DNA of 64,000 bases. It comes from Kaistia hirudinis (lineage in GTDB: Bacteria > Pseudomonadota > Alphaproteobacteria > Rhizobiales > Kaistiaceae). The stretch lies in contig NZ_JACIDS010000005.1 of the NCBI RefSeq assembly GCF_014196455.1, positions 186,001-250,000 on the forward strand, given 5' to 3'. Shown piece by piece: positions 1 to 64,000 of the stretch (its first letter is position 1; every line of letters starts with the position of its first letter). The position numbers and the translations under genes are program-made. Below the pieces are notes generated by a model. It was not told the origin of the DNA. It saw only the letters and a list, made by a program, of their open reading frames with translations, and searched no databases.

Positions 1-453
1 GTCCGCCGGCAGCTTGTCGAGCGCGGCGCGCGTCGCATCGAGCTGGGGGGCGAGCGGGATGCCAAGCGCGGTCAGCAGCGCCGTCTGGTCGACGCCGAGC
101 GCCGAAACGCGCTGCTGCACCTCCGCCTTCACCGGCACGCCGTCGACCGTCGTCGAGAAGCCGAGGAAGTTCACGGGATCCTCGACCGGCACCGCCTCCA
201 TGAAGTCGACGCTGCCGGTGATATCGGGCATCGGGAAGGCGACAAGCGACGTCACGTCCTTGTCCGAGACATTCTCGAATTCGTATCGCACGCGCACTTC
301 GTTCATCGAGAGGAACAGGTCCTCCGACTTCATGCGCACGGCATCGGTGGTGATGTAGACGAGCCCACCGGCGCCGAGCTCGGCCGTGGAATCATTGGCA
401 AAGGCCGGCCCGGCGAGAAGGCCTGCGAGAAGAACGAGCGGAACGGCGCGCAT
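1..453 (-). CDS. DUF4424-like periplasmic protein, C-terminus beyond window edge
   Basis: The frame is open from an ATG at 453 to the left edge, giving 151 residues of the N-terminal part. Residues 1-19 (MRAVPLVLLAGLLAGPAFA) are a clear Sec signal peptide, so the protein should be exported. The mature part begins NDSTAELGAGGL and continues with VRYEFENVSDKDVTSLVAFPMPDI, a pattern I associate with the DUF4424 family of exported alphaproteobacterial proteins. No catalytic residues are evident and the function is unknown. It is transcribed away from the rest of the window. The family call is from memory of the motif and not from a search. Confidence 0.7.
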   Translation of the reverse strand, partial: MRAVPLVLLAGLLAGPAFANDSTAELGAGGLVYITTDAVRMKSEDLFLSMNEVRVRYEFENVSDKDVTSLVAFPMPDITGSVDFMEAVPVEDPVNFLGFSTTVDGVPVKAEVQQRVSALGVDQTALLTALGIPLAPQLDATRAALDKLPAD

Positions 454-571
454 GGCGAACCTCGATCGAGGATGGATCCACCCGATCTATAGCGCAGACG
501 GCAACGGCGCTGTGAAGGGCGGCACGTCAGGCTTTTTCCGTCGCGCGTCGGCGATAGCCCCACCCTCTGGC

Positions 572-675
572 GTCACCCCGGCGAAAGCCGGGGTCCATTC
601 AGCCTGAGGCGAAGACGAACTGTTATCGGCGATCCAGGCCGCGGCTGCATGGATGCCGGCTTCCGCCGGCATGAC
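572..675. repeat. Composite palindromic repeat element, copy 1
   Basis: Two hairpin arms flank about 58 bases. The left arm is ACCCCGGC (575-582), a GAAA loop, then GCCGGGGT (587-594). The right arm is ATGCCGGC (653-660), TTCC, then GCCGGCAT (665-672), which reads as a GGAA loop on the other strand. The outer edges are GTCA and TGAC. Just inside the left arm is CAGCCTGAGGC, and just inside the right arm is GCGGCTG. The same layout recurs at 19329-19431 in the opposite orientation. It lies between the DUF4424 gene and thyA. The 454-730 gap holds nothing else that I can recognise. Confidence 0.8.
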
Positions 676-730
676 GCCGTCACGCGGGCAGTCCGTCTCA
701 CAGGCGGGCCGCCGGGAGGTCGACCCGTCC

Positions 731-1525
731 CTACACCGCCACCGGCGCCCGGATGGCCGCATGCGGTTCGTAGCCGATCAGCTCGAAATCCTCGTAGCGG
801 AAATCCTCGATCCGCGTGACGAAGGGGTTGAGCTTCATGATCGGCAGGGCGCGGGGCTCGCGGGCGAGTTGCAGGCGGGTCTGCTCGAGATGGTTCGAAT
901 AGAGATGCGCGTCGCCGAGCGTGTGCACGAAATCGCCCGCCTCGAGCCCGGTCACCTGCGCCACCATCATCGTCAGCAGCGCATAGGAAGCGATGTTGAA
1001 CGGCACGCCGAGGAAGATGTCGGCCGAGCGCTGGTAGAGCTGGCAGGACAGCCGTCCGTCCGCGACATAGAACTGGAACATCATGTGGCAGGGCGGAAGC
1101 GCCATCGCCTCGACCTCGGCCGGGTTCCAGGCCGAGACGATCAGGCGGCGCGAATCCGGCCGCTTGCGGATCATCTCGATCACCTGACCGAGCTGATCGA
1201 TCGAGCGCCCGTCGCCCGCGGGCCAGGAGCGCCACTGCGCGCCATAGACCGGCCCCAGATCGCCGTTCTCGTCGGCCCACTCATCCCAGATCGTGACGCC
1301 GTGGTCGTGCAGATATTTGATGTTGGTGTCGCCGCGGATGAACCACAGCAACTCGTGGATGATCGATTTCAGATGCACCTTCTTCGTCGTCACGAGGGGA
1401 AAGCCCTCGGCGAGATCGAAGCGCATCTGGTGGCCGAAGATCGAGCGCGTGCCGGTACCGGTGCGGTCGGTCTTGACCGCGCCCTTGTCGAGCACGAGGC
1501 GCATCAGGTCGAGATATTGGCGCAT
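731..1525 (-). CDS. thyA: Thymidylate synthase
   Basis: This is a 264-residue protein, the same length as the E. coli enzyme. It methylates dUMP to dTMP in the cytosol, using 5,10-methylenetetrahydrofolate as both carbon donor and reductant. The catalytic cysteine sits in [12 protein letters not shown] at about residue 146. It is followed by the nucleotide-binding stretch [20 protein letters not shown] and the C-terminal APVAV tail that closes over the active site. The N-terminal arginine loop is [13 protein letters not shown]. No dihydrofolate reductase gene follows inside the window, although thyA-folA pairing is common. The start at 1525 gives the family N-terminus MRQYLDLM. Confidence 0.97.
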
Positions 1526-1592
1526 GGCGATCGGGCCCGCTGGCGGATTCGGTACCGCATCATAATACGCGACGCGGCGGCGCGCGCCCTCG

Positions 1593-1627
1593 ATGTCATG
1601 CCGTCCCCAGATCCGGGGACGGCATCT
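1593..1627. repeat. Long hairpin between the MFS gene and thyA
   Basis: ATGCCGTCCCC (1598-1608) and GGGGACGGCAT (1615-1625) form a perfect 11-bp inverted repeat with a 6-base loop, preceded by GTC. It lies just past the stop of the MFS gene, but no T run follows on either strand, so it is not a standard intrinsic terminator. The GTCATGCCG edge resembles the arms of the composite repeats at 572 and 19329. It is probably a solitary REP-like arm. Confidence 0.6.
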
Positions 1628-1639
1628 TGGGTGTGGCCC

Positions 1640-2854
1640 CTACTCGGCGGCCGCCGTCTTGCTGGCGCCGCGGGGCGCACGACCGCCGAGCGTCAGCTGC
1701 GTCAGGATCAGCGCGACGAGCGCGGAGCCCGCGATTCCCGTCACCATCGGCAGCGCGGTGCCGTCGAGGAACAGGCCGACCACGGCCATGACCAGGGCGC
1801 CGGCGGCGAATTGCAGCGTGCCCATCAAGGCCGACGCGGTACCGGCGATCGGACCATGCGCATCGAGGGCGAGCACGGCCGAGCTCGGGATGACGAGGCC
1901 GAGGAAGCCGAAGCCGATGAACAGCAGCACCATCAGCACCGGCAGGCTGTTGAAGCCGAGCAGGAACAGCGCGAACAACAGCGCCATGGTCAGCGTATAA
2001 CCGAGCACCGCGTAGCGCATCATCGGCACCATGCCGATGCGCGAGCCGATCGGACCGGCGAATTGCGAGACGCCGATGAAGGAGACCGCGTTCACCGAGA
2101 AGGCGAAGCTGTACTGCGTCGGCGTCAGGCCATAGTGCTCGATCATCACGAAGGAGGAATTGGCGAGGAAGGCGAAGAAGCTCGCAATGCCGAACGCGCC
2201 GATGAAGACGAGGCCGAGGAAATGCCGGTCGCGCAGCAGGAAGCCATAGCCGCGGATCGCGCCGCCAATGCTGCTTTCGCGCCGCTCCGCGACCGGCCGC
2301 GTCTCGGGGAGCGCCAGGGCAAGCAGGATCACGCCGAGAACCGCGGCGACCAGAACGACCCAGAACACGGCGCGCCAGCCGGCGATCGCGATCACCGCGC
2401 TGCCGGAAAGCGGCGCGAGGATCGGCGAGACCGAGAAGACGAGCATCAGCAGCGACATCAGCCGCGCCGCCTCGGGGCCGGTGTGCAGGTCGCGCACGAC
2501 GGCCCGCGGTACCACCATGCCGGCGCAGGCGCCGAGCCCCTGCACGAAGCGGAAGGCGATCAGAATCTCGATCGAGGGCGAGAGCGCGCAGCCGATGGAG
2601 CCGACCATGAACAGGCCGAGCCCGAAATAGAGCGGTGCCTTGCGCCCGACCATGTCGGAGACGGGGCCATAGACGAGCTGGCCGAAGCCGAGCGACAGGA
2701 AGAAGGCCATCAGGCTCATCTGGACCTGGCTGGTATCGGCCTTCAGATCCGCGCCGATCGAGGGCAGAGCCGGCAGATACATGTCGATGGCGAAGGGGCC
2801 GATCGCGCTCAGCAGGCCGAGCACGACGGCAAAGCGCACGACGGAACGGTTCAT
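1640..2854 (-). CDS. MFS multidrug efflux transporter, Bcr/CflA type
   Basis: This 404-residue inner-membrane protein has about twelve hydrophobic segments. The MFS motif A appears as GPVSDMVGRK between helices 2 and 3. The opening SAIGPFAIDMYLPALPSIGADL, with acidic and proline residues in helix 1, is typical of the Bcr/CflA drug:H+ antiporters (sulfonamide, bicyclomycin and chloramphenicol exporters). The actual substrate cannot be inferred. I chose ATG 2854, which has GAGGAT seven bases upstream. The longer frame from 3001 would read through the operator and add a hydrophilic, Cys-rich stretch with no family match. It is divergent from the tetR gene at 3058 and probably repressed by it. 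Confidence 0.88.
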   Translation of the reverse strand: MNRSVVRFAVVLGLLSAIGPFAIDMYLPALPSIGADLKADTSQVQMSLMAFFLSLGFGQLVYGPVSDMVGRKAPLYFGLGLFMVGSIGCALSPSIEILIAFRFVQGLGACAGMVVPRAVVRDLHTGPEAARLMSLLMLVFSVSPILAPLSGSAVIAIAGWRAVFWVVLVAAVLGVILLALALPETRPVAERRESSIGGAIRGYGFLLRDRHFLGLVFIGAFGIASFFAFLANSSFVMIEHYGLTPTQYSFAFSVNAVSFIGVSQFAGPIGSRIGMVPMMRYAVLGYTLTMALLFALFLLGFNSLPVLMVLLFIGFGFLGLVIPSSAVLALDAHGPIAGTASALMGTLQFAAGALVMAVVGLFLDGTALPMVTGIAGSALVALILTQLTLGGRAPRGASKTAAAE

Positions 2855-2963
2855 GCGAAGATCCTCAGAAGCAAAAACCGCCGCGCGCGGATGCGGGCGA
2901 CGGAGGGGTGGGTCCGGGCCGGTGCAGCAACACGCTGCGACGCACGACCCGCGTTTGATTGTC

Positions 2964-2995
2964 TTGTCCAGATTTTTGGACACACTTGTCCAAAA
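2964..2995. promoter_or_regulatory. TetR operator in the MFS/tetR divergent promoter
   Basis: TTTTGGACA (2974-2982) and TGTCCAAAA (2987-2995) form a perfect 9-bp inverted repeat with a 4-base spacer. A third half site, TTGTCCA, lies at 2964-2970. The cluster sits midway between the two divergent start codons (2854 and 3058), as expected for an autoregulated TetR repressor controlling an efflux pump. Binding by this particular TetR is inferred from position. Confidence 0.75.
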
Positions 2996-3057
2996 GGTCA
3001 AGCCCCTCTATCTTGCGAAGCGAAGGATCGGAGCCCCATGCAGATTCTGCGCAACAC

Positions 3058-3756
3058 ATGAAGATGCCCCGCAATGCGCGAGCCGCGCCGGGCTCCTCCT
3101 ATGGCCAGTGCGCCAAGCGCGATTCCATCACGGAGGCCGCGGAGGAGATGTTTGCGCGCGAGGGATTCGCGGCGACCAGCATCGACATGATCGCCAACCG
3201 GGCCGGCGTTTCGCGACAGACCATATACAACCACTATGGCGACAAGGCGAACCTGTTCGTCGCCGTGGTGCGCGACCTGACGGAGCGCTCGAACGCCGGC
3301 CTGTTCGAGACGATCGCGGGTTTTCCCGAGGCGCCGGCCGATCTCGAAGCCGCCCTCGCCGATTTCGCCTATTCCCTGATGCGCAACTGCATGTGCAATC
3401 GCGACGGCAAGGCGCTCCGCCGCCTGATCGAGGCCGAGGGCGAACGCTATCCCGAACTCTTCGCCGACTGGCGCACCCAGGGGCCGGGCAAGGCCTGGGA
3501 CCTGATCGGCGCCCGCTTCGCGGCGCTCGACCATGCCGGATGGCTGCGAATCGACGACCCCGCCCTCGCCGCGCGGCAGTTCATCGCGCTCGCCAATGCC
3601 GACATCCAGATGGTGACGCTGCTCGGCGGCCTCCCCACCGAGGCGGAGATGCGCAGGGCCGCCGAGAACGCGGTCCGCACCTTTCTGGCCGCATTCGGCC
3701 GCCGGAGCGCGGCGCACGAGCAGCCGCTCGCACGCAGCGCGCCCGTCGCGGCTTGA
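3058..3756 (+). CDS. TetR/AcrR-family transcriptional regulator
   Basis: The protein has 232 residues. After a basic N-terminus, the TetR DNA-binding domain spans about residues 20-65: DSITEAAEEMFAREGFAATSIDMIANRAGVSRQTIYNHYGDKANLF, with the recognition helix in GVSRQTIYNHYG. The C-terminal region (about 75-210) would bind the ligand and dimerise; its sequence resembles AefR-like C-terminal domains. The ATG at 3058 was chosen because upstream in-frame starts would place coding sequence over the palindromic operator at 2974-2995. It is divergent from the MFS exporter, so it is probably a drug-responsive local repressor. The inducer is unknown. Confidence 0.88.
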   Translation: MKMPRNARAAPGSSYGQCAKRDSITEAAEEMFAREGFAATSIDMIANRAGVSRQTIYNHYGDKANLFVAVVRDLTERSNAGLFETIAGFPEAPADLEAALADFAYSLMRNCMCNRDGKALRRLIEAEGERYPELFADWRTQGPGKAWDLIGARFAALDHAGWLRIDDPALAARQFIALANADIQMVTLLGGLPTEAEMRRAAENAVRTFLAAFGRRSAAHEQPLARSAPVAA

Positions 3757-3787
3757 GACCGAATGGGGACGGCGACAGCGCGCTCCC

Positions 3788-3816
3788 TTTTCACGCCCCT
3801 CGCGATCCCCTATATC
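3788..3816 (+). promoter_or_regulatory. ssrA promoter
   Basis: A TTTTCA -35-like hexamer (3788-3793) and TATATC -10 (3811-3816) are 17 bases apart. They end 5-6 bases before the predicted 5' end of the acceptor piece of the tmRNA gene. The spacing and position support a housekeeping sigma-70-type promoter. The -35 match is weak. Confidence 0.6.
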
Positions 3817-3821
3817 TCCTG

Positions 3822-4148
3822 TGCCGGCGCAAGCCGGCTATGGCGATAAACGGCCATCGTAATAAACCCATCGGACCCGGGGGCGGTACCCGGCGCCTCC
3901 ACCCGAGCCCATCGGCCGACAATTGCGGCGGATGGGCTCCGGCGGGGGCGAAATAGGATCGACGAGGGCGTAAAGGGTGGGCTTTTGCTCGGCATGGTAC
4001 CGCCGATATCGGACCAAACCTATAGTTGCGAATGACAACTATGCTCCGGTGGCTGTCGCCGCGTAAGCGGTGCCGGTACCGAAATTCAAGTCCTTGCGGG
4101 TAGCACTGTAAGGCGGGGTCCGGAGGCACCTGGCAACAGAAGCCTCCA
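3822..4148 (+). ncRNA. ssrA: tmRNA (SsrA), circularly permuted two-piece form
   Basis: tmRNA rescues stalled ribosomes and adds a degradation tag. The gene is permuted, as usual in alphaproteobacteria. The acceptor piece comes first (about 3822-3903) and ends in a T arm plus CGCCTCC (3894-3900) and ACC, with the last A of CCA not encoded. A linker that folds as GAGCCCATC/GATGGGCTC (3905-3913, 3931-3939) separates it from the coding piece, which starts GGGGGCG at 3944 and pairs with CGCCTCC through one G-U pair. The conserved GGATCGACG follows. The tag frame runs from 4028: GCG then codons for N-D-N-Y-A-P-V-A-V-A-A and TAA (4064-4066). The 3' end is near the GGAGGC/GCCTCC stem (4122-4147). Exact termini are inferred from structure. 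Confidence 0.93.
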
Positions 4149-4212
4149 CTTCTGCGCCCGGCCCATCCCGGCGACCTGATCGGGACAGCGGCCCGCCAAG
4201 ACGGATAGACGA

Positions 4213-4755
4213 ATGCCCGAGGACCTGATCCGCTACGATATTCTGGCCCAGGACGCGCTGCGCGGCGTGGTCCGAAAGGTCATCGCCGAAGTGGCGAAGA
4301 CCGGCCTTCCCGGCGATCACCATTTCTACATCACCTTCGAGACCCGGGCCCCCGGCGTGCGCATTTCGAGCCGCATGCTGGCAAAGTATCCGGAGGAGAT
4401 GACGATCGTTCTCCAGCACCAGTATTGGGACCTTTCGGTCAGCGAGCACGCCTTCGAGGTCGGGCTCTCCTTCGGCGGCGTGCCGGAGCGGCTGCTGGTT
4501 CCCTTCGCGGCGATCAAGAGTTTCCTCGACCCCTCGGTCCAGTTCGGCCTCCAGTTCGAGACGGCGCAGCAGGCGAATGCCGAGGCCGACGAGGCCGACC
4601 GCGAGATCGAGGAACTCGAGGATTCCCCGCTCGTGCTCGACGCCGAGCGCGAGAGCGTCGCCGAGACCCCTGCCCCCGAAGAGCCGGCGGTCTCCGAGGA
4701 GCGCCCCGGCGAGGCGCAGATCGTTCGCCTCGACGCCTTCCGCAAGAAGAACTGA
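4213..4755 (+). CDS. sspB: SspB-like ClpXP adaptor for ssrA-tagged proteins
   Basis: This 180-residue protein starts MPEDLIRYDILAQDALRGVVRKVIAEV, and the folded tag-binding domain covers about residues 1-125 (FYITFETRAPGVRISSRML, LQHQYWDLSV, FEVGLSFGGVPERLLVPF). A long acidic, flexible linker (about 126-165) follows. The C-terminal IVRLDAFRKKN looks like the ClpX-docking tail. SspB tethers ssrA-tagged substrates to ClpX and speeds their degradation. It lies 65 bases after the tmRNA gene, so the tag and its adaptor are genetically linked. The domain layout matches the alphaproteobacterial SspB-alpha type. Confidence 0.93.
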   Translation: MPEDLIRYDILAQDALRGVVRKVIAEVAKTGLPGDHHFYITFETRAPGVRISSRMLAKYPEEMTIVLQHQYWDLSVSEHAFEVGLSFGGVPERLLVPFAAIKSFLDPSVQFGLQFETAQQANAEADEADREIEELEDSPLVLDAERESVAETPAPEEPAVSEERPGEAQIVRLDAFRKKN

Positions 4756-4770
4756 GCCGGCCGGAACGGC

Positions 4771-4788
4771 TTGTCACACGCCTGTCAC
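4771..4788 (+). promoter_or_regulatory. Putative Pho box (PhoB binding site)
   Basis: Two direct 7-mers, TTGTCAC (4771-4777) and CTGTCAC (4782-4788), are separated by 4 bases. This is the layout of a PhoB box (CTGTCAT-N4-CTGTCAT). A CATAGC -10-like hexamer lies 13 bases downstream at 4802-4807. The site precedes a Na/Pi cotransporter gene, which fits phosphate-starvation control. Binding is inferred. Confidence 0.55.
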
Positions 4789-4846
4789 GAGCGGCGCGAT
4801 CCATAGCGGAATCGCCTGAGCGGATTCGTACGCGGATCGGTCCGGC

Positions 4847-6541
4847 GTGCGGCGCCCTGCGCCGCCCCGTCAACCGCCTCCGGTTCAGGCTCCGCTCGTG
4901 CTCAGTCTCGCTGAAAGCCTGGCCGGCCTCGGCCTCCTCTTCATCGGCCTCCGCCTGATGTCGTCGCAATTGCAGCAGGCGATGGGCCGGCGGATCCGTC
5001 ACCTGCTGCGCGCGGCGACGCGGACTACGGTCGCCGGGCTGGCGGCGGGCACGCTCGCCGGCGCGATCACGCAGTCGAGCAATGCGGTCGCGGTCATCAC
5101 CGGCAATCTCGTCCGCGCCCGCCTGCTCTCGACCCGCGAGGCCATCCCGATCGTCGCCGGCGGCAATGTCGGCACCTCCGTCCTGGTCCTGCTCGCGGCG
5201 GTCAATTTCCACCTCGCCGTGCTGTTTCTGGTTGGCCTGGTCGGAATCGGCTTCCAGCTCGGCCTGGACCGGCGGGCCGCCTCGCGCAGCTGGATGAGCA
5301 TCCTGCTCGGGCTGACGCTGCTCTTCCTCGGCATCGATTTCATCAAGGCCGCGCCGCGCGCGCTGGACGGCGCGGCGATCGCCGCCCTGATCTCATCGCT
5401 GCCGCCGATCGGCCTGCTGGCGCTCGGCCTGGTCGCGGCGATGCTGACGCAATCCTCCTCGACCGCGACCATCATCGTCCTCGCGGCGCTGAAGGCCGGC
5501 TTCATCGGCCTCGACGGCTGCTTCTTCGCCGTCGTCGGCGCCAATCTCGGCTCGGGCCTCGCAACGCTCATCGCGTCCGGCGGCCTGCGCGGCGTCGGGC
5601 GCCAGCTCTGCGTCGTCCATATCATGGTGAAGGGGCTCGGCTCAGGCCTGCTGCTCGCCGCCTTCCTCGCCGCGCCGATGGCCGGGCTCGATCCGGTCGC
5701 CCTCTTCGCGCGGCTCGGCGGCGGCGATGCCGCGGCGGCCGTGTCGATGCTGTTCCTGGTCCTGCAACTTGTCGGCGCGGTGCCTGTCTCGCTGTTCCGC
5801 ACGCAGGTCGCGGCGCTCGCGCATCGCTTCAGCCCGCCGACGCTCGAGGACGACGTGTCGCGGCCGCGCTTCGTCGACCCCGACGCGGCCGCCGATCCAT
5901 CCGGCGCGCTGGAACTCGCCGCCTCCGAAATCGGCGCGCTGGTCGCCCGCCTGCCGGATCTCCTGCCCGATCTCGACCGGGAGGGCCATGGCGATGGCGG
6001 CAGGCTGCTCGTGCTGGCGCGCGGCGGCCGGGCCGTCGCCGAGACGACGGACGCCTTCATCGTCGAGCTCATCGCCGGCGGCCTTTCGAGCCGCGATCTC
6101 GACGCCGCGCTGGCCCGGCAATCGCATCTCGAAATGGTGCGCGCCCTCCAGGAGACTTTGGCCGAGTTCTCGGCGCTTATCCTCTCCTTCCGGCCGCGCC
6201 CCGCGCTCGCCTTCAACCTGTCGGAATCGCTCCGCCTCATCGTCATGCAGCTCGCCGAGGCCGGCGCCGACGGAGCGGAATACGAGCTGCTGATCGCGCT
6301 GACCGGCGATCGCAGCGAATATCTCGACCGCATGCGCCGCTCGCTCGCCGCTTCCGCCTTCGGCACCGAGGTCGATGCGCAGCGCCTGCTGCTCGCCACC
6401 AGCCAGTTCGAGCGCGCCGTCTGGCTGGTCCGCCGCCTCGCCATCGCGCTCCGCCCCGTGGGCGGCGATGCGGCGGGCCGCGCGTTGGCGGCAGAGCGGA
6501 CCGAGGCCGCGCCGCTCGAAACGCTGCGCGAGCCCGCGTGA
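4847..6541 (+). CDS. Na+/phosphate cotransporter family protein with PhoU-like tail
   Basis: This 564-residue inner-membrane protein carries two copies of the Na/Pi cotransporter repeat. The hallmark motifs are TQSSNAVAVITGNLV (about 77-91) and TQSSSTATIIVLAALKAGFI (about 202-221), each followed by glycine-rich GGNVGTSV or GANLGSG loops. The C-terminal third (about 340-540) is soluble and helical, as in PhoU-domain members of the family. It probably imports phosphate with sodium. The start is uncertain: GTG 4847 gives a proline-rich N-terminus, whereas GTG 4898 would begin directly at LSLAESLAGLGLLF. The Pho-box-like site at 4771-4788 supports induction by phosphate limitation. Confidence 0.85.
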   Translation: MRRPAPPRQPPPVQAPLVLSLAESLAGLGLLFIGLRLMSSQLQQAMGRRIRHLLRAATRTTVAGLAAGTLAGAITQSSNAVAVITGNLVRARLLSTREAIPIVAGGNVGTSVLVLLAAVNFHLAVLFLVGLVGIGFQLGLDRRAASRSWMSILLGLTLLFLGIDFIKAAPRALDGAAIAALISSLPPIGLLALGLVAAMLTQSSSTATIIVLAALKAGFIGLDGCFFAVVGANLGSGLATLIASGGLRGVGRQLCVVHIMVKGLGSGLLLAAFLAAPMAGLDPVALFARLGGGDAAAAVSMLFLVLQLVGAVPVSLFRTQVAALAHRFSPPTLEDDVSRPRFVDPDAAADPSGALELAASEIGALVARLPDLLPDLDREGHGDGGRLLVLARGGRAVAETTDAFIVELIAGGLSSRDLDAALARQSHLEMVRALQETLAEFSALILSFRPRPALAFNLSESLRLIVMQLAEAGADGAEYELLIALTGDRSEYLDRMRRSLAASAFGTEVDAQRLLLATSQFERAVWLVRRLAIALRPVGGDAAGRALAAERTEAAPLETLREPA

Positions 6542-6680
6542 AGCACGGCCGGAATGCGCGAATTAATTCGGCTTCCTGCGAACTTGGCATGGGCGGAAGC
6601 CGCGTGGTAGAGACGCCCTACCGGCTGTGGCCGCAGGGCCAGAGCCAACTCCCGATCCTCATCGAAAGCTGACGAGCGCC

Positions 6681-8069
6681 ATGACGACCCGCATCGAAAC
6701 CGATACGTTCGGCCCGATCGAAGTTTCCTCGGACCGCTATTGGGGCGCTCAGGCGCAGCGCTCGCTGGGCAATTTCAAGATCGGCATCGAGAAGCAGCCG
6801 AAGGCGATCGTCCGCGCGCTCGGCGTGGTCAAGCGCGCCGCCGCCGAAGCCAATATGGAGCTCGGCCGCCTCGACCCTGCCATCGGCCAGACGATCGTCG
6901 CCGCCGCGCAGGAAGTCATCGACGGCAAGCTCGACGACCATTTCCCCCTCGCCGTCTGGCAGACCGGCTCGGGCACCCAGTCGAACATGAACGCCAATGA
7001 GGTGATCTCGAACCGCGCGATCGAGATGCTCGGCGGCGTGCTCGGCTCCAAGAAGCCGGTGCATCCGAACGACCACGTCAATATGAGCCAGTCGTCGAAC
7101 GATACCTACCCGACCGCGATGCATGTCGCCGGCGCGGAGGAGATCGTCGGCCTGCTCATCCCCGCGCTGAAGCATCTCCATGCAGCGCTCGACACCAAGG
7201 CCAAGGAATGGTCCGGCATCGTCAAGATCGGCCGCACCCACACCCAGGACGCGACGCCGCTGACGCTCGGCCAGGAATTCTCCGGCTATGCCAAGCAGGT
7301 CGAAAACGGCATCGCCCGCATCGAGATGACGCTGCCGGCGCTGATGGAACTGGCGCAGGGCGGCACCGCCGTCGGCACGGGCCTCAACGCGCCGATCGGC
7401 TTCGCCGAGAAAGTCGCCGCCAAGATCGCCGACATTACCGGCCTGCCCTTCACGAGCGCGCCGAACAAGTTCGAGGCGCTCGCCGCCCATGACGCGATGG
7501 TGTTCAGCCATGGCGCGATCAACACGGTCGCCGCCTCGCTGTTCAAGATCGCCAACGATATCCGCCTGCTCGGCTCGGGCCCGCGCGCCGGCCTCGGCGA
7601 ACTGTCGCTGCCCGAGAACGAGCCGGGCTCGTCGATCATGCCGGGCAAGGTCAACCCGACCCAGTGCGAGGCGCTGACGCAGGTCTGCGTGCAGGTGTTC
7701 GGCAACAATGCCGCGCTCACTTTCGCCGATAGCCAGGGCCATTTCGAGCTCAACGTCTATAATCCGGTGATGGCCTATAATTTCCTGCAGTCGGTGCGCC
7801 TCATCGCCGACGCGGCCATCTCCTTCACCGACAATTGCGTGGTCGGCATCGAGCCGCGCCTCGACAATATCCGTCACGGCGTCGAGCGCTCGCTGATGCT
7901 CGTCACCGCACTGGCGCCCAAGATCGGCTACGACAACGCCGCCAAGATCGCCAAGACCGCGCACAAGAACGGCACGACGCTGCGCCAGGAAGCCGTCGGC
8001 GGCGGCTATGTCACCGACGAGGAGTTCGACGCGATCGTCCGGCCTGAGGACATGATCGGCCCGAAGTGA
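6681..8069 (+). CDS. fumC: Class II fumarate hydratase
   Basis: This 462-residue enzyme hydrates fumarate to L-malate in the TCA cycle, as a cytosolic homotetramer without an iron-sulfur cluster. The superfamily signature [10 protein letters not shown] is at residues 316-325, on the mobile catalytic loop. The A-site residues are in [11 protein letters not shown] (about 94-104), SQSSNDTYP (136-144) and [10 protein letters not shown], with H187. ATG 6681 is chosen over an upstream in-frame start because [15 protein letters not shown] is the family N-terminus. It lies 139 bases after the transporter gene and is read independently of the downstream ccdAB pair. Confidence 0.97.
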
Positions 8070-8099
8070 GGGTTGAAACACCCGATCTGAACATCCATC

Positions 8100-8120
8100 A
8101 TGCGCAGGACTCCTACGCAT
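8100..8120. promoter_or_regulatory. Palindromic operator candidate for ccdAB
   Basis: ATGCGCAGGA (8100-8109) and TCCTACGCAT (8111-8120) form an inverted repeat centred on C8110 with one mismatched pair. It ends 10 bases before the chosen ccdA start, where CcdA-CcdB complexes would autorepress. The overlap with a possible ATG at 8119 is one reason to prefer the start at 8131. Confidence 0.55.
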
Positions 8121-8130
8121 GAGGCTGGCC

Positions 8131-8394
8131 ATGGCGAATGCAGCGGCGCGCGCCGAAAGGCGGAAGTCGGCACCAGGAAAGCGCGCCGTCAACGTTTCCG
8201 TGCGCGCTGACCTGGTCGATGAGGCGAAGGCCCTCGGCACCAATATGTCCGCAGTCCTCGAGCGTGCGCTCGAGGCCGAACATCGGCAGCGGCGCGCCGA
8301 ACGCTGGCGCGAGGCGAACCGCGAAGCCATCGACGAGGCCAATGCGGAACTCGAACGCAACGGCCTGTGGTCCGACGGCCTCAGGCTGTTCTGA
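8131..8394 (+). CDS. ccdA: CcdA-like type II antitoxin
   Basis: This 87-residue protein is very basic at the N-terminus (ARAERRKSAPGKRAVNVSVRADLVDEAKALGTNMSAVLERALEAE), which matches the ribbon-helix-helix DNA-binding domain of CcdA. The C-terminus RWREANREAIDEANAELERNGLWSDGLRLF is the toxin-wrapping tail; the NGLWSDGLR segment is characteristic. It neutralises CcdB and represses the operon. ATG 8131 was chosen because GAGG lies 6 bases upstream and the alternative ATG 8119 sits inside the operator palindrome. Its stop overlaps the toxin start in TGATG, which implies translational coupling. Confidence 0.9.
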   Translation: MANAAARAERRKSAPGKRAVNVSVRADLVDEAKALGTNMSAVLERALEAEHRQRRAERWREANREAIDEANAELERNGLWSDGLRLF

Positions 8395-8693
8395 TGCGGC
8401 AGTTCGACGTCCATTGGCTCAGATCCCCGCATGAGGGCCTCGTCGTCATTCTGCAGCACGATCTCGCCGACCAGCTCGATACGCGCGTCGTCGCGCCGCT
8501 GACGGATGTACCGCATCGCCTTGTCGTCGACGGGCTGCGCCTCAAGGTCGATTTCGGCAGCGGCGACTATCTGCTCCAGATCGACCGTCTGGCGGCCTTA
8601 TCGCGATCCGCGATCGGTCCATATGCCGGCCGCCTCGAACACGAGCAGGATCGCATCAAGGCCGGGCTCGATCTGCTGTTCCTCGGTTTCTGA
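8394..8693 (+). CDS. ccdB: CcdB-like toxin (DNA gyrase poison family)
   Basis: This 99-residue protein starts MRQFDVHWL, immediately overlapping the antitoxin stop by one base. The fold is recognisable from DVHWL...YLVILQ-type strands (here GLVVILQHDLADQLDTRVVAPLTD), the central VDGLRLKVDF and the C-terminal ALDLLFLGF-like end (GLDLLFLGF). The terminal three residues of CcdB contact GyrA in the F-plasmid protein. Here they are LGF rather than WGI, so the target contact may differ. The pair is chromosomal, between fumC and two housekeeping-like small genes, with no mobile element beside it. Confidence 0.88.
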   Translation: MRQFDVHWLRSPHEGLVVILQHDLADQLDTRVVAPLTDVPHRLVVDGLRLKVDFGSGDYLLQIDRLAALSRSAIGPYAGRLEHEQDRIKAGLDLLFLGF

Positions 8694-8711
8694 AACGCTT
8701 GGGGTTTTGAC

Positions 8712-8918
8712 ATGTCCGCCGACCTCATCAACCTGAACCGCGCCCGCAAGGAAAAGGCGAAGCGCGACCGGTTGGCCGAGGCCGAGGCGAACCGCGTGAA
8801 ATTCGGCCGGACGAAGGCCGAGAAGCTGAAGGAAAAGGCCGAAGCGGAGCGCGCGACGCGAACCCTCGACGCGCATCGTCGTGAGGAACCCCAAGGCTCC
8901 GAAGGCTCCGAGGGCTAG
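8712..8918 (+). CDS. DUF4169 family small protein
   Basis: This 68-residue, highly charged protein reads SADLINLNRARKEKAKRDRLAEAEANRVKFGRTKAEKLKEKAEAERATRTLDAHRRE. The NLNRARK start and the NRVKFGRTKAEK centre match the DUF4169 family found in alphaproteobacteria. It is predicted to be almost entirely helical; the function is unknown. It lies 5 bases before the ribbon-helix-helix gene, and the two probably form an operon. A GGGG stretch 8 bases upstream can serve as the ribosome site. Confidence 0.85.
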   Translation: MSADLINLNRARKEKAKRDRLAEAEANRVKFGRTKAEKLKEKAEAERATRTLDAHRREEPQGSEGSEG

Positions 8919-8923
8919 GCGCG

Positions 8924-9154
8924 ATGAAGAAGCGCTCGATCACGATCGCCGGCCACCGCACGTCGATCTCGATCGAGGAGCCCTTCTGGGAAGCGCTCAA
9001 GGACATCGCCGGCCACGAAGGCAAGAGCCTCGCAGCCCTCGTCGCCGCGATCGATGCCGAGCGTCCGACCGACGTGAACCTCTCATCGGCGATCCGCCTC
9101 GCCGTGCTCGGCCATTATCGCGCCGGCGGTCCGGCCACTGTCAGTTCGGATTGA
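8924..9154 (+). CDS. Ribbon-helix-helix domain protein
   Basis: This 76-residue protein, MKKRSITIAGHRTSISIEEPFWEALKDIAGHEGKSLAALVAAI, has a beta strand followed by two helices. This is the RHH_4-type ribbon-helix-helix fold seen in a small alphaproteobacterial family. It may be a DNA-binding repressor, but no target is known. It follows the DUF4169 gene by 5 bases, a pairing I recognise in related genomes. Its 3' end overlaps the convergent AsmA gene by 14 bases (9141-9154). Confidence 0.85.
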   Translation: MKKRSITIAGHRTSISIEEPFWEALKDIAGHEGKSLAALVAAIDAERPTDVNLSSAIRLAVLGHYRAGGPATVSSD

Positions 9155-12100
9155 CGGGCTGTAGAAGGTCCGGCGAGAAACCGCCCGATGATTTGGCCGC
9201 ATCGTCCGCGGCGCGCTTTGCTGCGTCGGCGGCCTTCTGGGCTTCCGCTGCGGCGCGGTCGGCTTCCGCCTTGGCGGCGGCGGCTTTGCGGGCGGCTTCG
9301 GCGGCTGCGGCGGCCTTGCGCTGGGCCTCGCTCTGCGCGGCGGCCTCCTGGGCCTTGCGATCGGCTTCCGCCTTCGCCGCCGTCTCCGCAGCCTTGCGGT
9401 CGGCCTCGGCCTTCGCGGCGGCTTCGGCCTTCGCCTTGTCCTCCGCCGCCTTCCGCGCCGCTTCGGCCTTGGCGGCCTCGGTGCGGCGCGCAGCGTCGTC
9501 GCGATAGGAGCGCATCATCCGCTCGAGCTTCTCCTTCTCGCGGATCTCCGCCTCAAGCTTCTGGATGCGCTCGTTCTCGCGCTCCGAGGCGCGGATCTGC
9601 AGATAGCCGAGGAAGGGCGAGACATCGACGACGCGCTGCGGCGCATCGAAGGGCCCACGGAAGATGACGCCGACCTGGGGCACCACGCCGCTCACCTTGT
9701 CGTCGCCGGCGTCGACCGTCAGCGTCCACTGGCTGTTCAGCGTGCCATCGTTGAAATCGACCGTCGCGCCGCCCGAAATCGTCGCGTCCTTGGTCGCGAC
9801 ATCGAGATTGGGCGCGCGCAGCACGCCCGCACCCACCGTGAACGCGCCTTCGATGCGCTCGAAGGCCAGCGTGCCCGCATCCAGATAGCCGGAGAACAGC
9901 TTCTTCAAGTCCGCCTCGCCGAGATCGCGGCCGGAATCGGCCGTGCGGATCACCGAGCCGAAGGCCCCAGCCCCGACGAAGCGCGCCGTGCCGGCGCCGA
10001 CCTTGAGCGAGCCGCCGCCCGAAAGCGAGGAGACCACGCCGGCCATGGAGCGGCCGGCGCCCTGCACCTGGCCCGACATGTCGAGCTTGCCATCGGCGAC
10101 CGAGCGGTCGTCGCGTGCCCAGGCGAGCTCGCCGAGCTCGGCGCCGGCCAGCGCGAACTGCGCCGAGACCGTCGCGTCGCCGCCACTGTTCTGGATCGAC
10201 AGCGAGCCGTTGACCTTGCCGCCGGCGATATCGGCATCGGTGAGCTGCAGTTCCGTGCGGCCCGACGAGACGCCGATGCCGAGCTGCGCATTGGCGAGCG
10301 TGAGCCCGTCGGCGACGGCCAGACGATCCGCATTGAGGCGGAGCGCCAGATCGAAATCCGTGATCACCGGCGCGCCGAAGGTCGTCTTCGGCCAGAGCGT
10401 CGCCGCGTCGCCCGTATCGGCCGGCAGGCCGAGCGCCAGGCGGACGGGATAGTCGAGATCGGCGACGTCCGTGTCGATCGTGCCGGCGAGGCGCCAGCGG
10501 CCGGCCTGCGGCGCGAAGTCGACACTTCCGGCCGCTGTGGCCGCGCCGAACCGTGCATCGCGGAACGTCGCATGCGCGCTCGGACCGGCGACATCGAGCG
10601 CGGCCGTGAGCGCCAGCGGACGCGCCGGCTCGCTGCCCGGCACGCCGCCGACCAGCAGCGCGAAGGCGGGGCCGAGATCGTCGCCCGCGACATCGATCCT
10701 GCCATGCGCCGTCGGCAGCAGGCTCTCGTCGAGGCCGATCGCGCCGTCGAACTGGTATGAAAGCCCCGCAAACGCGCCCTTGAAATCGAGCGGTACGCCG
10801 GCTGCGAGCGAGCCGCCGGTTCCCTGGCGCGGCTCCATGGTCAGGCTGAACGGCCCGCCCGGCGTGCCGGGCGCCGTCGCATAGCCGATCTGGCGCAGGA
10901 CCTGACCCGAATCGTCGTTTTCGACGCGGACCGACGCCTTGAGGGTGCCGTCGCGCCATGCGGCGAGGCGCCCGACCCAGCCGAGCGCCACGTCGAGTTT
11001 GGTGCCGCCGAGACTGCCGTTCAGCGCCAGATTGGCGTTGGTCGCGCCATCGACGCCCTGCCCCGCCACGGTGACCGTCACATTGGCCGGGCCGAGATCG
11101 GCCGACGCGGAGGAGAGCCAGCGCGCGAGCGCCGAGCCGGGCATGAGCCTGAGCGCGAGGTCGGCGACGCCGCCGAGCGCCTCGGCCTTGAAGGTCGCGG
11201 AGATCTGGCCACTCGGGGTGGTCGAGAGCTTCTCGATCCGCCCATTGTCGACGCGGATCGAAACGCCCGCGACATTGCCGACCGAGAATTTGCGCAGGCT
11301 CAGCGCGTCATTGGCATAGCTGCCATCCACCGACACCTGGTCGAAATTCGTGTCGTCGGCGACGAGCGATCCCGCTGCGAGCTTCACCGCGAAGGCATCG
11401 GCGATGCCGCCGGGCTCGGAAGGCGAGCGGCCGGCGAAGATCGCGGTCAGCGCGGCGATCTGGTCATAGTCGAAGCGGTCGGCCTTGACGTCGATCGAGA
11501 GATCGCGCCGCCCGGCAGCGGTGCGCTGCCAGTCGACCCGGCCGCGAAGATTGGAGCGGCCGAGCTTGGCCGACATGTTGGAGATGCCGAGCGCGGCGGT
11601 CGACAGCGACAGCTGGCCGGACATGTCGAAGGGCTGCAAGGGCCGGCGATTGCCATCGCTCTTGCCCCGCCACCACGCGGCGAAGATCGACGGCTGGTCC
11701 GAGGCGAGACGCACCCCGCCGGTAAAGCTCGGCAGAGGCGCCGTGCGCACGATGCCGTCGCCGGTGAGGCGTGTGCGGCCCGGCAGATCGGCGCCGAACT
11801 CCTCGATCTTCCATCCCTCCGGCGCGGAGACGGCGCCGAAGCGCAGATTCTGCACCACCGAGCCGCCGAGAATGACGCCGGGTATGTCGAAATCGATCCG
11901 TCCGGGAATGCTCGGCACCGGCAGATCGGAGATCGCCGCGACCAGCACCGCACCCGCCTGATCGACATTGGCCGGCTGGTTCGGCCCCTTGCCGATCGCG
12001 CGGTCGAGATCGAGCTGGCGCGATTTCAGCGCGGCGTCGAAGCGCGCCTCTGCGCCAAGATCGATCTTCGCCGAGCCGGTCAGACCATAGGGGCGATCCT

Positions 12101-12950
12101 CCGGGCCGGCGGCGAGCGCCAGCTCCGGCAGGCTCAGTTGCGACGGATCGAGCACGAATTTGCCGAGCGCCCGCCAGCCGCGTCCGGCCGCCTTGCCGCT
12201 GCCGTCATCGACCATGGCGCGGGCGAGCGAGAAGCCGCCGCTCCAGGCGAGGCCGTCCCCGTCGAGGCCGAGATCGCCTTCCGCGGAGAAGGTCACCGGG
12301 ACCGTGGCCGGATCGGCCTCGACCTTAACGCGCAGCATGCCGGCGTCGGTCAGGCGGCCAGTGGCGATGCGAAACATCGTCTGCATGCCGCCGACCACGG
12401 CGCCGCCCTCGGCCTTCCAGGGGCCGAGCAGCGAGCGGGCGTCGAGCGTCGCATTGACGTTGTCGATGTCGACCTTCCGCCCCGTGCGCCGGTCGAGATA
12501 GGCGATCGAGCCGTTCTTGATCTCGACCCGCTGCAGCGAAACGGCATCGGGATCGAGCGCCCGCGAGGCCTCGGAACGGCTGAGCCAGGCGATCGAGCCG
12601 TCATTCGCGATGTCCACCGACACGGCCGGGCGGTCCACGGCCATGTCGACGATCTTCAGGCTGCCCATCAAGAGCGGGATCAGCTCGGCATGAACCTGGA
12701 AGCGCGCGACCGTCATCATCGGCGCGCCGCCGGTATCGCCGACCCGCACATCCGTGAAGGTGAGCGAGGGCATCGGCAGCAGCGAGGCATCGGCGATGCC
12801 GGCGACGCGCACGGGCTGACCGAGGATCTTCTCCGCCTCGCGCTCGAAGGTCGAGCGATAGGCGTTCCAGTCGATGAACCATGGCACGACCAGCGCCGCC
12901 ACGAGGACGGCGATGATGAATCCGCCGATGATCAGGTACAGCCTGTTCAG
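9141..12950 (-). CDS. AsmA-family protein with TolA-like alanine/lysine-rich tail
   Basis: This protein of about 1269 residues has an N-terminal membrane anchor (LYLIIGGFIIAVLVAALVVPWFI) followed by the AsmA N-domain signature DWNAYRSTFEREAEKILGQPVRVAG. A long beta-rich periplasmic region follows, including the AsmA C-terminal domain (about 940-1110: LSGGGSLKVGAGTARF, ATISGGATVDFNDGTLN). AsmA proteins bridge the periplasm and influence outer-membrane lipid traffic. From about residue 1130 it becomes an uninterrupted Ala/Lys/Glu helix with repeated AEADRKA units. The first standard start is GTG 12902, but that would lose the anchor. I prefer CTG 12950, which has GGGGAGG 5 bases upstream. It is downstream of the FAD oxidase gene by 45 bases. 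Confidence 0.82.
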   Translation of the reverse strand: MNRLYLIIGGFIIAVLVAALVVPWFIDWNAYRSTFEREAEKILGQPVRVAGIADASLLPMPSLTFTDVRVGDTGGAPMMTVARFQVHAELIPLLMGSLKIVDMAVDRPAVSVDIANDGSIAWLSRSEASRALDPDAVSLQRVEIKNGSIAYLDRRTGRKVDIDNVNATLDARSLLGPWKAEGGAVVGGMQTMFRIATGRLTDAGMLRVKVEADPATVPVTFSAEGDLGLDGDGLAWSGGFSLARAMVDDGSGKAAGRGWRALGKFVLDPSQLSLPELALAAGPEDRPYGLTGSAKIDLGAEARFDAALKSRQLDLDRAIGKGPNQPANVDQAGAVLVAAISDLPVPSIPGRIDFDIPGVILGGSVVQNLRFGAVSAPEGWKIEEFGADLPGRTRLTGDGIVRTAPLPSFTGGVRLASDQPSIFAAWWRGKSDGNRRPLQPFDMSGQLSLSTAALGISNMSAKLGRSNLRGRVDWQRTAAGRRDLSIDVKADRFDYDQIAALTAIFAGRSPSEPGGIADAFAVKLAAGSLVADDTNFDQVSVDGSYANDALSLRKFSVGNVAGVSIRVDNGRIEKLSTTPSGQISATFKAEALGGVADLALRLMPGSALARWLSSASADLGPANVTVTVAGQGVDGATNANLALNGSLGGTKLDVALGWVGRLAAWRDGTLKASVRVENDDSGQVLRQIGYATAPGTPGGPFSLTMEPRQGTGGSLAAGVPLDFKGAFAGLSYQFDGAIGLDESLLPTAHGRIDVAGDDLGPAFALLVGGVPGSEPARPLALTAALDVAGPSAHATFRDARFGAATAAGSVDFAPQAGRWRLAGTIDTDVADLDYPVRLALGLPADTGDAATLWPKTTFGAPVITDFDLALRLNADRLAVADGLTLANAQLGIGVSSGRTELQLTDADIAGGKVNGSLSIQNSGGDATVSAQFALAGAELGELAWARDDRSVADGKLDMSGQVQGAGRSMAGVVSSLSGGGSLKVGAGTARFVGAGAFGSVIRTADSGRDLGEADLKKLFSGYLDAGTLAFERIEGAFTVGAGVLRAPNLDVATKDATISGGATVDFNDGTLNSQWTLTVDAGDDKVSGVVPQVGVIFRGPFDAPQRVVDVSPFLGYLQIRASERENERIQKLEAEIREKEKLERMMRSYRDDAARRTEAAKAEAARKAAEDKAKAEAAAKAEADRKAAETAAKAEADRKAQEAAAQSEAQRKAAAAAEAARKAAAAKAEADRAAAEAQKAADAAKRAADDAAKSSGGFSPDLLQPVNPN

Positions 12951-12995
12951 AACGCCCTCCCCGCAGCCCTCGGCCGTGTCATGGACCGGGAACCG

Positions 12996-14411
12996 TCATG
13001 GATCGGGAAAGATCTTGCCGGGATTGAGAATTCCGAGCGGATCGAGCGCCTGCTTGATCGCCCGCATGATCGGCAAACCGCTCGGATGCTCGAGCTTCAT
13101 ATATTTGCGCTTGCCCTGCCCGATCCCGTGCTCGCCGGTGCAGGTTCCCTCCATCGCGATGGCGCGCTCGTTGAGGCGGCCGACGAAATGCTCGGCCGCG
13201 GCCACCTCCTGCGCATTCTCGATGTCGATCAGCAGCTGGACGTGGAAATTGCCGTCGCCGACATGGCCGACGATCGGCGCGATCAGCCCGCTCTGCTCGA
13301 TATCGACCGTCGTCTCGGCGACGCATTCGGCGAGGCGCGAGATCGGCACGCAGACATCGGTCGCGACCACGGACGCGCCGGCGCGCAGCCCCTTGGCCGC
13401 GAAATAGGCCTCGTGCCGGGCATGCCAGAGCTTGGAGCGATCCTCCGGCCGCGTCGCCCAGACGAATTCGCCGCCGCCGAGCGAGGCCGCAATCTCGCCG
13501 AACAGCTCCGACTGCTCCTTCACCGAGGCGCTGGAGCCGTGGAACTCGACGAAGAGATGCGGCGTCTCCTTGAGGCCGAGCTTGGCGAAATCATTGGTGG
13601 CGCGGACCATCAGCGTATCGAGCAGCTCGATGCGCGCGACCGGAATGCCGCTCTGGATCGTCAGGATCGTCGCGTTGCAGGCATCCTCGACGGTCGGGAA
13701 CGAGCAGACGCCGCCGGCGATCGCCTCGGGAATGCCGTGCAGGCGCAGCGTCAGCTCGGTGATCACGCCGAGCGTACCCTCGGAGCCGACGAGAAGGCGC
13801 GTCAGGTCGTAGCCGGCGGAGCTCTTCTTGGCCCGGCCGCCTGTCCTGACGATCGATCCGTCGGCCATCACGGCGGTGAGGTTGATGACATTGTCGCGCA
13901 TCGTGCCATAGCGCACGGCATTGGTGCCGGAGGCGCGCGTCGATGCCATGCCGCCGAGGCTGGCATTGGCGCCGGGATCGATCGGAAAGAACAGGCCCTG
14001 GTCGCGGAGGTGATCGTTGATTTGGTGCCGCGTGACCCCGGCCTCGACCGTGCAGTCGAGATCCTCGGCGCGGACGGCGAGGATGCGGTTGAGACCGGAG
14101 AGATCGATCGAAATGCCGCCCAACGGCGCATTGACGTGGCCCTCGAGACCGGTTCCGGTGCCGAACGGGATGACGGGAACGCGCGCTTCGGCGCAGAGGC
14201 GCACGATGTCGGCCACTTCCTCGGTCGATTGCGCGAAGACGACGGCGTCGGCCGGCTCGTTCGGCAGCCAGTTGGTGGTGTTCGCATGCTGGCGGCGAAT
14301 CTCCGCGCCTTGCGACATGCGGTCGCCGAACTGGGCCTTCAGCCGGTCCAGAACACCAGGCAGCCCGTCCTCGCCACGCCCGCCTTCCTTGCGCAGCGCC
14401 GAAACAACCAT
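12996..14411 (-). CDS. FAD-linked oxidase, D-lactate dehydrogenase (cytochrome)-like
   Basis: This 471-residue flavoprotein belongs to the vanillyl-alcohol oxidase superfamily. The FAD-binding half contains VPVIPFGTGTGLEGHVNAPLGGI, the ADP/flavin-binding loop DPGANASLGGMASTRASGTNAVRYG and LLVGSEGTLGVITELTL. The C-terminal cap contains GHVGDGNFHVQLLID, with the metal/substrate histidines, and GTCTGEHGIGQGKRKYM near the end. This set fits D-2-hydroxyacid dehydrogenases such as DLD or GlcD; D-lactate is the most likely substrate, but 2-hydroxyglutarate or glycolate cannot be excluded. ATG 14411 has GGAGG about 9 bases upstream. It is a single subunit, without the glcEF partners nearby. Confidence 0.85.
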   Translation of the reverse strand: MVVSALRKEGGRGEDGLPGVLDRLKAQFGDRMSQGAEIRRQHANTTNWLPNEPADAVVFAQSTEEVADIVRLCAEARVPVIPFGTGTGLEGHVNAPLGGISIDLSGLNRILAVRAEDLDCTVEAGVTRHQINDHLRDQGLFFPIDPGANASLGGMASTRASGTNAVRYGTMRDNVINLTAVMADGSIVRTGGRAKKSSAGYDLTRLLVGSEGTLGVITELTLRLHGIPEAIAGGVCSFPTVEDACNATILTIQSGIPVARIELLDTLMVRATNDFAKLGLKETPHLFVEFHGSSASVKEQSELFGEIAASLGGGEFVWATRPEDRSKLWHARHEAYFAAKGLRAGASVVATDVCVPISRLAECVAETTVDIEQSGLIAPIVGHVGDGNFHVQLLIDIENAQEVAAAEHFVGRLNERAIAMEGTCTGEHGIGQGKRKYMKLEHPSGLPIMRAIKQALDPLGILNPGKIFPDP

Positions 14412-14595
14412 CGTCCATGCCTCCACAGGAGTCGTGCGACATCCGCCGCACGCTGTGCACCGTAGCAAAACCCACCTGCCGCGCCAAAGACTTCCTCGTC
14501 GCGGGGCGGCTTATCGAACCCGTCATGCAGACGCCGACGACGTGGACAGCCTCACCGAGGGCGCGGGCGCCGCCGGCCTGCCGACCGGCCGCGGC

Positions 14596-15570
14596 TCAGG
14601 GCTTCAGGACGACCTTGCCGCCGCGTCCGGGCCGATCGCTGGCCGCAGCCGCCTCCGCCGCCTTCTCCAGCGGGAAGACGCCGTCGACCGGCAGGCGCAG
14701 TTCGCCTGAGGCGGCCATGGTGATGAGCTCGCCGATCATCTCGCCGAGCTTCGGCCCCAATTCGCCGGTGCGAACCGCGGCCCAGAAGCCGCTCACGGTG
14801 ATGCGGCGGAAGATCAGCAGGCCCGAACTGATTTCGAGCGGCCGGTTCGACATGGCGCCGAAGGAAACCAGCCTTCCGCCCGACGCGAGCAGCTCCGCGA
14901 GCTGGTTCGCCGCCTCGCCGCCGACCGAATCGACGCCCCGCAGGATCGGCGCGCCGCCGGTGATCGCCTGAACGCGCTCCTGCCAGCCAACATGCTCGCT
15001 GGACACGGCGTCGCCGATCCCGGCGGCGGAAAGCTCGGCGAGGCCGGCGTCGCGGCGCACGACGGAAAGCACGCGGACGCCGCGCTTGGCCGCGAGGCGC
15101 GCCACGAGACGGCCGACGGCGCCGTTCGCGGCGTTCTGCGCGATCCAGTCGCCCGCCTTCACCTCGAGATCATGCAGCAGGATCAGCGCGCTGACCGGCA
15201 TGGCAATGAGCTGGCAGGCCGTCTCGTCGTCGATCGAATCGGGGATCGGGATCGCGCGGGCGGCCGGCGCGAGGAAGAACTCCGACCACACACCGGATAC
15301 GCCGGTGATCACGACGCGCCGGCCGATGGCCGGGCCGCTCACGCCCTCGCCCAGCGCATCGACGATGCCGAGCGCTTCGGTGCCCCCCGTCGCCGGCAGG
15401 GCCGGCTTCACGCCGTAGGTGCCGCGAATCGTCCACAGATCGTGATTGTGGATCGGCGACAGCACGAGCCGGACCCGGATTTCGCCGGGACCGGGCTGCG
15501 GAATCGGCCGCTCCGCGGTGCCGAGGACCTCGGACGGCGCGCCGAAACGCTCGAAGACGACGCTGCGCAT
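14596..15570 (-). CDS. Zinc-free quinone/enoyl reductase-like MDR oxidoreductase
   Basis: This 324-residue member of the medium-chain dehydrogenase/reductase superfamily has an N-terminal GroES-like domain (PGPGEIRVRLVLSPIHNHDLWTIRGTYGVKPALPATGGTEALGIV). The NADPH-binding Rossmann part contains IAQNAANGAVGRLVARLAAKRGVRVLSVVRR. The NGAVG motif and the absence of structural-zinc cysteines point to quinone oxidoreductase or mitochondrial enoyl-reductase (Etr1/MECR) relatives. It would reduce quinones or 2-enoyl thioesters with NADPH; the physiological substrate is unknown. ATG 15570 has AAGGAG 8 bases upstream. The gene is divergent from uvrD. Confidence 0.85.
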   Translation of the reverse strand: MRSVVFERFGAPSEVLGTAERPIPQPGPGEIRVRLVLSPIHNHDLWTIRGTYGVKPALPATGGTEALGIVDALGEGVSGPAIGRRVVITGVSGVWSEFFLAPAARAIPIPDSIDDETACQLIAMPVSALILLHDLEVKAGDWIAQNAANGAVGRLVARLAAKRGVRVLSVVRRDAGLAELSAAGIGDAVSSEHVGWQERVQAITGGAPILRGVDSVGGEAANQLAELLASGGRLVSFGAMSNRPLEISSGLLIFRRITVSGFWAAVRTGELGPKLGEMIGELITMAASGELRLPVDGVFPLEKAAEAAAASDRPGRGGKVVLKP

Positions 15571-15706
15571 GACAGGACTCCTTGCTCTTGTCTGGCGCTG
15601 ATATAGGGCGCCGATCGCCTCATCCGCCAGGATTGCTGGCAACACGGCGCATCACGCTCCATATTCCCGGAATGTTCTCGTCTTCGAATCACGTTCCGGC
15701 CGCGGC

Positions 15707-18067
15707 ATGAGCGACCCGTTTGATCCCCCCGCGCCCGGCCCCCGTCCCGGCGGCATCGCCGCGCGCGCCATGGCGGCGCGGGCGCCCGTCGCCGGCCCGG
15801 ACTATGTCGCCCGGCTGAATCCCGAGCAGCGGCTTGCCGTCGAGACGACGGAGGGGCCCGTTCTGGTGCTCGCCGGCGCCGGCACGGGCAAGACGCGCGT
15901 GCTGACGACGCGCATCGCCCATATCCTCGCCAGCCAGAAGGCGTGGCCGAGCCAGATCCTCGCGGTGACCTTCACCAACAAGGCGGCGCGCGAGATGCGC
16001 CAGCGCATCGGCGACCTGATCGGATCGTCGGTCGAGGGCATGGCCTGGCTCGGCACGTTCCACGCCATCGGCGTGAAGATCCTGCGCCGCCATGCCGAAC
16101 TGGTCGGCCTCAAGCCGTCCTTCACCATTCTCGACACCGATGACCAGATCCGCCTGATGAAGCAGGTGATCCAGGCCGAGGGGATCGACGAAAAGCGCTG
16201 GCCGGCCAAGCAGTTGGCGGCGCTTATTGATTCGTGGAAGAATCGCGGCCTGACGCCGAAGGATGTGCCGCCGGGCGAAGGCGGCGCGTTCGCGGGCGGC
16301 AAGGGCGTCAAGTTCTACACGGCCTATCAGGACCGGCTCAAGGTCCTCAACGCCTGCGATTTCGGCGACCTGCTGCTGGAAAACCTCCGCCTCTTCCGCG
16401 AGCATCCGGACGTGCTCAAGGAATATCACGAGCGCTTCCGCTACATGCTGGTGGACGAGTACCAGGACACCAACATCGCGCAATATCTCTGGCTGCGCCT
16501 GCTGGCGCAGGGGCGGCGCAACATCTGCTGCGTCGGCGACGACGACCAGTCGATCTATGGCTGGCGCGGCGCCGAGGTCGACAACATCCTGCGCTTCGAG
16601 AAGGATTTTCCGGGCGCCGTCGTCATCCGCCTCGAACGCAACTACCGCTCCACCGGCCATATCCTCGGCGCCGCATCACACCTGATCGCGCATAATGAAG
16701 GCCGCCTCGGCAAGACGCTGTTCACCGACGCCGACGATCCCGACGCGCCCAAGGTTCAGGTCGCGTCGAGCTGGGATTCGGAGGAGGAAGCGCGCGCGAT
16801 CGGCGAGGAGATCGAGAGCCTGCAGCGCCAGGGCCACGCGCTGAACGAGATGGCGATCCTGGTGCGCGCCTCGTTCCAGATGCGCTCCTTCGAAGACCGC
16901 TTCGTCACGCTCGGCCTCAATTATCGCGTCATCGGAGGCCCGCGCTTCTATGAGCGCGCCGAAATCCGCGATGCGCTGGCCTATTTCCGCGTCGTCGCGC
17001 AGCCGGCCGACGATCTCGCCTTCGAGCGGATCGTCAACACGCCGCGCCGCGGCATCGGCGAGACGACCGTGCGTCTTCTCTACGACCACGCCCGCTCGCG
17101 GCAGATCCCGATCCTGCAGGCGGCCGACGAGCTGACGCAGACCTCCGAGATCGCCGCCAAGACGCGCACGTCGCTGCGCGAGCTGATCGCCTCCTTTGCG
17201 CGCTGGCGTAACAGCCTCGGCGCGATCAAGCACACCGAGCTCGCCGAGACGATCCTGGAAGAGAGCGGCTACACCGAGATGTGGCAGCAGGACCGCTCGG
17301 CCGACGCGCCGGGGCGGCTCGAGAACCTGAAGGAGCTCATCCGCTCCATGGAAGGCTTCGAGTCGCTCGAAGCCTTCCTCGAACACATCGCCCTCGTCAT
17401 GGACCGCGACAGCGCCGAGAACAACGACGCCGTCTCGATCATGACGCTGCATTCGGCGAAGGGTCTCGAATTCGAGACCGTCTTTCTCCCCGGCTGGGAG
17501 GAAGGCCTCTTTCCGCACCAGCGCGCGCTCGACGAGAGCGGCCGCGCCGGCCTTGAGGAAGAACGCCGCCTCGCCTATGTCGGTATCACGCGGGCAAAGA
17601 AGCGCGCGCTGATCTGGTTCGCCTCCAACCGCCGCATCCACGGCCTCTGGCAATCGACGGTGCCCTCGCGCTTCCTCGACGAATTGCCGGAGAAGCATGT
17701 CGACGTCGTCGAACAGACATCGAGCTATGGCGGCTACAATGTCGGCGGCATCGGAAACTACGGCGCGAGCCGCTTCGACCGCGCCGACCCATTTGCCAAC
17801 ACCTATTCGACGCCCGGCTGGCAGCGCGCGCAGAAGAACCGCGCCGAAGGCGCGAAGAGCAAATCCTACGGCGCGTCACGCCTGATCGAGGGCGAACTGA
17901 TCGCCAAATCCACCGGCAGCGCCTCGGCCTACGCCCTCGGCGAACGCGTCTTCCACCAGAAATTCGGCTATGGCGCGATCACCGAAATCGAAGGCAACAA
18001 GCTGACGGTGGATTTCGAGAAGGCGGGCAGCAAGAAGGTGGTGGATAGTTTCGTGACGAAGGGGTGA
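15707..18067 (+). CDS. uvrD: UvrD/PcrA-type superfamily I DNA helicase
   Basis: This 786-residue 3'-5' helicase acts in nucleotide-excision and mismatch repair. Motif Q is LNPEQRLAV, Walker A is AGAGTGKT (57-64), motif Ia is TFTNKAAREM, and Walker B is MLVDEYQDTN. Motif III is GDDDQSIYGWRGA, motif IV is ERNYRST, and motif VI is EERRLAYVGITRAKKR. The C-terminal tail after about residue 640 ends in a Tudor-like segment, ALGERVFHQKFGYGAITEIEGNKLTVDFEKAGSKKVVDSFV. A Pro/Gly-rich leader of about 30 residues precedes the helicase core. It is divergent from the oxidoreductase gene. I could not find an alphaproteobacterial LexA box (GTTC-N7-GTTC) upstream. Confidence 0.96.
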   Translation: MSDPFDPPAPGPRPGGIAARAMAARAPVAGPDYVARLNPEQRLAVETTEGPVLVLAGAGTGKTRVLTTRIAHILASQKAWPSQILAVTFTNKAAREMRQRIGDLIGSSVEGMAWLGTFHAIGVKILRRHAELVGLKPSFTILDTDDQIRLMKQVIQAEGIDEKRWPAKQLAALIDSWKNRGLTPKDVPPGEGGAFAGGKGVKFYTAYQDRLKVLNACDFGDLLLENLRLFREHPDVLKEYHERFRYMLVDEYQDTNIAQYLWLRLLAQGRRNICCVGDDDQSIYGWRGAEVDNILRFEKDFPGAVVIRLERNYRSTGHILGAASHLIAHNEGRLGKTLFTDADDPDAPKVQVASSWDSEEEARAIGEEIESLQRQGHALNEMAILVRASFQMRSFEDRFVTLGLNYRVIGGPRFYERAEIRDALAYFRVVAQPADDLAFERIVNTPRRGIGETTVRLLYDHARSRQIPILQAADELTQTSEIAAKTRTSLRELIASFARWRNSLGAIKHTELAETILEESGYTEMWQQDRSADAPGRLENLKELIRSMEGFESLEAFLEHIALVMDRDSAENNDAVSIMTLHSAKGLEFETVFLPGWEEGLFPHQRALDESGRAGLEEERRLAYVGITRAKKRALIWFASNRRIHGLWQSTVPSRFLDELPEKHVDVVEQTSSYGGYNVGGIGNYGASRFDRADPFANTYSTPGWQRAQKNRAEGAKSKSYGASRLIEGELIAKSTGSASAYALGERVFHQKFGYGAITEIEGNKLTVDFEKAGSKKVVDSFVTKG

Positions 18068-18109
18068 GGACCGCCATCGGCGAAAGGGCCGTACGGACTT
18101 AAGTCCGAT

Positions 18110-18217
18110 CTAGCGGGATGGATGGTCGCCATGGGTCGCGGTCCGGTAGGCCCACCAAGCCAGAACGACACCGCCGATAGCGAATGCGGCTACTGGGATC
18201 AGGTTGTAGATCGTCAT
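18110..18217 (-). CDS. Putative 35-residue single-span membrane protein
   Basis: This small open frame runs from ATG 18217 to TAG 18110 and encodes MTIYNLIPVAAFAIGGVV followed by LAWWAYRTATHGDHPSR. It would have one transmembrane helix (about residues 6-24) with a short His-containing tail. GAGG lies about 10 bases upstream. Its start overlaps the stop of a short upstream frame. I do not recognise the family, and it is too short for similarity by eye. It lies in the 350-base gap between uvrD and prmA. The hydrophobic, well-formed helix makes it more than a random frame, but expression is unproven. Confidence 0.35.
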   Translation of the reverse strand: MTIYNLIPVAAFAIGGVVLAWWAYRTATHGDHPSR

Positions 18218-18418
18218 GGCTGTAGTCCCTCAAGGGTGCGGCGTGCCAGCCGATGGATCAGCGCGCTGAGTGCCATGAATATGATGGCCGATGCTGACGG
18301 TCGATGGCAACGGAATCGCCCGTCGGTACAGCGACGGCAGATTGATCTCCGGTGATTGGCCTTTCGCGCGGCCCCTGCTAAGCCATCCGCACTTCCCGAA
18401 CGAGAAACGCTCGACCCC

Positions 18419-19285
18419 ATGACCCTCATCGCCTCCCTCCCCGTCGCCACCGAATCCATCGCGCAAGCGCTCGTCGAGGCGATCGGTGCCAGTGAGGAGC
18501 TGGATTTTCCGACGGCCGCGACGACCGAGCAGGCCGACCAGAGCTGGGTCGTCGATGTCTATTTCGAGGATGAGCCGGACGCGGCCGTGCTGAACGCGCT
18601 GGCCGCCGGCGTGCTCGGCTCGAAGGCGCCCGCCTTCACCATCGCGCCGCTGCCAGACGAGGATTGGGTGGCGAAGTCGCTCGAAGGGCTGAAGCCGGTG
18701 CGCGCCGGGCGCTTCCTCGTCCATGGCAGCCATGACCGCGACAAGATCCAGCCGGGCGATATCGCCATCGAGATCGAAGCGGGCGAAGCCTTCGGCACCG
18801 GCCATCACGGTACGACGGCCGGCTGTCTCGCCGAGATCGACCGCCTTTGCTCGGCGCGCGATTTCAAGAGCATCCTCGACCTCGGCACCGGCACGGGCGT
18901 GCTGGCCATCGCCGTCGCCAAGGCGTTCGGCAAGCGCGTGCTCGCCACCGACATCGATCCGATCGCGACCCGCGTCACGGAAGAAAATGCCGCGCTGAAC
19001 GGTGTGGGCGAACTTATCGCGGCTGCGACGGCGGAGGGCTTCGACGATCCGGTCTTCGCGGCCAACGCACCCTTCGACCTCGTCATCGCCAATATCCTGG
19101 CCGGCCCGCTGATCGCGCTCGCGCCCGATGTCGCACGCCATCTGACCACGGACGGCACGGTCGTGCTCTCCGGCCTGCTGGTCGCGCAAGGGCCTGCCGT
19201 GACAGCGGCCTATGAGGCGGAAGGACTGCGCCTCACCCGCTCCGGCGAGATGGAAGGCTGGCTGACGCTGACGCTGGAGCGGTAA
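18419..19285 (+). CDS. prmA: Ribosomal protein L11 methyltransferase
   Basis: This 288-residue SAM-dependent enzyme trimethylates lysines and the N-terminus of ribosomal protein L11. The N-terminal substrate-recognition domain (about 1-90) is followed by the PrmA-specific loop AFGTGHHGTT (124-133) and the SAM motif I ILDLGTGTG (152-160). The motif IV equivalent is DLVIANILAGPL, with the NIL signature. The ATG at 18419 is used; the frame extends further upstream, but MTLIASLPV begins the conserved domain. Expression is likely monocistronic; the composite repeat at 19329 follows 44 bases after its stop. Confidence 0.95.
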   Translation: MTLIASLPVATESIAQALVEAIGASEELDFPTAATTEQADQSWVVDVYFEDEPDAAVLNALAAGVLGSKAPAFTIAPLPDEDWVAKSLEGLKPVRAGRFLVHGSHDRDKIQPGDIAIEIEAGEAFGTGHHGTTAGCLAEIDRLCSARDFKSILDLGTGTGVLAIAVAKAFGKRVLATDIDPIATRVTEENAALNGVGELIAAATAEGFDDPVFAANAPFDLVIANILAGPLIALAPDVARHLTTDGTVVLSGLLVAQGPAVTAAYEAEGLRLTRSGEMEGWLTLTLER

Positions 19286-19328
19286 GCGTTCGGGCGGCTG
19301 CATAAGCCGGCCGCCCGCGCATGACGGC

Positions 19329-19431
19329 GTCATCCCGGCGAAAGCCGGGATCCATACAGCCGCAGCTTAAGTTATCCTGCGCGTCGCCGCAGGCCTCAGG
19401 CTGGATGGACCCCGGCTTTCGCGGGGGTGAC
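19329..19431. repeat. Composite palindromic repeat element, copy 2
   Basis: The left arm is ATCCCGGC (19332-19339), GAAA, GCCGGGAT (19344-19351). The right arm is ACCCCGGC (19409-19416), TTTC, GCGGGGGT (19421-19428), with one mismatch. GTCA and TGAC form the edges. Read on the minus strand it lines up with copy 1 at 572-675: CAGCCTGAGGC follows the first arm and GCGGCTG precedes the second. The arm changes relative to copy 1 mostly preserve pairing. It lies between prmA and the CoA-transferase gene, both converging on it. Confidence 0.8.
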
Positions 19432-19495
19432 GGCAGAGCCTGAACTACGATGAAGGCGCACAGCCAAAGGCCGCGCGAGGCCCGGCCGCAGCCCC

Positions 19496-20986
19496 CTACC
19501 CCTTCATCGACCCCGTCTTTTCGAGCCGGTCGTACCATTCGAACGCCTCGTTGAGCAGGTGCGGGGTCTGGCCGCCGCGTTTCAGCGCGCGCGTAAAGTA
19601 GTCGCGCGCCTGGTCGCGGAAATCGGCGTGCATGCAATTGGCGATGATCACTTCGGCGCGCTCGCGCGGGGCGAGACCTCGGAGGTCCGCCAGGCCGTTC
19701 TCGGTGACGATCACGTCGACATCGTGCTCGTTATGGTCGACATGCGGCACCATCGGCACAATGCGCGAGATCGTGCCGCCCTTGGCGAGCGACTTGGTGA
19801 CGAAGACGGCGAGATAGGCGTTGCGCGCGAAATCGCCCGAGCCGCCAATGCCGTTCATCATATGCGTGCCGCCGACATGGGTCGAATTGACATTGCCATA
19901 GATGTCGCATTCGAGCGCGGTGTTGATGCCGATGATGCCGAGGCGGCGGATGACCTCGGGATGGTTCGAAATCTCCTGCGGACGCAGGATCAAACGGTTC
20001 TTATACTTGCCGATATTCGGGAAGACCCGCGCCTGGCAGGCCGAGGACAGCGTGATCGACGAGCCCGAGGCGAAGACGAGCTTGCCGGAATCAAAGAGGT
20101 CGAAGGTACTGTCCTGCAGCACTTCGCTATACATGGTGAGATCGTGGAACGGGCTGTCGACCAGCCCGGTCAGCACTGCATTGGCGATCGAGCCGATACC
20201 GGCCTGCAGCGGGCCGAGGCGGTTGCTGAGCCGGCCCTTCGCCACCTCGCGCGACAGGAACTCGATCAGATGGCCGGCGATGGCGCGCGTGTCCGCGTCG
20301 GGCGGCGTCGTCTCGGCGGAGCTGTCCTGCTGGTTGGTGACGACGATGGCGACGATCTTCGCCGGATCGATCGGAATGAACGGCAGGCCGACGCGGCTCT
20401 CGGGCGAAACGACGGGGATCGGCTCGCGATAGGGCCGGCGCGTCGGGATGTAGACGTCGTGGATGCCTTCGAGGTCGACATGCTGGCCGAGATTGATCTC
20501 GACGATCACGTGCTTCGCCAGGATCGCGAAGGTCGCGGAATTGCCGACCGAGGTGGTCGGCACGATCGCGCCCTCGCGGGTGATTGCGGCCGCCTCGACG
20601 ACGGCGACATCGATCGGGCCCATCTGGTGCGAGCGGACGAGCTCGACCGTCTCGGACAGGTGCTGGTCGATGAACATCACCTCGCCGCGATTGATCGCAG
20701 CGCGGAGCACGGGGTCGGACTGGAACGGCAGGCGGCGCTTCAGCACATGGGCTTCGGTCAGCACCTTGTCGATGCCGCTGCCGAGCGACGCGCCCGTCAT
20801 CAGCGTGATGCCGAGCGGCTCGGTCTTGGCACGCTCGGCCAGCGCCAGCGGCACGGCCTTGGCGTCGCCGGCGCGCGTGAAGCCGCTCATGCCGACGATC
20901 ATGCCGTCCTGGATGAAACGGGCGGCCTCGGCGGCACTCATGACCTTGTCCCGCAGCGAGGCGAGACGAATACGTTCCTGCAACAT
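19496..20986 (-). CDS. Acetyl-CoA hydrolase / succinyl-CoA:acetate CoA-transferase family protein
   Basis: This 496-residue class I CoA-transferase-like enzyme resembles Cat1, AarC and yeast Ach1. Conserved stretches include MIVGMSGFTRAGDAKAVP near the N-terminus, the glycine-rich LQAGIGSIANAVLTGL and the MYSEVLQD motif. The glutamate of MYSEVLQD (E288 here) corresponds in position to the nucleophile that forms the glutamyl-CoA intermediate. The NSTHVGGTHMMNGIGGSGDFARNAY region is also typical. It would move CoA between acetate and succinate, or hydrolyse acetyl-CoA. The ATG at 20986 is chosen because LQERIRLASLRDKV starts the conserved part. A hairpin lies in the leader (see 20993-21018). 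Confidence 0.88.
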   Translation of the reverse strand: MLQERIRLASLRDKVMSAAEAARFIQDGMIVGMSGFTRAGDAKAVPLALAERAKTEPLGITLMTGASLGSGIDKVLTEAHVLKRRLPFQSDPVLRAAINRGEVMFIDQHLSETVELVRSHQMGPIDVAVVEAAAITREGAIVPTTSVGNSATFAILAKHVIVEINLGQHVDLEGIHDVYIPTRRPYREPIPVVSPESRVGLPFIPIDPAKIVAIVVTNQQDSSAETTPPDADTRAIAGHLIEFLSREVAKGRLSNRLGPLQAGIGSIANAVLTGLVDSPFHDLTMYSEVLQDSTFDLFDSGKLVFASGSSITLSSACQARVFPNIGKYKNRLILRPQEISNHPEVIRRLGIIGINTALECDIYGNVNSTHVGGTHMMNGIGGSGDFARNAYLAVFVTKSLAKGGTISRIVPMVPHVDHNEHDVDVIVTENGLADLRGLAPRERAEVIIANCMHADFRDQARDYFTRALKRGGQTPHLLNEAFEWYDRLEKTGSMKG

Positions 20987-20992
20987 GAATAA

Positions 20993-21018
20993 TCCGGTCA
21001 GACGATAAGTCTGCCGGA
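20993..21018 (-). promoter_or_regulatory. Leader hairpin or operator before the CoA-transferase gene
   Basis: TCCGG-T-CAGAC (20993-21003) and GTCTG-CCGGA (21009-21018) form a 10-bp inverted repeat with one bulged base and a 5-base centre. It ends 6 bases before the start codon on the minus strand and covers the only purine-rich stretch that could serve as a ribosome site. It may control translation, or be a protein-binding site. No family was recognised. Confidence 0.45.
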
Positions 21019-21108
21019 CCATAATCACAAACGATGCTGCGACGCACGCAAGATCGAACGCGGCGCGACGGGCTGTCGCGCCTGCGTCAGGTTCTCGTCA
21101 TCGGGAAA

Positions 21109-21327
21109 CTAGATCGGGCTGCCGCCCAGCGCGCGCTCATGCGTCTCGCGGTCGAAGCCGAAGGTCGCAAGCGTCGCGTCGTCCAGCGAAAGCTGGTAGC
21201 CGTTCACGTAACGCGGCATCTGCCGGTCACGGACATGGTTCATCCGGGCAACGGCCCGGCGGACGACGCCATGGCCGCGGCTTCCCGCCGGGGCAACGCC
21301 GATTTCGCCATATGCTCGTGCCATCAT
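21109..21327 (-). CDS. Small conserved-looking protein of unknown function
   Basis: This 72-residue protein starts MMARAYGEIGVAPAGSRG and ends LSLDDATLATFGFDRETHERA plus LGGSPI. The C-terminal LDDATLATFGFDRE pattern loosely recalls the LDDRxLxDIGL segment of DUF1127 proteins, but the rest does not match and I do not assign it. AAGGA lies about 9 bases upstream of ATG 21327. It is basic, soluble and lacks cysteines. It is divergent from the aminopeptidase gene, across an intergenic region that holds a perfect 10-bp inverted repeat (21436-21479). No function is proposed. Confidence 0.6.
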   Translation of the reverse strand: MMARAYGEIGVAPAGSRGHGVVRRAVARMNHVRDRQMPRYVNGYQLSLDDATLATFGFDRETHERALGGSPI

Positions 21328-21435
21328 TCCAATATTCCTTTTCGCGGAGCGCTGACGCCCTCTCCTCGTGGTCCAACATATAGCGGCTGAGGAGAGTCGG
21401 CAGAACACCCAGCGGGACATGCCAGACATGCGCAT

Positions 21436-21479
21436 TTTGCATCGCACAAGATTCGGCCACATTCATGCCGCGATGCAAA
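21436..21479. promoter_or_regulatory. Spaced inverted repeat in a divergent promoter
   Basis: TTTGCATCGC (21436-21445) and GCGATGCAAA (21470-21479) are exact reverse complements separated by 24 bases. They lie between the divergent 72-residue gene (start 21327) and the aminopeptidase gene (start 21558). The centre-to-centre distance of 34 bp is close to three helical turns, which fits two dimers or a looped operator. The regulator is unknown. Confidence 0.5.
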
Positions 21480-21557
21480 CAGAGCCGTTGACGCGATTGC
21501 CCCCGGCGAGCCTGCCCGTTAGGGTCTCGTCAACAATTCGAGACGGAAAGCCCTGAA

Positions 21558-23393
21558 ATGTTCCAGAATTTCGATGCGCCGGCCCGCTCCCAGCCGATCG
21601 GCGGACGGCTCGTGGCCTTGCGGGCGGAGCTCGCCAAGCACGGCGCCACCGGCTTCATCGTTCCCCATTCGGACGAATATCAGGGCGAGTACACGCCCGC
21701 CTCGGCCGAGCGCCTCACCTGGCTCACCGGCTTCACCGGCTCGGCCGGCGTTGCGATCGTGCTGGCGCATGAGGCCGCGATCTTCGTCGACGGGCGCTAT
21801 ACGCTGCAGGTGCGCGACCAGGTCGATGTCGCGGACTTCGTGCCCGAGCATCTCGTCGAGGCGCCGCCGCATCAATGGCTGCGCGGCCGGCTGAAGCATG
21901 GCGACCGGCTCGGCTATGATCCGCGCCTGCTGACACTCGCGGAACTGCGCCGGTTCGATGCGGCCGCGAAAAGCGCCGGGGCGGAGCTCGTCGCGCTCGA
22001 AGAAAACCCGATCGACCGGGTCTGGACCGGACGGCCGGCCGCCCCGATCGGGGCCGTCTCGCTTCAGGGCGAGGATCTCGCCGGGGAAAGCGCCGCCGAG
22101 AAGATCGAGCGCCTCCGCGCGCTGCTGGCGGAGAAGAACGCCGACGCCGCGGTGATCGCGCAGTCCGATTCGATCGCCTGGGCGTTCAATCTGCGCGGCA
22201 GCGACGTGCCGCATAATCCGATCGCGCTCTCCTATGCGATCCTCTACCGCGAGGGTCCGCCGACGCTCTATATCGACGGTCGCAAGCTCTCCAACGTCGT
22301 GCGCGACGCGTTGTCCGATCTCGCCGATATTCGCGAGGAAGCGGCGATCGGCGCCGATCTCGAACGGCTCGGCAGTTCAGGGGCCCGACTGCTCGCCGAT
22401 CCCGCGACGACGCCAGCCGGGCTGCTGACGCCTTTCATCGCGGCCGAGGGCACGCTGGTCGAGGGCAGCGATCCTGTCACGCTGCCCAAGGCGCGCAAGA
22501 ACGCCGTCGAAATCGCCGGAACCAAGCGGGCGCATCTGCGCGACGGCGTGGCCATGACGCGCTTTCTCGCCTGGCTCGATCGCGAGGCGCCGAAGGGCGG
22601 TCTCGACGAGATCGCGGCTGCGCGGCGGCTGGAGGCCTTCCGCGCCGAGATCGGCGAGGAAGACGGCATGCCGCTGGTCGAGATCTCGTTCGACACCATC
22701 TCCGGCGCCGGCTCGGACGGCGCCATCGTGCATTACCGCGTGACCGAGGCGACGAACCGGACCATCGAGCCGGGTTCGCTCTATCTGGTCGATTCCGGCG
22801 CGCAGTTCCGCGACGGCACCACCGACATCACGCGGACAATCGCCGTCGGCGCGCCCACGGCCGAAATGCGCGAACGCTTCACGCTCGTGCTCAAGGGCCA
22901 TATCGCGCTCGCCACCGCCCGCTTTCCGGCCGGCACCACCGGCGCACAGCTCGACACGCTGGCGCGCATGGCGTTGTGGCAGAAGGGGCTCGATTATGAC
23001 CATGGCACCGGCCATGGCGTCGGCGTGTTCCTCTGCGTGCATGAAGGACCGGCGCGGATTTCGAAGGCCGGCACCGTGCCGCTCGAACCCGGCATGCTGC
23101 TCTCCAACGAGCCCGGCTATTACAAGACCGGCGCCTATGGCATCCGCATCGAGAACCTCATCCTGGTCACGCCGCCCGCGGCGATCGCGGGCGGCGAGCG
23201 TCCCATGCTCGCCTTCGAGACGCTGACGCTGGCGCCGATCGACCGGACCCTCGTCGAGCCCACCCTGCTCACGGAAGCCGAACTCAACTGGCTCGACGCC
23301 TATCATGCCCGCGTGCGCGCCGCGCTGGCGCCCCGTCTGGAGGGCGAGGCGCTCGATTTCCTGATCCGCGCGACACAACCCTTCGCTGCGTAA
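21558..23393 (+). CDS. Aminopeptidase P family Xaa-Pro aminopeptidase (M24B)
   Basis: This 611-residue, three-domain enzyme resembles eukaryotic XPNPEP1 more than short E. coli PepP. Two creatinase N-like domains (about 1-150 and 160-310) precede the pita-bread catalytic domain (about 320-545). The five dinuclear-metal ligands are visible: D412 in VDSGAQF, D423 in TTDITRT, H486 in GTGHGVGV, E518 in SNEPGYY and E532 in IENL. The C-terminal extension includes LTEAELNWLDAYHARVRAAL. It removes N-terminal residues preceding proline in the cytosol. The ATG follows GGAAAG about 7 bases upstream. Confidence 0.93.
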   Translation: MFQNFDAPARSQPIGGRLVALRAELAKHGATGFIVPHSDEYQGEYTPASAERLTWLTGFTGSAGVAIVLAHEAAIFVDGRYTLQVRDQVDVADFVPEHLVEAPPHQWLRGRLKHGDRLGYDPRLLTLAELRRFDAAAKSAGAELVALEENPIDRVWTGRPAAPIGAVSLQGEDLAGESAAEKIERLRALLAEKNADAAVIAQSDSIAWAFNLRGSDVPHNPIALSYAILYREGPPTLYIDGRKLSNVVRDALSDLADIREEAAIGADLERLGSSGARLLADPATTPAGLLTPFIAAEGTLVEGSDPVTLPKARKNAVEIAGTKRAHLRDGVAMTRFLAWLDREAPKGGLDEIAAARRLEAFRAEIGEEDGMPLVEISFDTISGAGSDGAIVHYRVTEATNRTIEPGSLYLVDSGAQFRDGTTDITRTIAVGAPTAEMRERFTLVLKGHIALATARFPAGTTGAQLDTLARMALWQKGLDYDHGTGHGVGVFLCVHEGPARISKAGTVPLEPGMLLSNEPGYYKTGAYGIRIENLILVTPPAAIAGGERPMLAFETLTLAPIDRTLVEPTLLTEAELNWLDAYHARVRAALAPRLEGEALDFLIRATQPFAA

Positions 23394-23403
23394 AGCTGGC
23401 AAT

Positions 23404-23450
23404 CGTTCCATCACGGAATACGAAATCCGTTCATACTCCGTGATGGAACG
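23404..23450. repeat. Perfect 14-bp inverted repeat with 19-base loop
   Basis: CGTTCCATCACGGA (23404-23417) and TCCGTGATGGAACG (23437-23450) are exact reverse complements. It starts 10 bases after the aminopeptidase stop and ends 69 bases before the PRC-barrel gene. No T run follows on either strand, so a classical terminator is unlikely. It could be an operator for the PRC gene or an mRNA-stabilising hairpin. Confidence 0.6.
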
Positions 23451-23519
23451 GTGACTCCCCGACTCCGTTACCCCGATGAGCAAACGCTCTAAATCGAGAC
23501 AAAACACGGAGTTACGACC

Positions 23520-24044
23520 ATGAAGAAGATTCTCGCGGCTACGGCGCTGGCAGGCTTCCTCGCGGCCGGTCCCGCCTTTGCCCAGGATGCGACCACCCCG
23601 GCCCAGGTGCCGGCTGCAACCACCGATATGAGCACGCCTTCGACGCCGGCGGAGCGCTTCATCACCATCCAGGCGCCCGATGACTGGCTCGCCTCGCGCA
23701 TGATCGGCTCGGCCGTCTATGGCCCGGGCGACGAGAAGCTGGGCGACATCAACGATGTCATCGTGGCCAGCAACGGCCAGATCAAGGCCGTCGTGCTCGG
23801 CGTCGGCGGCTTCCTCGGCATCGGCGAGAAGAACGTCGCCGTGAACCCGGGCGCCCTCGAGCGCGTCCGCCAGGAGAATTCGGTGCGCTACCAGCTCGCC
23901 ACCACCAAGGAAGAGCTGACGGCGGCGCCTGAGTTCAAGGCCCTCGACGCGGTCGATGCCTCGACGACATCCTCGACCACGCCGGCCGAGCCGATGACCC
24001 CGGCGACCCCTGCCCCGGCTGCCCCGGCCGCGCCCGCGCAGTAA
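23520..24044 (+). CDS. Exported PRC-barrel domain protein
   Basis: This 174-residue protein has a clear signal peptide (KKILAATALAGFLAAGPAFA, residues 2-21) and a Thr/Pro-rich linker. It has one PRC-barrel domain at about 48-125 (WLASRMIGSAVYGPGDEKLGDINDVIV, IKAVVLGVGGFLGIGEKNVAV). The tail is Thr/Pro/Ala-rich and disordered. Proteins of this type are common in Rhizobiales and are thought to be periplasmic; their role is not established. GGAG lies 8 bases before the ATG. A strong terminator follows the stop at 24071-24097, so the gene is monocistronic. Confidence 0.88.
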   Translation: MKKILAATALAGFLAAGPAFAQDATTPAQVPAATTDMSTPSTPAERFITIQAPDDWLASRMIGSAVYGPGDEKLGDINDVIVASNGQIKAVVLGVGGFLGIGEKNVAVNPGALERVRQENSVRYQLATTKEELTAAPEFKALDAVDASTTSSTTPAEPMTPATPAPAAPAAPAQ

Positions 24045-24070
24045 CGCCGTCGTCTATCTGACGATCGACG

Positions 24071-24097
24071 AGAGCCCCGCCTTGGCGGGGCTCTTTT
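24071..24097 (+). terminator. Intrinsic terminator after the PRC-barrel gene
   Basis: AGAGCCCCGCC (24071-24081) pairs with GGCGGGGCTCT (24084-24094), and a TTTT run covers 24094-24097. This is a GC-rich stem with a U tract in the sense of the PRC gene. It ends 29 bases before the convergent ligA stop. Confidence 0.85.
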
Positions 24098-24126
24098 CGT
24101 GCGTGCCGGCGGGCGCGCCTTTGTCG

Positions 24127-26596
<2,470 letters not shown>

Positions 26597-26654
26597 GCCG
26601 GACGCCGGGCAAGGGCCGGTGGACTGTGCGGGGGATCCCCGGCCTCACCCGAGC

Positions 26655-26849
26655 CTAAGTACGCTCCGCTGCGATCGTGAAGCGCATCAGGCATTGGCTG
26701 CGGTTTTCCTCCGAGAGGCGGCGCCAGGCCTCTTCCGCTGCGCCGCGTTCGCCGAAGGGGCCGAGCACGCGCTGCGTGCCCTCGATCAGCCTGTCGAACG
26801 CCATCGAGGCGTATTCGCCGCCGACGATCCAGAAACGGGACGTGTGCAT
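26655..26849 (-). CDS. DUF4170 family protein
   Basis: This 64-residue protein, MHTSRFWIVGGEYASMAFDRL continuing to a GPFGERGAAEEAWRRLSEENRSQCLMRF core, matches the DUF4170 family. The RFWIVGGEY opening and the EAWRRLSEEN..C..RF end are its hallmarks. ATG 26849 was chosen because GGGAGG lies 7 bases upstream. It follows the isocitrate lyase stop by 14 bases and is probably cotranscribed with it. The function is unknown; the protein is small, soluble and has one cysteine. Confidence 0.85.
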   Translation of the reverse strand: MHTSRFWIVGGEYASMAFDRLIEGTQRVLGPFGERGAAEEAWRRLSEENRSQCLMRFTIAAERT

Positions 26850-26863
26850 GATGGAGCCTCCCC

Positions 26864-28153
26864 TCATTCGGCCGCTGTCAGGAACTGTTCGGTCTCGGTC
26901 GATTCGGCCATGGCCGTGGTCGACGAGAGCCCGCCGGTGATCGCCATCGACACCTGGTCGAAATAGCCGGTACCGACCTCGCGCTGGTGCCGCGTCGCGG
27001 TGTAGCCGATCGCCTCGGCGGCGAATTCGGCCTGCTGCATCTCGCTATAGGCGCCCATGCCGCGATCGCGATAACCGCTCGCGAGCTCGAACATGGAGTG
27101 GTTCAGCGCGTGGAAGCCCGCGAGCGTCACGAACTGGAACTTGTACCCCATGGCGCCGAGCTCGCGCTGGAACGTCTCGATCGTGTCGCGGTCGAGCTTC
27201 GCCCGCCAGTTGAACGAGGGCGAGCAATTATAAGCCAGCATCTTGCCCGGATACTGCGCATGGATCGCCTCGGCGAAGGCGCGCGCATCATCCAAATCCG
27301 GATGCGAGGTCTCCCACCACAGGAGATCGGCATAGGGCGCGAAGGCGAGACCGCGTGCGATGCAATGCTCGAGACCCGTCCCCTCCTTCAGGCGGAAGAA
27401 GCCTTCCGCCGTCCGCTCGCCGGGCACGATGAACGGCCGGTCGCGCTCGTCGATATCCGAGGTGATCAGCCGCGCCGATTCGGCGTCCGTGCGGGCGACG
27501 ACCAGGGTGCCGACACCCATCACGTCGGCCGCGAGGCGCGCCGCGACGAGATTGCGCTCATGCGCCGCCGTCGGGATCAGCACCTTGCCGCCGAGATGGC
27601 CGCACTTCTTCTCCGAGGCGAGCTGGTCCTCGAAATGAACCGCCGCCGCGCCGGCCTCGATATAGGCCTTCATGATCTCGAAGGCGTTGAGCGGACCGCC
27701 GAAGCCGGCCTCGGCATCGGCGACGATCGGGGCGAACCAGTCACGCGAGACCTTGCCCTCGGAAAGCTCGATCTGATCGGCGCGCTGGAGCGTCCGGTTG
27801 ATGCGCCGGCAGAGCTCCGGCCCGGCATTGGCCGGATAGAGGCTCTGGTCGGGATACATCGCACCGGCCGTATTGGCATCGGCCGCGACCTGCCAGCCGG
27901 ACAGATAGATCGCCTGCAGGCCGGCACGGACCATCTGCATGGCCTGGTTGCCGGTGACCGCGCCGAGCGCGTTGACATAGGGCAGCTCGTTCAGCTGGCG
28001 CCAGAGACGATCGGCGCCGCGGGCCGCGAGCGTGTGGTCGATGGCCACCGATCCGCGCAGCCGCGCCACGTCGGCGGCGGCATAGGGGCGGCGGATGCCG
28101 TCGAAGCGGCCGGGCGCCTGGTTGGGGACGAGCTTGGCGAAATCGGGTGACAT
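26864..28153 (-). CDS. aceA: Isocitrate lyase
   Basis: This 429-residue enzyme splits isocitrate into glyoxylate and succinate at the head of the glyoxylate shunt, needed for growth on acetate or fatty acids. The catalytic motif KKCGHLGGK is at 182-190, with the nucleophile-like C184. Other conserved stretches are [17 protein letters not shown] and [14 protein letters not shown]. The start at 28153 has GGAGAGG just upstream and gives the usual family length; upstream ATGs at 28165 and 28180 are possible. It is divergent from the ScfR/RamB-like regulator at 28315, which probably controls it. Malate synthase is not in the window. Confidence 0.96.
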
Positions 28154-28314
28154 AGTCCTCTCCATGACAACGTTTGACATCTCCGCCGCAATGGCGGTGT
28201 AATGCCGTTGACAGGATCAGTTACCCGCATTCGCTCGCCGAAAACAAAGGGTTTCTCAGCAAATCGGGATGCGATGTCGAAGCTTTACCGCTGCTTTCGT
28301 TGAATTGTAAAACT

Positions 28315-29739
28315 ATGACAAATGAACTCGACCGGAAGCTCTTCATCGGCCCGCGCCTCAGACGGCTCAGGCGTGATCTCGGGCTGAACCAGACCAAGAT
28401 GGCCGAGGATCTCGGCATCTCGCCGAGCTATGTGAACCTGATGGAGCGCAACCAGCGCCCCGTCTCGGCGCAGATCCTCATCCGCCTCGCCGAGGTCTAT
28501 GACGTCGACGTGAAGCAGCTCGCCGCCGGCGAGGACGATCGCAGCCTCGCCGAGATCAGCGAGCTGATGCGCGATCCGCTGGTGCAGGATCTCGCTGTGC
28601 CGGCGCAGGAGATGCGCGACCTCGTCGAGAACTGCCCGACGCTCGCGCTCGCCCTGCAGCGGCTGTACCAGGCCTATCAGCAGACGCAGCGCCGGCCGGA
28701 CGATGGCACGGCGACCGCCCTGCCCTTCGAGCCCGTCGACGCGGTCCGCGCCGCGATCGAGAACGCCCGCAACTATTTCCCCGAGCTGGACGAGGCCGCG
28801 GAGGCGCTGGCTGGCGAACTCGCCGCGGCGGACAGCGAACTCTTCGCCGGGCTCGCCGCCCGCCTCCAGTCGCGGCACGGCGTGCGGCTGCGCATCCTCC
28901 CCGACGAGGTCATGACGGGCGCCATACGCCGCTTCGATCGCCATCGCCGGCACCTGCTGCTATCGGAGCTGCTCGGCCCCTCGGCGCGGGTCTTCCATGC
29001 CGCCTTCCAGCTGGGCACGCTCGAACAGGCCGCCACGCTCGATGCGACGGTCGAGGCGAGCGGCCTCGCGGATCCGACGGCGCGGCGGATGTTCCGCGTC
29101 TTCCTCGCCAATTATTTCGCCGGCGCCGTGCTGATGCCCTATGGGCGCTTCTTCGCGGCGGCCGAGGCGACGCGCCACGACATCTCGGTGCTCGGGCGCA
29201 AGTTCGGCGCCAGCTTCGAGCAGGTCTGCCATCGCCTGACCACGCTGCAGCGGCCGGGCGCCAAGGGCGTGCCCTTCTTCATGATCCGCGTCGACGATGC
29301 CGGCAATGTCTCGAAGCGCCATGCCTCCGGGCGATTCCATCTCTCGCGCTTCGGCGGCACCTGCCCGCTCTGGAACCTGCACGAGACCTTCCGCGCGCCG
29401 AACACGATCCTGACGCAGCAGCTCGAAATGCCGGATGGCAGCCGCTTCTTCTCGATCGCCTCGACGGTCGCCGGCACGCCGCAGCCCTTTCCGCGGCGCG
29501 AGGCGCGCTTCGCCGTCGCGCTGGTCTGCGAGATGAAATATGCGCCCCGCCTCGCCTACGCCGCGTCGCTGGCGGGTGAGCCGATGCCGATCGGCACCAA
29601 TTGCCGGCTCTGCGAGCGGACGGACTGCCTGCAGCGGGCCGAACCGCCGGCCGCGCGCCCGATCCTCATCGACGAATGGGTGCGCGGCACCGCGCCCTTC
29701 CGCTTTGATCCGCCGCGCCGCGGGGTCGACCCCGCGTGA
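28315..29739 (+). CDS. XRE-family regulator with ScfR/RamB-like DUF2083 domain
   Basis: This 474-residue protein has an N-terminal Cro/CI helix-turn-helix (about 8-62: IGPRLRRLRRDLGLNQTKMAEDLGISPSYVNLMERNQRPVS). A long central region follows, with an ImmA/IrrE-like segment, and a C-terminal DUF2083 domain containing the cysteine cluster NCRLCERTDCLQR. Proteins of this build (RamB, ScfR, PrpC-type regulators) control acetate, propionate and glyoxylate genes and may sense acyl-CoA. Its divergence from aceA (161 bases apart) supports control of the glyoxylate shunt. ATG 28315 was chosen because MTNELDRKLFIGPRLRRLR begins the HTH domain. Confidence 0.9.
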   Translation: MTNELDRKLFIGPRLRRLRRDLGLNQTKMAEDLGISPSYVNLMERNQRPVSAQILIRLAEVYDVDVKQLAAGEDDRSLAEISELMRDPLVQDLAVPAQEMRDLVENCPTLALALQRLYQAYQQTQRRPDDGTATALPFEPVDAVRAAIENARNYFPELDEAAEALAGELAAADSELFAGLAARLQSRHGVRLRILPDEVMTGAIRRFDRHRRHLLLSELLGPSARVFHAAFQLGTLEQAATLDATVEASGLADPTARRMFRVFLANYFAGAVLMPYGRFFAAAEATRHDISVLGRKFGASFEQVCHRLTTLQRPGAKGVPFFMIRVDDAGNVSKRHASGRFHLSRFGGTCPLWNLHETFRAPNTILTQQLEMPDGSRFFSIASTVAGTPQPFPRREARFAVALVCEMKYAPRLAYAASLAGEPMPIGTNCRLCERTDCLQRAEPPAARPILIDEWVRGTAPFRFDPPRRGVDPA

Positions 29740-29751
29740 AACCGGGCGCGA

Positions 29752-31017
29752 TCAGCGGCCCGGCAGCGGATCCGGATTGTGCGGCCGGAACAGGCGGCCC
29801 TTCTCCGTCCACAACGTCACCGCGACCCCGCCGATGCCGATCGCCAGATAGCCGATCGCCATCGGCAGCACGGTGCCGTTGAAGCTCTGGCTGATCAGCA
29901 TGCCAATAAGTGCCCCGACAAGGGTGGTATAGGCGCCGATCACGGAAGAGGCCGTGCCGGCGATATCGCCGAGCGGCTCCATCGCCATGGTGTTGAAGTT
30001 CGGCATGGTCAGGCTGAACAGGAACTGGCAGCCGGCAAGCGTCAGCGCGAAGAGGAGCAGCGGCGGCTTGCCGTGGAAGACGAGCGCGACCACCACCATG
30101 GCGGCGGCGAAGACGATGAAGCCGCAGACGCCGACATGCGACAGGCGGCGCATGCCAAGCCGGCGCACCAGCTTCGAATTGACGAAGGAGGCGACGCCCA
30201 TCAGCGCGGCGATCACCCCGAAGACGAGCGGGAAGAGCGAACCGAGCCCATAGACCTCGGTCTCGAAGATCTGCGGCGCCGAGCCGAGATAGCCCATCAG
30301 CGAGCCATACATCAGCGCCATGCCGGTGGCGTAGCCGAGCGTCACGCGCTCCGACACGCACCGCTTCATGCCGGCGCCGACGCGGGCGAAGGAGAAGGGC
30401 TTGCGATATTCGGGATGCAGCGTCTCCGGCATGCGACGCCAGAACCAGATGGCGAGCATGGCGACCAGCACCAGCATCGACACGAAGATCAGGTGCCAGG
30501 TGCCGAACAGCAGGAAGAAGCCGCCGACCGACGGCGCGATGACCGGCACGACGATGAAGATCATCATGGTGATCGACATGACCCGCGCCATCTCGCGGCC
30601 ATGGAAGCGGTCGCGCACGATGGCGACGGATAGGATGCGGGTGGCGGCCGCGCCCATGCCCTGCACGGCGCGCGCGATCAGCAGGATCGTGAAGCTGGGC
30701 GCAAAGATCGCCACCACGGTGCCGACGGCGAAGACCACAAGACCGATCATCAGGGTCGGGCGGCGGCCGATGACATCCGAGATCGGCCCGTAGAAGAGCT
30801 GCATGGTGGCAAAGCCGATCATGTAGACCGTCAGGATCAGCTGCGCCTCGTTGACGCTGGGAAGCGCATAGTCCACCGCGATCGGCCCGAACGCCGGGAG
30901 GAGATTGTCGATCGACATGGAGCCGAGCGCCATCATGAAGGCGATGATGCCGACGAATTCCAGAAAGGTCGGGGAAGGCGCTGCGCGCGCGGTGCGAGCC
31001 GCAGTGAGGATGGACAT
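29752..31017 (-). CDS. MFS drug-resistance transporter, Bcr/CflA type
   Basis: This 421-residue inner-membrane protein has about twelve hydrophobic helices. Helix 1 has the SMSIDNLLPAFGPIAVDY acidic/proline pattern of Bcr/CflA exporters, and motif A is GPISDVIGRRPTLMIG. The motif C-like RAVQGMGAAATRI follows. The cytoplasmic loop between helices 6 and 7 is basic (RRMPETLHPEYRKPF). It is about 30 % similar by eye to the other MFS gene (1640-2854), with the same topology. The substrate is unknown. It converges on the ScfR-like gene with a 12-base gap and has no obvious dedicated regulator. GAGAA lies 8 bases before the ATG. Confidence 0.88.
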   Translation of the reverse strand: MSILTAARTARAAPSPTFLEFVGIIAFMMALGSMSIDNLLPAFGPIAVDYALPSVNEAQLILTVYMIGFATMQLFYGPISDVIGRRPTLMIGLVVFAVGTVVAIFAPSFTILLIARAVQGMGAAATRILSVAIVRDRFHGREMARVMSITMMIFIVVPVIAPSVGGFFLLFGTWHLIFVSMLVLVAMLAIWFWRRMPETLHPEYRKPFSFARVGAGMKRCVSERVTLGYATGMALMYGSLMGYLGSAPQIFETEVYGLGSLFPLVFGVIAALMGVASFVNSKLVRRLGMRRLSHVGVCGFIVFAAAMVVVALVFHGKPPLLLFALTLAGCQFLFSLTMPNFNTMAMEPLGDIAGTASSVIGAYTTLVGALIGMLISQSFNGTVLPMAIGYLAIGIGGVAVTLWTEKGRLFRPHNPDPLPGR

Positions 31018-31352
31018 CAATATTCTCAGCTTTCGCGAACGGCGGAATGGCCGAGCGCCCTGGACCGACGGCCCGCGAGCGCGCGCTGTGGGGCGGCGGA
31101 TCGGCGCAAAATCTTTCTACGCCCAAAAACGGGACGCTTCCATGACAGGCGTCACACGGCAAGGCGCGACGCGCAGTCGATCTACTGCCTGATATTACAT
31201 GGAAGCCTTATGATCAATCAGGCTCTTCTTTCGCGACGCACGATTTCGTGACCGGCAGACCGGCGCCGGCGAGGCGCGATGCTTCCCCTCGTCGTGATTC
31301 GGTCGTGCTCTTCGGGCAGAGAAGCGGGCTCGAAACGGAGAGGGACGAACCG
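31018..31352. other. Non-coding divergent region between MFS and methyltransferase genes
   Basis: No credible gene is seen here. The region holds both divergent promoters and one notable structure. GCTTCCATG (31136-31144) and CATGGAAGC (31198-31206) are a perfect 9-bp inverted repeat, with CAGGC (31146-31150) and GCCTG (31187-31191) nested inside. I do not recognise a riboswitch or sRNA family. Confidence 0.5.
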
Positions 31353-32105
31353 ATGGGACGCTTCGCGACGACGGCCGAAACCTATGCCCGCTATCGCGAG
31401 CCCTATCCTCCGGAGTTCTTCGCCCTGATCGCCGAGCGGCTCGGCCTCGTCGGCACCGAGGCGCTGATCGATCTCGGCACCGGACCCGGCGTGCTCGCGC
31501 TCGGCTTCGCGGCCTCTGTCCGCTCCATCCTCGGCGTCGATCCGGAACCGGGCATGCTGGCCGAGGCCCGGGCGGCTGCAGCCGCTGCCGGCGTCGCCTT
31601 GCCGCTCATTCACGGACGGACGGAGGATCTGCCAGCCGATATCGGGACCTTTGATATCGTCACGATCGGCCGCGCCCTGCACTGGATGGACCGGCCGGCA
31701 ACCCTCGCCGTGCTGGACCGCATCCTCGCGCCCACAGGCGTCATCCTCATCTGCGGCGCGCGCACGGATCGCGGCGCGGCGAATCCGTGGCGGGAGCCTC
31801 TGGAGCAGCTTATCAACGCATGGGTGCCGAATGCGGCACCGGGACGTCACTGGGTCTATGAGGGCTGGTTCGACGACACGCCCTTCGCCGCGGATGGTGC
31901 GGTCGAGGTGCCGTTCACGCGTCCCGTCACGCCGGAGGCGCTGTTCGAGCGCATCCTGACACGCTCCGTCACGTCGGCCGCCGTGCTCGGCACGCGGGTG
32001 GAGGCGTGCCGCGCGGAAATGATGGATGTGCTCGCGCCGTATTTTCCGGACGGCGTCCGTGACGAGGCGCTCAGCGCCAAGGCCGAATTCTACCGTCGCC
32101 GCTGA
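31353..32105 (+). CDS. Class I SAM-dependent methyltransferase
   Basis: This 250-residue protein is of the UbiE/COQ5-like Methyltransf_11 type. The SAM-binding motif I is ALIDLGTGPGVLALGFA (about 36-52), the acidic post-I residue is in ILGVDPEPGML, and motif IV is FDIVTIGRALHWMD. The HWMD box is typical of small-molecule methyltransferases. The N-terminal FATTAETYARYREPYPPEFF is a recurrent feature of this subfamily. The substrate is unknown. GGAGAGGG upstream supports ATG 31353. It converges on recN with a 19-base gap. Confidence 0.85.
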   Translation: MGRFATTAETYARYREPYPPEFFALIAERLGLVGTEALIDLGTGPGVLALGFAASVRSILGVDPEPGMLAEARAAAAAAGVALPLIHGRTEDLPADIGTFDIVTIGRALHWMDRPATLAVLDRILAPTGVILICGARTDRGAANPWREPLEQLINAWVPNAAPGRHWVYEGWFDDTPFAADGAVEVPFTRPVTPEALFERILTRSVTSAAVLGTRVEACRAEMMDVLAPYFPDGVRDEALSAKAEFYRRR

Positions 32106-32124
32106 TTCTGGGTGGGCGGCGGCC

Positions 32125-33804
32125 TCAGCCGGCCCCGCCCTCTCCCGCGATGAGACGCGACGCAGCCGCGCGCGCCTCCTCGGTCACGACGCTGCCGGCC
32201 AGCATGCGGGCGATCTCCTCGCGCCGCTCGCCGCCGCCGAGCACGCTGACGCCGGTCGCGACGCGATCCTCGCCCGCGAGCGCCTGCTTGGCGATCAGGA
32301 AGTGATGGCCGGCCCGCGCCGCGACCTGCGGCGCATGCGTGACGGAAAGGACCTGGACCCGCTCGGCGAGGCGGGCGAGACGTCGGCCGATCGCCTCGGC
32401 GACCGCGCCGCCGACGCCGGTGTCGATCTCGTCGAAAACGAGGGTCGGCGCCGAGCCGCGATCGGCGAGCGCCACCTTGATCGCGAGCAGGAAGCGCGAA
32501 AGCTCGCCGCCGGACGCAACCTTCATCATCGGGCCCGGCCGCGTGCCGGGATTGGTGCGCACCACGAAGGAGACGGTGTCGATGCCGCTCTCGGTGCGCT
32601 CTTCCGGATCGCTCTCGATCGAGACGATGAAGGCCGCGCGCTCCAGCTTGAGCGCAGGCAGTTCTTCCGCGACGCGCGCCTCGAGTTCGGCGGCGGCCTC
32701 GCTGCGGCGGGTGGACAGCGCGGCTGCGAGCGCATCATAGGATTTCCGCGCCGCCTCGGCCGCGACTTCCAGCGCCGCGAGCCGCTCCTCACCCGAATCG
32801 AGCGCCGTCAGATCCGCTTCCATCTTGTCGCGCAGCCCCTCGAGGCCCTCGACCGGAACATCGAACTTGCGCGCCGCACCGCGCAGCGCAAAGAGCCGCT
32901 CCTCGGTGCGCTCCAGCTCGCGCGGATCGAAGGCGCTTTCCGTGATGGCGCGCGCGAGCAGCGTCTCCGCCTCCTCGAGCCCGTCGATCGCGCTGTCGAT
33001 GGCCTCGACGACGCCGTCCAGCAAGCCGCCCGCCTGGTCGCGCTTGCGCTCGAGCCGCCGCGCCAGCGAGGCGAGCGTCGGCACGGGCGAAGCGGAACCG
33101 GCGATGGTGTCATGCGCGTCCGAAAGATCGCCCGCGATCTTCTCGACCTGCATCAGCCGATGGCGCCGGTCGGCCAGCTCGACCTCCTCGCCCTGCTGCG
33201 GCGCGAGGCGGCGCAGTTCCTCGACGGAGGCGCGGAGATAGTCGCCCTCGCTGCGGGCCGAGGCGATGCGACGGCGCAGCGCCGCGACGGCGCTCTCCGC
33301 GCTCCGCCACGCCTGATGCGCGGCTGCTACGGCGTTTGTCTCGACATCGAGCCGCCCGAACGCGTCGAGAAGGCGGCGATGCACGGCGGGATCGACCAGC
33401 GCGCGATCGTCATGCTGGCCATGGATCTCGACCAGCGTGGCGCCGATATCGCGCAGCAGCGCGACGCTGACGGGCTGGTCGTTGACGAAGGCCCGCGTGC
33501 GGCCATCGCCGGTCTGGACGCGCCGCAGGATCAGCTCGCCGTCCCTATCGATCGCATTGGCGGCGAGCAGCGGGCGGACGGCATGGTCGGCGGCGACGTC
33601 GAAGACCGCCGTGACTTGGCCCTGGTTCGCGCCGTGACGCACCAGAGCGCCGTCGCCGCGCCCGCCAAGGGCAAGCGACAGCGAGTCGAGCAGGATGGAT
33701 TTGCCGGCACCGGTCTCGCCGGTGAGCGCCGTCATCCCGGCCGAGAATTCGATCTCCAGCCGGTCGATCAGGACGATGTCGCGGATCGAGAGCGCAGCGA
33801 GCAT
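32125..33804 (-). CDS. recN: DNA repair protein RecN
   Basis: This 559-residue SMC-like ATPase acts in double-strand-break repair. Walker A is GETGAGKS (29-36), with the LSIRDIVLIDRLEIEF opening strand. A long coiled-coil middle (about 150-350) contains the IHGQHDDRALVDP hinge-proximal motif. The ABC signature region is VASGGELSRFLLAIK, and Walker B is PTLVFDEIDTGVGG. The QVLSVTHAPQVAARAGHHFLIAK His switch lies near the end. It is 14 bases downstream of bamD and probably cotranscribed with it. In many Hyphomicrobiales ligA follows immediately; here it does not. Confidence 0.96.
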   Translation of the reverse strand: MLAALSIRDIVLIDRLEIEFSAGMTALTGETGAGKSILLDSLSLALGGRGDGALVRHGANQGQVTAVFDVAADHAVRPLLAANAIDRDGELILRRVQTGDGRTRAFVNDQPVSVALLRDIGATLVEIHGQHDDRALVDPAVHRRLLDAFGRLDVETNAVAAAHQAWRSAESAVAALRRRIASARSEGDYLRASVEELRRLAPQQGEEVELADRRHRLMQVEKIAGDLSDAHDTIAGSASPVPTLASLARRLERKRDQAGGLLDGVVEAIDSAIDGLEEAETLLARAITESAFDPRELERTEERLFALRGAARKFDVPVEGLEGLRDKMEADLTALDSGEERLAALEVAAEAARKSYDALAAALSTRRSEAAAELEARVAEELPALKLERAAFIVSIESDPEERTESGIDTVSFVVRTNPGTRPGPMMKVASGGELSRFLLAIKVALADRGSAPTLVFDEIDTGVGGAVAEAIGRRLARLAERVQVLSVTHAPQVAARAGHHFLIAKQALAGEDRVATGVSVLGGGERREEIARMLAGSVVTEEARAAASRLIAGEGGAG

Positions 33805-33818
33805 CGCCCCCGCGCCCG

Positions 33819-34703
33819 TCAGCCGGTCACGAGACTGAACGCCTTGCTGATCCAGGAGCCCTTGTTCTCCTGAGGCGACACGCCGCCCTCCTGGAGCAGC
33901 TTGTAGGCGTCCTTGTACCAGGGCGAATCCGGGAAGTTATGCCCGAGCACGGCCGCGGCCGTCTGGGCCTCCGGAACGATGCCCATCGCGTAATAGGCGG
34001 CGGTCAGGCGATAGAGCGCCTCCTCGACCTGACGCGTATTGGCATATTCCTGGACGACGATCTTGAAGCGGTTGATCGCGGCCGCATATTCCTTGCGCTC
34101 GAGATAATACCGGCCGATCTGCATTTCCTTGCCGGCGAGCTGATCGCGCGCGACGAGAATGTCCTTCTGCGCGTCGTCGACATATTCCGAATCCGGATAG
34201 CGATCGATCACGAGCTGCATCGCGTCGAGCGCGCGCTGCGTCGATTCCTGATCGCGCGTCACGTCCGGGATCTGTTTGAAATAGGACTGGCCGATCATGT
34301 ACTGCGCATAGGCCGCGTCCTTGCTGGACGGGTAGAGCGACAGATAGCGCTTCGCCGACTCGATGCAGTCGTCATAGCGGCCGAGGCGATAGTTCGAGAA
34401 GGCGCTCATGATCAGCGCCTTGCGCGCCCATTCCGTATAGGGATGCTGCTTGTCGACCTCGTCGAAGCGCTTCACCGCCTGCCGAAGCTTGCCTTCCTGC
34501 ATCAGGAAAAGCGCCTGATTGTAGAGTTCGCCCGCCGGAACGTCCGGTTCCTCGGGCTTATCCTTCTCGCCGAAGATGTTGCCGAAGCTGCTGCAGCCCG
34601 CCAGCGTGATCATGCAGACGATCAAAGCGGCGCGGAGCGCCACCGAACTCGCCCGCCCGAGGGTGTTCAGCTTCGCAGGCAGGTCGATACCGGCATCATT
34701 CAT
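33819..34703 (-). CDS. bamD: Outer-membrane assembly lipoprotein BamD
   Basis: This 294-residue lipoprotein is part of the BAM complex, which inserts beta-barrel proteins into the outer membrane. The lipobox is MITLAGC, with the acylated cysteine at residue 37 after an unusually long N-terminal region (about 20 polar residues before the hydrophobic core). TPR repeats follow from about residue 60 ([46 protein letters not shown]). The conserved [19 protein letters not shown] and [12 protein letters not shown] motifs are present. It sits between lpxC and recN, so outer-membrane assembly and lipid A genes are adjacent. A downstream start would shorten the signal peptide and cannot be excluded. 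Confidence 0.95.
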
Positions 34704-34935
34704 GTGCAGCTTCGAGCCGGCGGGGCCGGCCTCGCCTCTCTCGACGGGTCAACGCACTGCCGCTTCTCTAGCCGAAACGACAACAGGGTGTCATCAGCCG
34801 TGGCAGTGCTTTGGCGCATTTTCATGGCAAGGTGCGCCCCAATCCACGACAGCCGCGCATAAGGCCCAAAGGGGCCCGCGACGTGATGATTGGCGCGCAG
34901 AATCAAGGGTTGTGGCTGCTGGCCGGCGAAGACGG

Positions 34936-35892
34936 TCAGGACTTGTCCGGACCGAAAGCCGCTTCGCGCAGGCGCACCGGAATCTCGGCACGCACCGGCT
35001 GGCGCCGCGGCTCCGCGAAATCGCCGACGAACGTCCAGGCGTCCGAATCAGCCAGAAGTGCCTCGACCATCTTCGCGTTCAGCTTGTGGCCGCCGCGATA
35101 GGAGCGATAGGCACCGAGGATCGGCGCGCCGGCAAGCGCCAGATCGCCGACCGCATCGAGCGTCTTGTGACGCGCGAATTCATCCGCGAAGCGCAGCCCC
35201 TCGGGGTTGAGCACGCGATCATCGCCGAGGACGACCGTGTTCTCGAGCGAGGAGCCGAGCGCCAGGCCACGCGACATGTAGAACTCGACATCCTTGAGGA
35301 AGCCGAAGGTGCGGGCGCGGGCCAGATCGCGGCGGAAATTATGCGGCGTCAGGTCGATCGCGAAGGACTGGCGACCGATAAGCGCCGAGGAGAACTCGAT
35401 ATCGATCTCGAAGCGGCGGCCGTCGAACGGCAGCAGTTCCGCGAAGGAAGCGCCATTATCGACGCGCACCGGCTTCAGAACCTTGATGAAGCGGCGGCTG
35501 GCCGCCAGCGGCGCAAGGCCGACGCTGTCGATCAGCGCGACGAAGGCAGCGGCGCTGCCATCCATCATCGGAACTTCCGGCCCGTCGATCTCGACGATGA
35601 CATTGTCGAGGCCGAGGCCGCTGAACGCCGCGAGCAGATGCTCGATCGTCGCGACCGAGAGCCCCATGCTGGCGATGGTGGTGCAGGATTCCGTGGCGTG
35701 GAGGCAATCGATCGTCGCGCGGATCGATACGCTGCTGGCGCCGCTCGCGTCGAGACGCTGGAAGACGATGCCCGTGCCGGCTTCGGCGGGATGCAGCGTC
35801 ATCGAGGCCGGCTTGCCACCATGCACGCCGATGCCCGCAATGACGACGGCGTCGCGCAGTGTCGTTTGAGCCGTGCCCTGCCGATTCGCCAT
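34936..35892 (-). CDS. lpxC: UDP-3-O-acyl-N-acetylglucosamine deacetylase
   Basis: This 318-residue zinc enzyme catalyses the committed step of lipid A synthesis. The zinc ligands are H85 (in ATIEHLLAAF), H242 and D246 (both in RHKTLDAVGD), and the catalytic histidine is H269 (in RGGHKLN). The signature SVATIEHLLAAFSGLGLDNVIVEIDGPE is typical. ATG 35892 was chosen because MANRQGTAQTTL is a plausible N-terminus and GGGGCG lies upstream; the frame continues to 35940. It follows ftsZ after a strong terminator, so it probably has its own promoter in 35893-36114. Confidence 0.96.
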   Translation of the reverse strand: MANRQGTAQTTLRDAVVIAGIGVHGGKPASMTLHPAEAGTGIVFQRLDASGASSVSIRATIDCLHATESCTTIASMGLSVATIEHLLAAFSGLGLDNVIVEIDGPEVPMMDGSAAAFVALIDSVGLAPLAASRRFIKVLKPVRVDNGASFAELLPFDGRRFEIDIEFSSALIGRQSFAIDLTPHNFRRDLARARTFGFLKDVEFYMSRGLALGSSLENTVVLGDDRVLNPEGLRFADEFARHKTLDAVGDLALAGAPILGAYRSYRGGHKLNAKMVEALLADSDAWTFVGDFAEPRRQPVRAEIPVRLREAAFGPDKS

Positions 35893-36114
35893 CAGTTCGC
35901 CCCGTTCGACATCATCATGGAAAAAACCGCAGTGCGGCACCCGTGATGTCCCAAGTTTGAAGACGAGCGCCAGATCGCCCCGACAGCCGCTCGAATCGTC
36001 TTATCCATTCGCATCTTGATTGTAAGGATAAGGCTCGGACTCCCCGCCAACAAATCACGGTTTCTAACCGTCTGTAACGCCGTTCGCAGGTGCCGTAAGT
36101 CCCTATCCTATAAT

Positions 36115-36147
36115 GAAAAAAGCCCGGCGCTGTGAAGGCGCCGGGCT
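36115..36147 (-). terminator. Intrinsic terminator after ftsZ
   Basis: AGCCCGGCGC (36121-36130) pairs with GCGCCGGGCT (36138-36147), and six A residues at 36115-36120 give a T run on the minus strand. This is a textbook terminator for the dcw transcript, 21 bases after the ftsZ stop. Confidence 0.9.
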
Positions 36148-36168
36148 CGATTTCGTAACAGGCCGCGA

Positions 36169-37908
36169 TCAGTTCGCCTGGCGGCGGAGGAAAGCCGGAA
36201 TCTCCAGCTGGTCATCCTCGTGCCGGGCCTCGCGCGGCATCACGCGGCCGTGCTGGTCCAGTTCCGCCTGCCGCCCGCGATAGGCCTGGTCCTGCGGCAT
36301 CGGAGCCTGGGGACGAACCGGAGCCGGCTGCTGCTGCCGCGGCGCCTGGGCCGGAGCCTGCGGCGGACGGACCTGCGTACGCGGACCGGTCTGCGGCTGC
36401 GGGTTGCCACGAGCGAGGGGCGGCTGCTGCGACTGGGCATCATCCTCGCGACGGCCGAGGCCGACATGTGCGAGGCGGCGCAGAAGGCTCATCGGGCCGC
36501 GGTCTTCCTCGTGCTGCTCCTCGCCGCGCGCGGCATGCATCTCGCGCTGGGCGACCACCGGGAAGTCCTCGACCCGCGGCATGCGGGCCGAACCGGGGGC
36601 TTCGGCAGCCGGCGGGATGAAGTGCTGCGGCGGCGCATGGTCTTCGACCGGAGCGTGCTGCGGCACCATGCCGAAGTCATGATCGAGCTCGGCCTCGGCA
36701 TAGGAGACCGGAGCCTGCGGGGCCATCGGGGCGATGGTCACGCCGGGATCGCGGACCGAGGGCTGGCTCGGCACGGCCTGACGCAGCGGCTGGGCCGGGG
36801 CCTGCCCCCGCATCTCGGTGTTGACCGCCGGAATTCTCGACTGCGGCTGAGGCTGCGCCTGTACCGCCGCCTGCGCAGCCGCCTTCATACGCTGGTTAAG
36901 CTCGGCGATGCGCTGGTCATTAGGGTTTTCGACGGCTTGAACCTCGCTGTCGATGCCGGTCGCGACGACCGAGACGCGGATGACGCCCTCGAGGCTCTCC
37001 TCGAACGTTGCGCCGAGGATGATGTTGGCGTCCGGATCCACTTCCTCGCGGATGCGGGTGGCCGCCTCGTCGACCTCGAACAGGGTCAGATCGCGACCGC
37101 CCGTGATCGAGATCAGCAGGCCGCGCGCACCGTGCATCGACGTCTCGTCGAGCAGCGGATTGGCGATCGCCGCCTCGGCGGCCATGATCGCGCGCCGGTC
37201 GCCCGACGCCTCGCCCGTGCCCATCATCGCCTTGCCCATCTCGCGCATCACCGAACGGACGTCGGCGAAGTCGAGATTGATCAGGCCTTCCTTGACCATC
37301 AGGTCGGTGATGCAAGCGACGCCCGAATACAGCACCTGGTCGGCCATGGAGAAGGCGTCCGCGAAGGTCGTCTTCTCGTTGGCGATACGGAACAGGTTCT
37401 GGTTCGGAATGACGATGAGCGTGTCGACGCTCTCCTGCAGTTCCTGGATTCCAGCCTCGGCGACGCGCATGCGGCGCGCACCTTCGAACTGGAACGGCTT
37501 CGTCACCACGCCGACGGTCAGAATCCCGTGCGAACGGGCCGTGCGTGCGATGACCGGGGCCGCGCCCGTTCCCGTGCCACCACCCATACCGGCGGTGACG
37601 AAGACCATGTGGGAGCCGGCGAGGTGATCATTGATCTCGTCGATCACCTCCTCGGCGGCCGCACGGCCGATTTCGGGCATGGAGCCCGCACCGAGACCCT
37701 CGGTGACGGCAACACCCATCTGGATGAGCCGTTCGGCTCGCGAAGACATGAGCGCCTGGCTATCGGTGTTGGCGCAGACAAACTCCACGCCCTCGAGGCC
37801 CGATCGGATCATGTTGTTGACGGCGTTGCCACCCGCGCCGCCGACCCCGAAGACCGTGATCTTGGGCTTCAGCTCAGTAATGTCCGGCATCTTCAGGTTG
37901 ATCGTCAT
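36169..37908 (-). CDS. ftsZ: Cell division GTPase FtsZ
   Basis: This 579-residue tubulin homologue polymerises into the Z ring. The nucleotide site is [13 protein letters not shown] (21-33) and the tubulin signature GGGTGTG is at 109-115. The T7-loop catalytic aspartates are in [11 protein letters not shown]. The globular core ends at about residue 320. After it lies an unusually long (about 240 residues) Gln/Pro/Arg-rich linker, then the C-terminal peptide [10 protein letters not shown] that binds FtsA and other partners. Long linkers are a known alphaproteobacterial feature. ATG 37908 has GAGG upstream. It lies 100 bases downstream of ftsA and ends the dcw run before a terminator. Confidence 0.97.
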
Positions 37909-38008
37909 GGTACCCTCGTCGTCTAGACCCCTACTGCCGGTGGCGGATACCGGCATCGCTTTCTACGCTTGGGGGCGCTGAGCCGCCGACGCCCCGCCTT
38001 TCGGCGAC

Positions 38009-39331
38009 TTAGAAACTCTCCCGGAACCAATGTCCGAACCGGGAGAAGACGCCCCCCGTTCCGGTCATTGCCAGTCTGTGCCCGCGGATCGCCGTGACCT
38101 GTTCGATCTGAGCGACCTGCGGATAGATCAAAAGCCCGACCGCCGCCGAGAAGGCCGGCCCCTTGGCCGCCTCCGGCATGCCGGTCACACCGAGCGGCCG
38201 GCCGAGACGGACGCTGCGCGCCAGGATGCGGCGCGCCGCCTCGGTGAGGCCGGTGAGCTGGCTGGCCCCGCCCGTCAGCACGATCCGGCGGCCGACCATG
38301 GTCTGGAAGCCGGAAGCATTGAGGCGGTCGCGCACCAGTTCGAGGATCTCCTCGGTGCGGGCGCGGATGATGCGGGTCAGCGCCGAGCGCGGCAGCTGGT
38401 TCGGAATATCGCGGTCGTCATCGCCGATCGGCAGGACCGAGAGGATGTCGCGCTCGTCGGAAACGCTCGGCAGCGCGCTGCCATGCATCGTCTTGAGCCG
38501 CTCGGCATCCTCGATCCTGGTCGAAAGACCACGAGCAATATCGGTCGTCACATGCTGGCCGCCGATGGCGAGCGCGTCGGCATGGACGAACTGGCCGTCC
38601 ATGAAGACGGAGATCGTCGTCGTGCCGCCGCCGAGATCGACGCAGGCGACGCCGAGCTCGGTCTCGTCCTCGACGAGGGCCGCGAGACCGCTCGCATAGG
38701 GCGTCGCGACCATCGCCTCGACCTGCAGATGGCAGCGGGCGATGCAGAGCTCGAGATTGCGCAGCGGCGCGGCCTCGCCCGTCACGACATGCATGTCCAC
38801 GCCGAGCCGTTCGCCGAGCATGCCGCGCGGATCGCGGATGCCGCCATTGCCGTCGATCGAATAGCCGATCGGCAGCGAGTGCAGCACCGAGCGCTCCGGC
38901 GTCACCGAATGCTCACGGCCGGCCGCGAGCACGCGGCGAATATCGGTCTCGACGATCTCGTGCCCGCCGAGCGCCACGGAGGCGGAATAGGCCTCGCTCG
39001 CGATCCGGCCGCAGGAGACGTTGACGATCAGCGATTCGACGGTCACGCCGGCCATGCGCTCGGCGGCGTCGACGGCGAGACGGATCGCCTGCTCGGCCTG
39101 GTCGAGATCGACGACCACGCCGGACTTCACGCCGCGCGAGCGCTGGTGGCCGATGCCGATCACCTCGACCGCATGGGTGCGGCCGGGAAGCACGTCGCCG
39201 AGCTCACGCGGCTTCAACCGTGCGATCAGGCAGCAGATCTTGGACGAGCCGACATCGAGGATCGAAACGATGCTCGACTTGCGGGTCGGGAGGGCGCGGA
39301 CGCGGCTGTCGGAAGCGACGAAGAGCGGCAT
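38009..39331 (-). CDS. ftsA: Cell division protein FtsA
   Basis: This 440-residue actin-like ATPase tethers FtsZ to the membrane. Phosphate-1 is ILDVGSSKICCLIARL, the SHS2 (1C) domain lies at about 100-180, and phosphate-2 is CVDLGGGTTTISVFMDGQ. The adenosine motif is IVLTGGASQLTGL. The C-terminus FSRFGHWFRESF is the amphipathic membrane-targeting helix. Its start codon overlaps the ftsQ stop by one base, which implies coupled translation. The N-terminal 20 residues before SIVSILDVG are variable. Confidence 0.97.
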   Translation of the reverse strand: MPLFVASDSRVRALPTRKSSIVSILDVGSSKICCLIARLKPRELGDVLPGRTHAVEVIGIGHQRSRGVKSGVVVDLDQAEQAIRLAVDAAERMAGVTVESLIVNVSCGRIASEAYSASVALGGHEIVETDIRRVLAAGREHSVTPERSVLHSLPIGYSIDGNGGIRDPRGMLGERLGVDMHVVTGEAAPLRNLELCIARCHLQVEAMVATPYASGLAALVEDETELGVACVDLGGGTTTISVFMDGQFVHADALAIGGQHVTTDIARGLSTRIEDAERLKTMHGSALPSVSDERDILSVLPIGDDDRDIPNQLPRSALTRIIRARTEEILELVRDRLNASGFQTMVGRRIVLTGGASQLTGLTEAARRILARSVRLGRPLGVTGMPEAAKGPAFSAAVGLLIYPQVAQIEQVTAIRGHRLAMTGTGGVFSRFGHWFRESF

Positions 39332-40212
39332 CAGGTGCTGGCTCCCTTCCGCTTGGCGAGCTTTTCCTGCTCCTTGATCGCCGCGAGGCGACGTGCGGCG
39401 GCATCGGGCGTGAGGCGGACATACATCCGGTCGCCGAGGCGCAGATCGACGACGACGATGTCCTTCGAGAGCAGATCCTTGCCCGAATCGAACGCGGCGA
39501 CGCGATCGAGCGCGGCCTTGGGCTGTTCCTCGGGCAGCATGATCGTCACGCCATTGTCGAGCACGAGATCCCAGCGGCGCTCGGAGACGAGAACGGCCGC
39601 GCGCAGCCGGTCCCGAATCGCCGGATAGGCATCGACGAGGGCCAGCGCCTCGTCCGCCCGCGTATCGGCGCCCTTACCGACGAGACGCAGCAGCTTGCCA
39701 TAGGAGCCGTTGGCGGCGCCGATTACGCGGCCCGACGCGTCGATCACCGAGAGGTTCTGATCGTGCTGCCAGACGGCGAAGGGAACGCGCTCGTCGATCG
39801 TGATCTTGAGTGTGGAGGGATAGATCTTGCGCAGGCTCGCCTGCTGCACCCAGGGCAGCGTCTCGATGCGCTCGCGGGCGGCATCGACATCGACGAAGGG
39901 CAGCGACGCGTCGGGCTGCAGCTGCAGCTTGTCGAGCACGGCGACCTCGGAGGTCTCCATCTGGCCGGAGATCCGGACATTGTCGACGACGAGACCCGTG
40001 GCACGGCTGAAATCGCTGACGACCTCGTCCACCCGGCCGGCCGAAACGATTCCGGCCACCGCCGTGGCGCCGAAGAGCAGGACGAGCCCCTTGGTGCCGG
40101 CATAGGGAGGCAGGCGCCATTCGATGCGGCCCACGACCTTCATGCGACGACGCAGCCACGAGGCGAGCCTCGAGGGCGCCGCCGCAGCCGAAGCCGCGAC
40201 CCCTTCACCCAT
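39331..40212 (-). CDS. ftsQ: Cell division protein FtsQ
   Basis: This 293-residue bitopic divisome protein has a basic cytoplasmic N-terminus (about 1-35) and a single transmembrane helix (about 38-56, GLVLLFGATAVAGIVSAG). A POTRA domain follows (VVDNVRISGQMETSEVAVLDKL) and then the beta domain (LPWVQQASLRKIYPSTLKITIDER). It links FtsL/FtsB to the late divisome. ATG 40212 is chosen because AAAGGG lies just upstream; the open frame runs further into ddl but without FtsQ-like sequence. It starts 20 bases after ddl. No ftsB gene lies in the cluster. Confidence 0.93.
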   Translation of the reverse strand: MGEGVAASAAAAPSRLASWLRRRMKVVGRIEWRLPPYAGTKGLVLLFGATAVAGIVSAGRVDEVVSDFSRATGLVVDNVRISGQMETSEVAVLDKLQLQPDASLPFVDVDAARERIETLPWVQQASLRKIYPSTLKITIDERVPFAVWQHDQNLSVIDASGRVIGAANGSYGKLLRLVGKGADTRADEALALVDAYPAIRDRLRAAVLVSERRWDLVLDNGVTIMLPEEQPKAALDRVAAFDSGKDLLSKDIVVVDLRLGDRMYVRLTPDAAARRLAAIKEQEKLAKRKGAST

Positions 40213-40232
40213 CTGACCCTTTGCCCGTCGGC

Positions 40233-41156
40233 TTATCTGCCGCACGATGCGTCCTCCACCATCCAGCTCACCAGCGCCGGGAAATCGATCCCGGCATGTC
40301 TCGCCATATCCGGGACCAGCGACGTTGCCGTCATGCCCGGTTGGGTATTCACTTCGAGGCACACCAACTGCCCGGTGCCCCCCGGCCGATCGTCGTATCG
40401 GAAGTCCGCCCGGCTGATGCCGCGACACCCGAGAGCGCGATGGGCCCTCACCGCCAGATTCCGTACATTTTGGTAAACATCTGGTAAAAGCGGCGCAGGA
40501 ATTACGTGCTTTGCACCGTTGTCGGAATATTTGGCGTCGTAGTCGTACCAGCCGCCGTCATCCGTCACGAGCTCAATGATATCAAAGGCTTCGTCGCCTT
40601 TTACGCCGCATGTGAGCTCGCGTCCGCCCACATATCGCTCGACCATGACGGTCTCGCCATAGCGCCAATCGTCAGCAAATAGTTGCTGCGGCGGGTGCGT
40701 CGCCCCCTCCCGCACGATCAGCACGCCGAAGGACGAGCCCTCCGCGACGGGCTTCACCACATAAGGCGGCTCCATCGGATGGGCCTTGGCGACGTCGAGG
40801 CGGTGCATGAGGAGCGATTCCGCGACCGGTATGCCCGCCGCCTTCATCACGTCCTTGGCCCGCGCCTTGTTCATGGCGAGCGCCGAGGCGAGGACGCCGG
40901 AATGCGTATAGGGAATGCCGAGCACCTCGAGGATGCCCTGGATGCAGCCATCTTCCCCATAGGGACCGTGCAACGCGTTGAACGCCACATCGGGCCGCAG
41001 CTGCGCGAGCACCTCCGCGACGTCGCGCTGGACGTCCACCCGCGTCACGCGATAGCCCGCCGCCTCGAGCGCATCCGCGCATCCTTTGCCGGAATTGAGC
41101 GATACCGGACGCTCGCTCGACCAGCCGCCCATCAGGACGGCGACGTGCTTCGCCAA
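40233..41156 (-). CDS. ddl: D-alanine--D-alanine ligase
   Basis: This 307-residue ATP-grasp enzyme makes D-Ala-D-Ala, the MurF substrate. Conserved elements are VLMGGWSSERPVSLNSG, NALHGPYGEDGCIQG, PYVVKPVAEGSSFGV and the metal-binding ADFRYDD...CLEVNTQPGMT. The start is TTG at 41156, with GAGGAAG 5 bases upstream; no ATG or GTG fits better. In most Hyphomicrobiales ddl follows murB directly. Here 3.9 kb with an autotransporter intervenes, so this gene must rely on its own promoter in 41157-41270. Confidence 0.95.
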   Translation of the reverse strand: MAKHVAVLMGGWSSERPVSLNSGKGCADALEAAGYRVTRVDVQRDVAEVLAQLRPDVAFNALHGPYGEDGCIQGILEVLGIPYTHSGVLASALAMNKARAKDVMKAAGIPVAESLLMHRLDVAKAHPMEPPYVVKPVAEGSSFGVLIVREGATHPPQQLFADDWRYGETVMVERYVGGRELTCGVKGDEAFDIIELVTDDGGWYDYDAKYSDNGAKHVIPAPLLPDVYQNVRNLAVRAHRALGCRGISRADFRYDDRPGGTGQLVCLEVNTQPGMTATSLVPDMARHAGIDFPALVSWMVEDASCGR

Positions 41157-41271
41157 GGTGCTTCCTCTTCGTCGAATCGAATTCGCTGCAATATGTCAGG
41201 GAAGACGAAAGGAAGCGTTAACCAGACAGCGCCCACCGGCGGGACAAATTGACTCGGGGGGAAGCACGAAA

Positions 41272-41300
41272 CGGAAACGGCCCGTCAAGGGCGGGCCGTC
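41272..41300 (-). terminator. Terminator after the autotransporter gene
   Basis: ACGGCCCG (41277-41284) pairs with CGGGCCGT (41292-41299), and the minus-strand continuation is TTCCGTTTC, a modest U tract. It follows the autotransporter stop by about 25 bases and should reduce read-through into ddl. Confidence 0.7.
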
Positions 41301-41324
41301 CGTCGATGTGAAGGCCGTCAGAAC

Positions 41325-44300
41325 TCAGAAGTTCAGCAGACCCGTCAACTTGACCGCGTTGGAATCCGCGTTGTCGGCGAAGGAGCCGGCATAGGTGAAG
41401 CCGAGGCTGAACCGCTGATTGAGGGCGAAATCCGCGCCCGCTTCGACGAGGAGCGAATCCTGCGCGATCGGCGTGCCGGCGACCGTGAAGCCGGTCCCCG
41501 TGTTCTCGAACAGCATGGCCGCTTCCGGCGGGACATCGCTGAAGGCGTGACGCCAGCCGAGCATGCCGCGCGGCGTGACCTTGATGCCTTTGGCGACGAA
41601 GTCGGCCGAGAGGCGCACGCCCAGCGTCGAATAGGCGGTGTCATAGGAGACGCCGCTCGAAGCGAGACCGGTGAGCGGCGCATTGGTCTCGGCGAAGTCC
41701 TCCGAGTCCACATTCACCCAGCCAAGGCCGGCATAGGGCTCGATCACCGAACCGCCGAGCGCCGCATCATAGGCGACCTCACCGAAGACGTTGCCGGTCG
41801 TGGCGTTATAGGAGGCCTGCGGCGTCTCGACGATGCCGTTGACCATGGCCATGCGGCTCGTGTCGATATTGCTCCAGGCCATCGACGCACCGCCGCGCAG
41901 CTTGGTGGCATCGAATGCGACGCCGCCATACAGCGCGAGCAGCGCGGTCTCGATATCGGCCGAGCCGGACCATTTCGACGTATTCGTCGAGCCCCAGCTG
42001 TAGCCGCCGGCAAGACCGAGCGTGTAGTTGTCGTTGGTGAGGTCTGCGCCGGCCATCAGCCCGCCGACGCTCGAATCGGTGGCGGACGCATTGCCGTCGC
42101 TGTCGCGATTGAGCCAGGAGCCGAAGCCCTGCGCCCAGCCGGCATAACGCGGGCCGCTGTTCTGGAGCGCGTCGAACGCCGCGGTCGAGGGCTTGTTCTC
42201 TTCGCCATAGCCGAGCTTCTGGCTCGGCGCGGCGGCACCCTTGGCCGGCGTGCCGACCTGGCGCAGGCGCTGGAGCAGCGTGAGTTCCGTCTGCGTCGCC
42301 TGATCGAGCAGCGTGCCGGCGAGATCGGCATGAACTTCGCCCGAGAGCGAATCATAGGCGTCGGCGAGACCGGCGCTGGTCGTGCTGCTCACGATCTGGC
42401 TGTACAGCGCGCTGCCCGCCGGAGCCTTGTCGAGCCCGTTGGCGACGGCACGCTGGTTGGCAGTCTGAGCGAAGCTCGCGAAGGGCACGCCATTGCGGTC
42501 GAGCGAGATCGTGACGCTGTTCGCGGTCATCCCCAGCGTCGGGGTGATGAAGGTGAAGCTCGGCGCGTCGAGCGCGGCAAAGCCGGACCCGCTCACACCG
42601 CCTGCGGCCGTGACGATCGTCGCCTTCGTGCCGACGACATAGGGCCCCGGCGCGAGATCCAGCACGACCGTACCGCCATTGATCGCGGCGGTGCCGGCCA
42701 CGGCAAGCTGGTTCGAAGCGCCATTGGCGGCCATGCCGACCTTCATCGTCGCGCCGTCGAGATAGGCATTGCCATTGACCGTGAGCGCGCCGCTGGAGCC
42801 ATTGCCGGGCACGATCACGGCGCCGACGCTGGTCGTTACCAGCCCCGACACGCTGCCGCCGCCTGAAAGCGTGGCACCGCCCTCGACCATCGTCACCGCG
42901 GCAAGCCGCGTGTTCACGTCGAGCGCGGCGCCGGAATAGACCGTGACGCCATCCGAATAGGACTGGTCGTCGCCGAGCGCCCATTGACCGGCGCGAACGC
43001 CGAGCGTCTCGAAATTCGTCGCGCCACGGAGGGTGGAGACGCCGCTGGCCGTGGACCAAAGGTCCAGAGCGTCGAAACCGGTGCCGCCATCGATGCCGTC
43101 GAAGGACGAACCGCTGTAGCCGTCGCCTTCCGTGAGCGAAGCCACGTCATCGCCGGCCCCGAGGTCGACATGACCGCCGATCGGACCGAAATTCGCGAAG
43201 AGGTCGTTGCCGATCCCCGTGGAGACGTTTCCGCCGATCGAGCCGAAATTCATCAGGACGTTATGGCCCCAGAGAGCGCCCGTCAGCGTGACGTCTCCGT
43301 CGATCGATCCGCCATTGCTGATCTGCACACCATAGCCTTCGGAGACAACGCTGCCGCCGATCCAACCGAGGTTTTGGAGGTTGCCGCCTTTTGCAAGATC
43401 GACATTGCCGCTGATATCGCCATCGTTCATGAGGTAGCCGGAATAGGACGGCTCCATGGCGACGTTGCCATCGATCGCGCCGTAATTCTCCAGCCACGAC
43501 GAGCCAGCGACGTCGCCGAAAATCCAGCCCGTATTGCGAAGCAGATCCTGCCCCGAGCCCTTGTCGATATCGCCGTCGCCGGCACCCATATCGATGTCGC
43601 CAACGATCACGCCCGAATTCGTGATCGTGTCGGCGAAGTTCCCGCGCAGCGTGATCGCCTGGCCCGAGCCGCTGAAGATCACCCCCGAATTGACGATGCT
43701 GGTCGCGCCATAGGCTGAGCCGCCCTCGCTGTCGTCGACGAGGATGCCGCGCTGGACGCTGTAGATCAGCCCGTCATTCGTGATGCTGCCGCCGCCGATC
43801 GAGATCGCATCCGAGATATTGGGATCGTCGGGATTGCCGTCCTTGTCGCCGACGGCGCCGAGCCCCAGGATCGCGCCATGGTTCTCGATGTTGGCGAGGT
43901 AGTCGATATCGACACCGTCACCGTCGGCGTTGGCATGCACGGGATCAGAGGTATCGAGCGCGGCCCCGGCGATGACGCCGTAATTGACGACATGCGCCGT
44001 CGACAGCGCTGCGATCTGCTCCGGCGTGGCGCCATCCGGAATGTCGAAATTGATGCCTGAGCCATTGCGGCCAAGGATGAGACCATCGGCATAATTCGTG
44101 ATCTCAAACGCCGTCGCGCCGGTATCACCGGTGATGCCGTGCTTGGCCGCCTCGACAGTACCGTAATTGTAGACCGTGCCGGCACCGGCCGACTGGAAAT
44201 CGATGCCGTCGCCCCGATCCCACTCCGTGCCGGTCCAGACGCCGTCATTCATCGACTGGATGGTACCGTAGTTCGTGATCGTGGCGTTGCCACCCGGCCG

Positions 44301-44822
44301 CACGACGTCCGACGTGCCGTTGGCTTCGATGACGCCGAAATTGTTGATCGTCACCGTCCCGCCGAGCGCCGGATTGAAGTCGAGCGCCTGCCCGTCGGTC
44401 GTTGAGCGGATCGTCCCGTAATTGTCGAGCAGGATGGTGCCGCCGCCCAGCGCGCGGTTGATGCCGATGGCGTCGTCCGTGCCCTCGATCAGCGCGCCCG
44501 ACCGGTTGGTCAGCGTCAGCGAGAACGAGCCCGAAGAGCCGCTCGTGCGAATGGCTCGTCCGTTCGTCGACGAGATCGTCCCGGAATTGTCGACCGTCAG
44601 ACTGGCATTCGCGCTCGACAGCACGACGGAGGGACTGGACGACGTCGTGATCGCGCCGCCGGCATCGACCGTGAGCTTGTTGGTGCCCGAAATCGTCTGC
44701 TGCGTGGTGAGGGTCGTTCCACTGGGAACGGTGATATCGACGGCGAAAGCGGCGGGCGAAACGACAATGGCCGTGGCGGCGAGCAGCACGCGGCGGCGTG
44801 CCTGCGCGGAAACGAAATGCAT
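41325..44822 (-). CDS. Type V secretion autotransporter
   Basis: This 1165-residue surface or secreted protein begins with a signal peptide (about 1-27, MHFVSAQARRRVLLAATAIV then SPAAFA). The passenger (about 28-800) consists of irregular beta-helix repeats of the form ITNYGTI, VNSGVI, ISNGGSI and LENYGAI. It has few cysteines and many Asn-Gly and Asp residues. A linker (ANQRAVANGLDKAPAGSALY) precedes the C-terminal beta-barrel domain of about 270 residues. The barrel ends in LTGLLNF with the required terminal phenylalanine. No protease triad is seen, so adhesion is more likely than proteolysis. It is inserted between murB and ddl and has its own terminator. Start choice: MHFVSAQ gives a compact signal peptide. 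Confidence 0.9.
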   Translation of the reverse strand: MHFVSAQARRRVLLAATAIVVSPAAFAVDITVPSGTTLTTQQTISGTNKLTVDAGGAITTSSSPSVVLSSANASLTVDNSGTISSTNGRAIRTSGSSGSFSLTLTNRSGALIEGTDDAIGINRALGGGTILLDNYGTIRSTTDGQALDFNPALGGTVTINNFGVIEANGTSDVVRPGGNATITNYGTIQSMNDGVWTGTEWDRGDGIDFQSAGAGTVYNYGTVEAAKHGITGDTGATAFEITNYADGLILGRNGSGINFDIPDGATPEQIAALSTAHVVNYGVIAGAALDTSDPVHANADGDGVDIDYLANIENHGAILGLGAVGDKDGNPDDPNISDAISIGGGSITNDGLIYSVQRGILVDDSEGGSAYGATSIVNSGVIFSGSGQAITLRGNFADTITNSGVIVGDIDMGAGDGDIDKGSGQDLLRNTGWIFGDVAGSSWLENYGAIDGNVAMEPSYSGYLMNDGDISGNVDLAKGGNLQNLGWIGGSVVSEGYGVQISNGGSIDGDVTLTGALWGHNVLMNFGSIGGNVSTGIGNDLFANFGPIGGHVDLGAGDDVASLTEGDGYSGSSFDGIDGGTGFDALDLWSTASGVSTLRGATNFETLGVRAGQWALGDDQSYSDGVTVYSGAALDVNTRLAAVTMVEGGATLSGGGSVSGLVTTSVGAVIVPGNGSSGALTVNGNAYLDGATMKVGMAANGASNQLAVAGTAAINGGTVVLDLAPGPYVVGTKATIVTAAGGVSGSGFAALDAPSFTFITPTLGMTANSVTISLDRNGVPFASFAQTANQRAVANGLDKAPAGSALYSQIVSSTTSAGLADAYDSLSGEVHADLAGTLLDQATQTELTLLQRLRQVGTPAKGAAAPSQKLGYGEENKPSTAAFDALQNSGPRYAGWAQGFGSWLNRDSDGNASATDSSVGGLMAGADLTNDNYTLGLAGGYSWGSTNTSKWSGSADIETALLALYGGVAFDATKLRGGASMAWSNIDTSRMAMVNGIVETPQASYNATTGNVFGEVAYDAALGGSVIEPYAGLGWVNVDSEDFAETNAPLTGLASSGVSYDTAYSTLGVRLSADFVAKGIKVTPRGMLGWRHAFSDVPPEAAMLFENTGTGFTVAGTPIAQDSLLVEAGADFALNQRFSLGFTYAGSFADNADSNAVKLTGLLNF

Positions 44823-45019
44823 GAAGGAGCCCCGATCTTCAAATGGTGACCGAGAGCTAGGGGCTCCATATGACAGCTGGTTGACGGCCAACCGCGGTCA
44901 AGCGCACACGCTGATCTTGAGAAATCGCTGGATTCCGCGAGATGCGGAGCTCCTGGAGCCGCGGATCGGCGCTCGCGCGCACCATCACGGCGAGCACTGT
45001 TGCCGCTGCGCAACGATTT

Positions 45020-45960
45020 CTATGCCCCCAGGAACGGCTCCACGGTCTCTCCCGGAAGCGGAATCCCGAGGCGCTTGATCTCCCAGTCGAGACGGATGCC
45101 GCTGGTTGCCAGCACCCGCGCGCGCACCGTCTCGCCGAGCAGTTCGAGATCATGCGCCGTGGCGCTGCCGGTATTGATCAGGAAATTGCAGTGCATTTCG
45201 GACACCTGCGCGCCGCCGATCATGAGGCCGCGGCAACCGGCTGCGTCGACCAGCTTCCAGGCCGAATGGCCGGGTGGATTCTTGAAGGTCGAGCCGCCCG
45301 TCTTTTCGCGGATCGGCTGCGCCCGCTCGCGATGCGCCTCGACCTCGTCCATCGCCGCGCGGATCGTCGCCGGGTCGGCAGGCTCGCCCTGATAGACCGC
45401 GTCGACGAAGATGAGGTCGTCGGGTGCGGCTGTGTGGCGATAGGTGAACCCCATCTCGGCATTGGAGAGCGTCACGCGGCGGCCACTCCGGTCGATCGCC
45501 GTGACTTCGACCAGCCGCTCGCGCGTCTCGCCGCCATTGGCCCCCGCATTCATCCTGAGCGCACCGCCGATGCCGCCGGGAATGCCGTGGTAGAAGGCGA
45601 AGCCCGAAAGCCCCTGCTCCAGCGCGAAGGCGGCGACGCGCTTGTCCGGCAGCGCCGCGCCGACACGGATGCGATCACCGGGCAGACGAGTCGCGGCGCC
45701 GAACCCCTTGGCGGAAAGGCGGATGACCACCCCCTCGATGCCGCCGTCGCGCACGAGCAGGTTGGAGCCGACGCCGATCACCAAGACCGGTACGCTCTCC
45801 GGCAGGCGCTGCAGGAACAGTGCGAGATCATCGGCATCAGCGGGCTGGAAGAGCGCCTGCGCGGGGCCACCGACCCGGAACCACGTCACAGCGTCCAAAC
45901 CGAAATTCGGCGTCACGCGACCCCGGATGCCGTCGAGATCGAGGTCGAGCGCTGGAAAGC

Positions 45961-45964
<4 letters not shown>
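45020..45964 (-). CDS. murB: UDP-N-acetylenolpyruvoylglucosamine reductase
   Basis: This 314-residue FAD enzyme reduces the enolpyruvyl group to the lactyl ether of UDP-MurNAc using NADPH. The FAD-binding stretch is [17 protein letters not shown], followed by [29 protein letters not shown]. The substrate-site serine lies in [10 protein letters not shown], and the C-terminal glutamate is in the [12 protein letters not shown] region. The start is GTG at 45964, overlapping the murC stop by 4 bases (GTGA). It is the last gene of the Mur run before the inserted autotransporter. Confidence 0.96.
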
Positions 45965-47369
<1,405 letters not shown>

Positions 47370-47373
<4 letters not shown>

Positions 47374-48482
47374 GAGGATTCTCCAGGAGATAGGCCGGCG
47401 GCCACGCGCTCGACGAGGTCGGCGAGGCGCGCATCCGCATCGGGGCGCCCCACCGATCGCGCGGCAAGCGCCGCCTGTTCGAGACGGGCCGGCTCGGCCA
47501 GGAAGGCGGTGAGTTCGCGGGCGAGCCGGTCGGCGGTCAGTTCCGCCTGCGGCACGATCCAGCCGCCGCCGGCCGAGGCGAGGACGCGGGCATTGGCGCT
47601 CTGGTCCTGGTCGATGGCGTGCGGCAGCGGCACCATGATCGCGGGGCGGCCGATGACGGCGAGCTCGCAGACGGTCGAGGCGCCGGAGCGCGAGACGACG
47701 AGTTGGCTCGCCGCGATGCGGGCCGGCAGATCGCGGAAGAAAGGCGCGAGCTCGGCGGAAACCTTAAGCGCTGCATAGGCTTGCGTGACGCGGGCCATGT
47801 CCTCGGGCCGGCATTGCTGCACGATCGAGAGCCGCGCGCGCACCGAAGGTTCCAGCTTGCCGAGCGCCTCGGGCAGGAGGTCGGAGAAGAAGCGCGCGCC
47901 CTGGCTGCCGCCGAAGACGACGAGATGCAGCGGCGCTCCATCCACGAGGGGCACGAAGGGCACGGCGCTCGCCGCGACGACGGCGCTGCGCACCGGATTG
48001 CCGGTCTGGACCACGATCGCCCGGCCGCCGCCATTGGCGACATCGGGGAACGAGGTGGCGAGGACACGCGCCCGCTTGGCGAGCAGTCGGTTGGCACGGC
48101 CCAGCACCGCGTTCGCGTCATGCACGATGGTGGGGATGCCGAGATGGGCGGCAGCGAGCATCGGCGGCACGGTCGGATAGCCGCCGAAGCCGACGACGAC
48201 CCTGGGTCCGATCCTCGCCATCAGCGCGCGCGCCTGCCAGTAACCCTCCCAGAGGCTCCAGCCGGCCTTGGCCATCACCAGCGGCGACTTCACCGAGGGC
48301 GTCGCCGAGCGGATGATGTGGGTTGCCGCAGCCGGGAAGTCCTGGCCATAGGCTTCGACGCGATGATCGGTGGCGAGCTCGACCCGCCAGCCGCGGGCGA
48401 TCAGCGCATGTGCCAGCGCTTCGGCGGGGAAGAGATGGCCGCCGGTGCCGCCGGCGCAGACGAGGACAGTGCCGCGGCTCAC
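47370..48482 (-). CDS. murG: Lipid II synthase (UDP-GlcNAc:undecaprenyl-PP-MurNAc-pentapeptide transferase)
   Basis: This 370-residue peripheral membrane GT-B glycosyltransferase converts lipid I to lipid II. The N-terminal G loop is [16 protein letters not shown] (about 9-24), with conserved [16 protein letters not shown]. The donor-binding C-domain contains [16 protein letters not shown] and [37 protein letters not shown]. The start is GTG at 48482, directly adjoining the ftsW stop. Its end overlaps murC by 4 bases. Confidence 0.97.
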
Positions 48483-49661
48483 TCAGACGGCTCCGGCCTT
48501 GGGCGTCGGCAGGCGATCCGCCGGGAACGCCGAGAAGCCCGTCGTCAGGCGGACGGGCTCATAGCGGCGGCGCGTCAGCGCCAGCACGAGACCCATCTGG
48601 AAGGCGAGCGCCAGCATGGACGAGCCGCCATAGGAGATGAAGGGCAGCGTCATGCCCTTGGCCGGCATCAGGTTGAGGTTCACCGACATGTTGATGCCGG
48701 ACTGGACGCCGAACAGCACGATCAGCCCGGCCGAGGCGATGCGCACGAAGGCGTCCTCGTTGCGCAAGCTATGGGCAAGGCCGCGGATGACGACGAAGGC
48801 GAACAGCATCACCAGCAGGATGCAGAAGATCACGCCGAACTCTTCCGCGCCGACAGCGAAGATGAAGTCGGTATGGCTGTCCGGCAGGATGCGCTTCACC
48901 AGCCCCTCGCCGGGGCCGCGTCCCAGAAGGCCGCCATTGCGGATCGATTCGAGCGCGGTGTCGACCTGGAACGTGTCGCCGCCGGCGCCGGGATCGAGGA
49001 AGCGGTTGATGCGGCTCGCGAAATGCGGAAACACCGTATAGGCGGCGACGACGCCGCCCGCGGCCAGCACCGCCAGCGCGCCGATCCAGTACCAGGAGAG
49101 GCCGGCCATGAAGAACACGACGGCCCAGGAGACGACCACCAGCATGGTCTGGCCGAGGTCGGGCTGCGCCACCAAGAGCGACACGACGATGCCGAGCAGC
49201 AGCACGCCGAAGATGTTGCCGGGAATGTCGCTGCGGCGGGTGTTCTCGGTGAACAGCCAGGCACAGAGCACGACGAAGGCCGGCTTCATGAATTCGGATG
49301 GCTGCAGCGAGAAGCCGATCACATTGATCCAGCGTCGGGCGCCCTTCACTTCCTGACCGATGAACAGCGTCGCGAACATCAGCACGATCGAGACGACGAA
49401 CACGATCAGCGCGACGCGGCGCACGTCACGCGGCGAGAGCAGCGAGGTGGCGATCAGGATGGCGATGGCGGGGATCAGGAAGGCGACATGGCGTTCCACG
49501 AAATGGAAGCTGTCGAGGCCGATGCGCTCGGCGACCGGCGGACTTCCGGCCAGCGACAGCACCACGCCGATCAGCATCAGGCCGATCACCCCGGCGAGAA
49601 GAAACTTGTCGACCGTCCACCACCATTCCGCGAAGACACCGCGATCGGCCCTGCTGACCAT
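48483..49661 (-). CDS. ftsW: SEDS-family peptidoglycan polymerase FtsW
   Basis: This 392-residue polytopic protein (about ten helices) polymerises lipid II at the septum with FtsI. SEDS landmarks are GQEVKGARRWINVIGFSLQPSEFMKPAFV, PDLGQTMLVVVSWAVVFFMAG and FIFAVGAEEFGVIFCILLV. The C-terminal LMPAKGMTLPFISYGGSSMLAL is also present. The catalytic-type aspartate is in the extracellular loop GPGEGLVKRILPDSHTDFIFA. ATG 49661 overlaps the murD stop in TGATG, with GAGG 7 bases upstream; a GTG one codon earlier is possible. Confidence 0.96.
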   Translation of the reverse strand: MVSRADRGVFAEWWWTVDKFLLAGVIGLMLIGVVLSLAGSPPVAERIGLDSFHFVERHVAFLIPAIAILIATSLLSPRDVRRVALIVFVVSIVLMFATLFIGQEVKGARRWINVIGFSLQPSEFMKPAFVVLCAWLFTENTRRSDIPGNIFGVLLLGIVVSLLVAQPDLGQTMLVVVSWAVVFFMAGLSWYWIGALAVLAAGGVVAAYTVFPHFASRINRFLDPGAGGDTFQVDTALESIRNGGLLGRGPGEGLVKRILPDSHTDFIFAVGAEEFGVIFCILLVMLFAFVVIRGLAHSLRNEDAFVRIASAGLIVLFGVQSGINMSVNLNLMPAKGMTLPFISYGGSSMLALAFQMGLVLALTRRRYEPVRLTTGFSAFPADRLPTPKAGAV

Positions 49662-51061
49662 CACCTGACCTCCTCGATTGACGAGCTCGGCTGCAGCGCG
49701 CGGACGAGCGAACGGAAATGGTCACCGCGCTTCTCGAAATTGCGATACTGGTCGAAGGAAGCGCAGGCCGGCGACAAGAGCACCACCGGCATCGGCGCCG
49801 GATCCTCGGCCGCGTCGCGCGCGGCGGCGATGACCGCGGCCTCCATGGTGCCGACGATCGCGTAGGGAACCTTGCCCTCGAGCGTCTCGGCGAAGGTCTC
49901 GGCGGCGACGCCGATCAGATAGGCCTTGGCGATCTTGGGGAAATACGGCGCGAGGCTGGTGATCCCGCCGGTCTTCGGCTTGCCGCCGGCGATCCAGTAG
50001 ATCCGGTCGAAGCTCGCGAGCGCCTTCTCGGCGGCATCCGCATTGGTCGCCTTGGAATCGTTGACGAACAGCACCTTGCCGATCGTTGCGACCTCTTCCA
50101 TGCGATGGGCGAGGCCGGGGAAGCTCTTGAGCCCCTTAATGATCGTCAGCTCGGAAATGCCGATCGCCATGGCGGCGGCAATCGCCGTCGCCGCGTTCTG
50201 GGCGTTGTGCGTCCCGCGCAGCGAGCCGATGCCTTTGAGATCGACGATCTTGCGCGAGGTGGCGTCGTCCGCCTCATAGATGATGCCGCGGTCGGCGTAA
50301 TAGCCGTCGGCCACCGGACGCCGCACGGAGATGCGTTCCAGCGTCTTGCCGGCCCGATCCAGCTCCGCGGCGATCGCGGCCGACCAGCTGTCGTCGATGC
50401 CGACGATCGCCGTATCCGCGCCGCGAACCAGCTTGGCCTTGATCGCGGCATAGCGCTCCATCGACCCGTGCCGGTCGAGATGGTCTTCCGTCACATTGAG
50501 CAGCACGCCGACGGTCGGATCGAGGGTCGGGGCGAGATCGATCTGGAAGGAGGAGCACTCGATGACATAGACGCGGTCGTCGTCGAGCGGATCGAGGGAC
50601 AGGACCGCCGGGCCGAAATTGCCGCCGATCTGGACGTCGCGGCCGGCGACACGCAGCAGATGCGCGACGAGCGCCGTGGTGGTCGACTTGCCATTGGTGC
50701 CGGTGATCGCGATGAAGCGCGTTTTCGGCGCGACGGCACGGCGCTCGCGGCAGAACAGCTCGATATCGCCGATGATCGGGATCCGGGCCGCCTTGGCCTT
50801 CTCCACCGTCCAATGGGGCTTGGGATGGGTGAGCGGAACGCCGGGCGCCAGCACCAGCGCCTCGAACTCATGAAAATCCGCCTGCTTCAGATCGACGGTC
50901 GGCACGCCGGCCAGGGCGGCGGCCGCGACGGAATCGACATTGTCGTCGAACGCCGAGACCGCGGCGCCGCCGGCGACGAGCGCCTTCGCCGTGGCGATGC
51001 CACTGCCGCCGAGGCCAAAGACCGCGACCTTCTTGCCGGCGAATGTGGTGACGGGAATCAT
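49661..51061 (-). CDS. murD: UDP-N-acetylmuramoyl-L-alanine--D-glutamate ligase
   Basis: This 466-residue ligase adds D-Glu to UDP-MurNAc-L-Ala. The N-domain motif is [16 protein letters not shown], the ATP loop is [21 protein letters not shown], and [23 protein letters not shown] is the family-specific central segment. C-domain residues include [22 protein letters not shown]. It lies 9 bases downstream of mraY and overlaps ftsW by one base. Confidence 0.97.
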
Positions 51062-51070
51062 CGGTTCTGT

Positions 51071-52153
51071 TTACCGCAACTTCAGGCTGGACAACCCGAT
51101 CAGGGCCAGCACCACGGCGATGATCCAGAAGCGGATCACGACCTGCGGTTCCGTCCAGCCGAGCTGTTCGAAATGGTGGTGGATCGGCGCCATCTTGAAG
51201 ACGCGCTTTCCGGTGAGCTTGAACGAGGCGACCTGGATGATCACCGAGACGGCCTCGAGCACGAAGAGACCGCCGACAATGGCCAGCACGATCTCGTGCT
51301 TGGTGGCGACGGCGATCGCGCCGAGCATGCCGCCGAGCGCGAGCGAGCCGGTGTCGCCCATGAAGATCGCCGCCGGCGGCGCATTGAACCAGAGGAAGCC
51401 GAGGCCGGCGCCGAACATGGCGCCGCACAGCACCGCGAGCTCGCCCGTGCCGGGCACGAAATGGATCTGCAGATACTCGGCAAAGACCGCGTTGCCGGAG
51501 AGATAGGCCATGATGCCGAAGGTCGTCGCCGCGATCATGACCGGCACGATGGCGAGGCCGTCGAGGCCGTCGGTCAGGTTCACCGCATTGCCCGCGCCGA
51601 CGATGACGAAGGCGCCGAAGGGAATGAAGAACCAGCCGAGATCGATGACCCAGGACTTGATGAAGGGAAAGGTCAGCGCATCGGCGAGCGGCCCGCCGCC
51701 AAGGCGCGACAGCGCGAAGCAGGCGACGGCGGCAACGAGGAACTCGACTAGCAGCCGCATGCGGCCGGAATAGCCCTTGTGGCTCTGCTTCGTGACCTTG
51801 AGATAATCGTCATAGAAGCCGATCAGGCCGAAGCCGACGGTCACAGCGAGCACCGTCCAGACATAGATGCTGGAAAGATTCGCCCAGAGCAGCGTCGAGA
51901 CGATGAGCCCCGAGAGGATCATCAGCCCGCCCATGGTGGGCGTGCCCTTCTTCATCAGATGGCTCTGCGGTCCGTCGGTGCGGATCGGCTGGCCCTTGCC
52001 CTGCTTCAGCCGCAGCGCGCGGATGATCGTGGGCCCGAACAGGAACACGAAGATGAGCGCCGTCATCGTCGCGCCGCCGACGCGGAAGGTGATGTAGCGG
52101 AAGACGTTGAGCGCGGAGACTTGCCCGGATAGATCGCCCAGGAAGTAAAGCAT
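51071..52153 (-). CDS. mraY: Phospho-MurNAc-pentapeptide translocase
   Basis: This 360-residue, ten-helix membrane enzyme transfers phospho-MurNAc-pentapeptide to undecaprenyl phosphate, forming lipid I. The aspartate motif is [29 protein letters not shown], with the second catalytic aspartate in [26 protein letters not shown] and the cytoplasmic [13 protein letters not shown] histidine loop are diagnostic. Its start overlaps the murF stop (TGATG). Confidence 0.97.
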
Positions 52154-53604
52154 CAGGCAGGTCCTTCAGCATCGGATATTGCCGCGATTTCCGGCGGCGC
52201 GAAACGCGATTTCAGCGCATCGACGACACCGGTCATCCGGCTGCCGTTGGAGCCTTTGACCATCAACACATCGCCGGCTGCAATCTCTTCCCCGAGAATC
52301 GGGACGAGATCACTCGCCTTCTCCGCATAATAGCCCTTCATGGCCGGCGGCAAGGCCTGCCAGAGCGACGCCATGAACGGACCGGCAACGAACACGCGAT
52401 CGACGCCGGCGGCGGCCAGCGGTTCGGCGAGCGCGGCGTGCAGGCTCGGCGATTCCGCACCGAGTTCCAGCATGTCGCCGAGCACGGCGATCCTGCGCCC
52501 GCCCGAAGCCGGCGCCGTGCTGCCGAGCACCGCGATCGCCGCGCGCATGGAGGTCGGGTTGGCGTTGTAGCTCTCGTCGATCAGCAGGGCGCCGTCATCC
52601 CCGACATGAAGCCGGTGGCGCGATCCCCTGCCCTTCGGGGCCGAAAGATCCGCGAAGGAGGCCGCTGCCGCTTCGAGATCCGCGCCGAGTTCGGCGGCGG
52701 CGAGCAGCACCGCGAGCGCGTTCTGCACGATGTGACGGCCGGGCGCGCCGATCACGAAGTCGATCTCGCGCCCGAGAATGCTGGCGACGACGCGCGAATG
52801 GTCAGCGGCGAGTTCGGCCGAGACGAGACGCCCCTCGGCGTCGGGGTTCTCGCCGAAACCAAGGATCCGCTCGACGCCGGCCTCGATCGCCTTCAGGGCG
52901 AGCGCCTCATAGAACGGATTGTCGCGATTGATGATGGCCGAGCCGCCCGGCTCGACGCCGGTGAAGATCTCCGCCTTGGCCGCGGCGATGCCGGCGATGC
53001 CATCGGGGAAATATTCGATATGCACGGGCTCGACGGTGGTCACGATCGCCACATGCGGGCGGACCTGGGCGACCAGCGGCACGATCTCGCCGGCATGGTT
53101 CATGCCGATCTCGAACACTGCATAGCGCGCCTCGGCCGGCATGCGCGCCAGCGTCAGCGGCACGCCCCAGTGATTGTTGAACGAGGCCGGGGAATAATGC
53201 GTCTCGCCGCCGGGCGCCAGCGCGCGGGCCAGCATTTCCTTGGTCGTCGTCTTGCCGACGCTGCCAGTGACGGCCGCGATCCGCGCCTTCGAGCGGGCAC
53301 GCGCCGCCCGGGCGAGCGCCTCGAGCGACTTGAGCACGTCGGACACGACGACGAGCGGGACCGTCATCCGCCCGAGGCCGGCAAGCCGCTCCTCGGCGAC
53401 GACGGCGAGCGCGGCGCCGTGACCGGCGGCGCTGCCGACGAAATCATGCCCGTCGAACCGATCGCCCTTGATCGCGAAGAAGGCGTCGCCCGGCCCGACC
53501 GTGCGGCTGTCGATCGAGATGCCCCCGATCGGCGCCGAGCCCTGCCCGGTCGGCCGGCCCTTCATCGCGGTGATGAAATCCTCGAATGTCCAAAGCGTCC
53601 TCAT
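52153..53604 (-). CDS. murF: UDP-MurNAc-tripeptide--D-alanyl-D-alanine ligase
   Basis: This 483-residue ligase adds the D-Ala-D-Ala dipeptide made by Ddl. The N-domain includes [27 protein letters not shown], the ATP loop is [20 protein letters not shown], and [10 protein letters not shown] and [20 protein letters not shown] are family motifs. It overlaps murE by 4 bases and mraY by 1 base. The C-terminus [17 protein letters not shown] is a variable tail. Confidence 0.97.
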
Positions 53605-55058
53605 GCGGCGCGCTCCCCTGCAAGCGCCGCGGCGACCACCTCGTGATCCGAGAACGGATGGACTTCGCCGGCGATGATCTGTCCCGTTTCGTGCCCCTTG
53701 CCGGCGATGCAGAGCACATCGCCCGCCTCCAGCATCGCGACCGCCTCGCCGATCGCCCGCGCCCGGTCGCCGATCTCGATCGCGCCCGGAGCGGCGGCGA
53801 GGATCGCGGCGCGGATCGTGGCCGGATCCTCGGAGCGGGGATTGTCGTCCGTGACGATGACGAGATCGGCCTGCCGGCTCGCCGCCGCGCCCATGAGCGG
53901 GCGCTTGCCCGCGTCGCGGTCGCCGCCGGCGCCGAAGACGACGATGAGCCGGCCCTTGGCGAGGGGACGGAGCGCGGCGAGCGCGACGTCGAGCGCATCC
54001 GGCTTGTGGGCGTAATCGATGAAGATCTGTCCGCCGGACAGGGTGCTGCCGACCCGCTCCAGCCGGCCCGGCGCGCCGGTCAGCTGGCCGAGCGCCGCGA
54101 TGGCGACGGCCGGCGCGATGCCGGCGCCAATGGCGAGCCCCGCCGCGACGAGCGCATTGGAGACCTGGAAGCCGCCGCGCAGCGGCAGATCGACCGACAT
54201 GGCCTCGCCGAGCACCGAAAGCGCCAGCGCCTGGCCGTCATCGTGTTCATTGACGGAAAGGAGGCGGATCGCCGTGCCGTTGCGGCCGACGTCGATGAGG
54301 CGTTGGCCACGGGTCCGCGCGATCTCGGCGACGCGCGCGCCATAGGGCCCGTCCATATCGACGACCGCCGCGCCGTCCGCCGGAAGCAGCACGGTGAAGA
54401 GACGCAGCTTGGCGGCGAAATAGTCTTCGACCGTCGGATGATAATCCATGTGGTCGCGGCCGAGATTGGTGAAGGCGGCCGCGACGAGGCGCACGCCATC
54501 GAGGCGGCGCTGATCGAGCCCATGGCTCGACGCTTCCAGCGCGGCATGGGTGACGCCCTCGCGTGCGAGGCGGTCGAGCATCTGGTGCAAGGCGACCGGG
54601 TCGGGCGTCGTCAGGCTGCCATATTCTGCGCCGGCTGGCGAAACGACGCCGATCGTACCGATCGAGGCCGCTGGAAAGCCGGCCGCCTTGAAGATCTGCC
54701 GCACGAAGACGGCGACCGAGGTCTTGCCGCTCGTGCCGGTGACGGCGACGAGCTTTTCCGGCTGGAGCGGATAGAAGCGCGCCGCGATGCGCGCGAGCGC
54801 CAGGCGCGGGTCTGCGGCCTCGATGACGGGAACGCCGAGCTCGCTGCCCAGCGCGCCCGGCGCGGCGACGATCGCGACCGCGCCGCGACGGACCGCGTCG
54901 GCGGCAAAGCGCGCGCCATCGGCGGCGACGCCTTTCAGGGCAACGAACAGAAAGCCGGGCTGCACCGCCCGGCTGTCGGAGGTGAGGCCCGCGATCTCTG
55001 TTCCCGCCGCGTCCGGCGGCAGGGAAAGGTCGCTCGCTATGAGGTCGCTCAGTCGCAT
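53601..55058 (-). CDS. murE: UDP-MurNAc-L-Ala-D-Glu:meso-diaminopimelate ligase
   Basis: This 485-residue ligase adds the third stem-peptide residue. The N-domain contains GLTSDSRAVQPGFLFVALKG, the ATP loop is VAVTGTSGKTSVAVFVRQIF, and EASSHGLDQRRLDGV and FTNLGRDHMDYHPTVEDYF are conserved. The specificity motif is DNPR (in VIVTDDNPRSEDP), which indicates meso-diaminopimelate rather than lysine. ATG 55058 has AAGGG 6 bases upstream; an upstream in-frame ATG at 55076 is less well placed. It lies 54 bases after ftsI. Confidence 0.97.
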   Translation of the reverse strand: MRLSDLIASDLSLPPDAAGTEIAGLTSDSRAVQPGFLFVALKGVAADGARFAADAVRRGAVAIVAAPGALGSELGVPVIEAADPRLALARIAARFYPLQPEKLVAVTGTSGKTSVAVFVRQIFKAAGFPAASIGTIGVVSPAGAEYGSLTTPDPVALHQMLDRLAREGVTHAALEASSHGLDQRRLDGVRLVAAAFTNLGRDHMDYHPTVEDYFAAKLRLFTVLLPADGAAVVDMDGPYGARVAEIARTRGQRLIDVGRNGTAIRLLSVNEHDDGQALALSVLGEAMSVDLPLRGGFQVSNALVAAGLAIGAGIAPAVAIAALGQLTGAPGRLERVGSTLSGGQIFIDYAHKPDALDVALAALRPLAKGRLIVVFGAGGDRDAGKRPLMGAAASRQADLVIVTDDNPRSEDPATIRAAILAAAPGAIEIGDRARAIGEAVAMLEAGDVLCIAGKGHETGQIIAGEVHPFSDHEVVAAALAGERAA

Positions 55059-55112
55059 TGGCCCTTCATATCCCAATCGTGGTGAGACCGCTAAAGGGCG
55101 CTCCTTCCGCGC

Positions 55113-56843
55113 TCAATACGACACGAGCATGGCATCGGGGTGGCTTTCATTCGCGGTGCGCGGCTGGACACCGAGGAAAGCGGCGGAACGGCGGATGACA
55201 TTGCCCGCGACGAAAGCCGCGTTCCAGGCCGCCAGCGCCGGCTTGCCGGGCGCCTCGGGCTTGGGATCGTCGACCGAGACGAGCAGCACATATTGCGGGT
55301 CGTCCATCGGGAAGCTGGCCAGGAACGAGTTCAGATAGTGCCCGTTCACATAGCGCCCGTTGACGATCTTCTCGGCCGTGCCGGTCTTGCCGCCGACGAC
55401 ATAGCCCGGCACGTCGGCATGGCGGCCCGAGCCGTTCACCGAATTGAAGCGGAACAGCCAGCGCATCTCGTCGCTGGTCTTCTTCGAGACCATCGGCGTC
55501 GACTCGGCCAGCGCCTCGTCCTGCGTGCGCGGGAAGAAGGTGGGATTCAGGAAATTGCCGCCATTCACCAGCGCGACGTCGCCCATCGCGGCCTGCATCG
55601 GCGTGATCGCGATCGAATGGCCGAACGCCACCGTCATCGTCGTCGCCTCGCTCCAGCGCTTGGGCACCTGCGGCGTCGCGACTTCCGGGAGATCGGTCTT
55701 CAGGCGGACGGAGAGGCCGAACTTCTTCAAATAGTCCTGCTGCCGGTCGCCACCGATCGCCAGCGCCATCTTCGCCGTGCCGATATTGGACGAATACTGG
55801 AAGATCTCCGGCACGGTGAGGAAGCGGGCCTGCGCGTGCGAATCGTGGATGACGTGCCGCCCGACCCGGATCGGCGCGCGGGCATCGAACGAATCCGACA
55901 TCTTCACGCGGCCCGAATCGAGCGCCATCGCGAAGGTAAAGCTCTTGAACACCGAGCCGAGCTCATAGGTGCCGGCCGTGATGCGGTTGAGGCGGTCCGG
56001 CTTGTTGGCGTCGACCGGATCGTTCGGATCGAAATCGGGCAGCGAGGCGAGCGCCATGACCTCGCCGGTCTTGGCGTTGATGAGGACGCCCATGGCGGCG
56101 GCGGCCTGATAGCGCTGCATCGCGCCGACGAGCTCGTCGCGCAGCACATGCTGGACGCGGAGGTCGACCGAGAGGCGCACCGGCTCCTGCTCGCTGCCCT
56201 TCACGGCGAACCCGGCCTCGTGCAGGTCGCCGAGCCCGCGCTCGTCGATCGCCCGCTCGATGCCCGCAATGCCCTGATTGTCGACATTGACGAGGCCGAC
56301 AATATGCGCCGCCGCCGGTCCGCCCGGATAGAAGCGCTTGTTCTCGGTCAGGAAGCCGACGCCGGGAATGCCGAGATCGAAGATCTGCGCGCGCTGCTTC
56401 GGCGTGATCTCGCGCTTGATCCAGACGAAGCCGGCCTGCGTCGACAGCTTCTTGCGCAGCTGGCCGGCGTCGAGATCGGGCAGCACCGAGGTGATCAGCT
56501 CGGTCGCCTCGTCGGGATCGACGATCTTGTTCGGCTCGGCATAGAGCGAGGCCGTCTTGATGTCGGTCGCGAGGATCTCGCCGTTGCGGTCGACGATGTC
56601 CGGCCGCGCGGTCGCGATCGCCGAGGCGGCGCTGCCGCGCGCCGCGGCGGCGGCCGGATCGGAGGTGCCGAGCATGATCAGGCGCCCGGTGATGACGCCA
56701 TAGAGGAGCATGAACGCGCCGATGGTCAGCATGATACGGCCGCGCGACTGGTCCTGGCGCTGCTTCGCGGTGACCTTCTGCTTGGCCTTGGCCTTGCCCG
56801 CACGGGAGAACATGTCCGGATGATCCGTCAAAGTGAGGGTCAT
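55113..56843 (-). CDS. ftsI: Septal peptidoglycan transpeptidase FtsI (PBP3)
   Basis: This 576-residue bitopic class B penicillin-binding protein cross-links septal peptidoglycan. A basic cytoplasmic region (about 1-36) precedes the transmembrane helix (about 38-55). The pedestal dimerisation domain follows. The transpeptidase motifs are SVFK (catalytic serine, in LGSVFKSFTFA), SSN (in QYSSNIGTAKMA) and KTG (in GGKTGTAEKIV). The start ATG 56843 has GGGAGG upstream and overlaps the ftsL stop by 4 bases. It pairs functionally with FtsW of the same cluster. Confidence 0.97.
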   Translation of the reverse strand: MTLTLTDHPDMFSRAGKAKAKQKVTAKQRQDQSRGRIMLTIGAFMLLYGVITGRLIMLGTSDPAAAAARGSAASAIATARPDIVDRNGEILATDIKTASLYAEPNKIVDPDEATELITSVLPDLDAGQLRKKLSTQAGFVWIKREITPKQRAQIFDLGIPGVGFLTENKRFYPGGPAAAHIVGLVNVDNQGIAGIERAIDERGLGDLHEAGFAVKGSEQEPVRLSVDLRVQHVLRDELVGAMQRYQAAAAMGVLINAKTGEVMALASLPDFDPNDPVDANKPDRLNRITAGTYELGSVFKSFTFAMALDSGRVKMSDSFDARAPIRVGRHVIHDSHAQARFLTVPEIFQYSSNIGTAKMALAIGGDRQQDYLKKFGLSVRLKTDLPEVATPQVPKRWSEATTMTVAFGHSIAITPMQAAMGDVALVNGGNFLNPTFFPRTQDEALAESTPMVSKKTSDEMRWLFRFNSVNGSGRHADVPGYVVGGKTGTAEKIVNGRYVNGHYLNSFLASFPMDDPQYVLLVSVDDPKPEAPGKPALAAWNAAFVAGNVIRRSAAFLGVQPRTANESHPDAMLVSY

Positions 56844-57235
56844 GGCTTTCCTCCCGCGATCGGCGCGGCGTTCGCCACCTTGGCGGCGGCACTGCCGGGC
56901 CGGATCGAGCTGGTCCGCAATTCGTCGAGTTCGGATGCGGCAGGCACCGGCGGCTTCTCCGGCACGTCGTCGATGGTGCCGAGCTGGCGCACGTCGATCG
57001 GCTGCAGCTTCAGCACGGCGCCATAGCGGGCCACGAGTTCCTGCAGGCGCGCCGGCTGGTCGAACACGCTCCACTCCGCCTTGAGCAGCGTGATCGCCTC
57101 CTTCTCGGCGGCGATCTCGGCACGGAGCTTGTGCACGCGGTCGGCGGCCCGGCCGGCGCTGTCCTTCATGGCGTAGGTCACGACGGCGCCCGCCACCATC
57201 AGCCCGACCCACATGATCCCGACGCCCCGTTTCAT
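56840..57235 (-). CDS. ftsL: Cell division protein FtsL
   Basis: This 131-residue bitopic protein has a transmembrane helix near the N-terminus (about 8-24, [18 protein letters not shown]). It is followed by a short coiled coil ([27 protein letters not shown]) and a Pro/Ala-rich tail. The [38 protein letters not shown] segment is typical of alphaproteobacterial FtsL. It is recognised mainly by position between rsmH and ftsI, both of which it overlaps by 4 bases. It recruits FtsB, FtsQ and FtsWI. Confidence 0.9.
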
Positions 57236-58269
57236 CGCGATCTCTCCAGCTTGAAAGGCGGCAGCGACGGCACGCCGGCAGCGGCCGCATCGAAGGGACG
57301 GGCCGGCGCCTCGGTCCGGATCCCGGCGCGCAGCTTGGCCGAACGGGCCCGCGGATTGCGGCACAGTTCTTCCTCGCCCGGCACCACCGGCCCGCGGCCG
57401 GCGAGACGGAACGTCGGCGGCGCGATCGTCGCCTCGGGCAGATGACGCGAGCCGCCCGCCCGCTCCTCCGAGCGCTCCGCGAAGAAGCGCTTGACGATCC
57501 GGTCCTCGAGCGAATGGAACGAGACCACCACCAGCCGTCCGCCCGGTTTCAGGATGCGCTCCGCCGCGGCGAGCGCGTCACCGAGTTCGTCCAGTTCGCG
57601 GTTCACATAGATGCGCAGCGCCTGGAAGGCACGCGTCGCCGGATGGATCGCGTCACCCGCCCGCTTGCCGATCACCCGCTCGGCGAGGCCGGCGAGATCC
57701 TTGGTGCGGATGAAGGGCGTCTCGTCCCGATCCTCGACGATGGCGCGCGCCAGCGCGCCTGCCCGCTTCTCTTCCCCGAGCACGGAGAAGATGCGGGCAA
57801 GGCTGCGCGCGTCCATCGCATTGACCACGTCGGCCGCGCTCGGCCCCTCGCCGCCCATGCGCATGTCGAGCGGCCCGTCGAAGCGGAAGGAGAAGCCCCG
57901 CTCCGCCTCGTCGAGCTGCATCGAGGAGACGCCGATATCGAGCACCACGCCGTCGACGGCGGGAAAGCCGGCATCGGCCGCGATCGCGTCGAGCGCGCTG
58001 AAGCGACCCTCGCGCAGGATCAGCCGCCCAACGGCCTCGGCGACGAGCCCCTGCCCGCCGGCAATCGCCGTCGGATCGCGATCGATCGCGATGACCTCGG
58101 CGCCGCGCGCGAGGATGGCGCGGCTATAGCCGCCGAGCCCGAAGGTGCCGTCGATGAAGACGCCGTCCGGGGTGGGAGCGAGATGCTCGATCACCTCGTC
58201 GAGAAGAACGGAAACATGGCGCGGCGGTCCGCCGACGATGCCGTTCCCGACCTCGCCTCCCGCGCTCAT
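57232..58269 (-). CDS. rsmH: 16S rRNA (cytosine(1402)-N(4))-methyltransferase
   Basis: This 345-residue SAM enzyme modifies C1402 in the decoding centre. The N-terminal [36 protein letters not shown] contains the SAM loop. [34 protein letters not shown] and [19 protein letters not shown] are family signatures. [17 protein letters not shown] lies near the end of the catalytic part. ATG 58269 overlaps the mraZ stop by 4 bases. The older name is mraW. Confidence 0.97.
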
Positions 58270-58751
58270 TCCGAACCTCCCGGCGCCGCCTCGGCGGACG
58301 CACGGCTGCCGGGAACGAGACGCTTGCGCAGATCGCGCAGCCGGTTCCTGGCCTCGGACCGGTAGGCGTCGAAGCGTTCTGGTTCCCAGATCTGGAATTT
58401 GTAGCCCTGCCCCACGAAGGTCACCGCGTCGGCGATCCCCGCATAGGACTTGATGCTCTCGGTCAGGCTGACCCGCCCGTCCGCGTCGATCTTCAGGATC
58501 TCGCTCTCGCCGATCAACGTGGTCGACAGATATTCGTGATCTTCCGAGAAGGGCTCGAAGCGCGCGAGGCTGGCACGGATCTGCTGCTGGAGGCGATTGC
58601 CTCCGGCGTCCACCGCATTCTGATCCAGCGTCGGGCAGCAATAGAGTCCCTCGAAACCATCACGCGCCAAAACCTGTCGGAACGAAGCGGGCACGGAAAC
58701 CCGCCCCTTGGAATCGAGCCGATTGGTGAAGGTCGAAACGAACTCTTCCAT
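58266..58751 (-). CDS. mraZ: Transcriptional regulator MraZ
   Basis: This 161-residue protein has two SpoVT/AbrB-like halves, each with a DxxxR motif: [17 protein letters not shown] (about 8-24) and [16 protein letters not shown] (about 85-100). MraZ rings bind repeated TGGG boxes and repress the dcw promoter. Such boxes lie 160-200 bases upstream and overlap the promoter hexamers (58911-58960). ATG 58751 has GAGGGG just upstream. It is the first gene of the dcw run. The C-terminal Arg-rich tail ([16 protein letters not shown]) is longer than in E. coli. Confidence 0.96.
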
Positions 58752-58910
58752 CGCCCCTCGGCTGAGCCTCGCACCGCAAACGAACACCCCCGCCGCGCCC
58801 CGCTTGCGAGCACGGATCGAAACTCACGGACGCGGACAGGGAACACGGACCCGGAATGAACGGATGGAGGGATCGAAGGCTCAAAAATGCCCAACGCGAC
58901 CCCGTCGTTC

Positions 58911-58960
58911 CGGGATGATCTGGGATAGCATGGGACAGCATGGGCGTCAATGGAATCGGG
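58911..58960 (-). promoter_or_regulatory. dcw promoter with MraZ-box repeats
   Basis: On the plus strand, units at exact 10-bp spacing read CGGGATGATC, TGGGATAGCA, TGGGACAGCA, TGGGCGTCAA and TGGAATCGGG, so TGGGN occurs three times with degenerate copies on both sides. On the minus strand a -35 TTGACG (58945-58950) and a -10 TATCCC (58922-58927) are separated by 17 bases, and the boxes fall inside this promoter. The layout is that expected for MraZ autorepression. Confidence 0.8.
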
Positions 58961-59154
58961 CTCCGCCGGCCTCGTGCGACGAAACTCGAAAATGGGCCGG
59001 GCATGCTTAATTTTCGGTTGCGGCGTTGGCCACAAAGGCTGGAAAAGGCTTTGTTTTGGCGGGGATTGATGCGCGAGAGCCTTGTCCCGGCATGCGCGCG
59101 CCGCCTTCCTGTGGATGCGCTCACGGCGAGGCTCGGAAGTGGCGACCGCACAAC

Positions 59155-59180
59155 AAAAAAGGCGGCGCCCTGGCGCCGCC
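59155..59180 (-). terminator. Intrinsic terminator after the cupin gene
   Basis: GGCGGCGCC (59161-59169) pairs with GGCGCCGCC (59172-59180), probably with the inner pairs open, and six A residues at 59155-59160 give a T run on the minus strand. It lies 24 bases after the cupin stop and insulates the dcw promoter. Confidence 0.85.
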
Positions 59181-59204
59181 CATTCCGACCGACAAAAGAG
59201 AATT

Positions 59205-59690
59205 CTAGCGCGGCATCGGGCCGAGAATGGCGAGGCCGTGGCGCTCGGCCGCAGCAAGGAGGCGACCGAGATCGGGTTGCCCGGACGCCGTGGCGTCATC
59301 CTTGCCAGCCGGATCGCTGGCCTCGTGGATGAAATCGGCCAAGCCGGAGCCGGTCGTCATGAGCAGCACCCGCGCCGGCGTGGTGCCGGTGATGCGGAAG
59401 CCATGGGCGATGCCGCGTGGACCGAACGCATAGTCACCGGCTGCCAGCGACACGGTACGCTCGGCGACGACCACCTCGATCGATCCCTCGATGACATAGA
59501 AAGATTCGTCCTCGTCGTGGTGGATATGCCAGGGGGATTCAAACCCGGGCGGGATCACCTGTTCGACGAGACTGAGGGCTCCGGCGGTGTTCGCGCGCCC
59601 GGCGCGGATCCATGTCGGCAAGCCGAGAAAACGACGCTCCTCGGCTGGCGTGGCGGCAGCGCGCTCGGGCATCTGGGTATGGACAGTCAT
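59205..59690 (-). CDS. Cupin domain protein
   Basis: This 161-residue protein carries one cupin_2 barrel. Motif 1 is PWHIHHDEDESFYVIEGS, with two His and a Glu as metal ligands; motif 2 is GPRGIAHGFRITG with the last His. The C-terminal helix (LADFIHEASDPAGKDD and PDLGRLLAAAERHGLAILGP) resembles proteins sometimes annotated as quercetin dioxygenase-like. No activity can be inferred. ATG 59690 is preceded by GAAGGGA, which is unusually close. It lies 64 bases after the TetR gene and may be cotranscribed with it. Confidence 0.85.
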   Translation of the reverse strand: MTVHTQMPERAAATPAEERRFLGLPTWIRAGRANTAGALSLVEQVIPPGFESPWHIHHDEDESFYVIEGSIEVVVAERTVSLAAGDYAFGPRGIAHGFRITGTTPARVLLMTTGSGLADFIHEASDPAGKDDATASGQPDLGRLLAAAERHGLAILGPMPR

Positions 59691-59754
59691 TCCCTTCACT
59701 CCTCTCTGGCGCCCCTTCGGCGCGGGTGAAACCACGATGGCGCGCCACAGACCG

Positions 59755-60435
59755 TCACGGCGCGGCCGCGGCGGCGAAGACGCGGGCGAAGCCCTCGATG
59801 AGGGCCTCGTCGGAATAGACGAGCGGGTCCTCGACGTGCTCGACCATGCCCTTCATCGTCAGCAGCCCGATCGCGGCCAGATAGGCGAGGAAGGCCAGCA
59901 GCCGCGGCTCGACAGCGGCCCGCGACGGACGCTCGCGCCCCTCGCCTGCCAGCTGTTCCGCGGTTTGCCGCAGGATGAGTTCGTTGAGTGGGCGCAGTCG
60001 CGCGAGTTGCTCGTCGGTCCAGTGGATCGCGCCCGCGCCGGCGACCTGGCCGAAGAGAAAGGCGAGGCGAAAATCGTCCAGCCGCGGCACGAAGGCTTGC
60101 ACGGTCTCCCGGATGATGGCGCCCAGCATCGCGCCGCCGGTTTCCGCTTCGCGCACCGCCCCGCTGACGGCCTGGGCATGGCCCTCCACCGCGCCGAAGA
60201 CGAGCTCGAACACCAGCGCGTCCTTGGAGGGGAAGTAATAATAGAGCCCGGTCTTGGACATGCCGGCTTCCTTGGCGACCGCGTCCAGCGTCATCGCGGC
60301 GGCGCCGCTGCGCAGCAGGACCGCGCGGGCCGCGGTGAGGATTTCCTCCCGAGAGCGGTCACGCCGCCTTTCCTGTCGAGCCTGGCGCGCCGAAGTGCGG
60401 GCTTCATCGACGATATCGGTTCGGTCGTCCGTCAT
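59755..60435 (-). CDS. TetR/AcrR-family regulator
   Basis: This 226-residue protein has a basic, charged leader (about 1-28). The TetR HTH domain spans about 28-75 (REEILTAARAVLLRSGAAAMTLDAVAKEAGMSKTGLYYYFPSKDALVFELVF), with the recognition helix in GMSKTGLYYYF. The ligand-binding domain follows. ATG 60435 has AGGAG 5 bases upstream, and a longer frame to 60570 would cover the operator. It is divergent from the MAPEG gene, across an 18-bp imperfect palindrome at 60465-60482. It is the likely repressor of that gene and of itself. Confidence 0.88.
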   Translation of the reverse strand: MTDDRTDIVDEARTSARQARQERRRDRSREEILTAARAVLLRSGAAAMTLDAVAKEAGMSKTGLYYYFPSKDALVFELVFGAVEGHAQAVSGAVREAETGGAMLGAIIRETVQAFVPRLDDFRLAFLFGQVAGAGAIHWTDEQLARLRPLNELILRQTAEQLAGEGRERPSRAAVEPRLLAFLAYLAAIGLLTMKGMVEHVEDPLVYSDEALIEGFARVFAAAAAP

Positions 60436-60464
60436 TGGGGCTCCTGCTTTCATTGGCACGGAAC

Positions 60465-60523
60465 TTACCAAACGATCGGTAACATGTCCATAGTTTGACA
60501 AATTCGACCAACGGTCTAAAAAT
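60465..60523. promoter_or_regulatory. TetR operator and MAPEG promoter
   Basis: TTACCAAACGATCGGTAA (60465-60482) is an imperfect 18-bp palindrome (TTACC and GGTAA ends), of the form bound by many TetR proteins. A -35 TTGACA (60495-60500) and a TAAAAAT -10 region (60517-60523) at 16-17 base spacing read toward the MAPEG gene. A second GACC-AAC-GGTC palindrome (60506-60516) lies in the spacer. Confidence 0.6.
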
Positions 60524-60580
60524 CGATCTCGGCTGGTTTCCCGCGCCGCTTCCGGCTCGACCGCTGCCAAGGAGACTTCG

Positions 60581-61051
60581 ATGGACAGGTTGAATTTCGC
60601 CGACCCGGTTTTCGCGACCTACGCGGTGGCTGCGTCGATCATGATCCTGAAGGCGGTGGCGATGTCGTGGCTGACGGTGGTCGCGATGATCCGCGAAAAT
60701 GGCGGGTTCCGGAATCCGGAAGACGCGAAGAAGACGCCATTCAACCCGAAGCCGCACGCGCACCAGCTGGAGCCCAATGCGCGGGTCGAGCGCTTTCGCC
60801 GCATCCAGCTCAACGATCTGGAGAGCCTGCCCTATTTCCTCGTCGCCGGATTGCTCTTCGTCCTGACGAGCCCATCGCTCGTCCTGGCACAGTGGCTGCT
60901 CTATGGCTTCGTCGTAACGCGCCTGCTCCACTTCGCCGCCTATGCGACGGCGCAGACCCACGATGTCCGATCGCTGCTGTGGACGCCGGGCTCGCTCATT
61001 CTGATCTTCATCACAGGCCGCGTGCTGTTCTTCGGCATCGGCTGGATGTGA
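60581..61051 (+). CDS. MAPEG-family membrane protein (microsomal glutathione transferase-like)
   Basis: This 156-residue protein has four hydrophobic helices. The signature is NARVERFRRIQLNDLESLPYFLVAGLLFVL, close to the ERxxRAHxNDLEN motif of MGST1-type MAPEG proteins, with FNPKPHAHQL before it. Family members use glutathione to detoxify hydrophobic electrophiles or peroxides in the membrane. The glutathione-binding Arg and Asn residues are retained. A divergent TetR regulator suggests induction by a toxic lipophile. GGAG lies about 7 bases before the ATG. Confidence 0.88.
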   Translation: MDRLNFADPVFATYAVAASIMILKAVAMSWLTVVAMIRENGGFRNPEDAKKTPFNPKPHAHQLEPNARVERFRRIQLNDLESLPYFLVAGLLFVLTSPSLVLAQWLLYGFVVTRLLHFAAYATAQTHDVRSLLWTPGSLILIFITGRVLFFGIGWM

Positions 61052-61090
61052 TCAACGTCGGGCGCCGGCGCGGCCTGGTCGGGTAGAATT

Positions 61091-61479
61091 GCCAGCCGGC
61101 CTATAAGCCGGGTTCTGTAGGGCGGCGGTCTCCCGCCGCGTGACGACCATTCATCTTGGACGACCATTGCTGGACGTCTCACGCGACCAACCCGGGCGGC
61201 GGGCGTGGAAACATGCCTGGACCGAAGTCCGTGCCGCCCCTATTCGGTCTTGCTCCCGGTGGGGTTTGCCATGCCGCTCCCATTGCTGGCAGCGCGGTGG
61301 GCTCTTACCCCACCCTTTCACCCTTACCCGGCGCGCACGCCGGGCGGTCTGCTCTCTGTGGCACTTTCCCTGGGGTCACCCCCGCCGGGCGTTACCCGGC
61401 ACCGTGTTTCCATGGAGCCCGGACTTTCCTCCCCCGCGACCTTTCGATCCTGCGGGAGCGGCCGTCCGGCCAGCTGGCC
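61091..61479 (-). ncRNA. rnpB: RNase P RNA, bacterial class A
   Basis: This catalytic RNA matures tRNA 5' ends. On the minus strand the P4 5' strand GAGGAAAGTCCGGGCT is at 61431-61416 and its 3' partner ACAGAACCCGGCTTA is at 61118-61104. These are the most conserved blocks of RNase P RNA. P1 is formed by CCAGCTGGCC near the 5' end (about 61477-61468) and GGCCGGCTGG at the 3' end (about 61101-61092), with one G-U pair. The length of about 389 is normal for the class. Other blocks agree with a type A fold. Exact ends are inferred. Open frames on this DNA are not genes. Confidence 0.95.
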
Positions 61480-61484
61480 CGCCT

Positions 61485-61513
61485 GCCTTATGGGTGCGGT
61501 GGGATGGGGTCAA
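61485..61513 (-). promoter_or_regulatory. rnpB promoter
   Basis: On the minus strand TTGACC (61513-61508) and TAAGGC (61490-61485) are separated by 17 bases. The -10 box ends 6 bases before the predicted RNA 5' end near 61479. Confidence 0.7.
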
Positions 61514-61593
61514 GCCCCGAGCGGGCGGGCTTCAGGAACAAATCCGGTGCGGCGCGGACATAAAACCAGCGCGCGCCGCACCGGCCGACCGCC

Positions 61594-62109
61594 TCAGTTC
61601 GAGGCGATGATCTGCTTGACCTTGCCGCAATAGCGCAGAGGGCCGCTCGACATGCGCGTGGCGCCATGGCCGGCGTTGTAGCGCAGGATCGTCCCGCAAA
61701 GGTCGCCGCCGGCGATCTCGCGCGCCTGGCCGAGATACTTCATGCCGTAGCGGATGTTGATCGCCGGGTCGTACAGCCCCTTGGCGGAACCGCGATAGCC
61801 CATGCCGCGCGCCGTCTGGAGCTTGACCTGCATCAGGCCGATCTCGCCGGCCGAGCCGCGCATGCCGGGATTATAGTTGCTCTCGACGCGGACCACGGCA
61901 TGGGCCAGCGAGAGCGGAACATTGTTGGCGCGGGCTTCGGACGCGATGAGCGTGTCATAGCTGTCGGTGCGCTTGGCGGCGGCCACGCGGCTCGCATTCG
62001 ACTTGAGCAGGCGGCCGGAGGCGGCCTCGGCGGGAGCCACCTGGAAGCCGGTCACGAGGACGACGGCGGCGAGAGAGGCAAAAAGACCCGTTACGCAGAA
62101 CTTCTTCAT
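61594..62109 (-). CDS. Exported lytic transglycosylase (SLT domain)
   Basis: This 171-residue protein has a signal peptide (KKFCVTGLFASLAAVVLVTG...PAEA, about 1-29) and a single SLT domain. The catalytic glutamate is E76 in HAVVRVESNYNPG. The following GSAGEIGLMQVKLQTARGMGY matches the conserved GxxGLMQ(V/I)xPxTA motif, and LRYNAGHGATR is the C-terminal GxxxYNxG motif. It cleaves peptidoglycan glycan strands to 1,6-anhydro products in the periplasm. It is short, with little beyond the catalytic domain. It is adjacent to an amidase gene, so two wall hydrolases lie side by side. Confidence 0.92.
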   Translation of the reverse strand: MKKFCVTGLFASLAAVVLVTGFQVAPAEAASGRLLKSNASRVAAAKRTDSYDTLIASEARANNVPLSLAHAVVRVESNYNPGMRGSAGEIGLMQVKLQTARGMGYRGSAKGLYDPAINIRYGMKYLGQAREIAGGDLCGTILRYNAGHGATRMSSGPLRYCGKVKQIIASN

Positions 62110-62229
62110 CCCGTGGATGCACTCGCATTGTTGACGACGGCGGCCTCTCTCGCCGGTCAACCGAACCAAAATGCGGCGCAGAAACTCAAATCAGATGTCT
62201 TTATGAAATATTTCGTGAGCGCTTCTGTC

Positions 62230-63015
62230 TCATTTCGAGACGGTTTTCGCACCCGCAGCGTCTTCCGGCGGCGTCAGCGCGCGCGACAGCCGGTGCAGCG
62301 TCGCGATCGTCGAGGCATCGGCGATCCCGTCCACCTTCGCCGGACGGAAATGGCGCTGGAACGCGGCGACGACCGATTCGGTGACGGGTCCGAACACGCC
62401 ATCGATTTCAAGGCCGTAGCCATACCAGACGAGCATGGCCTGCAGCGCCTCGACCGGCGCGCCCTGGTCGCCGATCTGGAAGAAGCGTCCGCCGCGGATC
62501 GGCTCCGGCTCGACGAAATGACCGACGCCGGCGGCGGCGAGCCGCGCCCAGGGAAACTTCTCGCCGGGGTCGCGCTTGCGCAGCGGTGCGACATCCGAAT
62601 GGGCTAGAACGCGCTCCGGCGCGATCTGGTTCCGGGCGCAAATGTCGCAGGCGAGTGCGATCACCGCCTCAACCTGGGCGTCAGGAAAATCGGGATAGCC
62701 GTGATCATGGCCAAGATTGGCGATCTCGATCCCGATCGAACGCGAATTGATATCGCCCTCTCCGCGCCATGTTGCGACGCCGGCATGCCAGGCGCGATCC
62801 GCCTCCGCCACCATCTGCGTGATCGTCCCGTCCTCCGCCACGACATAGTGGCAGGAGACCTGCGAGCGCGGATCGGCGAGCCAGGCGATCGCGCCCTCGG
62901 CCGTAGGCATGTCGGTATAGTGCAGCAGCAGGATGTCCGCCGCCACGTCGTCCGGCCGCGGGCCGAAATTGGGCGACGGCCTGAGCGCGGCCGCAAGCGT
63001 CGTGTCGGCGATCAT
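62230..63015 (-). CDS. N-acetylmuramoyl-L-alanine amidase with peptidoglycan-binding domain
   Basis: This 261-residue enzyme is of the Amidase_2 (AmiD/AmpD-like) type. The zinc ligands are H32 (in ILLLHYTDM), H139 (in VLAHSDVAP) and D149 (in RKRDPGEKFPW); K153 next to the latter is also conserved. A PG_binding_1 domain lies at about 185-245 (QIGDQGAPVEALQAMLVWYGYGLEIDGVFGPVTESVVAAFQRHFRP). It cuts the MurNAc-L-Ala bond. No signal peptide is evident, so a cytosolic recycling (AmpD-like) role is possible. It overlaps the TerB-DnaJ gene by 4 bases. Confidence 0.92.
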   Translation of the reverse strand: MIADTTLAAALRPSPNFGPRPDDVAADILLLHYTDMPTAEGAIAWLADPRSQVSCHYVVAEDGTITQMVAEADRAWHAGVATWRGEGDINSRSIGIEIANLGHDHGYPDFPDAQVEAVIALACDICARNQIAPERVLAHSDVAPLRKRDPGEKFPWARLAAAGVGHFVEPEPIRGGRFFQIGDQGAPVEALQAMLVWYGYGLEIDGVFGPVTESVVAAFQRHFRPAKVDGIADASTIATLHRLSRALTPPEDAAGAKTVSK

Positions 63016-63716
63016 GCGAAGGCGCGCTCCCGGCGGATCCGGTCATAGGCGTCGTTGAGGGCGGCGACCTTCTGCGTCGCGATCGCGATGAACTCGGCCG
63101 GGACGCCGCGCGCGATCAGCCGGTCGGGATGCGTCTCCGAGACGATCCGCCGGTAATGCCGCTTCACGTCGTCGTTCGACGCCGACCGCTCGATGCCGAG
63201 GATCAGATAGGGATCGCCCTCCGCCGGCACGACATGGCGGCTCTCGATCCGGCTATAGGCCGCCTCGGGAATGCCGAAGATGACAGCGACCTGACGCAGA
63301 AAGGCGAGTTCGTCCTCATGCAGCGCGCCATCGGCCGTGGCGATGTGAAAGAGGCCGTCGACGATGTCCTCGAAGATCTCCGAGCCGTCGTCGAACAGGC
63401 CGCGCATGCGCCGCGCATAGGCGTCGAAGCCGGCCACGTCCTGCTTGGCGAGGTTGAAGAGGCGCGCGACATTGCGCTTCTCGCCTTCTGGAATCTCGAA
63501 CAATTCCTTGAACGCGGCGATCTCGTCGCTCGTCACGACACCGTCCGCCTTCGCCATCTTGGCCGAAAGCGCAATCATCGAGATCGAGAACGCGGCATGG
63601 CGCCGCTCCTCGGCCGTCCCGAAGGCCGAACGCACCGCCTCGACGACATGATCGACCAAGACGCAGCCGCCGGGGATGCGGCAGATGATTTCCCCCAGAC
63701 GATTCCAGAAACTCAT
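63012..63716 (-). CDS. TerB and DnaJ-domain protein (DjlA-like)
   Basis: This 234-residue protein carries a TerB-like helical domain (about 38-140: AFSISMIALSAKMAKADGVVTSDEIAAFKELF and ADGALHEDELAFLRQVAVIFGI). A J domain (about 165-230) has the HPD motif in VSETHPDRLIARGVP. The order matches the soluble part of E. coli DjlA, but a transmembrane helix is not obvious; only the stretch ICRIPGGCVLVDHVVEAV is weakly hydrophobic. It would stimulate DnaK ATPase. The 4-base overlap with the amidase gene suggests an operon linking wall cleavage and a co-chaperone. Confidence 0.9.
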   Translation of the reverse strand: MSFWNRLGEIICRIPGGCVLVDHVVEAVRSAFGTAEERRHAAFSISMIALSAKMAKADGVVTSDEIAAFKELFEIPEGEKRNVARLFNLAKQDVAGFDAYARRMRGLFDDGSEIFEDIVDGLFHIATADGALHEDELAFLRQVAVIFGIPEAAYSRIESRHVVPAEGDPYLILGIERSASNDDVKRHYRRIVSETHPDRLIARGVPAEFIAIATQKVAALNDAYDRIRRERAFA

Positions 63717-63779
63717 GGTGGCGCGATCATAGAGGACGATCGCGGCGACGACGAGACCGCAAGCCGCGGCGATATGCGC

Positions 63780-64000
63780 CTAGCCGGGCTTCGGCGTCAC
63801 GTCGGCTGGCGCGGCTGGCCTGATCGTGTCGTCCTTGATCTGGGCACTGCCGGCGACCGCCGGCGGGACGGGCGTTACGACCACTGTCTTCTTCTCGGCC
63901 TCCGAGAGACGCGCCTCCATCTGTCGGCTGGTCGACGTCAGCAGGTTGGGAACGAGCCGTTCCGAGAAGCCGGCGATGATCGCCCAGATGATGAGAAGCG
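63780..64000 (-). CDS. C-terminal part of an uncharacterised membrane protein
   Basis: The frame is open from the right edge to TAG at 63780 (about 73 residues). It begins with a hydrophobic segment, LLIIWAIIAGFSERLVPNLL, then a short polar region and a Pro/Ala-rich tail ending VTPKPG. The IAGFSERLVPNLL motif occurs in several bacterial membrane proteins of unknown role, just after a last transmembrane helix. No function is proposed, as the N-terminal part lies outside the window. Confidence 0.6.
   Translation of the reverse strand, partial: LLIIWAIIAGFSERLVPNLLTSTSRQMEARLSEAEKKTVVVTPVPPAVAGSAQIKDDTIRPAAPADVTPKPG

Follow-up and report, generated by a model that had tools for sequence, protein, structure and literature searches.

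In the dcw cluster of Rhodobacter, ddlA to ftsA are reported to form a separate operon bound by NtrX, and ddlA has its own promoter (PMC7240162, PMC9275681); the NtrX site before ddlA, GCA-N9-TGC, is a predicted one (PMC7240162). The CtrA consensus is given as TTAA-N7-TTAAC (PMC7200025) or TAA-N7-TTAAC (PMC3616915), and the reported CtrA targets include Hyphomonas ftsAKQZ and, potentially, Caulobacter ftsQA (PMC7200025). Here we compare with these systems a locus of Kaistia hirudinis, located in a window (the whole stretch of DNA analysed) of 64,000 nucleotides, where an autotransporter gene (AT) lies inside the dcw cluster. Our main reading, to which we assign a probability of about 75%, is that the murB-ddl junction is a transcription-unit boundary, that AT entered this slot 5′ of the ddl promoter, and that it was ancestral and then lost several times. 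The open reading frames (ORFs) on the minus strand follow the order murD, ftsW, murG, murC, murB, AT, ddl, ftsQ, ftsA and ftsZ, and Pfam confirmed the identities of seven of the encoded proteins (AT, ddl, murB, murC, ftsQ, ftsA and ftsZ). The features are as follows:

49661-51061, minus strand: murD (ORF, named by eye)
48483-49664, minus strand: ftsW (ORF, named by eye)
47370-48482, minus strand: murG (ORF, named by eye)
45961-47373, minus strand: murC (ORF and Pfam)
45020-45964, minus strand: murB of the NF010480 type, bordering the slot upstream (ORF, Pfam and NCBIfam)
44823-45019, minus strand: murB-AT spacer, 197 bp (promoter and terminator scans)
41325-44822, minus strand: AT gene, 1165 aa (ORF and Pfam)
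41277-41299, minus strand: terminator-like hairpin 3′ of AT, with an 8-bp stem, a 7-nt loop and a T-rich tail
41206-41224, minus strand: conserved CtrA-box-like element before ddl, TGGTTAACGCTTCCTTTCG in the window (comparison across the genus)
40233-41156, minus strand: ddl (D-Ala-D-Ala ligase; starts with TTG), bordering the slot downstream (ORF and Pfam)
38009-40428, minus strand: ftsQ and ftsA, 3′ of ddl (ORF and Pfam)
38009-39331, minus strand: ftsA (ORF and Pfam)
36169-37956, minus strand: ftsZ (ORF and Pfam)

The interval between murB and ddl measures 3863 bp and contains one large ORF on the same strand, which bears out the initial annotation in that a single autotransporter gene interrupts the run; the terminator that it assigned to this gene corresponds to the hairpin at 41277-41299, which is absent from the output of a standard terminator scanner. 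Its description of all other junctions as overlapping by 1-4 bases does not match the locus: murG and ftsW abut, ftsA and ftsZ are separated by about 50 bp, and the longest ftsQ ORF (to 40428) overlaps ddl by 196 bp, an overlap that probably reflects an over-extended ftsQ start.

The best start of AT is the ATG at 44822, giving a protein of 1165 residues that is a classical (type Va) autotransporter, with a PF03797 barrel domain and a beta-helix passenger in the same chain. Like other members of this class (PF03797/TIGR01414), it has a C-terminal barrel domain (residues 896-1144; E 4.3e-58, 197.5 bits versus a cut-off of 26), which is matched by all six AT orthologues, and it ends in Phe; by eye, the N-terminus resembles a signal peptide, being Arg-rich, then hydrophobic, and ending in AFA. 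In a structure model based on six sequences, residues ~30-776 form repeated short strands of a beta-helix, with pLDDT mostly of 70-97, and residues 778-1165 have a pLDDT below 50. The best Foldseek matches of the model are autotransporters, the nearest solved folds being Ssp (8e7f) and antigen 43 (7koh), with low TM-scores of 0.14-0.29; no PDB sequence was related to the AT alignment at E 0.001, and TRF found no tandem repeats in the AT DNA. What distinguishes AT from other classical autotransporters is that its gene sits inside the dcw cluster and that its passenger matches no Pfam family. An autotransporter serine protease was considered and rejected, as the passenger contains no Pfam peptidase domain; the NCBIfam EprS model covers only residues 611-1159, at 233 bits versus a cut-off of 1700. 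The product is probably a beta-helix surface protein with a putative adhesin function.

How unusual this insertion is becomes apparent from related loci. The order set consisted of 77 named loci (80 minus L092-L094, which duplicate family genomes), and both murB and ddl were present in 73 of the 80 named ddl loci. Gaps of more than 500 bp separate murB from ddl in 27 of 71 order loci, in 7 of 10 other family loci and in four of the seven Kaistia loci that have murB, and every other dcw junction of the order set has such a gap in 0 or 1 loci. In the relatives examined, the murB-ddl junction is the site in the murD-ftsZ stretch that most often tolerates foreign genes, and its contents are diverse and unrelated, including VapBC pairs and transporters. 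This recurrence of unrelated genes makes a tolerated transcription-unit boundary likelier than a role of AT in division. At E 1e-10, no AT match was listed among the 80 named ddl loci of the order; among the loci examined, AT occupies the murB-ddl slot only in Kaistia. Thus, the supposed peculiarity of the locus holds for its occupant, but not for the split between murB and ddl, which is common in the related loci examined. We regard AT as a gene, limited to one lineage, that occupies a site where insertions recur. Among the literature matches listed, which cover few subscription journals, none dealt with murB-ddl insertions or with an autotransporter in the dcw cluster.

Directly 5′ of ddl, all 14 Kaistia genomes carry TGGTTAACG, whether AT is present or not. 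The box reads TTAA-N7-TTAC in 13 of them and TTAA-N7-TTTC in the window, and its strict form, GGTTAACGnnTCnTTACC, has nine matches across the 14 whole genomes, eight of which are at ddl. Of 103 loci, 23 have TTAA-N7-TTA[AC] 5′ of ddl (13 of the 14 in Kaistia), versus 0.4% of mononucleotide shuffles. Seven other dcw genes, with 72-105 loci per gene, never have it in front of them; this control is weak because the regions concerned are mostly coding sequence of the preceding gene. By eye, 7 of the 12 listed family loci have a palindromic form with six bases between the halves. Since the N7 box is missing from most of the wider set, it does not by itself explain the insertion hot spot. Compared with the CtrA promoters cited above, the spacing and the first half-site are alike, whereas the second half-site differs, being TTAC (TTTC in the window); the box may be a promoter element, with CtrA as its putative reader. 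As in Rhodobacter sphaeroides, ddl of Kaistia appears to be the first gene of a separate unit and has a conserved element 5′ of it; unlike in that species, the element is CtrA-box-like rather than NtrX-type, and the slot before it carries cargo. The NtrX-type motif GCA-N9-TGC was found within 300 bp of ddl in one of 14 Kaistia genomes, which is not that of the window, and in 6 of 103 loci, versus 8% in shuffles; as the motif is not enriched, an NtrX-regulated ddl promoter in Kaistia was discarded.

Terminator-like hairpins point in the same direction as the box. They precede ddl in 10 of 14 Kaistia genomes, four of them AT-less, and they follow AT in all six AT-bearing genomes. All four AT-less genomes of one clade have a hairpin before ddl; no terminator was found between murB and ddl in the four AT-less genomes of clade A (G006, G009, G011 and G012), so that in this clade the AT hairpin may add insulation. 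The proposal that the insertion itself separates the mur genes from ddl-ftsQAZ is not supported, given the box in 14/14 genomes and the hairpins in 4/4 AT-less genomes of one clade. Most likely, the break is older than the insertion, considering that box and hairpins occur irrespective of AT, and that a separate ddlA-ftsA operon is reported for Rhodobacter. Division-linked expression of AT, also suggested initially, is not upheld: the box lies 3′ of AT, on the ddl side, and its position and direction lead us to reject control of AT by the ddl promoter.

An intact AT orthologue (at least 50% identity) adjoins ddl in 6 of the 14 Kaistia genomes, including that of the window, and is missing from the other eight, in which the rest of the run is kept. 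A misassembly or a chance ORF has a negligible probability: the arrangement is common to six assemblies, all of which have an open AT frame, and no supporting point was found. More serious, though still unlikely, is the view that one AT family was inserted independently in two clades, or passed from one species to another when the conserved flanks recombined. By eye, the 3′ flank differs per clade in the order of AT stop, hairpin and intergenic element, the hairpin following AT directly in one and a shared intergenic element coming first in the other, and both clades include AT-less genomes. However, in a tree of 24 of the 26 AT ORFs, the ddl-adjacent ATs form one clade with respect to the other ATs of the same genomes (SH-like 0.996), and their A/B split is that of the Kaistia clades; the proteins align over their whole length across the clades with 53% identity, and two insertions of one family at one slot would be an extra coincidence. 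The clade A subtree, (G002,G003) then G000, conflicts with the species tree. Remnants of AT above shuffle level were absent from the gaps of seven of the eight AT-less genomes (G001, G006, G007, G009, G010, G012 and G013; G011 was left out). A sequence in G013 looks scar-like by eye, with TTCTGA ahead of the element that in G004 trails the AT stop, but its score against the AT 3′ end is 18, the shuffle maximum being 23-25.

How AT is transcribed bears on another, rather improbable, explanation, according to which AT belongs to the mur operon as its last cistron, co-transcribed with murC-murB, and its product is exported during synthesis of new wall and tied to envelope growth. AT is on the same strand as the mur genes and adjoins them in both clades, even where murB is lost, and a hairpin follows AT in 6/6; the absence of a terminator between murB and AT in all three AT-bearing clade A genomes makes read-through from the mur genes possible. 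Against this stand the murB-AT spacer of 197-228 bp without conserved sequence in clade A, the eight genomes that lack AT yet keep the rest of the run, and the unrelated genes with which relatives fill the slot. A sigma-70-type scan of 41100-45100 gave 0 promoter-like sites (mean of 0.7 in shuffles), and no conserved AT promoter was found, since the upstream regions of G000, G002 and G003 align no better than shuffles; all that G000 and G004 have in common upstream of AT is a 13-nt stretch, and 2 of 200 shuffles were as good.

It should be noted that one Kaistia clade (7/14 genomes) has no murB in the dcw cluster and carries instead, elsewhere in the genome, a murB of the E. coli type; in three of these genomes AT lies between murC and ddl. 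The G001 copy scores 427 bits on NF000755 (cut-off 277), presumably the model of E. coli-type (type I) MurB, and the other six clade B copies are 79-84% identical to it, whereas the cluster MurB scores 74 on NF000755 and 390 on NF010480. No murB remnant beyond shuffle level was detected in the gaps of G001, G007, G010 and G013, and no report on murB displacement within one genus was among the literature matches listed, in which few subscription journals are covered. A speculative and rather doubtful extension is that the murB-ddl slot of the Hyphomicrobiales is a conserved insertion harbour in an essential cluster that is closed elsewhere, flanked by a terminator and, at its other end, by a cell-cycle promoter of the CtrA type for ddl-ftsQAZ. 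In this view, the arrival in Kaistia of AT, which would depend on mur transcription, and the substitution of the adjacent essential murB by a type I enzyme encoded elsewhere would be linked steps in dismantling the cluster.

In the boundary reading that we prefer, the murB-ddl junction would divide the dcw cluster into two transcription units, and a type Va autotransporter gene would have been inserted between them, ahead of the ddl promoter, probably in the ancestor of the sampled Kaistia as a single ancient gain followed by several losses. AT would be transcribed from its own promoter or through read-through from the mur genes, and its transcript is predicted to end at its own terminator, ahead of the ddl-ftsQAZ promoter. 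The famously conserved dcw cluster can break at an apparent transcription-unit boundary while the downstream element is kept, and Kaistia provides a natural case in which, within a single genus, murB, an essential gene for wall synthesis, has been replaced by a distant enzyme type.

The initial annotation placed an autotransporter gene (AT) between murB and ddl inside the dcw run, and this gene order was borne out by ORFs and Pfam, which read, on the minus strand of the window (G000:C5:186001-250000, in the 5.26 Mb Kaistia hirudinis genome, G000), murD-ftsW-murG-murC-murB, AT, ddl-ftsQ-ftsA-ftsZ.

41325-44822, minus strand: AT gene, ORF of 1165 residues with a PF03797 barrel

PF03797 is matched by all six AT orthologues and has seven matches across the G000 genome; Pfam detected no other domain in the window AT or in any of the six orthologues. 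A structure model based on six sequences gives a beta-helix passenger (residues ~30-776) at good confidence and a poorly modelled barrel (pLDDT < 50 from residue 778). The top Foldseek matches are the autotransporters Ssp and antigen 43 (E 8e-6), though at low TM-scores, so that AT is only a putative adhesin. By eye, clade A passengers in alignment A1 carry a ladder of ~20-residue repeats of variable copy number, which is absent from clade B, the other of the two Kaistia clades.

At genus level, AT occupies a point of the dcw cluster where insertions recur. We measured junction lengths from murD to ftsZ, taking those above 500 bp as large, in a named set of 77 loci, whose titles place nearly all of them in Hyphomicrobiales. 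The murB-ddl junction was large in 27/71 loci and the others in 0/65, 0/64, 0/68, 1/68 (murC-murB), 0/10 (ddl-ftsQ), 1/10 (ftsQ-ftsA) and 0/75, counts that do not represent independent events because the loci are related and were drawn from the best 80 ddl matches; the small denominators reflect the few loci in which the junction search detected ftsQ. Within the family, murB-ddl was large in 7/10 loci from other genera and in four of the seven Kaistia loci having murB, and murC-murB in 3/12; the murB-ddl distance is only 9-204 bp in three family genomes (G016, G026 and G027). The ORFs in 33 gaps of 600-8000 bp fall into many families with numerous singletons, the families including (names by eye) an MFS-like transporter in 15 gaps, an aquaporin-like protein in 10 and a GGDEF-like protein in four. 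The commonest occupant in the family is a VapBC pair.

L070:5113-5759; L074, L075, L078, L081, L082, L088: VapBC-type pairs in the slot, with Pfam on two

Pfam identified PIN with PSK_trans_fac in G011 and PIN with a MazE-type domain in G025; by sequence or by eye, similar pairs occur in G014, G015, G017, G019 and G020, and a partial one in G018. Given this diversity, AT is one cargo of many.

HepT-like/nucleotidyltransferase pairs lie between murC and murB in G020 (L082:6883-7559, Pfam) and, by eye, G017 (L078:1763-2475). In G024 (L087), murB is followed ~300 bp away by ftsQ, and no ddl was found at E 1e-60 in this 92 percent complete genome. In G021 and G023 (L083, L084, L086), murB and ddl are 18.5 and 15.3 kb apart, with a transporter and other genes inside; no murC was found within 4 kb past murB in G021, and the G023 sequence covers only 0.9 kb past murB.

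AT adjoins ddl in six of the 14 Kaistia genomes, as murB-AT-ddl in G000, G002 and G003 and, without murB, as murC-AT-ddl in G004, G005 and G008; the other eight have no AT at this place. In 14 other family genomes, a search at E 1e-70 gave one match, in G027, with 38 percent identity and on a separate contig from ddl, and there was none within the available stretch of 80 named ddl loci, 73 of which show both murB and ddl. The AT barrels form a single clade separate from the other autotransporters of the same genomes (SH-like 0.996; 24/26 ORFs, L009 and L022 being dropped as the ORF chosen for them had no match), which divides in line with the species clades. On the species tree (seven dcw proteins, 14 genus and six outside loci), one gain and three losses would be a simple history; alternatively, AT may have been gained twice within Kaistia. 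In G003, AT and ddl are separated by two more divergent genes (L062:5263-7052), which by eye encode a LysR-like protein of 303 aa and, in an ORF of 299 aa, a metallo-hydrolase-like one. G011 (L092, contig JAFKFV010000007.1) is publicly labelled a Bosea sp. MAG but groups here with Kaistia.

The insertion had been proposed to separate transcription of ddl-ftsQAZ from that of the mur genes. A terminator-like hairpin separates ddl from the last gene before it in 10/14 Kaistia genomes, namely 6/6 with AT, 4/4 AT-less clade B and 0/4 AT-less clade A genomes, by a purpose-built criterion at which shuffles score 1-6 percent (G003 was scored on the first 300 bases past AT). The window hairpin after AT (-21.6 kcal/mol, z -2.6) is not among the terminators listed by a general scanner, which also found no sigma-70-type promoter in 41100-45100. 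Most likely, the break between mur and ddl-ftsQAZ is older than AT.

Upstream of ddl, TGGTTAACG is kept at 66-131 bases in all 14 Kaistia genomes, regardless of the preceding gene. TTAA-N7-TTA[AC] is present in the 250 bp before ddl in 23/103 loci, including 13/14 Kaistia (the window copy has TTTC in place of TTAC), and in 0.4 percent of mononucleotide-shuffled ddl upstreams. It was absent upstream of murD, ftsW, murG, murC, murB, ftsA and ftsZ (72-105 loci each), a contrast that is not clean because these control regions are mostly coding. Twelve other family loci have the N7 form (three), a palindromic form one base shorter (seven, by eye) or neither (two). The strict pattern GGTTAACGnnTCnTTACC is found at ddl in 8/14 Kaistia genomes, and eight of its nine occurrences across the 14 whole genomes are at ddl. 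The element is close in form to CtrA boxes, given as TTAA-N7-TTAAC (PMC7200025) and as TAA-N7-TTAAC and the weaker TAA-N7-TTACT (PMC3616915), making it a candidate CtrA site. In Rhodobacter sphaeroides, ddlA-ftsA form their own NtrX-bound operon and ddlA has its own promoter (PMC7240162, PMC9275681); an NtrX-type site of this kind is present in only 1/14 Kaistia genomes. A boundary between transcription units, with this conserved element on its ddl side, may be why the slot tolerates cargo. Since AT sits upstream of the element, AT is not placed under it, contrary to the suggested division-linked expression. As no terminator was seen between murB and AT in three clade A genomes (0/3), whose spacers are unlike one another, AT may be expressed by read-through from the mur genes or from its own unrecognised promoter.

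The cluster murB is missing in seven of the 14 Kaistia genomes (L060, L063, L064, L066, L067, L069, L072), all in clade B (ultrafast bootstrap 100; the remaining genomes, clade A, at 74), and no remnant was detectable in the four AT-less clade B genomes tested. Precisely these seven of the 28 family genomes encode a different MurB of ~336 residues.

L172-L178: E. coli-type (type I) murB copies, elsewhere in the genome

The copy of G001, a clade B genome, matches NF000755 above cut-off and the cluster MurB matches NF010480; PDB matches separate the two kinds likewise. Type I murB lies beside a gene that by eye is pirin-like in 7/7 genomes and beside one that by eye is chloride-channel-like in 6/7; in G000 a different gene, Rieske-oxygenase-like by eye, lies between these two. 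The pattern suggests that an essential gene was cleanly replaced inside a single genus, and no paper on murB replacement within a genus was among the matches listed. G012 retains the cluster murB and, among glycan-type genes (by eye), encodes a second MurB-like protein (L044:1357-2415; 352 aa, 34 percent to cluster MurB). Overall, the results of greatest use are where the insertion point lies, the element conserved ahead of ddl and the apparent replacement of murB.
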